Shown piece by piece: positions 1-38,516 of a DNA stretch of 38,516 nucleotides (position 1 is the first letter of the stretch; every line of letters starts with the position of its first letter). A model generated the notes under the pieces. That model saw only the letters and a program-made list of their open reading frames with translations. It did not search any database and had not been told where the DNA came from. Source of the DNA: a virus; IMG/VR virus record IMGVR_UViG_3300034523_000107, positions 1 to 38,516 of that record; one strand, 5' to 3'. Both the position numbers and the translations under genes were made by a program.

Positions 1-502
1 AAAATATCAGCGGCCTTTCATAGGTGGTTACAGGTGACGAAAAGTCTGCCCCACCCCACTGAATTTGCGTACCGCTGCCTGGCCCCTGAAATCCGATATT
101 GAAGTTCCCGCTGTAGCGCACAGTGAGAACTCGGTTTATCGCATCGATCTGCGTTTTTACGGCATTGTTGAAAGCCCGAATGCCATAACTACCGGGCGCA
201 GAGAATGGCTCGCCTCCCTGCGACAGGATCATGACTTGCCATTGACTGCTGTATGGCTGTCGTAGCTGCAAAGTACCTGTCGAGTACCAAGCCTGCGGCG
301 AAGAAGTATTCTCCCCAAGGTTCTGCAGCGTATCGACTACCACGAACGACTGGGCCTGAATCTCAGGGATCGAAATGTACTGATCGAATGCCCCGTTGCC
401 GGTCACTTGCATCATTTTCAGCGAGCGAATCGGCGTAATTGTGGTGTCTAGCGTAACGGCCCCGGACGCATCCCGCGTACGGAGTCCATACTGCACAGCC
501 AT
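1..502 (-). CDS. tail-region protein, C-terminus cut by window edge
   Basis: An open frame of 167 codons starts at an ATG whose first base is the last base of the J stop codon (TGATG overlap at 500-504) and runs off the left edge without a stop. It begins MAVQYGLRTRDASG and continues with short beta-rich stretches (ITPIRSLKMMQVTG, SFVVVDTLQNLG, WQVMILSQGGEP). I do not recognise a named family. Its place directly after the host-specificity protein J, with translational coupling, is where lambda-like Pseudomonas phages carry accessory tail-tip or fibre-associated proteins, so a virion role is likely by position only. The end and any C-terminal domain cannot be seen. Confidence 0.8.
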   Translation of the reverse strand, partial: MAVQYGLRTRDASGAVTLDTTITPIRSLKMMQVTGNGAFDQYISIPEIQAQSFVVVDTLQNLGENTSSPQAWYSTGTLQLRQPYSSQWQVMILSQGGEPFSAPGSYGIRAFNNAVKTQIDAINRVLTVRYSGNFNIGFQGPGSGTQIQWGGADFSSPVTTYERPLIF

Positions 503-3500
503 CAGGTCATCCTCCCCAGAGCCGCGCGCTCGATGTTGTTCAAGTCGTAGACGTAGATTCCGCCGTTGTTGATCAGCGTTGACCCGTTTCCGTCCTGACC
601 GCGCAGCGTGAAGGTACCGTTCACCATGTTCAGCTCGATCAGTGGCCGACCTTGGGAGTCGACCGCCTGGGACCGAAGCGTCATACCCAGGATGAGCTGC
701 TGAATGAAAGCGGAGTTGATGAATGCCTGGTTGATAAACACCTGGCCGCCCTGAACAACGAACGGCGACGACAGCGTGCCGTTGATGCCGTTGACCACTG
801 CGAACCGGTCGGCGGACACTAGGAAGGTGCTTTGCAGGCCAGCTGGTCCGTTCTCTATGCCGAGACCGATACCAGCAGCAACGTACTGCCCCTGGGCGTT
901 CACCTGCAGCTTTACCGACCACATCGCACTGGCTTTGCCGTCGAGTGCCGCCTGGGCTTCGCTGACAGTTTGAACTGCCGCGTTGGTCTCGCCGACCTTT
1001 GCCTCCAGCGTTTCCGACGTCCGAGCAAGAGCTTCTATCTCAGTTGTCCGAACCCTCGACTCGTTGGCGATCGCTGCAGTGGAGCCCCACAGCTTCAGGG
1101 CGCCGGCTAGCTCGCCCTCGGCGTCGTCATCGCGTGACGAAGCGCGAAGAACCTGCACACTCTGGGCGGTGGATTCGACCTTGCCATCAACCTCCTCGAT
1201 CTTGGTCGTGTTGGTCTGGACCTGCTGGGCCAGGCCGTTGGCTGATTCGATGGACTGGCCAACGTCGATCCAGAACGACTCGTTTGGCGGAGCATTGGCG
1301 CCGCTCGGGTCAGCCGGCACATCGTGCACCGCCTGGTAGATCCGGCCGTTGCCCACGACCATCTGGCCTTCCTCATAGGGCTCGTCCTTGTTGTAGGCCT
1401 TCAGTCCGTCCAGGGCGTCGATCTGGTCCTGTAACCCGTCGATCTTTCCCTTCAGCTCCTCACCGAGCATGGACTCGTCGATTTCGCCGGAGATCATGTC
1501 AAGGATGGGGCCAGGGTCGGTCTGGGCGATGCCCTGAACCACCGTAGGAGCCGTCGGGTACCAGGGGCCGATGTTGCCAGTTCGGTCCACCAGGCGCGCC
1601 CAGAAGAAGAACGCGGCACCGCCGGCCAGGCCAGACATCACGTACTCAGCCTGTGGATACGCAAGGTCAGCCAGCTTGGTCGACAACTCTCGGTCGGTGC
1701 TTGTGCCGTACCAGATCTCGGTCCGCTGCGTGTCCTCTGCGCCTTCAGGGAAGCCCCACTTTAGGCGTATCGAGAACAGCTCGCTCGAAGCCGTCAGGTG
1801 CGTGACAGCTGGCGGAGGCGTGGTCTTCCCTTCGACATCGGTGAGAGCCGAGGCTGTCGGGATCGACGCCACGTCCATCGCATTTACGGCGCGCACCCGG
1901 GCCAGGTACTGGCCGGCATACACGCCGCGAACGTCCACTGCCAACTCGCCAGTACGCGGCACCTTGATCCAGTCGCGGGACCCCCAACGCCATTCCACGT
2001 CATAGGCCACGGCGCCGGGCGCAGCGTCCCAACCGATGGTCATGGTGGTGACGGCGATGCCCTGGTCCACCGCCGAGTGGCTGCTGATCAGCACGCGAGC
2101 CGGGGCATCTTGCACACCAGGCGGCAGCACGCTGATTGGCCTGTCGTCGATCATGGTGCCGTGGTCGATGGCGTCGAACTTGCTCGGCTCGTGCTGGATC
2201 AGGTCCAGCTGGAACCGAGTCCACTCAGGCCGCGTTACGTTGCGGACGTAGAACTGCATCAACTTGAGGTCGTCATAGTCGATCGCCCAGCCGCACTCCG
2301 GCTGCGGGGTTTCGCTGTAATCGGCCATCACGGTGATCTGCCGGCCGGATACGGAGCGCACTTGGCGCGATTCGGTCTTCCCGCTTGGCAGGTTGACCAA
2401 CAGGCGGGCAGCGGTCGGCACCTCAACATCACGGTCCAGGGTCACGACGCGGCCAGCGACGGCAGCAATGCGGCCGCCGTTGGCCCTGCCCGCCAGCATT
2501 GGATCGGAAAGCGCGACCACGGTCCCGGGCTTTGGGATGTAGCCATCGAGGCCGACATTGATCGTCGCGCCGCGAATCTGCAGCTGCTCGGTCAGCAGCG
2601 CCCACTTGCCGGCGCGCTGGGCCTGGCCGCGACTGGTGCAGCCCACGGCTTCGACGGACACATCGCGCACCCCGTACTCGGCCATGGCGTCTTCGTCAAA
2701 AACCGGCTCCTTGTCAGTCTCGAAGCCCTGGTCGGGGTCATCGAAAGAGACCATGGCCAGGCTGTGTCGGTCGCGCCACTTGCTGCCGGAGTACTTGACT
2801 ACGCCGTCTCCCAGGATCTGGGAGGTGGTGTAGGTGTACACCGGATCCTGCGGCATGTCGGCGTTCACTGCGATCTGGCTGCCGTCCCAGTAGGCCAGGC
2901 CGTGGAAGATCGCAGCCAGGTCTTGCAACACAGCCCAGGCCTCGGCCTGCTTCTGCAGGTACAGGTTGCAGGTGAAGCGCGGTTCCTGACCGCCCTTCCC
3001 GTCCGGCACCAGTTGATCGCACCACTGCGCGATCCGGTACAACGACCAGCGGTTGATCATCGATGCGTCGATGCGATCACCCAGGCCATAGTAGGGATGC
3101 AGGGCCAGGTCGTAGAACACCCAGGCCGGGTTGTTGGTATAGGCCTCCTTGAACGATCCGTCCCAGACTCCGTTGGTGGTCCCGGCGCCGCCGGTGGCAT
3201 AGGTGCGCGTCTCGGGATCGTAGTTCATCGGCACCCGAACGATGCGGCCGCGCATGAGGACAGCAATTTTCGGGAAGTCCCCGCCGAACTGCTGAGCGTC
3301 GTACTCAACGCAGCCGACTGCGGTGAGCGGGTACTCCTGGTCGCTATCGACCACCTCGGCGATCGCCTCCACGATCATCGCGTCCTGCACCAGCGAGCTG
3401 TTCGCTTCCGGCGTCAGGCGACGGGCACGGACTGTCCAGCTGCTACCCTCGGGCAGTTCGACGCGGTGCGATCGCTCGTACTTGGTGACGTTCTTGCGGC

Positions 3501-4032
3501 TGACGCTCGACGCCAGCACCTGCTGGTACTGGCCGCCATCGGTCGACACATCAATCGCATAGTCGATGTGCACGCCGTCGATGTTGCCGCTGCTGTCCTG
3601 CGCTTGCAGTACCGGCCAACTGAACCGCACGCGCACCGCGTCGATCACGGGGTTGTTGATCGAGTAGACCCAGGGCGTTGTGCTGCGCAGCTCCTGGGAA
3701 ACCTGAATTTCGTTGCTCGACTCGGTCACGCCCTCCAGGCGGTCTTGGTGCAGCTCGCCAGAGCGGAACTGCCACTTAACCCCGGGGTAGTTGATGCTGC
3801 CGTCTGCAGCCATGATGGGTGTGCCGTCGAGCTTCACCGAGCGCAAGCCATCAACCGGGCCGACGATTGGCCCCCAGCTCCACAGGTATACCAGGCGCGC
3901 CGTGGAGATCGACGGCACGCTGTTCGAGGCAATGCTGGGCTGCTTCGGCTTCTTCGCGCCACCCTTGTGCCCGACGACTTGACGCGGCTTCGCCTGCTTG
4001 GCAGGGGCCTTGCGCTTCACTTCTGCGCCCAT
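502..4032 (-). CDS. J: tail tip attachment / host specificity protein J
   Basis: 1176 aa, the size range of lambda gpJ. It forms the central tail tip and is expected to bind the host receptor with its C-terminal part. The N-terminal region after a basic Lys/Pro-rich leader matches the gpJ tail-hub pattern (VYLWSWGPIVGPVDGLRSVKLDGTPI, split here in the middle of its conserved block). Two fibronectin-III-like modules lie near the middle (roughly residues 640-850, with the GYDVEWRW-like and RLKWGFPEG strands), and a coiled-coil-like stretch follows (QDQIDALDGL, SANGLAQQVQTNTTKIEEV). The C-terminal 150 residues resemble the phage DUF1983 type. The start is an ATG preceded by TCTGGAGGAATGA, a strong ribosome-binding site. 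It is the last of the I-J pair and its stop overlaps the next gene. The antisense strand is also widely open, but those frames are shadows. Confidence 0.95.
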   Translation of the reverse strand: MGAEVKRKAPAKQAKPRQVVGHKGGAKKPKQPSIASNSVPSISTARLVYLWSWGPIVGPVDGLRSVKLDGTPIMAADGSINYPGVKWQFRSGELHQDRLEGVTESSNEIQVSQELRSTTPWVYSINNPVIDAVRVRFSWPVLQAQDSSGNIDGVHIDYAIDVSTDGGQYQQVLASSVSRKNVTKYERSHRVELPEGSSWTVRARRLTPEANSSLVQDAMIVEAIAEVVDSDQEYPLTAVGCVEYDAQQFGGDFPKIAVLMRGRIVRVPMNYDPETRTYATGGAGTTNGVWDGSFKEAYTNNPAWVFYDLALHPYYGLGDRIDASMINRWSLYRIAQWCDQLVPDGKGGQEPRFTCNLYLQKQAEAWAVLQDLAAIFHGLAYWDGSQIAVNADMPQDPVYTYTTSQILGDGVVKYSGSKWRDRHSLAMVSFDDPDQGFETDKEPVFDEDAMAEYGVRDVSVEAVGCTSRGQAQRAGKWALLTEQLQIRGATINVGLDGYIPKPGTVVALSDPMLAGRANGGRIAAVAGRVVTLDRDVEVPTAARLLVNLPSGKTESRQVRSVSGRQITVMADYSETPQPECGWAIDYDDLKLMQFYVRNVTRPEWTRFQLDLIQHEPSKFDAIDHGTMIDDRPISVLPPGVQDAPARVLISSHSAVDQGIAVTTMTIGWDAAPGAVAYDVEWRWGSRDWIKVPRTGELAVDVRGVYAGQYLARVRAVNAMDVASIPTASALTDVEGKTTPPPAVTHLTASSELFSIRLKWGFPEGAEDTQRTEIWYGTSTDRELSTKLADLAYPQAEYVMSGLAGGAAFFFWARLVDRTGNIGPWYPTAPTVVQGIAQTDPGPILDMISGEIDESMLGEELKGKIDGLQDQIDALDGLKAYNKDEPYEEGQMVVGNGRIYQAVHDVPADPSGANAPPNESFWIDVGQSIESANGLAQQVQTNTTKIEEVDGKVESTAQSVQVLRASSRDDDAEGELAGALKLWGSTAAIANESRVRTTEIEALARTSETLEAKVGETNAAVQTVSEAQAALDGKASAMWSVKLQVNAQGQYVAAGIGLGIENGPAGLQSTFLVSADRFAVVNGINGTLSSPFVVQGGQVFINQAFINSAFIQQLILGMTLRSQAVDSQGRPLIELNMVNGTFTLRGQDGNGSTLINNGGIYVYDLNNIERAALGRMT

Positions 4033-4044
4033 TCATTCCTCCAG

Positions 4045-4071
4045 AAACAAAAAGACCTGCCGAAGCAGGTC
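4045..4071 (-). terminator. intrinsic terminator between I and J
   Basis: On the minus strand a perfect 7-bp stem (GACCTGC / GCAGGTC, 4054-4071) with a TTCG tetraloop is followed by a T run (4049-4053). It sits between the I stop and the J ribosome-binding site. The neighbouring string CTCCAGAAAC (4039-4048 on plus) recurs next to other terminators of this operon. Confidence 0.75.
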
Positions 4072-4088
4072 AGGTAGTCGAGTGGTGG

Positions 4089-4673
4089 CTAGAGCTTGTC
4101 TTGTGGATACACCCCGCCGGACTCGATCGCCCCGCCGATCTCCCGTTCGCCGTACAGGACCGGGTAGGGATTGCCCTGGGCGATGGTGGTCACGGCTGAG
4201 CCGAAGCCGTAGCTGGGGTTGTTCCCGTCCTCGTTGCGGTCGAGGCTACCGGTCTTGGCCGTTGGCGAGAGCATCTGCACAACGCCGCCCAGTGCCAGGG
4301 CTGCGCCGCCGGCCATCATCGCGATGCCAACCGCGGATGTGGTGCCGAAGGTGAAGTAACCCGCCACCACCAGTACCGCGCCGAGCACCACCTGGAACAG
4401 ACCGCCCTGCTTGCTGCCCTGAATGATCGGCGCGATGCGGATCTCCTCGGCGTCACTGCCCTGCAGGTCCAGCTCCTCGGGCGCCAGGTTGCGGCGACCG
4501 GAGAACACCGTGAACACCAGGCCGCGCTCCTCGCCGGTGGCCAGGAACTTCTCGAAGCCTGGCACCAGGATGCATAGCGCCTGTACGGCGTCCCGCGGGC
4601 TTTGCACATCCAGCAGGTACTCACGACCGAAGTGCTTGCGGAGCACGCCGTAGAGCTTCACCGTGCGCTTCAT
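4089..4673 (-). CDS. I: tail assembly protein I
   Basis: 194 aa. It matches the lambda tail assembly protein I family (TauI-like): the N-terminus MKRTVKLYGVLRKHFGREYLL is typical (shown here to its end only), followed by a ubiquitin-like fold segment and a central hydrophobic Gly/Ala-rich stretch around residues 95-140 (VVLGAVLVVAGYFTFGTTSA, AMMAGGAALALGG). The family takes part in tail tip assembly together with K and J. I chose the ATG at 4673 because it overlaps the K stop (ATGA). A longer frame to 4727 exists but its extra residues are just the K C-terminus in another frame. A terminator lies directly after the gene. Confidence 0.9.
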   Translation of the reverse strand: MKRTVKLYGVLRKHFGREYLLDVQSPRDAVQALCILVPGFEKFLATGEERGLVFTVFSGRRNLAPEELDLQGSDAEEIRIAPIIQGSKQGGLFQVVLGAVLVVAGYFTFGTTSAVGIAMMAGGAALALGGVVQMLSPTAKTGSLDRNEDGNNPSYGFGSAVTTIAQGNPYPVLYGEREIGGAIESGGVYPQDKL

Positions 4674-5452
4674 GGCTGGTAGTCCTTGTGTCGGAGGATC
4701 AGCCGGCAGCGGCTGGCCATCGACCACCCGTAGATGTCGCGGGTTGAAGCGCGACCGGCCATATGGTGGTAGATGAATGGACCGGAACCGCCCAGCGCCG
4801 GAGCGTCCTCGCTGACCAGGGCGGGCTCACTGCCGAGGTAGATCGCCGCGTGGTTCGGGTGGAAGCACGGGCGCCCAGGCGACGGCACCATGAACACCAG
4901 CATGTCGCCGCGGCGCGGCTCGCTGACCTGGTAGAAGCCGGCGCCCTTGAAGTTGTCCTCGTAGAGGCTCGGGCCGTCGGCCTCCTCCCACCACAGATCC
5001 TTGCGTTCGAAGTTCGGCAGCTGCAGGCCGGCCTCGCGGGCGTACCAGTCGCGGCAGGCGCTCCAGCAGTCGAGCAGCCCGTGGGAGAACTCGCGACCCA
5101 GCAGCGGCGCGGTGTAGCCGGATGGCTTGAACCACTCCATATCGCCGCCTGGCCACGCCACGATCCCCCACGGCACCTCATGCAGTTCGCAGCTGACGCG
5201 GTCGGCCATGCTCGGGCGCGGGCTGGCGTCTGGGTGGCTGTGGATGATCGCCAGCAGTTGGCCCTGCTCCTCGGCGTTGGCCAGGTCCTCGTGATGCAGG
5301 GTGAACTGGTCGCGGGGCGTCCTGGCCAGGTTGCGACACGGCACATACTCTCGCCCGGTGGCCGTCTTGATCAGCACGCCGCACGCTTCGGTCGGGTGCT
5401 CGCGTTCGGCATGCTCGCGGATCGCGGCCTGCAGCTGTTGGTTGATGCGCAT
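4670..5452 (-). CDS. K: tail assembly protein K, JAMM + NlpC/P60
   Basis: 260 aa with two domains, as in lambda gpK. The N-terminal MPN/JAMM metalloprotease-like domain (about 1-115) shows Glu22 and the zinc motif His71-Ser-His73 followed by Ser81-x2-Asp84. The C-terminal NlpC/P60 cysteine peptidase domain (about 120-250) shows Cys129 in LLDCWSACRDWY and a His in the FHPNHAAIYLG segment near residue 201. The family acts in tail tip assembly and possibly in local peptidoglycan cleavage during entry. The ATG at 5452 is 2 bp past the L stop. A longer in-frame extension to 5656 would lie wholly inside L and is rejected. Coupled to I by an ATGA overlap. Confidence 0.93.
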   Translation of the reverse strand: MRINQQLQAAIREHAEREHPTEACGVLIKTATGREYVPCRNLARTPRDQFTLHHEDLANAEEQGQLLAIIHSHPDASPRPSMADRVSCELHEVPWGIVAWPGGDMEWFKPSGYTAPLLGREFSHGLLDCWSACRDWYAREAGLQLPNFERKDLWWEEADGPSLYEDNFKGAGFYQVSEPRRGDMLVFMVPSPGRPCFHPNHAAIYLGSEPALVSEDAPALGGSGPFIYHHMAGRASTRDIYGWSMASRCRLILRHKDYQP

Positions 5453-5454
5453 GG

Positions 5455-6156
5455 TTACCTCGAACTGGCGATCAGGCTTGCGCCCATGGATCCGCCGAAA
5501 CGGCGGGTGTTGCCGCGCAGCTTGCAGCTGTTCCAGCGGCCCGCGCAGCGATCGAGCGCTGGGTTGTCCGTGGGCTCGTTCTGCTTGGTGAACATTGCCG
5601 CGCCGGCATAGGCACAGGCCTCGCCGCGGTAGCCGTTGCGCGTGGCCCAGCGGCACAGCTTGGTGATCTGCTGGCTGGGCAGTTGCACGCCGCCCAGGTC
5701 AAGCGGGCTCGACAACTGGAACGTCACCTGCTCGCGGTCTTCCTCGGTCTTCTGTTCGATGAACCAGAGATTTTCCCGCGCCTGGTTCGCAGCGTTGGGG
5801 TTGCCGTCTGGGAAGTTGGCGGCGTCCAGGAAGTGCCGGAAGGTCTCAATGACCGTTACCCGTGCGCCCACCAGGTCCTTCAGGGCCAGGCACAACGCCG
5901 TGACGGCGCCGCGCACGCCAGCAATCTCGTTGGCCAACTGCAGGGTTGGTGTGGCCGGCCGGCCGTCGCCACGGATGTCGAAGCCCTTGGCCTCAATCTG
6001 GATTGCCTCGTACAGCTGGCCCTGCCAGATGATGTCGCCTTCCTGGGCGTGGCCGTGGAATCGCATGAGGTTGCCGCCCAAGCGCGTGGCGTCCACCTCG
6101 TACAGCCGGATCTGGTTGCCCGGCTCGAGCTTCTGGATATCGGTCTCGAAAGTCAT
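5455..6156 (-). CDS. L: minor tail protein L, Fe-S cluster protein
   Basis: 233 aa, matching lambda gpL. Four cysteines in the C-terminal domain (Cys168, Cys181, Cys204, Cys211) have the spacing known from lambda gpL, where they bind a [4Fe-4S] cluster. The N-terminal domain is the usual tail-hub beta domain. The gene starts at ATG 6156 with GGCCTCCATG upstream; the last G-rich segment is weak as a Shine-Dalgarno. It lies between M (36 bp gap containing a terminator) and K (2 bp gap). Role: part of the tail tip complex below the tape measure. Confidence 0.93.
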   Translation of the reverse strand: MTFETDIQKLEPGNQIRLYEVDATRLGGNLMRFHGHAQEGDIIWQGQLYEAIQIEAKGFDIRGDGRPATPTLQLANEIAGVRGAVTALCLALKDLVGARVTVIETFRHFLDAANFPDGNPNAANQARENLWFIEQKTEEDREQVTFQLSSPLDLGGVQLPSQQITKLCRWATRNGYRGEACAYAGAAMFTKQNEPTDNPALDRCAGRWNSCKLRGNTRRFGGSMGASLIASSR

Positions 6157-6167
6157 GGAGGCCTCAG

Positions 6168-6192
6168 AAAAAAGAAACCCGCCGGAGCGGGG
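6168..6192 (-). terminator. intrinsic terminator between M and L
   Basis: On the minus strand CCCGC-tccg-GCGGG (6178-6191) is followed by TTTCTTTTTT (6168-6177). The stem begins 1-2 nt after the M stop codon. It lies about 12 nt before the L start. Confidence 0.75.
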
Positions 6193-6540
6193 TCAGTAAG
6201 GGGTGAAGACCTGCTTCATCGTGAAGCTGAGCCTGAACAGGCCGGCGCCGAGCGGATCGAGCTTGTAGTCCTTGACCTTGTACCGGCCCTGGCTGCCTCC
6301 TGGCGGCGTCCAAAGGAACGACTTGTAGCCTTCATGGAGATCGAGGAAATCGCGGACTTGCCGCAGCTCCTCGCCGACTTCCAGGCTACCCGTCAACTGG
6401 TGCTCCCACTCCTGCGACTTGCCGTTGATGCCAGTTCCGCCAGACTGGACGTAGCCATCTCCGAACTCGTTCTCCCAGGTTCTCTGCTTGATGCTCCCAG
6501 AGGAGCCGACCCGAGTGCAGAAGCTGTACAACTCTGCCAT
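6193..6540 (-). CDS. M: minor tail protein M
   Basis: 115 aa, the usual size for the lambda gpM family. It shows the family features: an N-terminal VKQRTWENEFGDGY-like segment (here IKQRTWENEFGDGYVQSGGTG), a central LTGSLEVGEELRQVRDFLDLH and the C-terminal block YKSFLWTPPGGSQGRYKVKDY. gpM joins the tape measure C-terminus to the tail tip. The start at 6540 overlaps the tape measure stop (TAATG). A start 4 codons earlier is possible but lacks support. A terminator follows immediately. Confidence 0.93.
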   Translation of the reverse strand: MAELYSFCTRVGSSGSIKQRTWENEFGDGYVQSGGTGINGKSQEWEHQLTGSLEVGEELRQVRDFLDLHEGYKSFLWTPPGGSQGRYKVKDYKLDPLGAGLFRLSFTMKQVFTPY

Positions 6541-9095
6541 TACCGCCTCCAAAGGATCCCGTTCTGCTGGGTTTCTCGGTACATCACATCGCGCACCCGC
6601 TCTTCGAATGCCTGCCCCATCATCTCGCCCTGGCGGCGCGCCTCGGCATCGCTCATCCCGGCCTGGGCCTGTACGGTGACCGGTGCGTTGATGGTGATGC
6701 CACCGCCCCCAAGGCCACCGCCAGCATCGTTCGCATTGCGCAGGTACTGGGTCAGGTCGCGGTTCTGGTTCGGGTTCAACACCCGCTCGCCGCCATCGAG
6801 CAGCCAGGTACCCTCACGGGGGATGCTGTCGATACCATCGTGGGCCATCCCTGTCAGTGCGGCGGAAGCCACGCCGGCGACCATAGGCGCTGTCGCTGCG
6901 GCCGCCGCTGCAGCTGCTGCAGGCGCTGCTGCCGGACCGACTATAGGGATGGCCGCAGTCGACGCGAAGGCGGCAAGGCTGGCCTGGAACGCCGTTGCCT
7001 GCGCATTGGCCACCATGGCAATGCCCGCGCTCGATTGCGTCGCCTTGCCCACCAGCAGTTGCACGGCCTGGTACACCAGCCACTGAGCCGCCATATCAGC
7101 AAGCGCGCCGACGAAGGCCTTGCCGAAGCCGGTGATCATGTCCATCAGCGCATCACCCGCATCTGCGGAGCCGGTGGCCACATCGGAGAGGAACGTGCTC
7201 AGCTCACTCTTTGCACTGCCCAGCACCGAGGTGGTGGCGTCGGCGGCCATGGCCGAGTAGTTGGTGGCGGCGTCGGCGAAGTTCTCCCAGGCACTGGTGA
7301 CGCCGTCCATCCAGTTGGCTTGTGCCTCATCGAGCCGGCTGTAGTAGTCGTTCTGAAGCTCCAGCCGCTGGGCCAGGGCGTCACTCAGGACCTGCGTTTC
7401 TTGGTCGTACAGCTCCTGGCTGATATCGCCGCTGTTGCGCTGCAGCACCAATTCACGCTGCTGGCGGTTGAAGTCTTCCTCGATCGCCAGGCGCTCTTTC
7501 AGTCGCTCCTTGTACTTGTCGCCGCGCCCGGCGCCGGCCAACTCCTGATCGAACCCGCTGCGCGCGGTCTGGTAATCCTCGCCAACGTTGGACCGGAAGG
7601 CCGCCAGCTTCTTGGCATCTTCGTTCTGCTGCTTGATCTGCTTGAGCTGGTCGAGCTCAGCGGCGAGCCCCTTAAGGCGATCCTGCTGCTGGGCGCTGAG
7701 GCCGTGCAGCTTCCCGGATTCCAGCTCGAACTGCAGCTTGGCCACCTCGGTGGCGTCCTTGCGCTTGTCGACCTCGGTGTTGATCAGGGCGATCTGGCGC
7801 TGGTAGTTCTCTTCGGAGCTCTCGAAAGCCTGACTCAGCTTCTTCTGCGCAGCTTCGGCGGCCTTTTGAGCGGCCTTCTGCGCATCAGTTTGGCCAACAA
7901 CTCCAGGGCTACCGCCTCCTGGCGGTGCAATCTTAGGTAACTCTGTCGCAGCCTTCCTTGCTTGCTTGACGTAATCGCGAATGACATCGCCGGACCAGGG
8001 CTTGTTAAAGGCATCAGCAACTTCCGACATGATGCTGCCAGCAGTTCTTGAGTTGATGATGGCGTCGTTTGTTAGCTGCTCGGCATTCTTTTTGAAATCC
8101 TTTGACATATCGCCAAATGTTACAGCGCCGAGCAAGGTGTTTGCTGTTGCGCCAATGCTTTGCAGATAGGCCATCGTCGTGGCAAATCCACTCGCAATAT
8201 TTGCTGCAACAATGGTGAACGCCCTGCCGATGCCATCGGCGAAGCTGGCAGTCATTGCCGTAACCTCAATGAAATCGTCGGCAAATTCATGAACCACGTT
8301 ACGCAGGCCTCCAGCCTCCTTAGAGGTGTCGGCAAAATCTTTGGCTAACTGCGCGAGAACTGGCATGAATTCCGCTGCAAGCGCAGTCTTTGCGGAGGCA
8401 GCGTATTGGCCTATAACAGTCAATTCAGTGCTGAACTGCTGGGCAGCGCCGATCGTCTGCTCATCCATAATCATGCCGGCAGACTGCGCGGCATCGCCAA
8501 GCTCTTTGAACTTCTTTCCGCCGTTGGCAAGAAGTGGAACTAAGGCTGTGGCTTCATCGGCAATCGCCTCCATGAAGAAGGTCATTTGTGCCTGACTGAC
8601 GTTTGCCTTCTGGAGACTGCTGACGTACAGCTGTAGCGCATCCGCGCTGTTCAGCTTACGGAACTGTTCCGCAGTAACACCAACCTTCGGTGCCACCGTC
8701 TCGAAGAAGTTCTTCAGCTCTCCCCCGCCAGTAGCAAGAAAGTCTCCAACTTTGTCGTTGGTGTCCTTGAAGATGTCCGAAAGTTTGTCCTGCTGAACGC
8801 CAACCGAAGCTGCAGCGGCGGCGTATCGCTGGAACTCAGTTGTACTAAGACCAGCGAGTGCGGACAGATTTGATATCTCTTTGGCGGCTGCAGCCGAGCT
8901 GGTGACCAGGCCGGCCACGACAGCGGGGATAGCTGCGAAAGAAGCGCCTACAGCTGTACCCAGGCGCTCGGCATGCTTTCGGATCTCCGCCATCTGCTTC
9001 TGAGTTTCTCGACCGGCCTTGTCCATAGGACCTATAAAGCCGCCAATCTTCGCGATCAAATCGAGAGTCAATGTGCCAAGAGAACGGCTCGCCAT
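6540..9095 (-). CDS. H: tape measure protein H
   Basis: 851 aa. It sets tail length and is threaded into the host during DNA ejection. The N-terminal 450 residues match the phage tail length tape-measure pattern (LTLDLIAKIGGFIGPMDKA, then long amphipathic helices, many Ala and Gln). A long coiled coil rich in Lys/Glu/Gln covers roughly 395-600. A hydrophobic stretch rich in Ala (about 690-770, including AAAPAAAAAAAAA) could be the membrane-inserting part. The C-terminal end has the DGIDSIPREGTWLLDGGERVLNPNQ-type motif (shown in part) seen in lambda-like Pseudomonas tape measures. The start at ATG 9095 has GGAGGAAAGC upstream. A terminator lies in front of it at 9111-9135. Confidence 0.95.
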   Translation of the reverse strand: MASRSLGTLTLDLIAKIGGFIGPMDKAGRETQKQMAEIRKHAERLGTAVGASFAAIPAVVAGLVTSSAAAAKEISNLSALAGLSTTEFQRYAAAAASVGVQQDKLSDIFKDTNDKVGDFLATGGGELKNFFETVAPKVGVTAEQFRKLNSADALQLYVSSLQKANVSQAQMTFFMEAIADEATALVPLLANGGKKFKELGDAAQSAGMIMDEQTIGAAQQFSTELTVIGQYAASAKTALAAEFMPVLAQLAKDFADTSKEAGGLRNVVHEFADDFIEVTAMTASFADGIGRAFTIVAANIASGFATTMAYLQSIGATANTLLGAVTFGDMSKDFKKNAEQLTNDAIINSRTAGSIMSEVADAFNKPWSGDVIRDYVKQARKAATELPKIAPPGGGSPGVVGQTDAQKAAQKAAEAAQKKLSQAFESSEENYQRQIALINTEVDKRKDATEVAKLQFELESGKLHGLSAQQQDRLKGLAAELDQLKQIKQQNEDAKKLAAFRSNVGEDYQTARSGFDQELAGAGRGDKYKERLKERLAIEEDFNRQQRELVLQRNSGDISQELYDQETQVLSDALAQRLELQNDYYSRLDEAQANWMDGVTSAWENFADAATNYSAMAADATTSVLGSAKSELSTFLSDVATGSADAGDALMDMITGFGKAFVGALADMAAQWLVYQAVQLLVGKATQSSAGIAMVANAQATAFQASLAAFASTAAIPIVGPAAAPAAAAAAAAATAPMVAGVASAALTGMAHDGIDSIPREGTWLLDGGERVLNPNQNRDLTQYLRNANDAGGGLGGGGITINAPVTVQAQAGMSDAEARRQGEMMGQAFEERVRDVMYRETQQNGILWRR

Positions 9096-9110
9096 GCTTT
9101 CCTCCAGGCG

Positions 9111-9135
9111 AAAAAAAAGCCCGCGAAAGCGGGCT
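9111..9135 (-). terminator. intrinsic terminator before tape measure gene
   Basis: On the minus strand AGCCCGC-tttc-GCGGGCT (9118-9135) is followed by eight T (9111-9118). It is the strongest-looking terminator in the tail block. It separates the immunity-like gene from the tape measure and ends about 15 nt upstream of the tape measure start. Confidence 0.85.
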
Positions 9136-9149
9136 CGTTGCTTGTCTGA

Positions 9150-9503
9150 CTACCTACCCTTTAGAACTCTCTGCTTTTCCTCATCGAATTCTTCTTGGGT
9201 TAGATGGCCGCGCTCTTTCAGGTTGGCCAACTGCTCGAGCCGCCGATAGCTATCGCTCTCCGCCACTGGCTGTTCCGGCGCTTTGACGGTGTCAGATGTG
9301 GGGTATCGCCGAATTGAAGACGCCGACCAAATAAGGGCAACGAACCACCCAATCACCGTCCATCCGAGCAGAAGGTTGAGCAAAAAAATCGAAACGCGGT
9401 TCGGATGCTGCCTGATCCACGCAACTATCGTTGGAGGAAAATAGAACAGTGCCGCGGTTACCGCCGTGCCGATTCCCATGTAGGTGTTCACATCAGCTGC
9501 CAT
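9150..9503 (-). CDS. superinfection-immunity-like membrane protein with SHOCT tail
   Basis: 117 aa. Two predicted membrane segments (about 10-28 and 38-60) contain the signature of the Imm_superinfect family (T4 Imm-like): FPPTIVAWIRQHPNR followed by LLNLLLGWTVIGWFVALIW. The C-terminal 30 residues (RRLEQLANLKERGHLTQEEF, then DEEKQRVL) are a SHOCT module, a short domain often attached to membrane proteins. T4 Imm stops DNA injection by related phages at the cell envelope; the same role here is an inference. The start at ATG 9503 has GGAAGG 9 nt upstream. It lies between the G/GT chaperone pair and the tape measure, a place where lambda has no gene, and is followed by a terminator, so it looks like an inserted extra gene (a moron), though it lacks a clear promoter of its own. 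Confidence 0.8.
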   Translation of the reverse strand: MAADVNTYMGIGTAVTAALFYFPPTIVAWIRQHPNRVSIFLLNLLLGWTVIGWFVALIWSASSIRRYPTSDTVKAPEQPVAESDSYRRLEQLANLKERGHLTQEEFDEEKQRVLKGR

Positions 9504-9569
9504 GGCTAGTCGCCTTCCATGCAAATTGAGCAATCTACCATCAAGCGCTGTCGTGCCAAAGCCAGAAGC

Positions 9570-10258
9570 TCAGGCCCAATCCTCCATGGCCTGCTCCAGG
9601 CTTGTGGCATGGCGATCGTCATGGGGGCAGAAGTCAGCCGGGGTGAACGGCTCCGACCGCCTCTTGGTGTCGCGCCCTTGGTTGGCCAGGATCGACGCCA
9701 GGAGCCCCGCAGCGCGCTCCACACGCATACCGATGTGGAGAGAGCCGCGGCGATTCCTGAACTTCACCCAGGAGTGAAACTCGCGCAGGCTCAGGGCTTC
9801 TTGGGCTTGCGCGATCGTGCGCCCGCCGACGCCGGCGAGGACGAGCTCGTGCCAGAACTCGTCGAGCTCGCTGAGTTCGGCATCTTTCCCAGGTTGTTCA
9901 CCTCGTGGATCGCCGTAAGCAGAGCTACGGTGAGGTTGCCGTCCAGGGCACCCAGGCGCTTGGTGCTGTTGCGGTCCTTCGCAAGCTCGTCCGGATCGAG
10001 AGGGCCATGCGTGATGTCCTGCGCGGTGAACACCGGGTTGCCTTCCTCATCGCAGATGGCCGCAGCGATGCGGCCGGCAATGCTGTCCTGCTTGCCGCCG
10101 GCCGCGAGTACGTCGCTGACGGCGCTCTGGTAGCCCAGCGGGCGAACGAACACCGTCGCCGTGAGGGTGTCATCGCCTTGCCGCCAGCTGATCTCCTTCT
10201 CAACTGGGCGGCCGGTGAAAGCGCCCGCTTGTCGCAGGCTGTCGATGTTGAGCTTCAT
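9570..10258 (-). CDS. GT: tail assembly chaperone GT (-1 frameshift product)
   Basis: A -1 shift at 9884-9890 joins the first 125 residues of G to 104 codons in the next frame, giving 229 aa. The downstream frame reads DAELSELDEFWHELVLAGVG after the shift and continues to a T-like domain ending RDTKRRSEPFTPADFCPH, which matches the phage_tail_T (GT C-terminal) pattern. In lambda the G:GT ratio controls assembly of the tail tube around the tape measure. The downstream frame has no good start codon near its beginning, as expected for a product made only by frameshifting. Confidence 0.85.
9791..10258 (-). CDS. G: tail assembly chaperone G
   Basis: 155 aa zero-frame product. The first 125 residues show the phage tail assembly chaperone pattern (VEKEISWRQGDDTLTATVFVRPLGYQ, in part; GRIAAAICDEEGNPVFTAQD; LTVALLTAIHEVNNLGK). 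After Lys125 the sequence becomes low-complexity Ser/Ala/Lys-rich (NSASSTSSGTSSSSPASAGA), which is what the zero frame yields beyond the shift site, as in lambda gpG. It starts at ATG 10258, 8 bp after the tail tube stop, and is made from the same mRNA as GT. G lies between the major tail protein and the tape measure as in lambda. Confidence 0.9.
   Translation of the reverse strand: MKLNIDSLRQAGAFTGRPVEKEISWRQGDDTLTATVFVRPLGYQSAVSDVLAAGGKQDSIAGRIAAAICDEEGNPVFTAQDITHGPLDPDELAKDRNSTKRLGALDGNLTVALLTAIHEVNNLGKMPNSASSTSSGTSSSSPASAGARSRKPKKP
9884..9890 (-). promoter_or_regulatory. -1 ribosomal frameshift heptamer GGGAAAG
   Basis: On the minus strand the heptamer G-GGA-AAG lies in frame with G, so tandem slippage to GGG-AAA enters the T frame. 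This is the same heptamer as the known lambda G/GT slippery site. The two protein halves on either side match G and T families. Confidence 0.88.
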
Positions 10259-10266
10259 TGGCTACC

Positions 10267-10992
10267 TCAGGTGGTCTTCTTGATCCAGGCGGAACCGCCC
10301 GAGCGCTGGATGGATACCGCGGTGCTGACCACGGCGTTGGCGGCGAAGTCGAACGGGAAGTCGGCGACGTAGCCCTCGAACACGAACCAGGTGCGCGACG
10401 GTGGCAGGACGAAGTCCTCTTCCAGGTTGACGGTGGCGGTGGCCGCAGCCCCCGAGCCAGCGCCGCCAGTGAAGCCCACGGTCGGCGCGCTGGTGTAGCC
10501 GGTCCCTGGGTTGGTGATATTGATAGCCACCACCTCGTCATCCTCCAGCACGGCCACGGCGGTCGCGCCGCTGCCACCGCCGCCGGTGAGGGTCACGGTA
10601 GGCGCGCTGGTGTAGCCGCTGCCGCCGGCGGTAACGGTGATCGCGTCCAGGCTGCCAGCCGCGGCCACGGTAGGCACTGCGGTGCCGTCGGACCAGCCAA
10701 CCGCCCACTTGATGGTGGTGTCACCGTCAGTCTCGGACAACTGGTGAAGGCGAACATGGCTCGCGCTGTTCGGGTCGGCGTTGATGGTGAGCGAGGCCTG
10801 GCCCGGGGTGCGCAGGCCCTTCTTGTAGGTCCGGGAAGTGGAGCTGAGGCACGTGTCCTCGATCTGCTCGGCCGGCGCGCCGCCAGGGTTGAAGGCGGTA
10901 GCGCACTCGACCTCCACTACAGTCGATGGGCCGGTGCCAGTGAGGGGAGGCATCAGGGAGTAGACCTGGGTGCCTTGGGTCAAGATCGACAT
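10267..10992 (-). CDS. V: major tail tube protein V-like, with Gly-rich repeat insert
   Basis: 241 aa. The N-terminal (1-115) and C-terminal (180-241) parts fit a phage tail tube protein ([40 protein letters not shown]). Between them, about residues 115-190, are two copies of a repeat: [21 protein letters not shown] and [20 protein letters not shown] (each given in part). These look like an added beta-structured decoration displayed on the tube outside, comparable in position to, but not the same as, the Ig-like domain of lambda gpV. ATG 10992 has CAGGAGACCACC upstream; a longer frame to 11028 is unsupported. It is followed after 8 bp by G. Confidence 0.85.
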
Positions 10993-11010
10993 GGTGGTCT
11001 CCTGTCGGGC

Positions 11011-11035
11011 AAAGAAAAGCCCGCTCAAGGCGGGC
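11011..11035 (-). terminator. intrinsic terminator before tail tube gene
   Basis: On the minus strand GCCCGC-cttga-GCGGGC (11019-11035) is followed by TTTTCTTT (11011-11018). It lies between the tail terminator gene and the tail tube gene, about 18 nt before the tail tube start. Confidence 0.75.
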
Positions 11036-11044
11036 CTGGTTGGC

Positions 11045-11413
11045 TCAACGGCGGACTATCCAGTCCACGTCGAAGCTGGTTCGGTAGTTCTTGGTGGTGG
11101 GGTCGCGGGTTTCGCCGCCCCACCGCGTGACATAGGCCTGTAGCTCGATCGCGTCACGAATGGCATCCCTGACTGAGCGGGACGAGGGGCCCGTGCTGCC
11201 GTACACATCCACCTGCAGGGTGAAGCCATCGGCATCTGGGCGGCCGGCCAGGTAGTTCTCCGGGCTGCCGTTGACCAGTTGCCACACGGCATAGGGCTTC
11301 GCCACGTTGTCCGGCGCCTCGCCGAACGAGTACAGGCGCATGCCCGCGCCAGTTCCGAGGAGCGCAGTCACAGCGGCGCTCTGAGAGCAGGCTTCAACGA
11401 TTGGTGGTGTCAT
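11045..11413 (-). CDS. tail terminator / completion protein (DUF3168, U-like)
   Basis: 122 aa of the DUF3168 family, phage tail completion proteins of the lambda gpU type. Visible family features are the N-terminal helix ([18 protein letters not shown]), the [21 protein letters not shown] segment (in part) and the FTLQVDVYG strand. The family caps the growing tail tube and later joins the head. The ATG at 11413 overlaps the stop of the upstream gp10-like gene (ATGA). It is followed by a terminator and the tail tube gene. Confidence 0.85.
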
Positions 11414-11895
11414 GTGGATGCCGCCTTCTTTGCAGCGCGCCGGATAGCGCGGTCGATCGCCTTCTCGTACTCGGTGACGAAGGTGCTCGTTACCTGGCTG
11501 ATGCTGTCGGCCAGCGCTGGGCGCATGAACGGAACGGCCGCCATCTTCTCGGTACCGAACTCGAAAAGGCGCCAGTGCGGCGTCGGAGAGTTCGGGCTGA
11601 GGTCGCCACCGTTCTTCAGCACAGCACCGTGCAGCACGCCGATCCGGAAGCCCAAGTCACCGGTCTGCTTAAACAACCGGCCGTTCCAGCGCAGTGCGAT
11701 GTTGTCGGCGATCGAGCGGCCAGTCTCCTTGTCGTCGATGCGCTCGGCGCGATCCTTGGCGTTCTGCACCACCACCTGGGCGGCCTTGCGCAGCGCGGCC
11801 CGTCCGCCCTTGCGCTTCACGTCATAGGTGATCGCATCGAGCTTGCCGAGCAGGCTGTCCAGGCCGGTGATGGTGAACTCAACGCCATCAGCCAT
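11410..11895 (-). CDS. HK97 gp10-like head-tail/tail component
   Basis: 161 aa, HK97-gp10 family. Characteristic are the N-terminal ITGLDSLLGKLDAI segment, a basic helix (RAALRKAAQVVVQNAKDRAE), and the C-terminal block WRLFEFGTEKMAAVPFMRPAL, where HxxFxEFGT-like and PFMRPA motifs are the family hallmark. It acts in head-tail or tail completion, probably as the equivalent of lambda gpZ. It overlaps the upstream head-closure gene by 8 bp and the downstream U-like gene by 4 bp, so translation is probably coupled. Confidence 0.88.
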   Translation of the reverse strand: MADGVEFTITGLDSLLGKLDAITYDVKRKGGRAALRKAAQVVVQNAKDRAERIDDKETGRSIADNIALRWNGRLFKQTGDLGFRIGVLHGAVLKNGGDLSPNSPTPHWRLFEFGTEKMAAVPFMRPALADSISQVTSTFVTEYEKAIDRAIRRAAKKAAST

Positions 11896-12232
11896 CCTTC
11901 ACCCCCTTCGACACAAGGATCGTGAGGTATTCACGACCGGAGTTCGGGTCCTCCAAAGGACGACCAACAATGCTGTACACCTCATCCCGATAGACGATGC
12001 GCATGGTAGACAGCACCCCTGAGTGGTAGCGAATCACGATCCTGGCGGTGGCTTCTGACTGTGCGGCCTGGGCAGCAATCAGGTCGCGGGCAGACAGCGG
12101 GGAAACCTGCGCCCACACCTTGGCAAACAACTGCCACTCTGGCTCACCGAATTCCAATGTCACAGGGTCCCGGGGCGTGACCTTGTGTTGGATCTCGATG
12201 CGGTGCCTCAGCTTGCCTGCTTGAATGCTCAT
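11888..12232 (-). CDS. head closure / head-tail adaptor protein
   Basis: 114 aa of the phage head-tail joining family (PF05521 type, SPP1 gp16-like). Family features: GKLRHRIEIQHKVTPRDPVT near the N-terminus, WAQVSPLSARDLIAAQAAQ in the middle, and ATARIVIRYHSGV. The protein closes the connector after packaging. It overlaps the gp6-like connector gene by 4 bp at its start and the gp10-like gene by 8 bp at its end. Confidence 0.9.
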   Translation of the reverse strand: MSIQAGKLRHRIEIQHKVTPRDPVTLEFGEPEWQLFAKVWAQVSPLSARDLIAAQAAQSEATARIVIRYHSGVLSTMRIVYRDEVYSIVGRPLEDPNSGREYLTILVSKGVKDG

Positions 12233-12552
12233 GCCAGTGCCGGATCACGAAGGTGATAGAGGAGCGCGGTGACCGGCCTGGGCAGCATGCCTTGCTCAAA
12301 TTCCCGGTCCTGGTCGTTGTCGCGCTGGTTGTACAGATAGCCAAGCATGAGTTTGGTGGCTGCCTTGACCGCACAGGGAACCTTGCCAGGGATTGCCTCG
12401 CCATCGGCATCGAGGTAGGCGTCAGCTGCCGACTTGAGATAACCCCTGACAAGGTCGCTCGCCTCGAGCACCTTGTCTTGAATGTCATCGTCATCGGCGT
12501 CGTCATCCACGCGCAGTTGGGACTTTGCTTGCTCCAGGGTGATGAACATCAT
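12229..12552 (-). CDS. head-tail connector protein (gp6-like)
   Basis: 107 aa, matching the phage gp6-like head-tail connector family (PF05135): LEQAKSQLRVDDDADDDDIQ (first 20 of the acidic N-terminal block), then EASDLVRGYLK and a C-terminal helix KAATKLMLGYLYNQRDN. It forms the ring below the portal. Two ATG codons are adjacent (12552 and 12549); the second overlaps the upstream stop. An AAGGGGG lies 10-11 nt upstream. Followed by the head closure gene with a 4-bp overlap. Confidence 0.88.
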   Translation of the reverse strand: MMFITLEQAKSQLRVDDDADDDDIQDKVLEASDLVRGYLKSAADAYLDADGEAIPGKVPCAVKAATKLMLGYLYNQRDNDQDREFEQGMLPRPVTALLYHLRDPALA

Positions 12553-13493
12553 GATGCCGATACCCCCTTGGTCAGGTCCTTGCCGTTGGTGCCGTTCTTG
12601 CCGTCGCGGCCGCGCTTCGCCGCCAAGGTCCAGCCCTTACTCCCAACCTCGCCCGGCTTGTCGGTCGTGGGCTCGTCGCAGTGCCACAGGCTGCCGCCCC
12701 AGGTCACCGTGTCGCCCGGCACGTAGTCGCCAGGACTGAACACGCCGCGATAGATCATCACCGGCAGTTCAAGCTTTTTACGGATCTCGGCGCCGCTGGA
12801 GAGCACCAGAGCCAGCTCGAACCCCCTCTCGCCGGATTGCTCCACTACTGCGGAACCGACGCCCTCGACGACGCACTCCCATCCCTTCATGCCCGTAGTC
12901 CGCTCGAAGGAACGCCATAGGCCACCCAAATGCTTGGCATAGGTGCCGCGGGCGTACGCCTTCTCGGGACTGATCTCCGGCAGGATCTCCAGCTGCAAGG
13001 CATCTCGGCCTGGCTCGCCATCTTTCGGCAGGACCAGGCCCTGCATCACCTTGGCGACTTCTTCTGCGATGATTGGTCGGAGATCTTCTGACGTTACACT
13101 GACCCCAGGTTGCGCTGGGGGTAGGGAGTCGACCGCATCCTTCACGGCCTCGAGCAGCATCGGGGCAATATCTTCTAGTGAGACCGATGTACCATCTTTG
13201 GGCGCTGGCAGCTTGGCAACCTCATCGGCCACTGCCAGACGAATCAGCTCGGGGTCGGCGTCCTTTCCATTCTCCGGCGTTGGTATGAGCTGCGCTGCCT
13301 CTCTGGCAACTTCTTCGACATCTAGCGGAGGAATACCCTCGATGGACTTCTTGAAATCCTCGCGCAGGACGGAATCCCGTTGATCCAGGTCTTTCGACAA
13401 AGCCTCTCGGAATGATGTCAGGGCTTTTTCGACAAACCCCTTCAGGACCGGTGCGAGCGCTTTGGCCTGTGCCTCAAGTTCACGCAGATTCAA
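12549..13493 (-). CDS. fibre-like protein with collagen-like and carbohydrate-binding-like parts
   Basis: 314 aa. The N-terminal half is helical and acidic (LEAQAKALAPVLKGFVEKAL, repeated DVEEVAREAAQLIP / LEDIAPMLLEAV / SEDLRPIIAEEVAKVM units). A short segment follows with LPKDGEPGRDALQL. A module at about 245-290 (YRGVFSPGDYVPGDTVTWGG, then SLWHCDE) resembles a small carbohydrate-binding module of the CBM5/12 kind, and the C-terminus has a collagen-like Gly-x-y run (RGRDGKNGTNGKD). I do not know its role. It overlaps the portal gene by 14 bp and the connector gene by 3 bp, so it is embedded in the head-connector block; a capsid or neck fibre is a reasonable inference. Confidence 0.75.
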   Translation of the reverse strand: MNLRELEAQAKALAPVLKGFVEKALTSFREALSKDLDQRDSVLREDFKKSIEGIPPLDVEEVAREAAQLIPTPENGKDADPELIRLAVADEVAKLPAPKDGTSVSLEDIAPMLLEAVKDAVDSLPPAQPGVSVTSEDLRPIIAEEVAKVMQGLVLPKDGEPGRDALQLEILPEISPEKAYARGTYAKHLGGLWRSFERTTGMKGWECVVEGVGSAVVEQSGERGFELALVLSSGAEIRKKLELPVMIYRGVFSPGDYVPGDTVTWGGSLWHCDEPTTDKPGEVGSKGWTLAAKRGRDGKNGTNGKDLTKGVSAS

Positions 13494-14847
13494 GATTCAA
13501 CTCCTTCTCAACCAATAGCGCGAACACCCGCACCTGATTCTCCAGATCCTCGGGCGGCAGCTCTTCCGGCAAGGGTGCTGCTGGTGGCGGCGCGGCGACA
13601 GGAGCTTTCCCGAACGGATCGGCTTGCGCATCACGGCGCGCAATGGCCGCAAGGCTGTAGTTCTGCTGCTGGATCATCGGAGAGTCGCCACCTTCAACCG
13701 GCGCAAGACCTGCTCGGCGGCGCGCCTCGTTGGGCTTCATCCAGCCTCCACCCACAGCGTCGTTGTTGGCCTTGTACAAAGTCGGCGTATCCATGCGCAG
13801 CAGGCCGTCAAGATCGAACTCCGTACCGTATGGCGAAGGCAGTTCCAAGCCTTCGTCCAGGCACAGCTCTGCCGCCTCGATCAGTGACTGAAGGCAGTCG
13901 GAGTAATACGCCTGGTTGGAGATCTCAGCGCCGGCATTGGTTGGAGTTGCACCCACCCCAACCTTGTACCCAGGTACATGAAAGACCGAGCACACCGTCT
14001 CTGCCGACCACTTCAGTTGCTCGATAAGCTGCGAATCGGCGGCAGAAAGTGCCATCGATTCGTACTTCAAGCCATCACCCAGGACAGCCACTTTGCCGGC
14101 GTTATCGCCGGAGTAATTGGCATCCCAGTGAGCCTTGAGGCGTTTTGCGGTGTCCTCGCCAATCGCCCCCGGCGCGGTCAGCACTCCACCCGGCTTCGAA
14201 CCGTTCTGGAAGAACCTGGCTGAGTTGTTCTGGATGGCATTGCCCTGCATCGCAGCCAGGCCACATGCATAAATAGGCGAGACACCAACCAACGGGTGGA
14301 ACAGACAGTTCATGCGATCGTGAATGATCTCACTCGCTGGAACGGTCATCCCTTCCTCGAGGGTCGACAGGTTGTCAGCCATCAGACGGTAGAACACGCT
14401 GCCATCGTCAGCAACCAATGGCACTACGCGACGCGGGTCGAGCACGAACATTTTGCTCACCACGCCACGACCATCCCTGATCTTCAGCACATAGGTGTTG
14501 CCACTGGTCAGTTTCGACAACATCCAGGTCTCATAGAACTGGATACGGTTCTGGTAGTGGTTGGGCCGCTTGATGACCGGAGAGAACGATGGGCTTGATG
14601 TTTCTTCCCACACCTTCTGGTCGGTAAGCTGTATCAGCTTCAAGCGTAGTTTTGCAATGTCCGACGCAATGAGGGTGATGCAGGCGAACACGGCGGAGAA
14701 GGCTAGGACAGTGTCCTGATTCACCTCGACATTGTGCTGCCAAGCCCCAGCACACGCCTCACGCACCACCCCAAGCCAGCCGCCGCGATTGTCAGCCGGC
14801 CGCAAGCCCTTCTCTTCGGACTTCTTGCCCCATTTGAACAGTCTCAT
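13480..14847 (-). CDS. portal protein, HK97 family
   Basis: 455 aa, PF04860-type portal, which forms the dodecameric channel at one capsid vertex. Typical segments are TVLAFSAVFACITLIASDIA near the N-terminus, the FYETWMLSKLTSGNTYVLKI region, the FHPLVGVSPIYACGLAAMQG stretch and SADSQLIEQLKWSAETVCSVF before the NAGAEISNQAYY segment. The C-terminal 50 residues are Pro/Ala-rich and unstructured. The gene lies after the capsid gene in transcription order, the reverse of HK97. A 71-aa gene lies between. The stop overlaps the next gene by 14 bp. Confidence 0.95.
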   Translation of the reverse strand: MRLFKWGKKSEEKGLRPADNRGGWLGVVREACAGAWQHNVEVNQDTVLAFSAVFACITLIASDIAKLRLKLIQLTDQKVWEETSSPSFSPVIKRPNHYQNRIQFYETWMLSKLTSGNTYVLKIRDGRGVVSKMFVLDPRRVVPLVADDGSVFYRLMADNLSTLEEGMTVPASEIIHDRMNCLFHPLVGVSPIYACGLAAMQGNAIQNNSARFFQNGSKPGGVLTAPGAIGEDTAKRLKAHWDANYSGDNAGKVAVLGDGLKYESMALSAADSQLIEQLKWSAETVCSVFHVPGYKVGVGATPTNAGAEISNQAYYSDCLQSLIEAAELCLDEGLELPSPYGTEFDLDGLLRMDTPTLYKANNDAVGGGWMKPNEARRRAGLAPVEGGDSPMIQQQNYSLAAIARRDAQADPFGKAPVAAPPPAAPLPEELPPEDLENQVRVFALLVEKELNLESA

Positions 14848-14861
14848 CGCGGCTCCACCGA

Positions 14862-15077
14862 TTATTCAGACTTCATGTCGCGGCGCTTGTAGGTGCGCTT
14901 CGCGGGTGTTGGCGACCCCTTCTGTTCCTGCTCAGTTAAGGCGTCGGCTTCATCGTCAAGCCGAGCATTGCTGATCGCCCTCAGCAGCCTGACATCGCGA
15001 TCACGGGCCTCGAACGCATCACCCGGGAACAACTGCCGCCCGGCATAGCGGAATTCTTTCAGAGCAACCATTTGCAT
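14862..15077 (-). CDS. small hypothetical protein between capsid and portal
   Basis: 71 aa, not assigned to a named family. The N-terminal half (ALKEFRYAGRQLFPGDAFEA, then RDRDVRLLRAI) resembles small proteins found next to HK97-type head genes, and the C-terminal half is basic and hydrophilic (SPTPAKRTYKRRDMKSE). The ATG at 15077 has CTGGAGGGAAGTCACC upstream. A 9-bp GC-rich stem-loop without T run (15096-15119) separates it from the capsid stop. Probably a minor head or connector component by position. Confidence 0.7.
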   Translation of the reverse strand: MQMVALKEFRYAGRQLFPGDAFEARDRDVRLLRAISNARLDDEADALTEQEQKGSPTPAKRTYKRRDMKSE

Positions 15078-15125
15078 GGTGACTTCCCTCCAGGTAGGGC
15101 CGGGATCTACCCCGGCCCTGATGGA

Positions 15126-17075
15126 TCAGGACTCGTAGTTGGCCGAGTCGATGTAGCCCACCGCCTGCAGGCGACGGCGCTTCCAGTTGATGAAGCGCTC
15201 GGCGCGCAGGGCCACCATGTTGTTCTGCCACAGGCTGACCAACTCGGTAGCACCAACCGCAGGCGCGCTGTCCATCTGCAGGGACGCCTCACGGCTCACG
15301 TCGATGGTCACTCCACCATCGTCAGCCAGCAGGATCTCCGATGCCTTGGCCAGGATGAGCCGCTGGCCTGCGCCGGTAACCGGGCTGCCCGACCCAGGGT
15401 TGGCCGGAACGCTTTCCGACACGATGACTGGCAGCCCCATGAAGGTGCCGCCGTTCATGTCGATACCCGGGAACTCAGCCTGGCCCAGGGCATTGGTCAT
15501 CATGCCGATGGTCAGGGCCATGGTCGGGGTCATGATCCAGACCGCGCCAGCCGGGGTCATGTTGGCAGCCAGGAAGGCAGCGAACAGTCGCTTCACGTCC
15601 GCTTTCAGCGCGTCGGCGGTGGTGCCACTGGCGACGATCGGCGTTACGCCGTGAGTGATCGATGCGGGCGAAACCTCGGCCACCTCGGCAATGGCTGGGT
15701 CGACGAAGGCCACATCGAGGAACTGCGCCATCGATGCGGTGAGGTCCGCCTGCACCAGGGCCTCGGCGCTCGGGTTGCTGAAGCGCACCAGCTCATCGGT
15801 CAGCACCACGATGCCCGCGGCCTTGGTGAAGCGCAGGGTAGTGGTGTCGAACGCCAGGGCGGAAACCGGCTTGGGCTTACCCTCGCCAACCCAGTTCACG
15901 CTGGAGCCGGAGGTTTGACCGGACATCTTGATGTTGAACGGCACGCGGCGCAGCCCCTGGATCTTGCCGATGATGGTCTGCGGGCGCAGCAGTTCGATGA
16001 ACTCGCTCGCCATGGTCTGGTACTCGACCAGCGGTGCCGCCCAGGCCGGGTCAGTGGTGGTGCCAGCGGCAACCGCAGCCTTCAGTACGGTCACGACTTC
16101 GGGGGTGGATTCCTCCCAGCCCTTGGCGACCTCGACCGCTTGCATCAGGTTACCCTTCGAGCGCGCCAGCGCGATAGCGTAGCGGGTGAAGGAAGTGCCC
16201 TTCGGCAAAGTTCGCTCGACGCGAATCACTGCGTTGTCGCGCACCTCGTGACCTTTGGACACGCTGCTCACACGGCCAGGCTCTACCGGCTTGGCGCTGG
16301 ATGCCATGGACTTCTCCAGGCCGCGCAGGCGCCCCAGGTGGCCATCGATGGACTTCAGTTCGCCCTCGATGTTGTCGTACTCCTCCGACTCGGAGGCGTC
16401 CAGGGTTCGGCCTTCCTCGGCCGCTTTGGCCATGATTTCCTCGAGTCGCGCTGCCTTGGCGGATCGGGTGCTCTCGAAGGATTTGATTTGTTCCTGAATG
16501 TTCATATCGCCCTCCTCGGGCTTCGCAGATTTTGTGATGGGTGCCGAAGCGCCGGCAGGGGTGATGCGTACGACCGGCAGCGCTGTGGTGCCAGTCGCGG
16601 CGCGCTGCTCGCGGTCGATGGATTTGATGGTCTGGATGCTGGCATCAGAGTTGGCCGGTACCGTCACGGCGGAAAGCTCCAGCCACTCCCACTTGAGGAA
16701 GCGGCGGCCCCAGCTGCCATCGATATTGGCCGACTCAATCGGCGAAAATCCGATGGACAGGCCGCGAACCAGCTTGGCCTTGATGGACTGCCAAGCCTCA
16801 TCGAGCCGGTCCTTCAAGGCGCCAGGCTCATCGACCTTAGCCAGTTCGACGGTCACCTCGATGCCAGCAGCCGTAACGGTTGCCTTGGTCACATGGCCAA
16901 CCGGCTGGTCGTGGTTGTGCTGCCACAGGAAAGGAATCGGCAACTTGAATTGCGCGCCCTTTGGCTCAACCACATCGTCCATTCGGTCAGGCGAAGGCGT
17001 GGTGGCGATGCCAGTAATCACCCGCGCGTCATCGTCCACCGCCTTGATTTCAAGGAGGCTGTAGGCTCTGTTCAT
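15126..17075 (-). CDS. fused prohead protease and HK97-fold major capsid protein
   Basis: 649 aa. Residues 1-150 are a prohead protease of the S78 (HK97 U35) family: His53 in LWQHN, Ser107 in VRGLSIGFSP, and Glu133 with the following LSAVTVPANSDA. A Pro/Ala-rich linker follows. Residues about 191-265 form a charged coiled coil like the HK97 delta (scaffold) domain (QEQIKSFESTRSAKAARLEE). From about 290 to the end is an HK97-type capsid protein (EFIELLRPQTIIGKIQGLRR; GMMTNALGQAEFPGIDMNG; VIVSESVPANPG; VALRAERFINWKRR). Normally protease and capsid are separate genes. The ATG at 17075 is preferred over the frame start at 17105, which lies in the terminator. An internal start at 16505 is described separately. 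Confidence 0.92.
   Translation of the reverse strand: MNRAYSLLEIKAVDDDARVITGIATTPSPDRMDDVVEPKGAQFKLPIPFLWQHNHDQPVGHVTKATVTAAGIEVTVELAKVDEPGALKDRLDEAWQSIKAKLVRGLSIGFSPIESANIDGSWGRRFLKWEWLELSAVTVPANSDASIQTIKSIDREQRAATGTTALPVVRITPAGASAPITKSAKPEEGDMNIQEQIKSFESTRSAKAARLEEIMAKAAEEGRTLDASESEEYDNIEGELKSIDGHLGRLRGLEKSMASSAKPVEPGRVSSVSKGHEVRDNAVIRVERTLPKGTSFTRYAIALARSKGNLMQAVEVAKGWEESTPEVVTVLKAAVAAGTTTDPAWAAPLVEYQTMASEFIELLRPQTIIGKIQGLRRVPFNIKMSGQTSGSSVNWVGEGKPKPVSALAFDTTTLRFTKAAGIVVLTDELVRFSNPSAEALVQADLTASMAQFLDVAFVDPAIAEVAEVSPASITHGVTPIVASGTTADALKADVKRLFAAFLAANMTPAGAVWIMTPTMALTIGMMTNALGQAEFPGIDMNGGTFMGLPVIVSESVPANPGSGSPVTGAGQRLILAKASEILLADDGGVTIDVSREASLQMDSAPAVGATELVSLWQNNMVALRAERFINWKRRRLQAVGYIDSANYES
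16503..16517 (-). promoter_or_regulatory. internal ribosome-binding site and ATG in protease-capsid gene
   Basis: On the minus strand GAGGAGGGCGAT directly precedes the in-frame ATG at 16505, which is codon 191 of the fusion. It is a better Shine-Dalgarno than the one at the gene start (TGGGGTACCCA). Initiation here would give a 459-aa product with the delta-like coil and the capsid domain but without protease. Confidence 0.7.
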
Positions 17076-17093
17076 TGGGTACCCCAGAAATGC

Positions 17094-17114
17094 AAAAGCC
17101 CGCACTGGGCGGGC
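17094..17114 (-). terminator. intrinsic terminator before capsid gene
   Basis: On the minus strand GCCCGC-ccagt-GCGGGC (17098-17114) is followed by TTTT (17094-17097). The T run is short, so it may be leaky. It lies between the terminase large subunit stop and the protease-capsid start. Confidence 0.6.
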
Positions 17115-17131
17115 CTGGCTTAGCCTGTCGG

Positions 17132-18799
17132 CTACGAGTTGAGGAAAAACATCTGGTACTTCTTGGCCGGCGGCGACGGGTTTGTCGCCATCAGCGAAAC
17201 AGCGTTAAGCAACGCCATAACAGGGTCAATCTTGGCTGTACCGCTGGCCTGCTTGGTGATCAGCACCGAGTTGGCTCGCGACTCGATCCGGGCATTACCG
17301 ACGCACCAGTCCATCAACGGCTGGTCGGCATGGAACAGCTTGCGCTCTGCCAACTTGCGTTCTGCGATACTGATGGCTCCCACCAGCTTCCAGCCTTGCG
17401 GGATGCCGAAAATTATCTTCTCGTCGATGTTCCTGCTGAGCAGCTCCTCAAGCATGACCTTGTGGGTCTTCTCAGGGTCCATGCCGATAGCCGCCAGCAG
17501 GCCGGTGCCGTAGATCATTTCGACAACGTCCGCCACCGCCGCGACATCGCCCGGCAACTCCTTGATGATGACCAGATCTCCGTCCCGCTCGAAGTCTCGG
17601 TACTTGGACTCCTCCGACTTTCTGCGCTCAAGAGCTACTGGATGAGCCCAGGCCATGGAGGTGGATATCCATTCATCTCCTCCCCGCCGTCGACCAATCA
17701 CTGTGAAACCGAGAAGGTCATCCAAGCCGCCACCGTCGATACCGATGGTGACGACCTCTGACTGATCGAGCAGCGCCTGAAGACTTAGCGACTCATCGGC
17801 TTGAGCCTCCCAGAAATCAGCCCCAGTCCATCGGTCTGAGCGAAGATTCAGGCCGATCTCAATGTTCAGATGCTTCGCCAGGAACTTTTGAAGCGAACCA
17901 TCGCCGGCGCCCTGCTTTTTGCGCAGCTCGTCTTGCAGCCACTCGGCACTGACAGAGCGCCCCAGGTTGGGGTTGGTGATGTAGAAATTCTCTGGATGCA
18001 GGTACGACCGGTCTTCGATCATACCCTTGGGGAATTCGTAGAGAATCCCCAGCGTCTTGCGATCCTCGATGACGCCATCACGAACATCCCTCCAATACTG
18101 CAGCCGCTCCTTGAACACTCCAGCTGGTGGCTCATCGCTTTGGGTGGTCAGGTAAATAACCCACCCTTCGTCCCGGGAGATCTGGCCGCCCAGCGCCTCC
18201 ATGAACATCGCTTCGGCGCCTGGCTTTTTGCCGAATACCCAAAGCTCGTCCACCAGAACCTTGCCAGACTTCTTGCCTGACACGGTGTCGGTGTCTGCCG
18301 CTACGACTTTCAGGCTGTTGCGCGTCGTGCGATCGGTGATCGTCCGGATGTGGTCCTGAACGTGAAACATCGCTGACAACTCTTCGTCAGCGCGAACCAT
18401 TGCTGCGGCTGGTTTAAAGGCGTTGTCGGCCACTTCTCGAGTTGGCGCCAGGATCAAGTGCTCCTCTTCCTCGCGCCAGCACAGAATCAGCGCCGTCAGC
18501 ATGATGCCGGCGGCAATGGTGGATTTGGTGTTCTTCTTGCTGATCAGCAGGCCGAACTCGCGGATCAGCTGCTTGCCGGTTTCCGCGTCGTACCCACCAA
18601 AGATTGCCCGGACGAAATCAAAAACCCACTCATCACAGCAGTCCGCCATTCGCGGCTTGCCGGGAAGATCCGGAACCTTGAGTTCCTTGAAGATCTGAAC
18701 AGCGCGTTCGGCCTCATCGGCAAAAATCGGCGGCGGGATGATCGACTGCCTACGAACCAACCGCCTTTCCCAATCCCGGCATGCGGTGGTCCATTCCAT
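17132..18799 (-). CDS. terL: terminase large subunit
   Basis: 555 aa, Terminase_1 (HK97-type) family. It is the ATPase motor and nuclease that packages DNA. The Walker A-like motif is SKKNTKST at residues 87-94, Walker B is VLVDE at 181-185, the coupling motif is near YLTTQS, and the nuclease domain begins with IGIDGGGLDDL around residue 355 with further acidic residues downstream. The start ATG at 18799 lies 3 bp after the small subunit stop. It is followed by a weak terminator and the protease-capsid gene, with no portal in between. Confidence 0.95.
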   Translation of the reverse strand: MEWTTACRDWERRLVRRQSIIPPPIFADEAERAVQIFKELKVPDLPGKPRMADCCDEWVFDFVRAIFGGYDAETGKQLIREFGLLISKKNTKSTIAAGIMLTALILCWREEEEHLILAPTREVADNAFKPAAAMVRADEELSAMFHVQDHIRTITDRTTRNSLKVVAADTDTVSGKKSGKVLVDELWVFGKKPGAEAMFMEALGGQISRDEGWVIYLTTQSDEPPAGVFKERLQYWRDVRDGVIEDRKTLGILYEFPKGMIEDRSYLHPENFYITNPNLGRSVSAEWLQDELRKKQGAGDGSLQKFLAKHLNIEIGLNLRSDRWTGADFWEAQADESLSLQALLDQSEVVTIGIDGGGLDDLLGFTVIGRRRGGDEWISTSMAWAHPVALERRKSEESKYRDFERDGDLVIIKELPGDVAAVADVVEMIYGTGLLAAIGMDPEKTHKVMLEELLSRNIDEKIIFGIPQGWKLVGAISIAERKLAERKLFHADQPLMDWCVGNARIESRANSVLITKQASGTAKIDPVMALLNAVSLMATNPSPPAKKYQMFFLNS

Positions 18800-18801
18800 C
18801 G

Positions 18802-19299
18802 CTACACCTTCTTACCGTTTGCGGCAGCCAGGCGGGGCGGCGCCTGACGAGTGAATTTGCTAGCGGCCTGCTCCGCCGCCTTCTGCCGCTCTTCCTTCTT
18901 GCCGCCCTCGCCTTTGCGTGGGTGCAGAAAAGGCATCAGTGCTTTGGCTGCGTCGACGCGCAGCTTGGGCTCTGAGCCGGAATCGTTCATCACGGCCAGC
19001 AGGAAATCCTTTGGGTCTCGATGAAGCAGGGCTGCGCCCAGGTCGAAGCCTGCTGATTCAACATCGTCACCGGGTGCTTCCGGGGTCTCCTCGGGCGGAG
19101 GCTGTTTAGCACTGCCTTTAACAGGATGTAGAGCGTTGAGCTTGTGCAGTTCATTAACCACGTCAGGGTCTTTTGCCAGCCGAGAACCGGCTGCAGATGC
19201 CGTCTTTTCTGGGCATCCAGCTGCAATGGCTGCGTCTCGATTGGACGCACCTCCCCTGACAGCGTCAATGAACCGACGCTTTTTGGGTGTTAAAGCCAT
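18802..19299 (-). CDS. terS: terminase small subunit
   Basis: 165 aa, Terminase_2-like. The N-terminal helix-turn-helix (TPKKRRFIDAVRGGASNRDA, then AIAAGCPEKTASAAGSRLAKDPDV) is the DNA-recognition part expected to bind the packaging site. A Pro/Glu-rich linker and a basic C-terminus follow. The ATG at 19299 has CTGGAG about 10 nt upstream; a TTG two codons earlier is less likely. The 145 bp upstream hold no gene and are a candidate cos region. It is followed after 2 bp by the large subunit. Confidence 0.88.
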   Translation of the reverse strand: MALTPKKRRFIDAVRGGASNRDAAIAAGCPEKTASAAGSRLAKDPDVVNELHKLNALHPVKGSAKQPPPEETPEAPGDDVESAGFDLGAALLHRDPKDFLLAVMNDSGSEPKLRVDAAKALMPFLHPRKGEGGKKEERQKAAEQAASKFTRQAPPRLAAANGKKV

Positions 19300-19444
19300 T
19301 AACAAAAAACTCCAGGGAGGAAAAAATCTGCGAATGAGTTGGGCGCGGTGTCCGAGCGAAAAAGGTTTTCAGATCAGACCCACCCCCCACCTAAAACGCC
19401 CCAAAAAAGGGCTGAGATCGGGGGTGTGACGTGCTTCAATCGGC
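19300..19444. other. candidate cos region between HNH and terS
   Basis: A 145-bp gap without a gene, flanked by the HNH endonuclease gene and the terminase small subunit. It holds a poly-purine/pyrimidine tract (CACCCCCCACC at about 19381-19391), an inverted repeat GCCCC-aaaaaa-GGGCT (about 19400-19415) and A-rich runs. In HK97-like phages whose HNH protein takes part in cos cleavage the cos site lies here. No overhang sequence can be assigned from the sequence alone. Confidence 0.4.
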
Positions 19445-19750
19445 CTAGCCTCGACCTCGCGCCGCCTCAGTCGCCGTCTTCGCCTGGTGGCAGGGGACAC
19501 ACAGCGCCTGAAGATTGCTGTCATCGTCCGAGCCGCCTTCGGCGACGTTGATGACGTGGTCGACCTCAAGGTCTTTCGTGACCAGACCGCAGGCCCGGCA
19601 GGTGTACTGATCACGCAGCAGAATGCGCTCACGGATACGGCGCCATGGCCTGCCTCCTCGACCAGAACCCCACTGCGTTTGCTGTACCTGCTGGACGGGC
19701 GCGACCTCAAGCATCTTGACCTTGGCCTTGAGGGTGTTGAGCTTACCCAT
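19445..19750 (-). CDS. HNH endonuclease
   Basis: 101 aa. HNH domain with zinc ligands Cys51-x2-Cys54 and Cys84-x2-Cys87, catalytic Asp64-His65 in LEVDHVINVAEGG, Asn79 in DSNLQALC, and His88. HNH proteins beside the terminase in HK97-type phages assist the large terminase in specific cos cleavage. The N-terminal 40 residues are Gln-rich with a basic helix. The ATG at 19750 overlaps the upstream stop (TGATG); a GTG codon one position earlier is possible. Confidence 0.92.
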   Translation of the reverse strand: MGKLNTLKAKVKMLEVAPVQQVQQTQWGSGRGGRPWRRIRERILLRDQYTCRACGLVTKDLEVDHVINVAEGGSDDDSNLQALCVPCHQAKTATEAARGRG

Positions 19751-20115
19751 CACCGCAAAGCCATAACGGGCGCGCCGCTCAGGTAGGTCGATGGCGGGGC
19801 ATCCGGGTCTGCTTCCTCACCGTCGGCCAGCGCTTCGATCAGGGCTAGATTCTGCGTTGCGATCTGCTCGAGCAGACTGGTCTGCTTCTTCTGCTCGGCC
19901 AGCATGTCGGCCATGTTCGGTTGTAACTGGGCCGTGATGCCACCATCGAGAACCAGGGCCTGAAACCCAAGACGCTCAGCCTGTGCCTGCATCATTGCCT
20001 GGGCCTTCTCCCGCTGGTCTTGAGTTAGCACCTGAGGAATGCTGACCACCAGCAGGTCGCCCCGCTTCAGGCTCAGCTGTTCGATCTGTTTCGAAAAGGT
20101 TTCTTGCTCGCTCAT
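19750..20115 (-). CDS. hypothetical protein upstream of HNH
   Basis: 121 aa, no family recognised. Segments with regular hydrophobic spacing (LKRGDLLVVSIPQVLTQDQR) suggest a beta strand followed by helices (REKAQAMMQAQAERLGFQ). A Gln/Leu-rich coil (MADMLAEQKKQTSLLEQIAT) occupies the second half. The start at ATG 20115 has GAGG 8 nt upstream. It is translationally coupled to the HNH gene. Confidence 0.7.
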   Translation of the reverse strand: MSEQETFSKQIEQLSLKRGDLLVVSIPQVLTQDQREKAQAMMQAQAERLGFQALVLDGGITAQLQPNMADMLAEQKKQTSLLEQIATQNLALIEALADGEEADPDAPPSTYLSGAPVMALR

Positions 20116-20165
20116 GCCCAATCCTCAGCCACTTGGCTATCCACTCGCGCCGGGCGGCGCATCCA

Positions 20166-20384
20166 CTACAGGCCACCGGTCACCACCCTTTCACCGGGGT
20201 CAAGAACCCATGTGCCATCTGCCGGGATCGAAGCGACACCACCACCATCGAAGTACATGAAGTACCTGTGCTCAAAGCGCCAAGGACCATGCCGCTTGCA
20301 GATGACCAGCTGCACGTCATCGTCCATCAGAACGCGCATTGATGAGCCCGGCCTGAAAGCTTCGTCACATTCGTTGCAAGCCAT
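20166..20384 (-). CDS. small Cys-containing hypothetical protein
   Basis: 72 aa, no family recognised. The N-terminus has a CxxC pair (MACNECDEAF) and further Cys and His residues (VICKRHGPW), which could form a small zinc site. The ATG at 20384 is preceded by GGAGGTTGGTG, a strong site, and overlaps the stop of the upstream gene (TGATG). Confidence 0.65.
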   Translation of the reverse strand: MACNECDEAFRPGSSMRVLMDDDVQLVICKRHGPWRFEHRYFMYFDGGGVASIPADGTWVLDPGERVVTGGL

Positions 20385-20626
20385 CACCAACCTCCTGCCA
20401 TCTTCGTTCCGACCACCACGCCCATCAGGAACACCAGCACCACCAGCGTCACACCAACACCATGAGCATGCGGCATCGCACCATCACGCATAGGAGGCGG
20501 TGCAGGTGGCAGCGCCTGCTCGATCTTGACGCAAGCCTGGCATAGGAAGCGGTCATGGCTGATCTTGAGAGGCTCAGGCTCAGTCTTCACCCATCGACAC
20601 CGGGAACACTGGAACTCGCAGAGCAT
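20384..20626 (-). CDS. small zinc-ribbon-like protein with C-terminal membrane segment
   Basis: 80 aa. Two CxxC pairs (CSRC near residue 7 and CQAC near 29) suggest a zinc ribbon. A Pro-rich linker follows, then one membrane segment (VGVTLVVLVFLMGVVVG) close to the C-terminus. No named family. It lies in a run of four small genes between the HNH and holin genes. AGGAG is 7 nt upstream of the ATG. Confidence 0.65.
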   Translation of the reverse strand: MLCEFQCSRCRWVKTEPEPLKISHDRFLCQACVKIEQALPPAPPPMRDGAMPHAHGVGVTLVVLVFLMGVVVGTKMAGGW

Positions 20627-20629
20627 TGG

Positions 20630-20860
20630 CTATCTCCTGTACCAGGTCAGTTGGTAGCACCGCGCATCAGGCGGCACCTCAGCGATGGGCCAGCGCAGGC
20701 AGTCCATGTGCTTGCGCTCTGGCCGGGTACGACTAATCCGGAGCGTCTGCACCAGGTAGGCAGATCCAGCAGCGGTTGTGATGAAGTCGCCAACCGCGAT
20801 GCCGTCAGCGCAGTCCACGTACAGCTTGCAGGGTGTGTAAGGCGCTCGCGTTCTGGCCAT
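20630..20860 (-). CDS. hypothetical protein
   Basis: 76 aa, not recognised. It is rich in beta-forming segments (DGIAVGDFITTAAGSAYLVQ; SRTRPERKHMDCLRWPIAEV) and ends WYRR. The ATG at 20860 has GGGAGCAGGCG upstream. It ends 3 bp before the next small gene. No transmembrane segment or signal peptide is seen, so a spanin role is not supported. Confidence 0.65.
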   Translation of the reverse strand: MARTRAPYTPCKLYVDCADGIAVGDFITTAAGSAYLVQTLRISRTRPERKHMDCLRWPIAEVPPDARCYQLTWYRR

Positions 20861-20875
20861 CGCCTGCTCCCTGCG

Positions 20876-21106
20876 CTACTCGCCGTTCCAGCCCAGCAAC
20901 TTGAGCTGGTCATCAATCGCGGCCAGCTCAGCCATGAAGTGAGCCTTCAGAGGCCCGGACACCGAGTGCAGGACAGCCTCATCCTGGTAGTCGCCGGTGA
21001 TGGCCAGTGACACGCCCTTGCCGCTCAGCACCGTGTCCAGCCGACGCTGCACCTGATCACGGGTATGGAAAAGGCTGCTCGCGGTCGCGATCTGCTGTCG
21101 GTTCAT
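20876..21106 (-). CDS. small protein preceded by a long hairpin
   Basis: 76 aa, not recognised. Mostly helical (RQQIATASSLFHTRDQVQRR; AELAAIDDQLKLLGWNGE). The start at ATG 21106 has GGAGACACAG upstream, and this Shine-Dalgarno follows directly on the 3' arm of the inverted repeat at 21115-21153, which also occurs in front of the gene at 29592-29816. Initiation may therefore be controlled by RNA structure. Confidence 0.65.
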   Translation of the reverse strand: MNRQQIATASSLFHTRDQVQRRLDTVLSGKGVSLAITGDYQDEAVLHSVSGPLKAHFMAELAAIDDQLKLLGWNGE

Positions 21107-21114
21107 CTGTGTCT

Positions 21115-21153
21115 CCGCGCCACGAAACGGCGCATGTCGATTTTGTGGCGCGG
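21115..21153 (-). repeat. hairpin copy 1: 9-bp arms, 21-nt loop
   Basis: CCGCGCCAC (21115-21123) and GTGGCGCGG (21145-21153) are perfect inverted repeats around a 21-nt loop. On the transcribed minus strand the element reads CCGCGCCACAAAA at its 5' side and TTCGTGGCGCGG at its 3' side, followed at once by GGAG and the ATG at 21106. The same arms, the same loop length and the same placement recur at 29827-29865. Confidence 0.8.
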
Positions 21154-21154
21154 A

Positions 21155-21487
21155 TCATTCCGCTTTGCGGGTAGGCAGCTTGAAGTCAGTCACGCGGTCA
21201 GCAATGGAACGGACCTTGTCCACGCCAAGCAGGCCGACCCAGCCACCGACGAAGGCGGCCATGCTTTGCGGTAGGCCGAAGAATTCGAAGCCGCTGATCA
21301 TGGTCAGGGTCAGGCCGCCGCAGATGGCGCCTTCGACCAGCATCTGGCGACGGGTGCCACCGCCGTAGGTGATCCGGAGGACTGCCATCGCGCAGGAAAG
21401 GCCAGCCGCGTACAGGAGGGGCGAATGCTGGCTCAACCACGCAAGAGCAATCGCCCAGGTGTCTGGTTTGTCTGGCATGTTGGACAT
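21155..21487 (-). CDS. holin, lambda-holin family (PF05106-like)
   Basis: 110 aa. Three hydrophobic segments: about 22-40 (PLLYAAGLSCAMAVLRI), 52-68 (GAICGGLTLTMISGFEFFG) and 74-90 (AAFVGGWVGLLG), with a polar N-terminus containing PDKPDTWAIALAWL and a basic C-terminus ending DFKLPTRKAE. This fits the phage_holin_3 family, which forms holes in the inner membrane at lysis. ATG 21487 has GGGAGGAATCGAGT upstream; an alternative ATG at 21478 would omit three residues. No lysozyme, amidase or spanin gene lies next to it in this window. Confidence 0.85.
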   Translation of the reverse strand: MSNMPDKPDTWAIALAWLSQHSPLLYAAGLSCAMAVLRITYGGGTRRQMLVEGAICGGLTLTMISGFEFFGLPQSMAAFVGGWVGLLGVDKVRSIADRVTDFKLPTRKAE

Positions 21488-21516
21488 ACTCGATTCCTCC
21501 CGGGGCGGGAGCAGGG

Positions 21517-22038
21517 TTACTTGGTGGAGGTGATCGCGGCGACCAGCAGGGCATGACCCTTGGTCAAGTCAGTGCGAGCCAGGCTGGCGATGGAGCGATC
21601 GACGGCAGAGTGTCCGCCGAGCAGGAAGTCGAGCTCGAACAACCGTTCCTTCAGCTCGACGACCCCCTTCAGGACGCCAGCCTCATACTCGGTGCGAGTC
21701 TCGGCGACGATGCGCTGTACGTCCTCCAGGGCCAGGCCGACACCTGCCTGATGGACGCTCGTGGTAAAGGCGGAGAAGGCGGAGAAGGCACCACCAGACC
21801 CAGAGAAGACCGCGCCATACACCACGCCATCGGCATGGAAGAATTCCGGCAGCGAAATACGGACCAGTGTGCTCACCTGCTTGGGCAGCTCGGTGTCGAG
21901 CAGCTGGCGGGTCAGGGTCAGATACTCGCCCGGGTCAACCTTAGACAGGCTGGCCAGGCTGGGGCCCAGGCGATCAAGGTTGCCGCCAACGACAGCGTCG
22001 ATGACGCATTGCTTGAGGCGCTTCGACTCTTCGCTCAT
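21517..22038 (-). CDS. hypothetical protein upstream of holin
   Basis: 173 aa. No family recognised. No membrane segment, signal peptide or lysozyme motif is visible. A Ser/Ala/Gly-rich stretch (SGSGGAFSAFSAFTTS) lies in the middle, with helical segments before (ESKRLKQCVIDAVVGGNLDR) and after (LEDVQRIVAETRTEYEAGVL). ATG 22038 has GGAG 7 nt upstream. It is the second gene after the late promoter candidate, in the lysis region. Confidence 0.7.
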   Translation of the reverse strand: MSEESKRLKQCVIDAVVGGNLDRLGPSLASLSKVDPGEYLTLTRQLLDTELPKQVSTLVRISLPEFFHADGVVYGAVFSGSGGAFSAFSAFTTSVHQAGVGLALEDVQRIVAETRTEYEAGVLKGVVELKERLFELDFLLGGHSAVDRSIASLARTDLTKGHALLVAAITSTK

Positions 22039-22055
22039 GTGTTTGCTCCAGAAAC

Positions 22056-22083
22056 GAAAAAGCCCCGGCAGGTGACGAGGCTT
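22056..22083 (-). terminator. intrinsic terminator in lysis region
   Basis: On the minus strand an 8-bp stem with one G-U pair (22060-22067 with 22076-22083) is followed by a TTTTT run (22057-22061). The recurring CTCCAGAAAC string (22046-22055) follows, containing the Shine-Dalgarno of the next gene. Confidence 0.65.
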
Positions 22084-22101
22084 GGAATTCGTAGATGCCG
22101 C

Positions 22102-22260
22102 TTACTCGGCAGTGGTCAAGTGCAGGCGCACCGCTTCATCCTGACCCTGGCGGTGCTCGCGCACCAGTTCAAGGCCTGGGCCGACGATATCGAGGTTCTT
22201 GCCTTCAGCATCGCGGATGGCGGTCAGGCGGGCGATCAGGTCATCAAGGGTCGTGGCCAT
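22102..22260 (-). CDS. small hypothetical protein, first gene after late promoter
   Basis: 52 aa. Sequence MATTLDDLIARLTAIRDAEG is helical and the rest is hydrophilic. No family recognised. ATG 22260 has GGAGAAGATAC upstream. A longer frame from 22329 would start within the terminator hairpins and is rejected. It is the first gene downstream of the promoter-terminator pair at 22281-22412. Confidence 0.65.
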   Translation of the reverse strand: MATTLDDLIARLTAIRDAEGKNLDIVGPGLELVREHRQGQDEAVRLHLTTAE

Positions 22261-22281
22261 GTATCTTCTCCAGAAACAGGA

Positions 22282-22305
22282 AGGCCCCGCACAATGGCGA
22301 GGCCT
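22282..22305 (-). terminator. second stem-loop in late leader
   Basis: On the minus strand AGGCCTCGC-cattgt-GCGGGGCCT (9-bp stem with one U-G pair, 22282-22305), followed by TTCCTG. The T run is poor, so this is a weak terminator or only a hairpin. It lies directly after the strong terminator at 22313-22342. Confidence 0.45.
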
Positions 22306-22312
22306 GGGAACG

Positions 22313-22342
22313 AAAAAGCCCCGACACATTGGCCGGGGCTTT
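22313..22342 (-). terminator. tR'-like terminator after late promoter
   Basis: On the minus strand AAAGCCCCG (22334-22342) pairs with CGGGGCTTT (22315-22323) around a 10-nt loop, followed by TTTTT (22313-22317). It starts about 35 nt after the expected start of transcription from the promoter at 22384-22412, so unmodified polymerase should stop in a short leader. Confidence 0.85.
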
Positions 22343-22383
22343 CGGGGTTCGCATTTTCAAAACGCAGAACCGCAATGTGGGTA

Positions 22384-22412
22384 ATTAGATTCTCATTTTC
22401 TCACCGCGTCAA
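22384..22412 (-). promoter_or_regulatory. late promoter candidate (pR'-like)
   Basis: On the minus strand TTGACG (-35, 22407-22412), a 17-bp spacer and TCTAAT (-10, 22384-22389), each 5 of 6 to the sigma-70 consensus. The -35 overlaps the stop codon of the upstream gene. The spacer holds two direct TGAGAA repeats at 8-bp period (22390-22403), which could be a regulator-binding element comparable to the lambda Q-binding site. Confidence 0.75.
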
Positions 22413-22957
22413 GCGGCTTCTGCAATGAGGCCCGCTTCGTCGAGAATGACCGCAGCTGAGGCGAAGGCTTTGTCCAACTCCTGCTTGAGCCATCGCCGAA
22501 TATCTGACCTCCACCGGTACAGCGTCTTTTCCGGTGTTGGTGAGTCGAGGTTGTCCCAGGTGTGGAGCACCATGAATCCCTCTGGCAGATTGGACACCGC
22601 CCAGGCTGTAACGCACTTCTGCCGGAACAGCCAATGCGCCTTGCCCGGTGCCGCCCTGGCCACATACTGGATGGCAAGCGCCCTTTCCTGCTGCAGCGAC
22701 TTGCTGTTGTCGACCTTGTAGAACGCCTCAAGCAGGTTCCAGTGCAGCGGCGAAAGCACCCTGTGCAGCAGTGAGCGGGTCATCGAGTCCTGGGTGAGCT
22801 GGTCGAAGCGATCCAGCGGGCACGGGTTGTCGCCCTTTCCTGGCTGAGACCCTGGAGGCTGATACTTGCCCTGCCAGGCCTGGCCCTTGTGCAGCGATAT
22901 TGCGTCGAGGGTCATGGCCCTGACAACGCCGTGTTCGACGTCACGATAGACTGTCAT
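22409..22957 (-). CDS. candidate late gene regulator (Q position)
   Basis: 182 aa. I do not recognise the family by sequence. The protein is helical and basic with many aromatic residues; LLHRVLSPLHWNLLEAFYKV and KTLYRWRSDIRRWLKQELDK could each be part of a helix-turn-helix. It is the last gene of the early block, lies directly before a strong sigma-70 promoter with a following terminator, and so holds the position of lambda Q. A role as late activator or antiterminator is inferred from position only. Its start overlaps the upstream stop (ATGA). Confidence 0.6.
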   Translation of the reverse strand: MTVYRDVEHGVVRAMTLDAISLHKGQAWQGKYQPPGSQPGKGDNPCPLDRFDQLTQDSMTRSLLHRVLSPLHWNLLEAFYKVDNSKSLQQERALAIQYVARAAPGKAHWLFRQKCVTAWAVSNLPEGFMVLHTWDNLDSPTPEKTLYRWRSDIRRWLKQELDKAFASAAVILDEAGLIAEAA

Positions 22958-23253
22958 GCAGCCCTCCGAATGCGGCGTGGTGGCGGGTTGTCATCCAGTC
23001 CCAGTAGGTCGCGCAGCAGTCGGTCGGCCAGCTTGCTCTTGGCGTTGCCTTCCATGACCCAGCGCTTGCAGTACTCACCGAACTCGATGTTGATCCTGGT
23101 GGCGTGCCAACTCGCAACCATATCGAGCAGACAGGCCATCGCGGCCGCGCCGCCGAGCTTCTCCTGACCCAGGTGCTCGCCTGCGATTTTCAGGAACTTG
23201 CGCTCATGCTCCTGAAGGGATTTACGCGGCAGTGCCGCAGTTACATTGGTCAT
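22954..23253 (-). CDS. hypothetical early protein
   Basis: 99 aa. Not recognised. Helical (LQEHERKFLKIAGEHLGQEK; AAAMACLLDMVASWHATRIN) with a basic, Pro/Arg-rich C-terminus (PPPRRIRRAA). The ATG at 23253 overlaps the upstream stop by 4 bp (ATGA); a longer frame to 23268 is not needed. Member of the tightly packed block from the O-like gene to the Q-position gene. Confidence 0.65.
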   Translation of the reverse strand: MTNVTAALPRKSLQEHERKFLKIAGEHLGQEKLGGAAAMACLLDMVASWHATRINIEFGEYCKRWVMEGNAKSKLADRLLRDLLGLDDNPPPRRIRRAA

Positions 23254-23810
23254 CGTGCGGCACTCCATACGTGCAGAATTTCACCTGGGCGCTGGTCAGT
23301 GCGCGCCTCCACCGATACGGCCCTGGCCCAGGACCGGTAAGCCTGCTCGGGGGTCTCACCAGCGCCAGCCCATGGGTGCTGCTCGGACATGCATCGCCAA
23401 GAGCCGGCGTATCGCCAAATCTTCACCTTGGGCAGCCGACCAGTGAAGCCGACCTTGTGCGCCGCGAGCCAGGCCTGGACAGCAGGCCATATGATTTTCT
23501 GCTCATCAGGCTTGAACTTGGACTTGTGGCCGCTGGACACCTCGGCCAGGCCGTACTCCTCATTTGCCACCCACATCACGAAGCCCGTGGGCGAGTGCTC
23601 CAGCTCATAACCCTTCATGCGCCAACCCCAGTCGCCCGGGAAATCGCGCAGCGATGCAGCGATGCGCTCAGCCTCGGGGTAGCGGCTCCCAATGACGAAC
23701 GGCGGCAGGCCTGGCGGAAGCACAGCGGCTTCCGCGGGATTGGCCGGTTGACACCCGGCAGGCTCACGCTTTGGCGCCAGCACCCGAGCAATCAAGTTGA
23801 GTGGATTCAT
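23250..23810 (-). CDS. hypothetical protein in replication block
   Basis: 186 aa. Not recognised. N-terminus MNPLNLIARVLAPKRE, then a Pro/Ala-rich stretch, then a globular part rich in Trp and Tyr (WGWRMKGYELEHSPTGFVMW; KIWRYAGSWRCMSEQHPW). It overlaps both neighbours by 4 bp. Position after the DnaB gene is where lambda has nin genes, but no NinB or NinG motif is seen. Confidence 0.65.
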   Translation of the reverse strand: MNPLNLIARVLAPKREPAGCQPANPAEAAVLPPGLPPFVIGSRYPEAERIAASLRDFPGDWGWRMKGYELEHSPTGFVMWVANEEYGLAEVSSGHKSKFKPDEQKIIWPAVQAWLAAHKVGFTGRLPKVKIWRYAGSWRCMSEQHPWAGAGETPEQAYRSWARAVSVEARTDQRPGEILHVWSAAR

Positions 23811-24313
23811 CGCAACACCTCCAGGTCTTCATCCACAACACGCACACACTCGTCGAAAACCTCCTTCGGCACCCGGGCGTTCAGCTCGCGCAGAATGGCC
23901 TTGTCACGGTCCTGCCAGGCTGGGCAGTTGCGACGAGCCTCGACCCGCAGCGCCCTCATGTGCTGAACCAGGCGCTGACGGTCGCGGTTGATGTGCTTGA
24001 GCGCCGCCTTCGCGCGGTGGTACCAGTCAGGATTGGCGTACTTGCCTTCTGCAACGGCCTTGCCCTTGGCCTGGCCGATCTGGCACTCCAGGCGGATGGC
24101 ATCGCGGGCCAGGGCTTCCTCAAGCACCTCGCACTCGGCAAGGGTGGCGGGTAGCTCAACTGGGCCGCGTGGGCCGGTGGCCGGTTCAGGGGTGTTGTCA
24201 CTGGCAATGGGCTGCTCGGCGCCAGCTCGCTTGGCCACGGTGGCCGATACGACAGGTCGGGCCGGGGTGAGGGCTGGTGGTTTGTTGCCTGGCCACAGAT
24301 CAGAAAGTTTCAC
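23807..24313 (-). CDS. hypothetical helical protein
   Basis: 168 aa. Not recognised. The N-terminal 60 residues are Pro/Ala/Thr-rich; the rest is a long charged helix region (LAECEVLEEALARDAIRLEC; RAKAALKHINRDRQRLVQHM). It overlaps the helicase gene by 14 bp and the next gene by 4 bp, so it is in the same operon and may act in replication or recombination, but nothing in it shows this directly. Confidence 0.65.
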   Translation of the reverse strand: MKLSDLWPGNKPPALTPARPVVSATVAKRAGAEQPIASDNTPEPATGPRGPVELPATLAECEVLEEALARDAIRLECQIGQAKGKAVAEGKYANPDWYHRAKAALKHINRDRQRLVQHMRALRVEARRNCPAWQDRDKAILRELNARVPKEVFDECVRVVDEDLEVLR

Positions 24314-25712
24314 GATGCTTGCTCCCCTTACGGTGCTTGGAGAAATTCAGGACGCGGCCCATCTCGACTTCGTCGTCAGGTGGGAGTCGGTTGCCGACGA
24401 AATTGACAAAGCGGGCGTACTGTCCTTGGCGCTGGACCAGGCACGAGCCCTGGGGCGCCTGACGACCCTTGTCGAGGATCAGCTCGGTAACGCCCTGCTC
24501 ACCCGCTTCCGACTCGGGGTCGTGGTGGACCAGGATCACCGCATCAGCGTCCTGCTCGATCTGGCCGGAGTCACGCAGGTCACTGGCCTGGGGCTTCTTG
24601 CCTGGACGACTCGCCGGGTTTCGGTTCAGTTGCGCCAGCACCAGCACCGGCACACTCAGCTCCTTGGCCAGGTTCTTCAAGGCAATCGAAATCTTGGCCA
24701 CGGCATCGGTACGGCTCTGGTTCTTGCCCTCCGCGCCCACCAGGCCCAGGTAGTCGATCATCAGGATGTCTAGGCCCTGCTCGCGCTGGAGCCTGCGAGC
24801 TTCCGACCGGATGGCGCTCATGGTCATGCCGGGAGTGTCGTTCAGGTACAGCTGGGCAGCCTCGATCCTGCTGCCGGCCGTACCGATGCGCTGCCATTCG
24901 TCCTCGTCCAGGCTCTTGACCTCCTCCATGCGGCGCATGTCGATGCCGCCCTGGGAGGCGATGGTGCGGACGGTCAGCTCCTTCTCGTCCATCTCCAGGC
25001 TGAAGATCAGGCCCACGCCAGAACTGCGGATGGCGACGTGGTTGACGATCTGCAGGCCAAGCATGGTCTTGCCGCTGCCGGGGCGTCCGGCGATCACCAC
25101 CATGCTCTTGGGGCGCAGAAAGCCAATCAGCTTGTCCAGGTCGGCCAAGCCGGTGGATAGCTTCGGCGGTGCTCGGTCATCCAGCACCTCCTGCATGCTG
25201 TCGAAGACCTTCGGCAACACCTCGGCCATGCGCTTGTACCCGGCCTTCCCGGCGCTCTGCAGATCGCGCAGATCAGCCATGGCTTGCTGAGCCTGAGCGA
25301 TGATCTCGTCCGGAATGACTCCGCTGGCGACCGAGGCCTCAGCCGAATGCCCGATGCCGATCACTTGGCGGATCACTGCCCATTGCTTGACCTGCTTGGC
25401 GTAGGTCATGACGTTGGCCACTGAGGGCACGTCTCGGCTCAGCTCTGCCGCGTAGGCCAGCGTGTTCTTGCCGCTGGGCAGGAGGCGCTGCACATCGCCG
25501 ACGGTCACCGCATCCACCGGCATACCCCGCTCCCGGCAGTCGCGGATCACATCGAAAAGCGCTGCGTGGTCGTCGTACAGGAAATCCGCGCTGGTCATCT
25601 GGCCAACAATGTCGTCAGCCAGTCCAGTGTCGCCATCCAGCGAGGCGAGCATGATCGCGCCCAGGACGCCCTGCTCAGCCTCCGGGTATCCCATCACCAG
25701 TTCGCCAGTCAT
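24300..25712 (-). CDS. dnaB: replicative DNA helicase, DnaB-like
   Basis: 470 aa, the usual DnaB length. The N-terminal domain (about 1-105; PEAEQGVLGAIMLASLDGDT) is followed by a RecA-type ATPase domain: Walker A GRPGSGKT at 209-216, Walker B DILMIDYLGL near residue 320, and the LAQLNRNPASRPGKKPQASD segment with the arginine-finger region after it. It unwinds the replication fork as a hexamer loaded by the DnaC-like protein encoded just upstream. The start at 25712 has GAGGTGACGC upstream and overlaps the DnaC-like stop. Having its own helicase distinguishes this phage from lambda, which uses the host DnaB. Confidence 0.95.
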   Translation of the reverse strand: MTGELVMGYPEAEQGVLGAIMLASLDGDTGLADDIVGQMTSADFLYDDHAALFDVIRDCRERGMPVDAVTVGDVQRLLPSGKNTLAYAAELSRDVPSVANVMTYAKQVKQWAVIRQVIGIGHSAEASVASGVIPDEIIAQAQQAMADLRDLQSAGKAGYKRMAEVLPKVFDSMQEVLDDRAPPKLSTGLADLDKLIGFLRPKSMVVIAGRPGSGKTMLGLQIVNHVAIRSSGVGLIFSLEMDEKELTVRTIASQGGIDMRRMEEVKSLDEDEWQRIGTAGSRIEAAQLYLNDTPGMTMSAIRSEARRLQREQGLDILMIDYLGLVGAEGKNQSRTDAVAKISIALKNLAKELSVPVLVLAQLNRNPASRPGKKPQASDLRDSGQIEQDADAVILVHHDPESEAGEQGVTELILDKGRQAPQGSCLVQRQGQYARFVNFVGNRLPPDDEVEMGRVLNFSKHRKGSKHRETF

Positions 25713-26482
25713 GCGTCACCTCGCGCCGAAGACCATGTGAACAGAACGACAGGACCACCAGCATCGGTCAGGCGGTCGACAGCGCGATCACCCAGGCACT
25801 TGCGCAGACCGACCAGCCCCAGGTTGGAGATCACGATGGTTGGCATGAGATTCCGGTACCGCAAATCGATCACCTCGAACAGCACCTGGCGCTCGAAGTC
25901 GCTGCCGTGCTGGACGCCCACCTCGTCGATTACCAGCAGGTCAGGCGCCAGCAGGCCGGCATACACGTCGCGCTCGCTCTGCTGGGAGGCTTTGTCGAAG
26001 GTCATTTTGATATCGCGGATGATCTCGATGGCCATGGTGTACCGCGCCGTGGTCCCGAACTCGCGAATGACGTGCTGGGCTACAGCACAGGCCAGGTGGG
26101 TCTTGCCGGTGCCGACATCGCCCAGCAGCATCATCGAGCGGCCCAGCTCCCAGTTGCGCTCGAACCCACGGGCGTAGCCATGGCACTCGTTCAGCGCAAC
26201 AGCTTGACCTTCGGTGTCGGCTCGGTAGTTGTCCAGGGTCGAGGCCCGGAAGCGCAACGGAATGCCAGAATCCAGCAACCTGGCGTTCGTCGCTCGGTCG
26301 CGCCGGATAGCCAGCGCAGGCTTGCGGATCTCGTCGTCGTTCGAGTGGACGGCGTCGAACTGGCAGCGCGTGCAACCCTGCCAGAAGTGCTCGCCCGAGA
26401 ACGACTCGATCAGCTCGTCGGTGTAATCGCCGTGCACACGGCACTGGCCATGCTTGTATTCGAGAATTTGCGGTGCGTTCAT
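25709..26482 (-). CDS. dnaC: helicase loader, DnaC-like AAA+ ATPase
   Basis: 257 aa. Walker A GDVGTGKT at 121-128 and Walker B DLLVIDEVG at 181-189, typical of the DnaC/IstB AAA+ group. The N-terminus has a possible zinc site (Cys14-x2-His17 and Cys37-x2-Cys40). It loads the replicative helicase at the origin. The start overlaps the upstream initiator stop and its end overlaps the helicase start, each by 4 bp, giving an initiator-loader-helicase cassette. Confidence 0.93.
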   Translation of the reverse strand: MNAPQILEYKHGQCRVHGDYTDELIESFSGEHFWQGCTRCQFDAVHSNDDEIRKPALAIRRDRATNARLLDSGIPLRFRASTLDNYRADTEGQAVALNECHGYARGFERNWELGRSMMLLGDVGTGKTHLACAVAQHVIREFGTTARYTMAIEIIRDIKMTFDKASQQSERDVYAGLLAPDLLVIDEVGVQHGSDFERQVLFEVIDLRYRNLMPTIVISNLGLVGLRKCLGDRAVDRLTDAGGPVVLFTWSSARGDA

Positions 26483-27261
26483 GGTCTTGCTACCCGGTAA
26501 GTCCCGTCAGGCTGGCGAACCAGGCCTTCGGTGTGGTCAATCTTGTCGAGGTCGAGGTGGTTGGATTGGCTTGCCCCTCTGGTGCCGGCGGTCCAAGCCT
26601 CTTTTTTCAACCGGTCGACAATCCAAGAGGTCTTGAGCCCCTGCCAAGCTGCGGTCATTGCCTCAGCCAAGGCCTTATCGGGGCTGATGCCCGCCGCTCG
26701 ACACCCCTCAAGCTCGGCCAGAACGTTGTTCCAGATCGTCAGATTCAGGGGACCCTTCTTCTTCCGGAACTGGAAGTAATCACGGGCGGTTTGTTCGCTC
26801 AGATCGGGGGGGGCCAGTTCAAGCATTTGCTCTACCGTGAACCCATCACTTCCCTTCTTACGGTTCCTTGATGGTTCACCTTTGGGTTCTATTACGGTTC
26901 TGGGGGCATCTGGTGCCGGGGTGTCCGGCATCTGGTGCCGGGGTGAGGGGCACGTGGTGCCGGGGTCCCCGGCATCTGGTGCAGGGGGGCATTTAATGCC
27001 GGGGGCATAAGATGCCGGGGTTACGATGTAATAGGTCGACCGCCCGGCACGCTCTTTCGCCACCAGTAGGCCGACACTTTCCAGCCAGCGGATCGCGTTG
27101 CGCACCGCCCGTTCCTTCAGGCAGGTGCGCTCGCAGATCCTGGCGATGGAAGGCCAGCACACGCCGTCGTCGTTGGCGTTGTCGGCCAGAGAGATCAGCA
27201 CCGACTTCTGGGCAGCGCTCATCTCGAGCGGCCAGCAAGCAGTCATCAGGATGGTACTCAT
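26479..27261 (-). CDS. O: replication initiator, O-like, winged-helix N-terminus
   Basis: 260 aa. The N-terminal 85 residues are a winged-helix domain of the phage O / helix_turn_helix_36 type (LEMSAAQKSVLISLADNAND; CWPSIARICERTCLKERAVR; WLESVGLLVAKERAGRSTYY). Residues about 86-125 are a Pro/Cys/Gly-rich linker encoded by iterons at 26905-27021. The C-terminal part (TARDYFQFRKKKGPLNLTIW) is likely to contact the loader or helicase. As in lambda O, the origin lies inside the gene. It overlaps its neighbours by 4 bp on both sides. Confidence 0.9.
   Translation of the reverse strand: MSTILMTACWPLEMSAAQKSVLISLADNANDDGVCWPSIARICERTCLKERAVRNAIRWLESVGLLVAKERAGRSTYYIVTPASYAPGIKCPPAPDAGDPGTTCPSPRHQMPDTPAPDAPRTVIEPKGEPSRNRKKGSDGFTVEQMLELAPPDLSEQTARDYFQFRKKKGPLNLTIWNNVLAELEGCRAAGISPDKALAEAMTAAWQGLKTSWIVDRLKKEAWTAGTRGASQSNHLDLDKIDHTEGLVRQPDGTYRVARP
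26905..27021 (-). repeat. replication origin iterons (six repeats) inside O-like gene
   Basis: Six copies of an 18-bp element with plus-strand consensus GGCATCTGGTGCCGGGGT start at 26905, 26927, 26949, 26971, 26988 and 27004. The first four are spaced exactly 22 bp, the last two 17 and 16 bp. Each has GGCA...TGCC dyad symmetry (one has TGCA). A less GC-rich stretch with repeated GGTTC (about 26830-26904) follows on the coding-downstream side, as the unwinding region does next to the lambda iterons. Confidence 0.85.
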
Positions 27262-27680
27262 TCGCGCCCCCTTCTCAGCCGCTCCAGGTAGCCAGGGCTA
27301 TGCAATGGTTGTTCAAACCACAGCGGCTGCTGGCCACCAACCTTTCCGGGATTTCTCGCCTCAGTGGCCATGTCGCTATCCCAGGTCGACAGCGGCTCAC
27401 CATCGCCGTCGAAAGCCTTGAGCAGTTCGATCAGCCGCACCGAGAAGAATTTTCGGGTCGGTGAGAATTGCCGATGCTCGAACTGATCCATCACCTTCTC
27501 GAGGTAGGCTTCAGGATTCTCAACCTCGGCGTAGTAAGCAACGACGTAATCGTCGGGCGCCCCTGGCGAAAGCGACAGATCCTCGGCAACCTTGGTGGGC
27601 GAGCCATGCGAGCAACCCAACATGTAGACGCCAGGCATCACGGGGCAAAAAAGGATGAAGACGAAACCGTAGTGGCTCAT
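27258..27680 (-). CDS. T5orf172 / MUG113-like (GIY-YIG-related) protein
   Basis: 140 aa. Residues about 5-95 fit the T5orf172/MUG113 domain, a member of the GIY-YIG superfamily: PGVYMLGCSHGSPTKVAEDL, then LSLSPGAPDDYVVAYYAEVE, a Glu in NPEAYLEKVMDQF and ending SPTRKFFSVRL. The nuclease-type Arg after the third strand is not obvious, so activity is uncertain. The C-terminus is hydrophilic. ATG 27680 is 1 bp from the next upstream stop. Confidence 0.75.
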   Translation of the reverse strand: MSHYGFVFILFCPVMPGVYMLGCSHGSPTKVAEDLSLSPGAPDDYVVAYYAEVENPEAYLEKVMDQFEHRQFSPTRKFFSVRLIELLKAFDGDGEPLSTWDSDMATEARNPGKVGGQQPLWFEQPLHSPGYLERLRRGRE

Positions 27681-27681
27681 G

Positions 27682-27912
27682 TCAAATCTCCAGCTCGGCG
27701 GTCACCCGCTTGATGAACTCGTCGTAGCTCTCGCTCATCACCAGCCCCTGGAGCTCCAGCGCTTCGCGATAGGCCTTCGCACTTCCGTAAAGCACCCAGC
27801 GGTCGCGATCTGGCAGATCGCGGAAGCCGGCATAGCTTGGCCATGGACCGCTGATGATCGTTGCGCCAGCGCGCTGCTGGGGCGCCTGGGCGGGTTTCGG
27901 GATCGTGGTCAT
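27682..27912 (-). CDS. small hypothetical early protein
   Basis: 76 aa. Not recognised. N-terminus Pro/Gln/Ala-rich, followed by PSYAGFRDLPDRDRWVLYGS and a helix (SYDEFIKRVTAELEI). Overlaps the upstream gene by 4 bp. Hydrophilic, probably cytoplasmic. Confidence 0.65.
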   Translation of the reverse strand: MTTIPKPAQAPQQRAGATIISGPWPSYAGFRDLPDRDRWVLYGSAKAYREALELQGLVMSESYDEFIKRVTAELEI

Positions 27913-28511
27913 TGCAGGGTCTCCGAGGTCGGGGCGTTGATCATCACGGCACTGACGCTCTTATCCTGCAGTTCCGTGCGAGCCCCAGCCGAAAGCCGGC
28001 AAATCAGCACGCTCAGGGCATTCAGGGCGTCCAACGAATGGCTTCTTGCAAGGTCCAGGTCCACCAGTCGAGGGCAGTTGCCCTGGATGTGCTCACTGAC
28101 CCTGCTCGCATAGTTGAAGCCGACCTGTGCCAGCTCCAGGTCAGGCAATCCGGAGAAAGCCTTGGCAGGCAGCGGGTGTACGGGGGATTGCCGGATAGGG
28201 ATCAGCAAACGCGGCTGCTCGCCGGAGAGAAGGCAACGCCTCTGCTCCTCAAGATGCTCGGCAGACACTTCTTGCACGCTGTGCCCGGTACGCCGGCGGA
28301 ACAGAACGGCAAGCCCCATGCAGGCCTCCATCAGACCTACATGGACTTCATCCCGATCGCGAATCTTGACGCCCTCCTCTGCCGCTTCGACCGCGTCCGC
28401 GACACTCTCGAAGCACATCATTAGCAGCGCGGCGTCCTCGAACTTCTCGAAGAACGCTTCGTCGATAACCTCTACCTTGGGCGCCCGGGGAAAATCGATC
28501 ACCTTGCTCAT
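27909..28511 (-). CDS. hypothetical early protein
   Basis: 200 aa. Not recognised. Starts MSKVIDFPRAPKVEVIDEAF, followed by alternating helical segments (FEDAALLMMCFESVADAVEA; DLARSHSLDALNALSVLICR). Two His/Asp-containing stretches are visible but no catalytic motif. Overlaps both neighbouring genes by 4 bp. Confidence 0.65.
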   Translation of the reverse strand: MSKVIDFPRAPKVEVIDEAFFEKFEDAALLMMCFESVADAVEAAEEGVKIRDRDEVHVGLMEACMGLAVLFRRRTGHSVQEVSAEHLEEQRRCLLSGEQPRLLIPIRQSPVHPLPAKAFSGLPDLELAQVGFNYASRVSEHIQGNCPRLVDLDLARSHSLDALNALSVLICRLSAGARTELQDKSVSAVMINAPTSETLQ

Positions 28512-28819
28512 TGGGCACGCTCCAGGCGCTCAACCAGGCCGCGCAGCTTGCGTTTCAGCTTGGTGGTCAGGGCACGCTGGTCAAACCAGCGGCTGTAAGC
28601 TCCCTCGGTGAACTGGACAACCCCGCGATACGCTGGGTCTTCGAAGTCGAAACGGGTGCGCTCGCCATTACCTGGGCGGCCGTGAGCCCGGAAATAGGTC
28701 GCGTACATAGCGCTCAGCTCGCGTTTCAGCGAGTTGCGAAGTATCTCGGCGCGCTGGAAATCAATGGCCACCTCGGCAATCTGATTCATCAGTTGTTCGT
28801 GGGTCAGCTTGGCTTTCAT
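28508..28819 (-). CDS. small basic hypothetical protein
   Basis: 103 aa. Not recognised. Two helical parts (LTHEQLMNQIAEVAIDFQRA; ALTTKLKRKLRGLVERLERA) flank a middle with FRAHGRPGNGERTRFDFEDP. Net basic, could bind nucleic acid, but this is only a guess. Overlaps both neighbours by 4 bp. Confidence 0.65.
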   Translation of the reverse strand: MKAKLTHEQLMNQIAEVAIDFQRAEILRNSLKRELSAMYATYFRAHGRPGNGERTRFDFEDPAYRGVVQFTEGAYSRWFDQRALTTKLKRKLRGLVERLERAQ

Positions 28820-29595
28820 TGGTGTTCTCCAGCAGCGCCGAACAGCTCGGCCAGGTCAATTTGGTAGACGGCTGCCCAGGCGGCAGCAGGCCAGGAGCGA
28901 ACCCAGCCGAATCGAGGATCTTGGACTTTCGGGGCGCTCACTCCGTGGCTGTCGCACCAGTTCTTGAGCGGGCGGAAACCCTGACCGCCGAAGCTGCGGT
29001 GTGCAGCTTTCTCCACCGCAGTTACGGTGGCGTGCTGGCAGCCACGGCCGAGCTCGTTTTCCAGGTGCATGACCTTGCGCACAGCTGCGGACGCGGTGGC
29101 CATCGCCGTGGCTTCGCGGCGGCTACCGATCTCGGCCTTGGTGGCGACCGCCTGGTCCCGCTGCTCAAGCGCCAGCTGCTCCGAACGCTTCGAGGCCAGC
29201 AGGTGCTCCAGGGCAGTGATGTAGTCGGTAGGCAGCGCGGGCGCCTGCTCAGGTGCTGGCCGGAAGTAACGCTCCACCAGCTGCTCCTGAACCTCCCATG
29301 CCAGGTCGTCGGTGAAGGCCTTTACCAGCATCAGGTAGCCACGCTCAGTCATCAGGACGCCCTTCGAAGTCCTTGGCGCGAATGCCTGCTCGATCGACTG
29401 CGTACGAATATCGTCCGCAGTTACTTCGAAGAAGTGGCGCTCCTGGCTAAACCGGCCCCGGTGCTCGTTGAAGTTCCGGCGGGCTGTACCGTCGGGCCGC
29501 TCATGCACCTGATCGATCATCGCCAGGGTGACGACGCGCTGACCGCGATACTCGACGATGGGTAGTTGGGTGTTGTGGATGGTGACGAGATTCAT
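28816..29595 (-). CDS. ORF6N-domain antirepressor-like protein
   Basis: 259 aa. The N-terminal 110 residues match the ORF6N domain found in phage antirepressors: LPIVEYRGQRVVTLAMIDQV, the RRNFNEHRGRFSQERHFFEV segment, and VLMTERGYLMLVKAFTDDLA. The C-terminal part (about 130-259) is a long helix (RSEQLALEQRDQAVATKAEI) and a domain with the KNWCDSHGV segment. Such proteins can oppose CI-type repressors or act in early regulation. It lies in the early block with 4-bp overlaps on both sides. Confidence 0.82.
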   Translation of the reverse strand: MNLVTIHNTQLPIVEYRGQRVVTLAMIDQVHERPDGTARRNFNEHRGRFSQERHFFEVTADDIRTQSIEQAFAPRTSKGVLMTERGYLMLVKAFTDDLAWEVQEQLVERYFRPAPEQAPALPTDYITALEHLLASKRSEQLALEQRDQAVATKAEIGSRREATAMATASAAVRKVMHLENELGRGCQHATVTAVEKAAHRSFGGQGFRPLKNWCDSHGVSAPKVQDPRFGWVRSWPAAAWAAVYQIDLAELFGAAGEHQ

Positions 29596-29816
29596 GACCG
29601 GGCCTCCAGCGTGTTCATGACCTCGCAGAAGTCTTTGTGTACCTGGTCGCTGATCAGCACGACCCCATGCAAGATCGCTTCGATATCCGCCTCATCAAGT
29701 TGCGGCGCCGGATCGCTTCCGCGCAGGGCTTCGTTGTTGAGGGCGATCTTCGCCAGACGGCTGACAACCAGAACCGCGTTCTCGACCCGGTCAGGCAGAG
29801 TGGCTTCCAGGCTCAT
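29592..29816 (-). CDS. small protein preceded by a long hairpin (copy 2)
   Basis: 74 aa, helical, not recognised (LPDRVENAVLVVSRLAKIAL; EADIEAILHGVVLISDQVHK). The ATG at 29816 has GGGAGGTGCGGC upstream, and this site directly follows the 3' arm of the inverted repeat at 29827-29865. The arrangement is the same as for the gene at 20876-21106, although the two proteins are unrelated by eye. Confidence 0.65.
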   Translation of the reverse strand: MSLEATLPDRVENAVLVVSRLAKIALNNEALRGSDPAPQLDEADIEAILHGVVLISDQVHKDFCEVMNTLEARS

Positions 29817-30193
29817 GCCGCACCTCCCGCGCCACGATTTCGAGAGGTAGGTTTTTGTGGCGCGGAGCGTGGCAGGCTGTGAAGTTTGTAGTCAGCGCAT
29901 TGGCTCTCGTGATGAAGCCGGCCAGCCGTGTCGGCTAGGTGCTGGATAAGCCATCCCGTGCTGGTAAGCGACTCATTGCTGAGTTCACCGGTGGTGCCAA
30001 CCCAGGCCAGAAGCTCTCCAACCGCAGCCAGTCCAGACGTGATCATTCCAGCAGTTTCCGAGGCGGCACTGCTGATGCGCTCCAATTGCTCAACCTGTTC
30101 CCCGGTCAAGCAAGCGTCTTCCTTCCATGCTGGCGGAAACTGATTTTCAACGCTAAGCAGCAGATCGCTGAAGCAAGGCACTGACTTACTCAT
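29813..30193 (-). CDS. hypothetical early protein, possibly DUF3077-related
   Basis: 126 aa. Starts MSKSVPCFSDLLLSVENQFP, followed by helices (TGEQVEQLERISSAASETAG; MITSGLAAVGELLAWVG) and a C-terminal half with TSTGWLIQHLADTAGRLHHE. The composition is similar to the neighbouring DUF3077-like gene. ATG 30193 has GGAGGTGCCAGGCC upstream; the longer frame to 30220 is inside the upstream gene. The last 15 residues are encoded by the hairpin repeat and are basic. Confidence 0.68.
   Translation of the reverse strand: MSKSVPCFSDLLLSVENQFPPAWKEDACLTGEQVEQLERISSAASETAGMITSGLAAVGELLAWVGTTGELSNESLTSTGWLIQHLADTAGRLHHESQCADYKLHSLPRSAPQKPTSRNRGAGGAA
29827..29865 (-). repeat. hairpin copy 2: 9-bp arms, 21-nt loop
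   Basis: CCGCGCCAC (29827-29835) and GTGGCGCGG (29857-29865) around a 21-nt loop; arms and loop length are identical to copy 1 at 21115-21153, and the inner flanks share CGA on one side and TTTTG on the other. Here it overlaps the 3' end of the upstream coding frame (…SAPQKPTSRNRGAGG). The Shine-Dalgarno of the next gene follows at once. Confidence 0.8.
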
Positions 30194-30518
30194 GGCCTGG
30201 CACCTCCGGGCTGGAAGCACTGCCCTTCTCCACCGACCAAACGAGCGTGCTTACCGTCTCGCTCAGGAACTTGAGGGCCGACATCGCGTCGCAGTAGACG
30301 AGCTCTCCGTAGTTGAGCGAGTCGTACATGTGCTGGCAAATCTGCCCCATTCCAGACGCAAGCACCTTGGCCGTGTGCAATGCGTCCTCCGCGTTGACGC
30401 CCCCCCCTACCTTGAGCAGATACAGCCCGCGGTTGTCGATCGGAGTGTCGAGGAAATCGAGCTCGACGGTCTTAGGTGGTTGCGCTGGTGATGGCGCGGT
30501 GGTATTTTTCGGGTGCAT
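30186..30518 (-). CDS. DUF3077-like protein
   Basis: 110 aa. The segment GLYLLKVGGGVNAEDALHTA and the helix following it fit the DUF3077 family, which is frequent in Pseudomonas and has no known function. The N-terminal 30 residues are Pro-rich. TTGGAG lies about 10 nt upstream of the ATG at 30518. It is the first gene after the intergenic region with the bidirectional terminator (30572-30600), so it starts a second part of the early block. Confidence 0.7.
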   Translation of the reverse strand: MHPKNTTAPSPAQPPKTVELDFLDTPIDNRGLYLLKVGGGVNAEDALHTAKVLASGMGQICQHMYDSLNYGELVYCDAMSALKFLSETVSTLVWSVEKGSASSPEVPGHE

Positions 30519-30832
30519 GAAGTCGTCTCCAAGTGACGAAGATTCAAAAGGTCCCCTGGCAGGGACTGGTTAAAAAGCCCGCCTGGCAGCGGGTTTTTTT
30601 GTGCCCTGGATTCGGGTAACCCCAATCATCCACGGAACAAAAAATATGCAACCCCCTCCCCTGAGAGGGTCATGGCCTACCCTGGACGGGCTTGCCGAAT
30701 AGATGCTCGTGCGCGCATATCACATCTCCCAAAACTGCAACTCATGCCTAATAGTGGGAAGGCAGTGCCCCTAAATCGCGTGTTGTGCGGCAATTTTCTG
30801 CCGCCCGGATGTGGAATTGCTTTTAATCGGGG
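30519..30832. other. 314-bp gap with hairpins, no gene
   Basis: Between KilA-N and DUF3077-like genes. It contains GTCCC-ctggca-GGGAC (30551-30566), the bidirectional terminator at 30572-30600 with the same CTGGCA loop, CCCTC-ccctga-GAGGG (30654-30669) with a T run 9 nt further on the minus strand (weak terminator), and GCGGCA-attttc-TGCCGC (30787-30804). A 13-codon frame on the minus strand (about 30665-30710) after GGGAGATGTGAT could be a leader peptide, but support is weak. I see no convincing sigma-70 promoter. Confidence 0.55.
30572..30600. terminator. bidirectional intrinsic terminator
   Basis: CCCGC-ctggca-GCGGG (30578-30593) followed on the plus strand by seven T (30594-30600) and on the minus strand by five T (30572-30576). 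In the leftward direction it would stop transcripts that have passed cro and the KilA-N gene before the rest of the early block, which is the position of an early terminator acted on by antitermination in lambda. Confidence 0.85.
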
Positions 30833-31429
30833 TTAAAGAATTGCCCCTTGCCCCGAAGAAGATTTCGCATGCGAAATTTGATGGTCATGGGGAGGCCTAC
30901 ATAGCGATGTGGTGTTGGGGTCGTTGAGGCCCAGGGTCATTTGCAGAAGCTGGCGCCCACGCTCGATCTCATCAATCAGCACTGGCTTGTCCCGCCTCCA
31001 AGCATTCAAAGCGCGGCCCGCGGCGCTGGCGACATCCTTGCGATCGTCGAACTTCTTGCAGGCACGGTTGAGGTTATCCATCGCAGACTGGCTGCCGCGC
31101 AAAAGTGCATCAATCTGCTCGTCAGCCCAAATCTCGAAGTCAACTGATAGCCAGCGCGCAAACTTGACCGCCAGTTTTGGATGGAGCCAGCTTCCGCTCG
31201 TGGTGGAGTTGCCTCGGCGCGTCCTGACGAGAGTAATGTCGGATTTCCCGACATTACTTTTCGCCATGCGCTCGGTGAGGCGCGCGATGTACTCCTTGGT
31301 CGAATCCAGCTCAAGCCAGTGCCCAGGCTTCTTGCCGAAGCGTTCCGCGATCCGCGTAGCATCCAGCCAGCCGTCGCCATTGAACTGCACAACCTGTCCT
31401 TCGTAGCTGATTGAGATGACGTTGTTCAC
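30833..31429 (-). CDS. KilA-N domain protein
   Basis: 198 aa. The KilA-N domain (about 8-100) is seen in GWLDATRIAERFGKKPGHWL, the LDSTKEYIARLTERM segment, and WLHPKLAVKFARWLSVDFEI followed by WADEQIDALL. KilA-N proteins of phages bind DNA and often act as antirepressors or early regulators. The C-terminal half is basic. It is co-transcribed with the Cro-like gene, whose stop it overlaps by 4 bp. Confidence 0.85.
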   Translation of the reverse strand: MNNVISISYEGQVVQFNGDGWLDATRIAERFGKKPGHWLELDSTKEYIARLTERMAKSNVGKSDITLVRTRRGNSTTSGSWLHPKLAVKFARWLSVDFEIWADEQIDALLRGSQSAMDNLNRACKKFDDRKDVASAAGRALNAWRRDKPVLIDEIERGRQLLQMTLGLNDPNTTSLCRPPHDHQISHAKSSSGQGAIL

Positions 31430-31722
31430 TGCGCACCTCCGGCACTGGATAAAACGCCAGCCCCGTCAGCGGAGCTGTGCTGAGTGTCGGTTGGAGGTAT
31501 CGTTTGATCCAGGGTCGGAGAGAGCTCTGCCAGCATGGGGCAGAGTTCCGCCGCACGGATGAAACCAAGTGTCGCGATCTGGATGCGTAGAGCATTAGTC
31601 GGAGAGACAGAATGCTTAGCCCGCAACCATCCGGAAATGGTTGTCTGATCGACGCCCAGTGCCGAAGCTGCCTTTGCTTGAGTTCCAAAATAGCCTATGA
31701 GCTTTTGGATGCGGGTATCCAT
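31426..31722 (-). CDS. cro: Cro-like regulator
   Basis: 98 aa. The N-terminal 60 residues carry a helix-turn-helix of the Cro/YdaS type: IGYFGTQAKAASALGVDQTT, then ISGWLRAKHSVSPTNALRI. The rest is Ser/Thr/Pro-rich and probably disordered. It is transcribed away from the CI-like gene, with an 88-bp shared control region, so it is expected to work as Cro in the lysis-lysogeny switch. A YdaS-type toxin-antitoxin role is less likely because the next gene is KilA-N, not YdaT. Confidence 0.85.
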   Translation of the reverse strand: MDTRIQKLIGYFGTQAKAASALGVDQTTISGWLRAKHSVSPTNALRIQIATLGFIRAAELCPMLAELSPTLDQTIPPTDTQHSSADGAGVLSSAGGAQ

Positions 31723-31810
31723 GTGCAGGACCTTTTATGAGCTTTCCCCTAGGCTATATCATGACAACACTCATTTGCAAGCATATGGGTAAAACCCTGA
31801 AAATCCTGAT
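31723..31810. promoter_or_regulatory. cI-cro control region with operator-like palindrome
   Basis: On the minus strand a promoter candidate: TTGCAA (31775-31780), 16-bp spacer, TATAGC (31753-31758) with the extended TG one base before it. The spacer holds the palindrome ATGAcaacacTCAT (31761-31774). A TATGAGCTTT string occurs at 31736-31745 and again inside cro at 31696-31705, 40 bp apart. A plus-strand promoter for cI (ATGACA at 31761-31766, then TATGGG 17 bp on) is weak. No good Shine-Dalgarno precedes cI. Confidence 0.6.
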
Positions 31811-32554
31811 ATGAACTATAGCGAACGCCTCAAAACCGCCCGTAAGCAGGCTGGCCTAACCCAGGTTGAACTAGCTCGGATTGTAGGGGTTGACCAGACC
31901 TCTATATCGAATCTCGAGAGGGGAAAATCACAGGGCTCATCCCACACCGTATCCATCGCTAATGCATGCGGGGTAAGCCCACTGTGGCTGGAGTCTGGTA
32001 CAGGACCAATGGTGGAAGACCATGTTGTTTACAAAGGACCGGTTCCTGATGGGTATAAGGCCACACGACCGTTCAACACCTGGGATACCGAGTCTCCCCT
32101 AGCCGAAGATGAGGTTTACCTCTGGTTCTTGGAAGAGGACCGCGAAGCGCCAGAAAGCGTATTGAGAAATGGCCGCATTTTGCCTGCAGGCTTCGCTATA
32201 TCCAAGACTCGTAAAATGCGCTTTGATCGCGAGATTCTCGCCAGGCAGCAGATCACCCCAGACAAGGCTTTCTGTGTGGAGGTGAGAGGGAATTCTATGG
32301 ACCCGGTGCTGCCATCCGGGAGCATAGTCGCAGTGAATACCCAAATCATCGATGCCGATGATGGGAGGATGTACGCTGTAGCTCATAGAGGAAGGCTTAG
32401 GGTAAAGCTGATGCATAGCCTTCCTGGCTATTCGGTTCGGCTTCGCAGCTACAATCGCGATGAGCATCCTGACGAAGACTATTCACTCACGGAATCCATG
32501 GATGGGAATCTGATGGTGATCGGTCGAGTTTTTTGGTACGCAGCAGTCGTTTAG
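31811..32554 (+). CDS. cI: CI-like repressor, XRE HTH + S24 peptidase
   Basis: 247 aa. The N-terminal helix-turn-helix (RKQAGLTQVELARIVGVDQT, then SISNLERGK) binds the operators. The C-terminal part is a LexA/UmuD-type S24 domain: the Ser162 nucleophile in VRGNSMDPVLPSGS, Lys199 in RLRVKLMHSLPG, and a likely self-cleavage site Ala126-Gly127 in ILPAGFAIS. It should be cut when RecA filaments form, inducing the prophage. It faces the Cro-like gene and is closed by a strong terminator at 32577-32601. Confidence 0.95.
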   Translation: MNYSERLKTARKQAGLTQVELARIVGVDQTSISNLERGKSQGSSHTVSIANACGVSPLWLESGTGPMVEDHVVYKGPVPDGYKATRPFNTWDTESPLAEDEVYLWFLEEDREAPESVLRNGRILPAGFAISKTRKMRFDREILARQQITPDKAFCVEVRGNSMDPVLPSGSIVAVNTQIIDADDGRMYAVAHRGRLRVKLMHSLPGYSVRLRSYNRDEHPDEDYSLTESMDGNLMVIGRVFWYAAVV

Positions 32555-32576
32555 GTCTACCCAGCCCCGAACACAT

Positions 32577-32601
32577 TCCGGCCTAGAGCCGGATTTTTTT
32601 T
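32577..32601 (+). terminator. intrinsic terminator after cI
   Basis: TCCGGC-ctaga-GCCGGA (32577-32593) followed by eight T (32594-32601). It separates cI from the rightward operon beginning at 32631. Confidence 0.9.
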
Positions 32602-32630
32602 GCCCCGGCGATGAAATATGATTTATCCCC

Positions 32631-32667
32631 TTGACTTGAAATATGAGTTAATCCATATTCAACTCAT
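32631..32667 (+). promoter_or_regulatory. promoter and operator-like palindrome before LuxR-type gene
   Basis: TTGACT (-35, 32631-32636), 17-bp spacer, CATATT (-10, 32654-32659). The inverted repeat ATGAGTT (32643-32649) / AACTCAT (32661-32667), 11 bp apart, covers the spacer and -10 region. The half-site resembles the ATGAG strings in the cI-cro region, suggesting control by CI or Cro. AAGGAG lies before the ATG at 32691. Confidence 0.72.
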
Positions 32668-32690
32668 AACTCAGGCAAGGAGCTCCAACC

Positions 32691-33080
32691 ATGACCGCAG
32701 CAACCACGATCACCATCGGTAACTGGCAAGGCTTCCTAGGCCGCGGCCTGGCAGAGCGTGAACTGCAATGCGTGCTTGGGGTAGCTCAAGGCCAGAGCAG
32801 CAAGGAGCTTGGTCGTGACTTGGGGATAGCTGCCGACAGCGTGAAAAAGCGTCTCGCGTCGGCGATGTTCAAGCTGCAGGTTAACCGCCGGGCGGCGCTG
32901 GTTGGCGAGGCGATGAGGCGCGGGCTGATCTCGCCCGCTGCGATCCTGGCTGCGATCTTGGCGGTTCACGGCGCGGTCAGCGACGAGATGCTGCTGAAGG
33001 TCCGTCGGGGCGGCGGCGAACGCCGGGTCGAGATGCGCACGGTGGCGCGGCGAATCGAGCAGCAGGTTGCGGTGGCGTAG
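32691..33080 (+). CDS. LuxR-type HTH regulator
   Basis: 129 aa. The GerE/LuxR-type helix-turn-helix covers about residues 20-75: GLAERELQCVLGVAQGQSSK, then ELGRDLGIAADSVKKRLASA and MFKLQVNRRAALVGEAMRRG. There is no N-terminal sensory domain, so it is a stand-alone DNA-binding protein. The C-terminal 40 residues are basic. It is the first gene of the rightward operon, with its own promoter next to an operator-like palindrome, and is followed by the repeat array. It may regulate the array or the genes after it. Confidence 0.85.
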   Translation: MTAATTITIGNWQGFLGRGLAERELQCVLGVAQGQSSKELGRDLGIAADSVKKRLASAMFKLQVNRRAALVGEAMRRGLISPAAILAAILAVHGAVSDEMLLKVRRGGGERRVEMRTVARRIEQQVAVA

Positions 33081-33414
33081 CAGCGGCGAGCGCCTTCAGT
33101 GAGGGCGCTGTCCGGTGCGAAGGCACGATAGGGCCAGGATTGGCTGGGTGGGGCCAGGCTGGGCTCGGCCAGGCATGGCAAGGGCTGTTTACAGCGGTCT
33201 GCCCTTTCGTTGAGAGGGCTTTCCGGTGGCGATAGTCATCATAGGGTTGGGCTGGGCCGGGTGCGGCATGGTTCGCCAAGGTAAGGCATGGGCTGCTAGT
33301 CAGCGTAATGGCCATTCGTTGAGTGGTCATTGCGGTGCGAAGGCATCACGGGGTCGGGTAGGCCACGGCAGGCTGTGGCATGGCCGGGTTCGGCGAGGCA
33401 AGGGCGATAACTCG
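33081..33414 (+). repeat. three ~110-nt structured modules with CNNGG pentamer tracts
   Basis: Modules start with CAGCG at 33081, 33192 and 33301 (next CAGCG at 33415). Each contains hairpin A with the same 9-nt loop (TTCAGTGAG at 33095, TTCGTTGAG at 33206 and 33315) on different stems: AGCGCC/GGCGCT, GCCCT/AGGGC, AATGGCCA/TGGTCATT. Hairpin B follows: GTGC-gaag-GCAC, GTGGC-gata-GTCAT, GTGC-gaag-GCAT. Then comes a tract with a 5-nt period, about ten units of NNNGG, mostly CNNGG (about 33132-33183, 33247-33291, 33350-33405). Hairpin C closes: GCTG-ttta-CAGC, GCTG-ctagt-CAGC, GCG-ataact-CGC. Stems change while pairing is kept, which points to a structured RNA. No frame through it looks like a real protein. 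Confidence 0.8.
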
Positions 33415-33421
33415 CAGCGAG

Positions 33422-33478
33422 GTCACTGGCGCTTAATCCAGTGACAACCTCAAAGCAACTTCCAGCGAGGTTGCTTTG
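33422..33478 (+). other. two more hairpins between array and RAMP-like gene
   Basis: GTCACTGG-cgcttaat-CCAGTGAC (33422-33445) and CAAAGCAAC-ttccagcgag-GTTGCTTTG (33451-33478). Both are perfect 8-9-bp stems without T runs, so not terminators. Each carries a CAGCGAGGT string (33415 and 33463), linking them to the module boundaries of the array. They lie about 75 nt before the ATG at 33552; the remaining 33479-33551 holds no other feature besides the Shine-Dalgarno TTGGAG. Confidence 0.7.
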
Positions 33479-33551
33479 AAGTTCCAACACGCAAAGCACC
33501 GTGCATCGCATATGGCGAAAAGGCACACGCAGCTATCTATTGGAGATATAC

Positions 33552-34118
33552 ATGCAAACTCTGAAAGTTAAAATCGTAGGCACCCGTCCGCTTCTCGTTC
33601 ACGCCGACGTGTTCGCCGATCCGCTGAACAAACTTACCAAAGCGCATAAACAACTGACTTCGAAGCGCAAAAAGTCCGACGAAGACCACGAACTTATCGC
33701 TCGCAGCGAATGGCGTGGCGGCTTGTATTTCTCGGAAGATATTGGCCCATACTTGCCTGGCATCAACATCGAATCCGCCCTCGTCGCCGGCGGCAAACTT
33801 TCTAAGATGGGCACCCAGCTCAAGCGCTCAGTCGAGATCATGGATACGCGCTGCCCGATCATCTACGAAGGCCCGCGCAGCGTCGAAGGTCTGTGGGACG
33901 AGCAGTTCTACGATGCTCGTTCGGTCAAGGTCGGCACTGCACGGATAACTCGATACCGCCCACTCTTCCGCTCCTGGGCCGTGGTCTGCGAGATCGCCTA
34001 CGACCAAGAGTCCATCGACCGTGACCAGGTATTGAAGTGCCTGGAGGATGCTGGACAGTACTGCGGTGTAGGCGACTACCGCCCCAAATTCGGCCGCTTC
34101 GCCGTAGAGGTGCTGTGA
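33552..34118 (+). CDS. RAMP-like (Cas7/Cas5-fold candidate) phage protein
   Basis: 188 aa. I recognise it as a member of a phage family without known function whose pattern recalls RAMP proteins: an N-terminal strand KVKIVGTRPLLVHADVFADP, a loop YLPGINIESALVAGGKL comparable to the PGxxxxGAxR region of Cas7/Cas5 types, and a C-terminal glycine-rich segment CGVGDYRPKFGRFAVEV (172-187) like the RAMP G-loop. No catalytic His of Cas6 type is evident. A role in binding RNA is inferred, not shown. ATG 33552 has TTGGAGATATAC upstream; a longer frame from 33501 has no site. It follows the structured repeat array and is coupled to the next gene by TGATG. Confidence 0.72.
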   Translation: MQTLKVKIVGTRPLLVHADVFADPLNKLTKAHKQLTSKRKKSDEDHELIARSEWRGGLYFSEDIGPYLPGINIESALVAGGKLSKMGTQLKRSVEIMDTRCPIIYEGPRSVEGLWDEQFYDARSVKVGTARITRYRPLFRSWAVVCEIAYDQESIDRDQVLKCLEDAGQYCGVGDYRPKFGRFAVEVL

Positions 34119-34597
34119 TGGCTGTCGTGCCGCTCAAGCCGAACACTTGGAGCCTGGAAAAGGCGATCGAGCAGTTCAAGGCTGACAAGTTCGAAGACGG
34201 CCAGCTCATCAGTCACGCCTGACTTGAGTGGGCGCTCAATCTGCCGAAGCCGACCAGTGCGAAGGAGATGGTCAACTGCCAGTTCATCATCTTGGACCGT
34301 GTCGAACAGTTCAAGGAGGCGCTGCTGACCCAGCACCAGATCTACATCGTCAGCGTGCGCGGTAAAGGTTACCGGATCGTCCCGCCGAGCGATCAGGCGT
34401 TTATTGCAGTCGACAACGCCATGCAGGGAGTTCGCCGAGAGTTCAGCAAGTGCGAGAAGGTTATGAAGAACACTCGCCTCGGTGAACTTGATGCAGACCA
34501 GATCAAGCGGCACACCGATGCACAGTTGAAAGTATCTGCAATTGCCGGGATGGTCGGCAAAGGAAAGCGCGAAGTGTTCAGCCTGTTCAAGGCATAA
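34118..34597 (+). pseudogene. partner of RAMP-like gene, interrupted by in-frame UGA
   Basis: One frame of 159 codons runs from ATG 34118 to the stop at 34595-34597, broken only by a TGA at codon 35 (34220-34222). Before it: MAVVPLKPNTWSLEKAIEQF to QLISHA; after it: LEWALNLPKPTSAKEMVNCQ, then VSVRGKGYRIVPPSDQAF and TRLGELDADQIKRHTDAQLK. Both halves form one continuous helical protein, and Trp (TGG) fits the gap (HA-W-LEWAL). The ATG at 34268 has GGAG directly beside it, too near for good initiation. Either a recent nonsense mutation, a sequencing error, or UGA readthrough (the next base is C, a leaky context). The TGATG overlap with the RAMP-like gene suggests they work together. Confidence 0.75.
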
Positions 34598-34679
34598 CTT
34601 CCGCCCAGTAACACCACAACTTTCATTGACAGCCAAGTTACTCGGCGGGTACTCGCTCGCCCTCGAAAAGGAGACTCAC

Positions 34680-35084
34680 ATGCTCATGCTCAGCCGGAAC
34701 ATCGGCAAGGCCGTCATCATCGGCGGCAATATCCGGGTCACTGTGGCCCAGGTGAACGGCTGCCAAGTCCGCTTGGGGATCGACGCACCGCAGGGTGTGG
34801 TTGTTGATCGAGAGGAGATTCACCAGCGCCGGGTTGCCGAGGGAACCGCCCAGGACGCGCCAGCTTTCAACATCGACGAGCACGTCAAGCTGGTCGCCGA
34901 CGCACGCCGGTATCGCTGGCTGCGCGATCAGGCCCTTACCACCGACAGCGGATTCACTCCTGCCGTGTACGACAGGGCAGGAGGTATCGGCACGGTGCGC
35001 GTTGGCGAAGACCTGGACCTTCGCATTGACGCCGCGATCCGGAGCTTCACCCAGCAGCAGGTGGTGCAGGAGCAGCAGCCATGA
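34680..35084 (+). CDS. CsrA/RsmA-like regulator with C-terminal extension
   Basis: 134 aa; host CsrA/RsmA is about 61 aa. Residues 1-55 are CsrA: MLMLSRNIGKAVIIGGNIRV, then VNGCQVRLGIDAPQGVVVDR and EEI, with RNA-contact residues at the expected places (Arg6 and Arg44). The added C-terminal 75 residues (VADARRYRWLRDQALTTDSG; LDLRIDAAIRSF) contain the RYRWLRD / IDAAI pattern common in small phage proteins. CsrA binds GGA motifs in mRNA leaders and changes translation; the phage form may act on host or phage mRNA. ATG 34680 has AAAGGAG 7 nt upstream. A -35 TTGACA at 34626-34631 lacks a good -10. Confidence 0.88.
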   Translation: MLMLSRNIGKAVIIGGNIRVTVAQVNGCQVRLGIDAPQGVVVDREEIHQRRVAEGTAQDAPAFNIDEHVKLVADARRYRWLRDQALTTDSGFTPAVYDRAGGIGTVRVGEDLDLRIDAAIRSFTQQQVVQEQQP

Positions 35085-35224
35085 AGCAAGCCGACCTGCT
35101 CCTGCTGCTGTGGGATGCCCTTCAGCAGCGCGCTACTACCTTCGGCCAGATCTCCGACCTGTCTGCCGCCTGCGGCCTGGACGGGCGCCAGGTGCTGGCC
35201 GATCACTTCCGGGGGCACCCATGA
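35081..35224 (+). CDS. 47-aa protein between CsrA-like and XRE genes
   Basis: 47 codons plus stop. Starts ATG 35081 inside the CsrA-like stop (ATGA) and ends with a TGA that overlaps the next start (ATGA). Sequence MKQADLLLLLWDALQQRATT continues with FGQISDLSAACGLDGRQVLA and DHFRGHP. The second half resembles a small helix-turn-helix (ISDLSAACGLDGRQVLA). Not recognised as a named family; coupling on both sides supports that it is expressed. Confidence 0.65.
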   Translation: MKQADLLLLLWDALQQRATTFGQISDLSAACGLDGRQVLADHFRGHP

Positions 35225-35427
35225 TCCAGAAGCCAATGTTCAATGCCGAGAAGCTGGCGCTGCTGCGCGCCACCGCAGGAATCACTCAGCGCGACTTGGC
35301 CGCAAAAGCCGGTACAACCTGCTGCATGATCAGCCGCTACGAGGCGGGCCACTGCCAGCCCCGTCTTAAGGCGGTTCTACGGCTGGAAGCAGCGCTCAAC
35401 GTCGAACGCGGAGGGCTTTACCAATGA
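35221..35427 (+). CDS. small XRE-family HTH protein
   Basis: 68 aa consisting almost only of a helix-turn-helix: LALLRATAGITQRDLAAKAG, then TTCCMISRYEAGHCQPRLKA and VLRLEAALNV. It is likely a DNA-binding regulator of the lambda-Cro/XRE group. It overlaps the neighbours by 4 bp on both sides. Target unknown. Confidence 0.82.
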   Translation: MIQKPMFNAEKLALLRATAGITQRDLAAKAGTTCCMISRYEAGHCQPRLKAVLRLEAALNVERGGLYQ

Positions 35428-36155
35428 AACGCCGAGCAATCAACCCTGCCGCCCTCCCCGCCGTGGGCCAGCCCCTGGGTGGAGGCTTCTTCGCCGGCCG
35501 TATTTTCTTCGGCGGTGCCGAGCACGCCATCATCGACTCCGGTCGTGAGTTCGAAGCCATGGCCCAGTGGTGGGAGCAACCCGGGCCGCGCGTAAATGTC
35601 CGCGGCGCCCTGTCTTTCCATGACGGCATGGCGAACACCAGCGCCATGGCTGAGGCCGGCAGCGCTATTGCGCACAAGGTGCTGGCGATGACAATCCGTG
35701 GCCAGCGCGACTGGCACCTGCCGAGCATCGAGCAGTTGCAGATCATGCGGGCGAACCTGCTGCAGCTGCCTGACTGGGATCGCTACTACAGCGCTCACCA
35801 TGCTGGCGGCCCGGCCCAGGCCTTCACGCACATGGAGTACTGGTCCAGCACGCAGAACTCCGCCGGCAGCTCCTGGTGCCTGCACATGCTGCCTTGGTGC
35901 ACGCCGACCACCAACTGGGCGAGCAAGAGCAAGGGCATACGCCCTGTGCGCACGCTGCTGATCAGCCAGGAGGCTTTCGTACATGCGCCATCGACCGATA
36001 CCCCGCGCACCGAGGCGGACCTGCGCGGCCTGGCCAACCAGCAGGCGGTGGCCACCGTGCTCGAGCGGTTCGTGAATGAGGACGCTGGGAAGTTCTACGG
36101 GCGCACCGAGGCCCTGGTGGCTGAGCTGGCGGCGCTGGCGGGAGGCCGGCCATGA
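35424..36155 (+). CDS. DUF1566-like protein
   Basis: 243 aa. The middle (about 90-180) carries the DUF1566 pattern: GQRDWHLPSIEQLQIMRANL, YWSSTQNSAGSSWCLHM and a C-terminal GIRPVRTL. DUF1566 (Lcl_C) domains have a C-type-lectin-like look and unknown function. N-terminal part FFAGRIFFGGAEHAIIDSGR. The C-terminal 60 residues are helical. No signal peptide is seen. It occurs in phages next to regulatory and metabolic accessory genes. Overlaps both neighbours by 4 bp. Confidence 0.75.
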   Translation: MKRRAINPAALPAVGQPLGGGFFAGRIFFGGAEHAIIDSGREFEAMAQWWEQPGPRVNVRGALSFHDGMANTSAMAEAGSAIAHKVLAMTIRGQRDWHLPSIEQLQIMRANLLQLPDWDRYYSAHHAGGPAQAFTHMEYWSSTQNSAGSSWCLHMLPWCTPTTNWASKSKGIRPVRTLLISQEAFVHAPSTDTPRTEADLRGLANQQAVATVLERFVNEDAGKFYGRTEALVAELAALAGGRP

Positions 36156-36889
36156 GCATCCTGCAGCACTTCCCCATCAATACCACCGGGCGCGACTTTG
36201 CGGTGGGCGACATCCACGGCCATTTCTCCCGCCTGCAGCGAGCCCTGGACGTGGTCGGCTTCGATCCTGATGTTGACCGGCTGTTCTCGGTTGGCGACCT
36301 GGTCGACCGCGGGCCGGAGTCAGATCAGGTCGACACCTGGCTGGCCAAGCCATGGTTCCACGCCGTGCGCGGAAACCACGAACAGATGGCGGTCGAGGCC
36401 TATCGCTTCGATCCTTCGGGCCGGGTTGGCGATGTGCACCTGGCCAATGGTGGCGCCTGGCTCTATGCCAGATCGTCCGTGGAGCAGGCATGTTACGTCG
36501 AACTGCTGGCCGACCTGCCGCTGATCATCGAGGTTGAAACGCCACAGGGGCTGGTGGGCATCGTTCACGCAGACTGCCCCTACAGCGCCTGGAATGAGTT
36601 CACTTGGGCAGCAAAGGATGGCGGGCCCGCCGAGAGCGAGCACGTTACAGCAATGGCTCAATGGTCTCGCAGGCGGATCACAGCCGAAGACGCGTCCGGC
36701 GTCAAAGGCGTGCGTGCAGTGGTGGTGGGCCATACACCAGTCCGTCGCCCGGCGGTGCTGGGCAACGTGTACCACATCGACACCGCCGGCTGGATGGACG
36801 GCCACTTCACGCTGCTGGACCTGCATACCCTACAGGCGCACCCGCCAATTGATCCGAAGCTGAGCTGGGATTGGGAGGATCAGGTATGA
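36152..36889 (+). CDS. PPP-family serine/threonine phosphatase (lambda NinI-like)
   Basis: 245 aa. All metal-binding motifs of the PPP family are present: GDIHGH (Asp20, His22), GDLVDRG (Asp49, Asp52), GNHE (Asn75, His76), a His in IVHADCP, and VGHTPV. It belongs with the bacteriophage lambda phosphatase and bacterial PrpA/PrpB, which remove phosphate from proteins with Mn2+. The substrate in the host is unknown. It overlaps both neighbours by 4 bp. Confidence 0.93.
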   Translation: MSILQHFPINTTGRDFAVGDIHGHFSRLQRALDVVGFDPDVDRLFSVGDLVDRGPESDQVDTWLAKPWFHAVRGNHEQMAVEAYRFDPSGRVGDVHLANGGAWLYARSSVEQACYVELLADLPLIIEVETPQGLVGIVHADCPYSAWNEFTWAAKDGGPAESEHVTAMAQWSRRRITAEDASGVKGVRAVVVGHTPVRRPAVLGNVYHIDTAGWMDGHFTLLDLHTLQAHPPIDPKLSWDWEDQV

Positions 36890-37230
36890 CAGTCGACAAG
36901 GACAAGCTGAAGGCGCTGGCTGAACGTGCAGCATCGAAGCAGCTAGCCGGGCGCGACAACCCGATTATGTGCATTGCCGTGCCTGCGGCTGATGTTCTGG
37001 CCCTGCTCGCGGAGATCGAGAGACTGGAAGCTGTCGCGCTGAGCGAAATCGTCATCGCTGGCGAGCGCGCCAAAGAGGTGTGTGGCGCCAGGATGAGGCT
37101 GCATACCTTGAGCGTGGAGATCGAGCGGCTCAAGGCCGAGATCGAGGCGCTGAGAAAAGGTGCTGACGTGACAGATCAGCGTGACAATCAGAACCTGACG
37201 CATCAGGCGTCGAATCACTGTGTCGATTGA
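36886..37230 (+). CDS. coiled-coil hypothetical protein
   Basis: 114 aa. Starts at ATG 36886 overlapping the phosphatase stop (ATGA). N-terminal part contains NPIMCIAVPAADVLALLAEI, and residues about 40-95 form a coiled coil (IERLEAVALSEIVIAGERAK; LHTLSVEIERLKAEIEALRK). Similar small proteins with AEIERL repeats are common in phage early regions and have no known function. A frame start 5 codons earlier is not needed. Confidence 0.68.
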   Translation: MTVDKDKLKALAERAASKQLAGRDNPIMCIAVPAADVLALLAEIERLEAVALSEIVIAGERAKEVCGARMRLHTLSVEIERLKAEIEALRKGADVTDQRDNQNLTHQASNHCVD

Positions 37231-37239
37231 GGCCCAGCC

Positions 37240-37470
37240 ATGGCTAAAGTTATAGCTCAGATCACCGCCAGCCTACCCAGGCTCATGGAGGTGGGCGAGT
37301 ACCGGAAGCTGCGCTACGCCGGCGGCAAGCCGAGCTTGCAGCAGCTCAAGAAATGGATTGATGAAGGAGAGTTAGCTGGTGAAGTCCGCGGCGGCATGTA
37401 CTTTGTCGATCTTCAGTCCGCCGTGATCGGCTCGAACGACCCGCTCTTGGCTCAGATGCTGGATATTTGA
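37240..37470 (+). CDS. xis: excisionase (Xis-like)
   Basis: 76 aa. A winged-helix excisionase pattern: WVGEYRKLRYAGGKPS-like N-terminus (here LMEVGEYRKLRYAGGKPSLQ), then QLKKWIDEGELAGEVRGGMY with the final FVDL strand. The size and the place just before the integrase fit a directionality factor that favours excision. ATG 37240, 9 bp after the previous stop; the integrase starts 1 bp after its stop. Confidence 0.85.
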   Translation: MAKVIAQITASLPRLMEVGEYRKLRYAGGKPSLQQLKKWIDEGELAGEVRGGMYFVDLQSAVIGSNDPLLAQMLDI

Positions 37471-37471
37471 A

Positions 37472-38516
37472 ATGGCACCACGACCGCGCAGCCCGAAGAA
37501 CAGAACGCTCCCGCCAAACCTGTACCCAAACGGGAAGTACTGGCGGTACAAGAACCCGATCACCGGGAAGATGACCAGCATCAACAAGCCGTATGAGGAG
37601 GCTGTGCGCCTGGCAAAAGCTGCCAACGCCAAGCTGGCTTTCCTGACGACTGACAACGGCGAGATGCTGGCCACCATCACTGGCGACCGCCTACCGACCA
37701 TCGGCGCCCTGATCGATCGCTTCGAAACCGAATGGCTACCTGAGCGCGGCTATGCGCGCTCGTCGCTGGACGAGATCGGCTACAAGCTCAAGCGCTACCG
37801 GACGGATATCGGGCACCTGCTGGTGGGCCAGTTCGACGTTCTTGCCGCCGCCGAGTACCTCGACCAATTCAGCAACAACGCCTACACGAAGCACCGCAGC
37901 CTGCTCGTCAGCCTACTTACCTTCGCGATCGCCAAGGGCATGGTGGAGCGCAACGCCGCCGACATGACGCTGCTCAAGAAGGAAGCCAAGAAGAAGCGCC
38001 AGCGCCATACCCTAGAGGGCGTCCAGAAGATCCTCGATGCCGACACGACGCCAAGCTGGCTCAAGCGCGCTATCAGGCTGGGGCTGACCAGCCTGCAGCG
38101 GCGCGAAGATATCGTGACCTGGAAGAAGTCGGCGGTCGACCTGATCAAGAACACCATCAGGGTATCGCCCGGCAAGACCGACAACTACGACACCCCGATC
38201 CACCTGCAGATCATCATGGGCAAGGCACTGCGTGAGACGGTGAATGAGTGCTTTCGATCGCCAATCATTTCCCCGCTCCTCATCCATTACCGCCCGAAAG
38301 CGCGCCGCCAGGACCAGATCGAGGCGAAAGAGCACTGGACGGCGGTCACCCCGGATTACCTGTCCAAGAGTTTCAGGAAGGCCAGGGATGCAGCGAAGGC
38401 CTACGACCACCTCGACCTTGAAGAACGCCCAACCTTCCACGAGATCCGGGCCTTGGGCGCCTGGCTGTACGAGCAGCAGAATTTCTCAACTGAGTATGTC
38501 CAGTTGCTGATGGGGC
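37472..38516 (+). CDS. int: tyrosine integrase, C-terminus cut by window edge
   Basis: 348 codons are visible, running off the right edge. The N-terminal arm-binding domain of lambda Int type shows in LPPNLYPNGKYWRYKNPITG. The core-binding domain follows (about 75-175). In the catalytic domain the first Arg is in LTSLQRREDIVTWKK and the HxxR box is HEIRALG near residue 330; the Tyr nucleophile must lie just beyond the edge. It catalyses integration at attB with IHF and excision with Xis. ATG 37472 follows the xis stop by 1 bp. attP is expected past the edge. Confidence 0.93.
   Translation, partial: MAPRPRSPKNRTLPPNLYPNGKYWRYKNPITGKMTSINKPYEEAVRLAKAANAKLAFLTTDNGEMLATITGDRLPTIGALIDRFETEWLPERGYARSSLDEIGYKLKRYRTDIGHLLVGQFDVLAAAEYLDQFSNNAYTKHRSLLVSLLTFAIAKGMVERNAADMTLLKKEAKKKRQRHTLEGVQKILDADTTPSWLKRAIRLGLTSLQRREDIVTWKKSAVDLIKNTIRVSPGKTDNYDTPIHLQIIMGKALRETVNECFRSPIISPLLIHYRPKARRQDQIEAKEHWTAVTPDYLSKSFRKARDAAKAYDHLDLEERPTFHEIRALGAWLYEQQNFSTEYVQLLMG

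Follow-up and report, generated by a model that had tools for sequence, protein, structure and literature searches.

A probable VIPR locus of a temperate Pseudomonas phage: two of the three guides have predicted natural targets

Organization of the locus and its RNA array

The window, i.e., the whole 38,516-nucleotide stretch of viral DNA analyzed here, carries three tracts of YNNGG pentamers set between hairpin-rich segments, with a regulator gene on the 5' side and the genes vipr and vap on the 3' side (Table 1). An earlier note, made from the letters alone, had proposed a three-module array in this region, and the modules indeed follow each other with start-to-start spacings of 111 and 109 nt. 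Leaders and trailers like those of the window are present in most relatives.

Table 1. Positions of the genes and RNA elements in the window.
Feature	Position	Strand	Evidence or remark
LuxR/GerE-type regulator, immediately 5' of array	32691..33080	+	Pfam GerE E 8.6e-9; PHROG 3282
Leader with first hairpins A and B, precedes tract 1	33081..33128	+	repeat family D1; fold
vrRNA tract T1, 11 YNNGG pentamers	33129..33183	+	tract score 21.8
Junction 1, hairpins C, A, B	33184..33241	+	MFE z -4.15; covariation
vrRNA tract T2, 10 pentamers	33242..33291	+	tract score 18.2
Junction 2, hairpins C, A, B	33292..33348	+	MFE z -5.32; covariation
vrRNA tract T3, 11 pentamers	33349..33403	+	tract score 18.4
3' trailer, hairpin C and two more hairpins	33404..33485	+	MFE z -6.0
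vipr, RAMP-fold protein, 188 aa, PHROG 4652	33552..34118	+	phmmer; Foldseek
vap accessory gene, PHROG 5926	34118..34597	+	in-frame TGA at 34220-34222

The variable dinucleotides of the pentamers read AG CA TT TG GG CA TG TC CA AT AA in T1, AG TG TG CG GC AT TC AA AA AT in T2 and GG CG AG AC AG GT AT CG TC GA AA in T3. Tract scores in the window were 18-22 (the scored segment of T1 takes in two pentamers preceding the tract), as compared to a maximum of about 12 in order-2 Markov sequences built from the array region and from the whole window. The same score found no pentamer tract on the reverse strand. Related phages carry 1-8 tracts each, with a constant GG and a near-random NN; over 83 tracts, the entropy was 1.92 and 2.00 bits at the two N positions and 0.41 and 0.56 bits at the two G positions. 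A coding function of the array was considered and rejected because a 5-nt period is no codon period. Elsewhere in the window, a 22/44-nt tandem repeat at 26903-27020 lies within a minus-strand gene (26479-27261) and codes for a proline-rich stretch.

The hairpins fall into three kinds: hairpin C is formed by GCUG and CAGC, hairpin A has a variable stem closed by UUC-NNN-GAG, and hairpin B has the form GGUG../..CACC. There is one more copy of hairpin A than there are tracts. The earlier note had seen in hairpin A an almost invariant 9-nt loop, TTCNNNGAG; the motif is present, but folding indicates that it consists of UUC/GAG pairs closing a variable triloop. Similarly, the repeated elements listed for each module were found, but their order is better read as a tract followed by hairpins C, A and B.

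The two internal junctions fold with z-scores of -4.2 and -5.3. The window and its relatives together provide 49 distinct junctions, and over this set the pairing of stems A and C reaches 95.1%, against 75.3% in shuffles, with 122 double-sided changes where the shuffles have a mean of 39. This pairing collapses in every slid register. For hairpin B, 44 of the 49 junctions show complete pairing (shuffles: mean 19, maximum 29). Pairing that is kept through double-sided changes across these modules confirms the selected RNA structure suspected from the window, and the hairpins are under selection as RNA.

In 4 of 49 junctions, columns 6, 13 and 52 of the junction alignment read A-U-A instead of G-C-G, so that the base of the GCUG/CAGC hairpin varies jointly with the first base of the hairpin B stem. 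The junction may therefore have an alternative fold in which CAGC pairs with GGUG. Rfam searches at gathering and E-value thresholds gave nothing relevant to the array (a match to mir-2059 with an E-value of 0.28 was dismissed as chance), a tRNA search gave no hit, and neither did a plasmid BLAST with the locus.

The Vipr protein and neighboring genes

The 188-aa protein encoded downstream of the array matches the Vipr protein of Escherichia phage SUSP1 (PDB 36pp) over residues 1-188 (phmmer E 2e-52) with an identity of about 46%, and vap holds the same family position. An AlphaFold model of moderate confidence (pLDDT 73) was closest to Csm3/Cas7 chains in Foldseek, with Csm3 at E 4e-5 and the others weaker and TM-scores of about 0.4-0.5. 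The protein had been called RAMP-like on the basis of its C-terminal part, and both the full-length homology to SUSP1 Vipr and the predicted Csm3/Cas7-like fold agree with that. The vipr gene is intact and 96-99% identical to the copies in sibling phages.

VIPR (Viral Interference Programmable Repeat) was reported in a preprint of April/June 2026, with SUSP1 and a Pseudomonas fulva prophage as the systems studied (PMC13142463). Its parts are Vipr, which is a small RAMP protein, together with an accessory protein (vap) and vrRNAs of about 100 nt that are bound by Vipr and consist of alternating GGY and NN, with 9-16 YNNGG repeats in which GGY is conserved and NN hypervariable, and a structured 3' tail. 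For SUSP1, vrRNAs were sequenced and co-purified with Vipr, the NN dinucleotides were shown to pair with double-stranded DNA while one base is skipped per unit, and target binding represses the gene (PMC13142463). The preprint also describes a Vipr tree of seven types, of which type II, a candidate type for the window, is marked by its place in the tree, its array layout and a predicted DNA-binding vap, and it lists vipr genes themselves among the targets (PMC13142463). The statement in the earlier note that no described phage system has this plan is thus outdated, the more so since SUSP1 Vipr is represented in the PDB.

Homologues of Vipr were found in 134 phage records, 23 viral contigs and two Pseudomonas genomes. 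Pentamer tracts occur in the DNA flanking the homologues of Pseudomonas phage LESphi2, Citrobacter phage Moogle, Escherichia phage SUSP1 and Gordonia phage MakoManhole, and also at the homologue loci from the 23 viral contigs and the two Pseudomonas genomes. An RNA array thus accompanies the protein, in line with the proposal that the two act together. In a 72%-identical relative (L026), tracts lie on both sides of vipr, at 2851-2910 and 4069-4229; other members of the clade differ in this. The MakoManhole locus (L003) contains three near-identical hairpins (1647-1696, 2980-3026 and 3100-3146) that adjoin the tracts and resemble the acceptor stem and T arm of a tRNA, and these hairpins were not recognized by ARAGORN and Rfam.

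The reading frame of vap is broken by the stop codon noted in Table 1, and relatives have intact copies. This interruption may weaken the system. In the published work, vap1 acts as an enhancer of protection, and the measurements of repression used vipr and vrRNA (PMC13142463). Further downstream, 34683-35084 encodes a CsrA-like protein extended at its C-terminus by a segment similar to the back half of the gene matched by guide 3 (see below). A related prophage (L033, 863-2058) has a LuxR-like gene adjoining csrA, with neither vipr nor an array between them, possibly representing the locus without VIPR. No Cas domains were detected among the neighboring proteins scanned, and no CRISPR direct repeats with spacers near vipr.

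Reading of the guides and predicted targets

The 1-nt-skip rule was taken from the preprint (PMC13142463) and tested here on different data, using 72 unique guides from relatives, with the guides of the window excluded, against 1.8 Mb of phage DNA. Some of these sequences had been selected by window-guide patterns, which gives the guides of other phages no advantage. With a skip of one base, 16 of the 72 guides matched all 18 positions and 18 more matched with one mismatch, together 34/72, whereas none of 72 dinucleotide-shuffled guides reached 17-18 of 18. Only one guide matched with skip 0 and none with skip 2; skip 3 is uninformative because tracts then match themselves.

The match was not uniform along the tract. 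For the 43 guides with hits, the last pentamer, which is usually CAAGG, matched the targets at a mean of 0.31, near the chance value of 0.25, as compared to 0.64 for the penultimate pentamer, and positions 5' of the tract were at chance. In this clade, the last repeat of a tract thus has the appearance of a cap that is not read. When homologous guides are compared, Y differs in 15% of the pentamers and each N in about 3%; in unrelated guides the order is reversed, with differences of 46% at Y and 72-75% at each N. NN carries the guide information, and these figures are evidence that it is held by selection while Y drifts.

By this rule, guides 1 and 3 of the window have predicted natural targets. 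The 16-base core of T1 matched 104 viral stretches, while three comparable cores of T2 and T3 gave 22, 11 and 27; the matches to T1 represent one related gene family in many copies and are not independent events. In 63 of the 80 T1 stretches examined, the match was antisense to the protein motif VWDHCPQNC, with the skips on wobble positions. The protein concerned is an anti-repressor (PHROG 63 and 1726). The nine-dinucleotide form of T1 matched at 18/18 in the VIPR phages of L007 and L012, and the site was found with one mismatch in four more of the 19 sibling VIPR records, so that 6/19 carry it with at most one mismatch. The site is absent from the window, which has a different anti-repressor.

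For T3, the first nine dinucleotides matched at 18/18 in one of 299 Pseudomonas genomes. By count, this search of the 299 genomes (3 hits) was not above its reversed-pattern control (2 hits), so the identity of the matched gene is what speaks for T3. The 18/18 site is the start of the DRITLVLRP gene, which directly follows csrA in a related prophage that has a similar S24-type repressor, a LuxR-like gene and csrA, with no vipr between them. Most viral matches of the 16-base T3 core have the same N-terminal motif as this gene. Viral matches of the shorter T3 core mostly differ in the first dinucleotide, and the nine-dinucleotide pattern gave nothing in the viral contigs. The phage of L017 has a T3 site with one mismatch, and the T3 motif is absent from the window. 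There is no convincing target for T2: the 22 and 11 hits in its two viral scans are largely in unrelated proteins, and none of the four one-mismatch hits in 199 Pseudomonas genomes was recognizable as a phage gene.

The window is itself matched by guides of its siblings. Guides of L013 match it at 18/18 at positions 29555, in an ORF6N anti-repressor gene, and 33588, inside vipr, and sibling guides match with one mismatch at 30504, 30918 and 31170 in the early region, including a KilA-N gene. Shuffled sibling guides had at best two mismatches in the window. LuxR-like genes, the type found upstream of the array, are matched by guides of sibling phages as well. Since sibling guides match the window, targeting is predicted to run both ways, with vipr genes among the targets.

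Interpretation and comparison with known systems

This temperate Pseudomonas phage very probably carries a VIPR system like those of SUSP1 and P. fulva. By analogy with the published system, we infer transcription, processing, coating by Vipr, DNA binding and repression. The luxR-vipr region would be transcribed to give about three RNAs, each with a YNNGG tract capped by hairpins. RAMP-fold Vipr subunits would line the tract, holding its GGY bases, as in the published model (PMC13142463). The NN dinucleotides would pair with double-stranded DNA, one target base being skipped per unit, a step supported by the natural-target matches, and binding would repress the target gene, as in SUSP1. Guide 1 would act on anti-repressor genes and guide 3 on the start of the early gene after csrA in sibling prophages. 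Because guides 1 and 3 aim at these genes, the likely effect is to control whether competitors sharing the host enter lysis or lysogeny, and the phage probably uses its guides to switch such competitors off.

Several other readings were weighed against this one. The family assignment could be right while this particular copy is losing function through the interruption of vap and the loss of a target for guide 2. The in-frame TGA and the lack of a T2 target fit such decay, but vipr is intact and close to its sibling copies, 18/18 matches to sibling genes persist for T1 and T3, the hairpins are intact, and vap1 is an enhancer in the published work; we consider decay unlikely. Far less probable is the idea that the RAMP-like protein cuts or measures the RNA as its substrate, or that the RNA is a processing or regulatory element without DNA targets. 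Cas6-like RAMPs do cut RNA, and the fold search gave a weak Cas6 match, but the closest folds are Csm3/Cas7 backbone subunits, NN is hypervariable, and DNA targets are strongly enriched under one specific code. The suggestion in the earlier note that the RNA is cut or counted thus found no support, the tracts being guides read against DNA at two bases per pentamer. Hardly credible is a role of the tracts as DNA, e.g., protein-binding sites with a 5-bp period in a partition or origin site. That spacing corresponds to roughly half a turn of the helix and the tracts lie in tandem, yet the covariation of the hairpins includes wobble pairs, as in RNA, NN obeys the target code, and the SUSP1 vrRNAs were obtained as RNA together with Vipr (PMC13142463).

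Within the preferred VIPR reading, we tentatively suggest, with the odds somewhat against it, that the siblings are engaged in a mutual guide war in which a phage's own guides shape its gene content and the last pentamer is a fixed, unread cap. This suggestion derives from the lack of T1 and T3 sites in the window itself, while 6/19 sibling VIPR records carry the T1 site. The unread last pentamer, the drift of Y in homologous guides and the two-way targeting of siblings may be additions to VIPR as described in the main text of the preprint (PMC13142463).

VIPR, described only recently, is a minimal RNA-guided system whose code is noncontiguous, and it has been proposed to be ancestral to the CRISPR RAMPs. 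The locus contributes a further member, two of whose three guides have predicted natural targets, together with an independent check of the 1-nt-skip rule on other data in Pseudomonas phages. Its sibling set makes self-avoidance and phage-against-phage targeting testable. SUSP1 VIPR (PDB 36pp; NC_028808) shares with the window a full-length homologous Vipr, an adjoining vap, and YNNGG tracts with structured tails. It differs in having one tract upstream and three downstream instead of three upstream, units of NNGGT where those of the window are mostly NNGGC, different hairpins, and a vap that is not interrupted. The P. fulva prophage system is described as that of a Pseudomonas phage aimed at resident Pseudomonas prophages and lysis-lysogeny regulators (PMC13142463), as predicted for the window. 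The two are probably of the same clade, a likeness drawn from the published description.

The predicted fold of Vipr is shared with Csm3/Cas7 of class 1 CRISPR-Cas. Such backbone RAMPs form a protein coat on the guide RNA in which pairing is periodically interrupted. With no CRISPR repeats near vipr and no Cas domain among the neighboring proteins scanned, the locus does not look like a class 1 CRISPR-Cas system, from which it also differs by its two-of-five noncontiguous code and by being carried on a phage.
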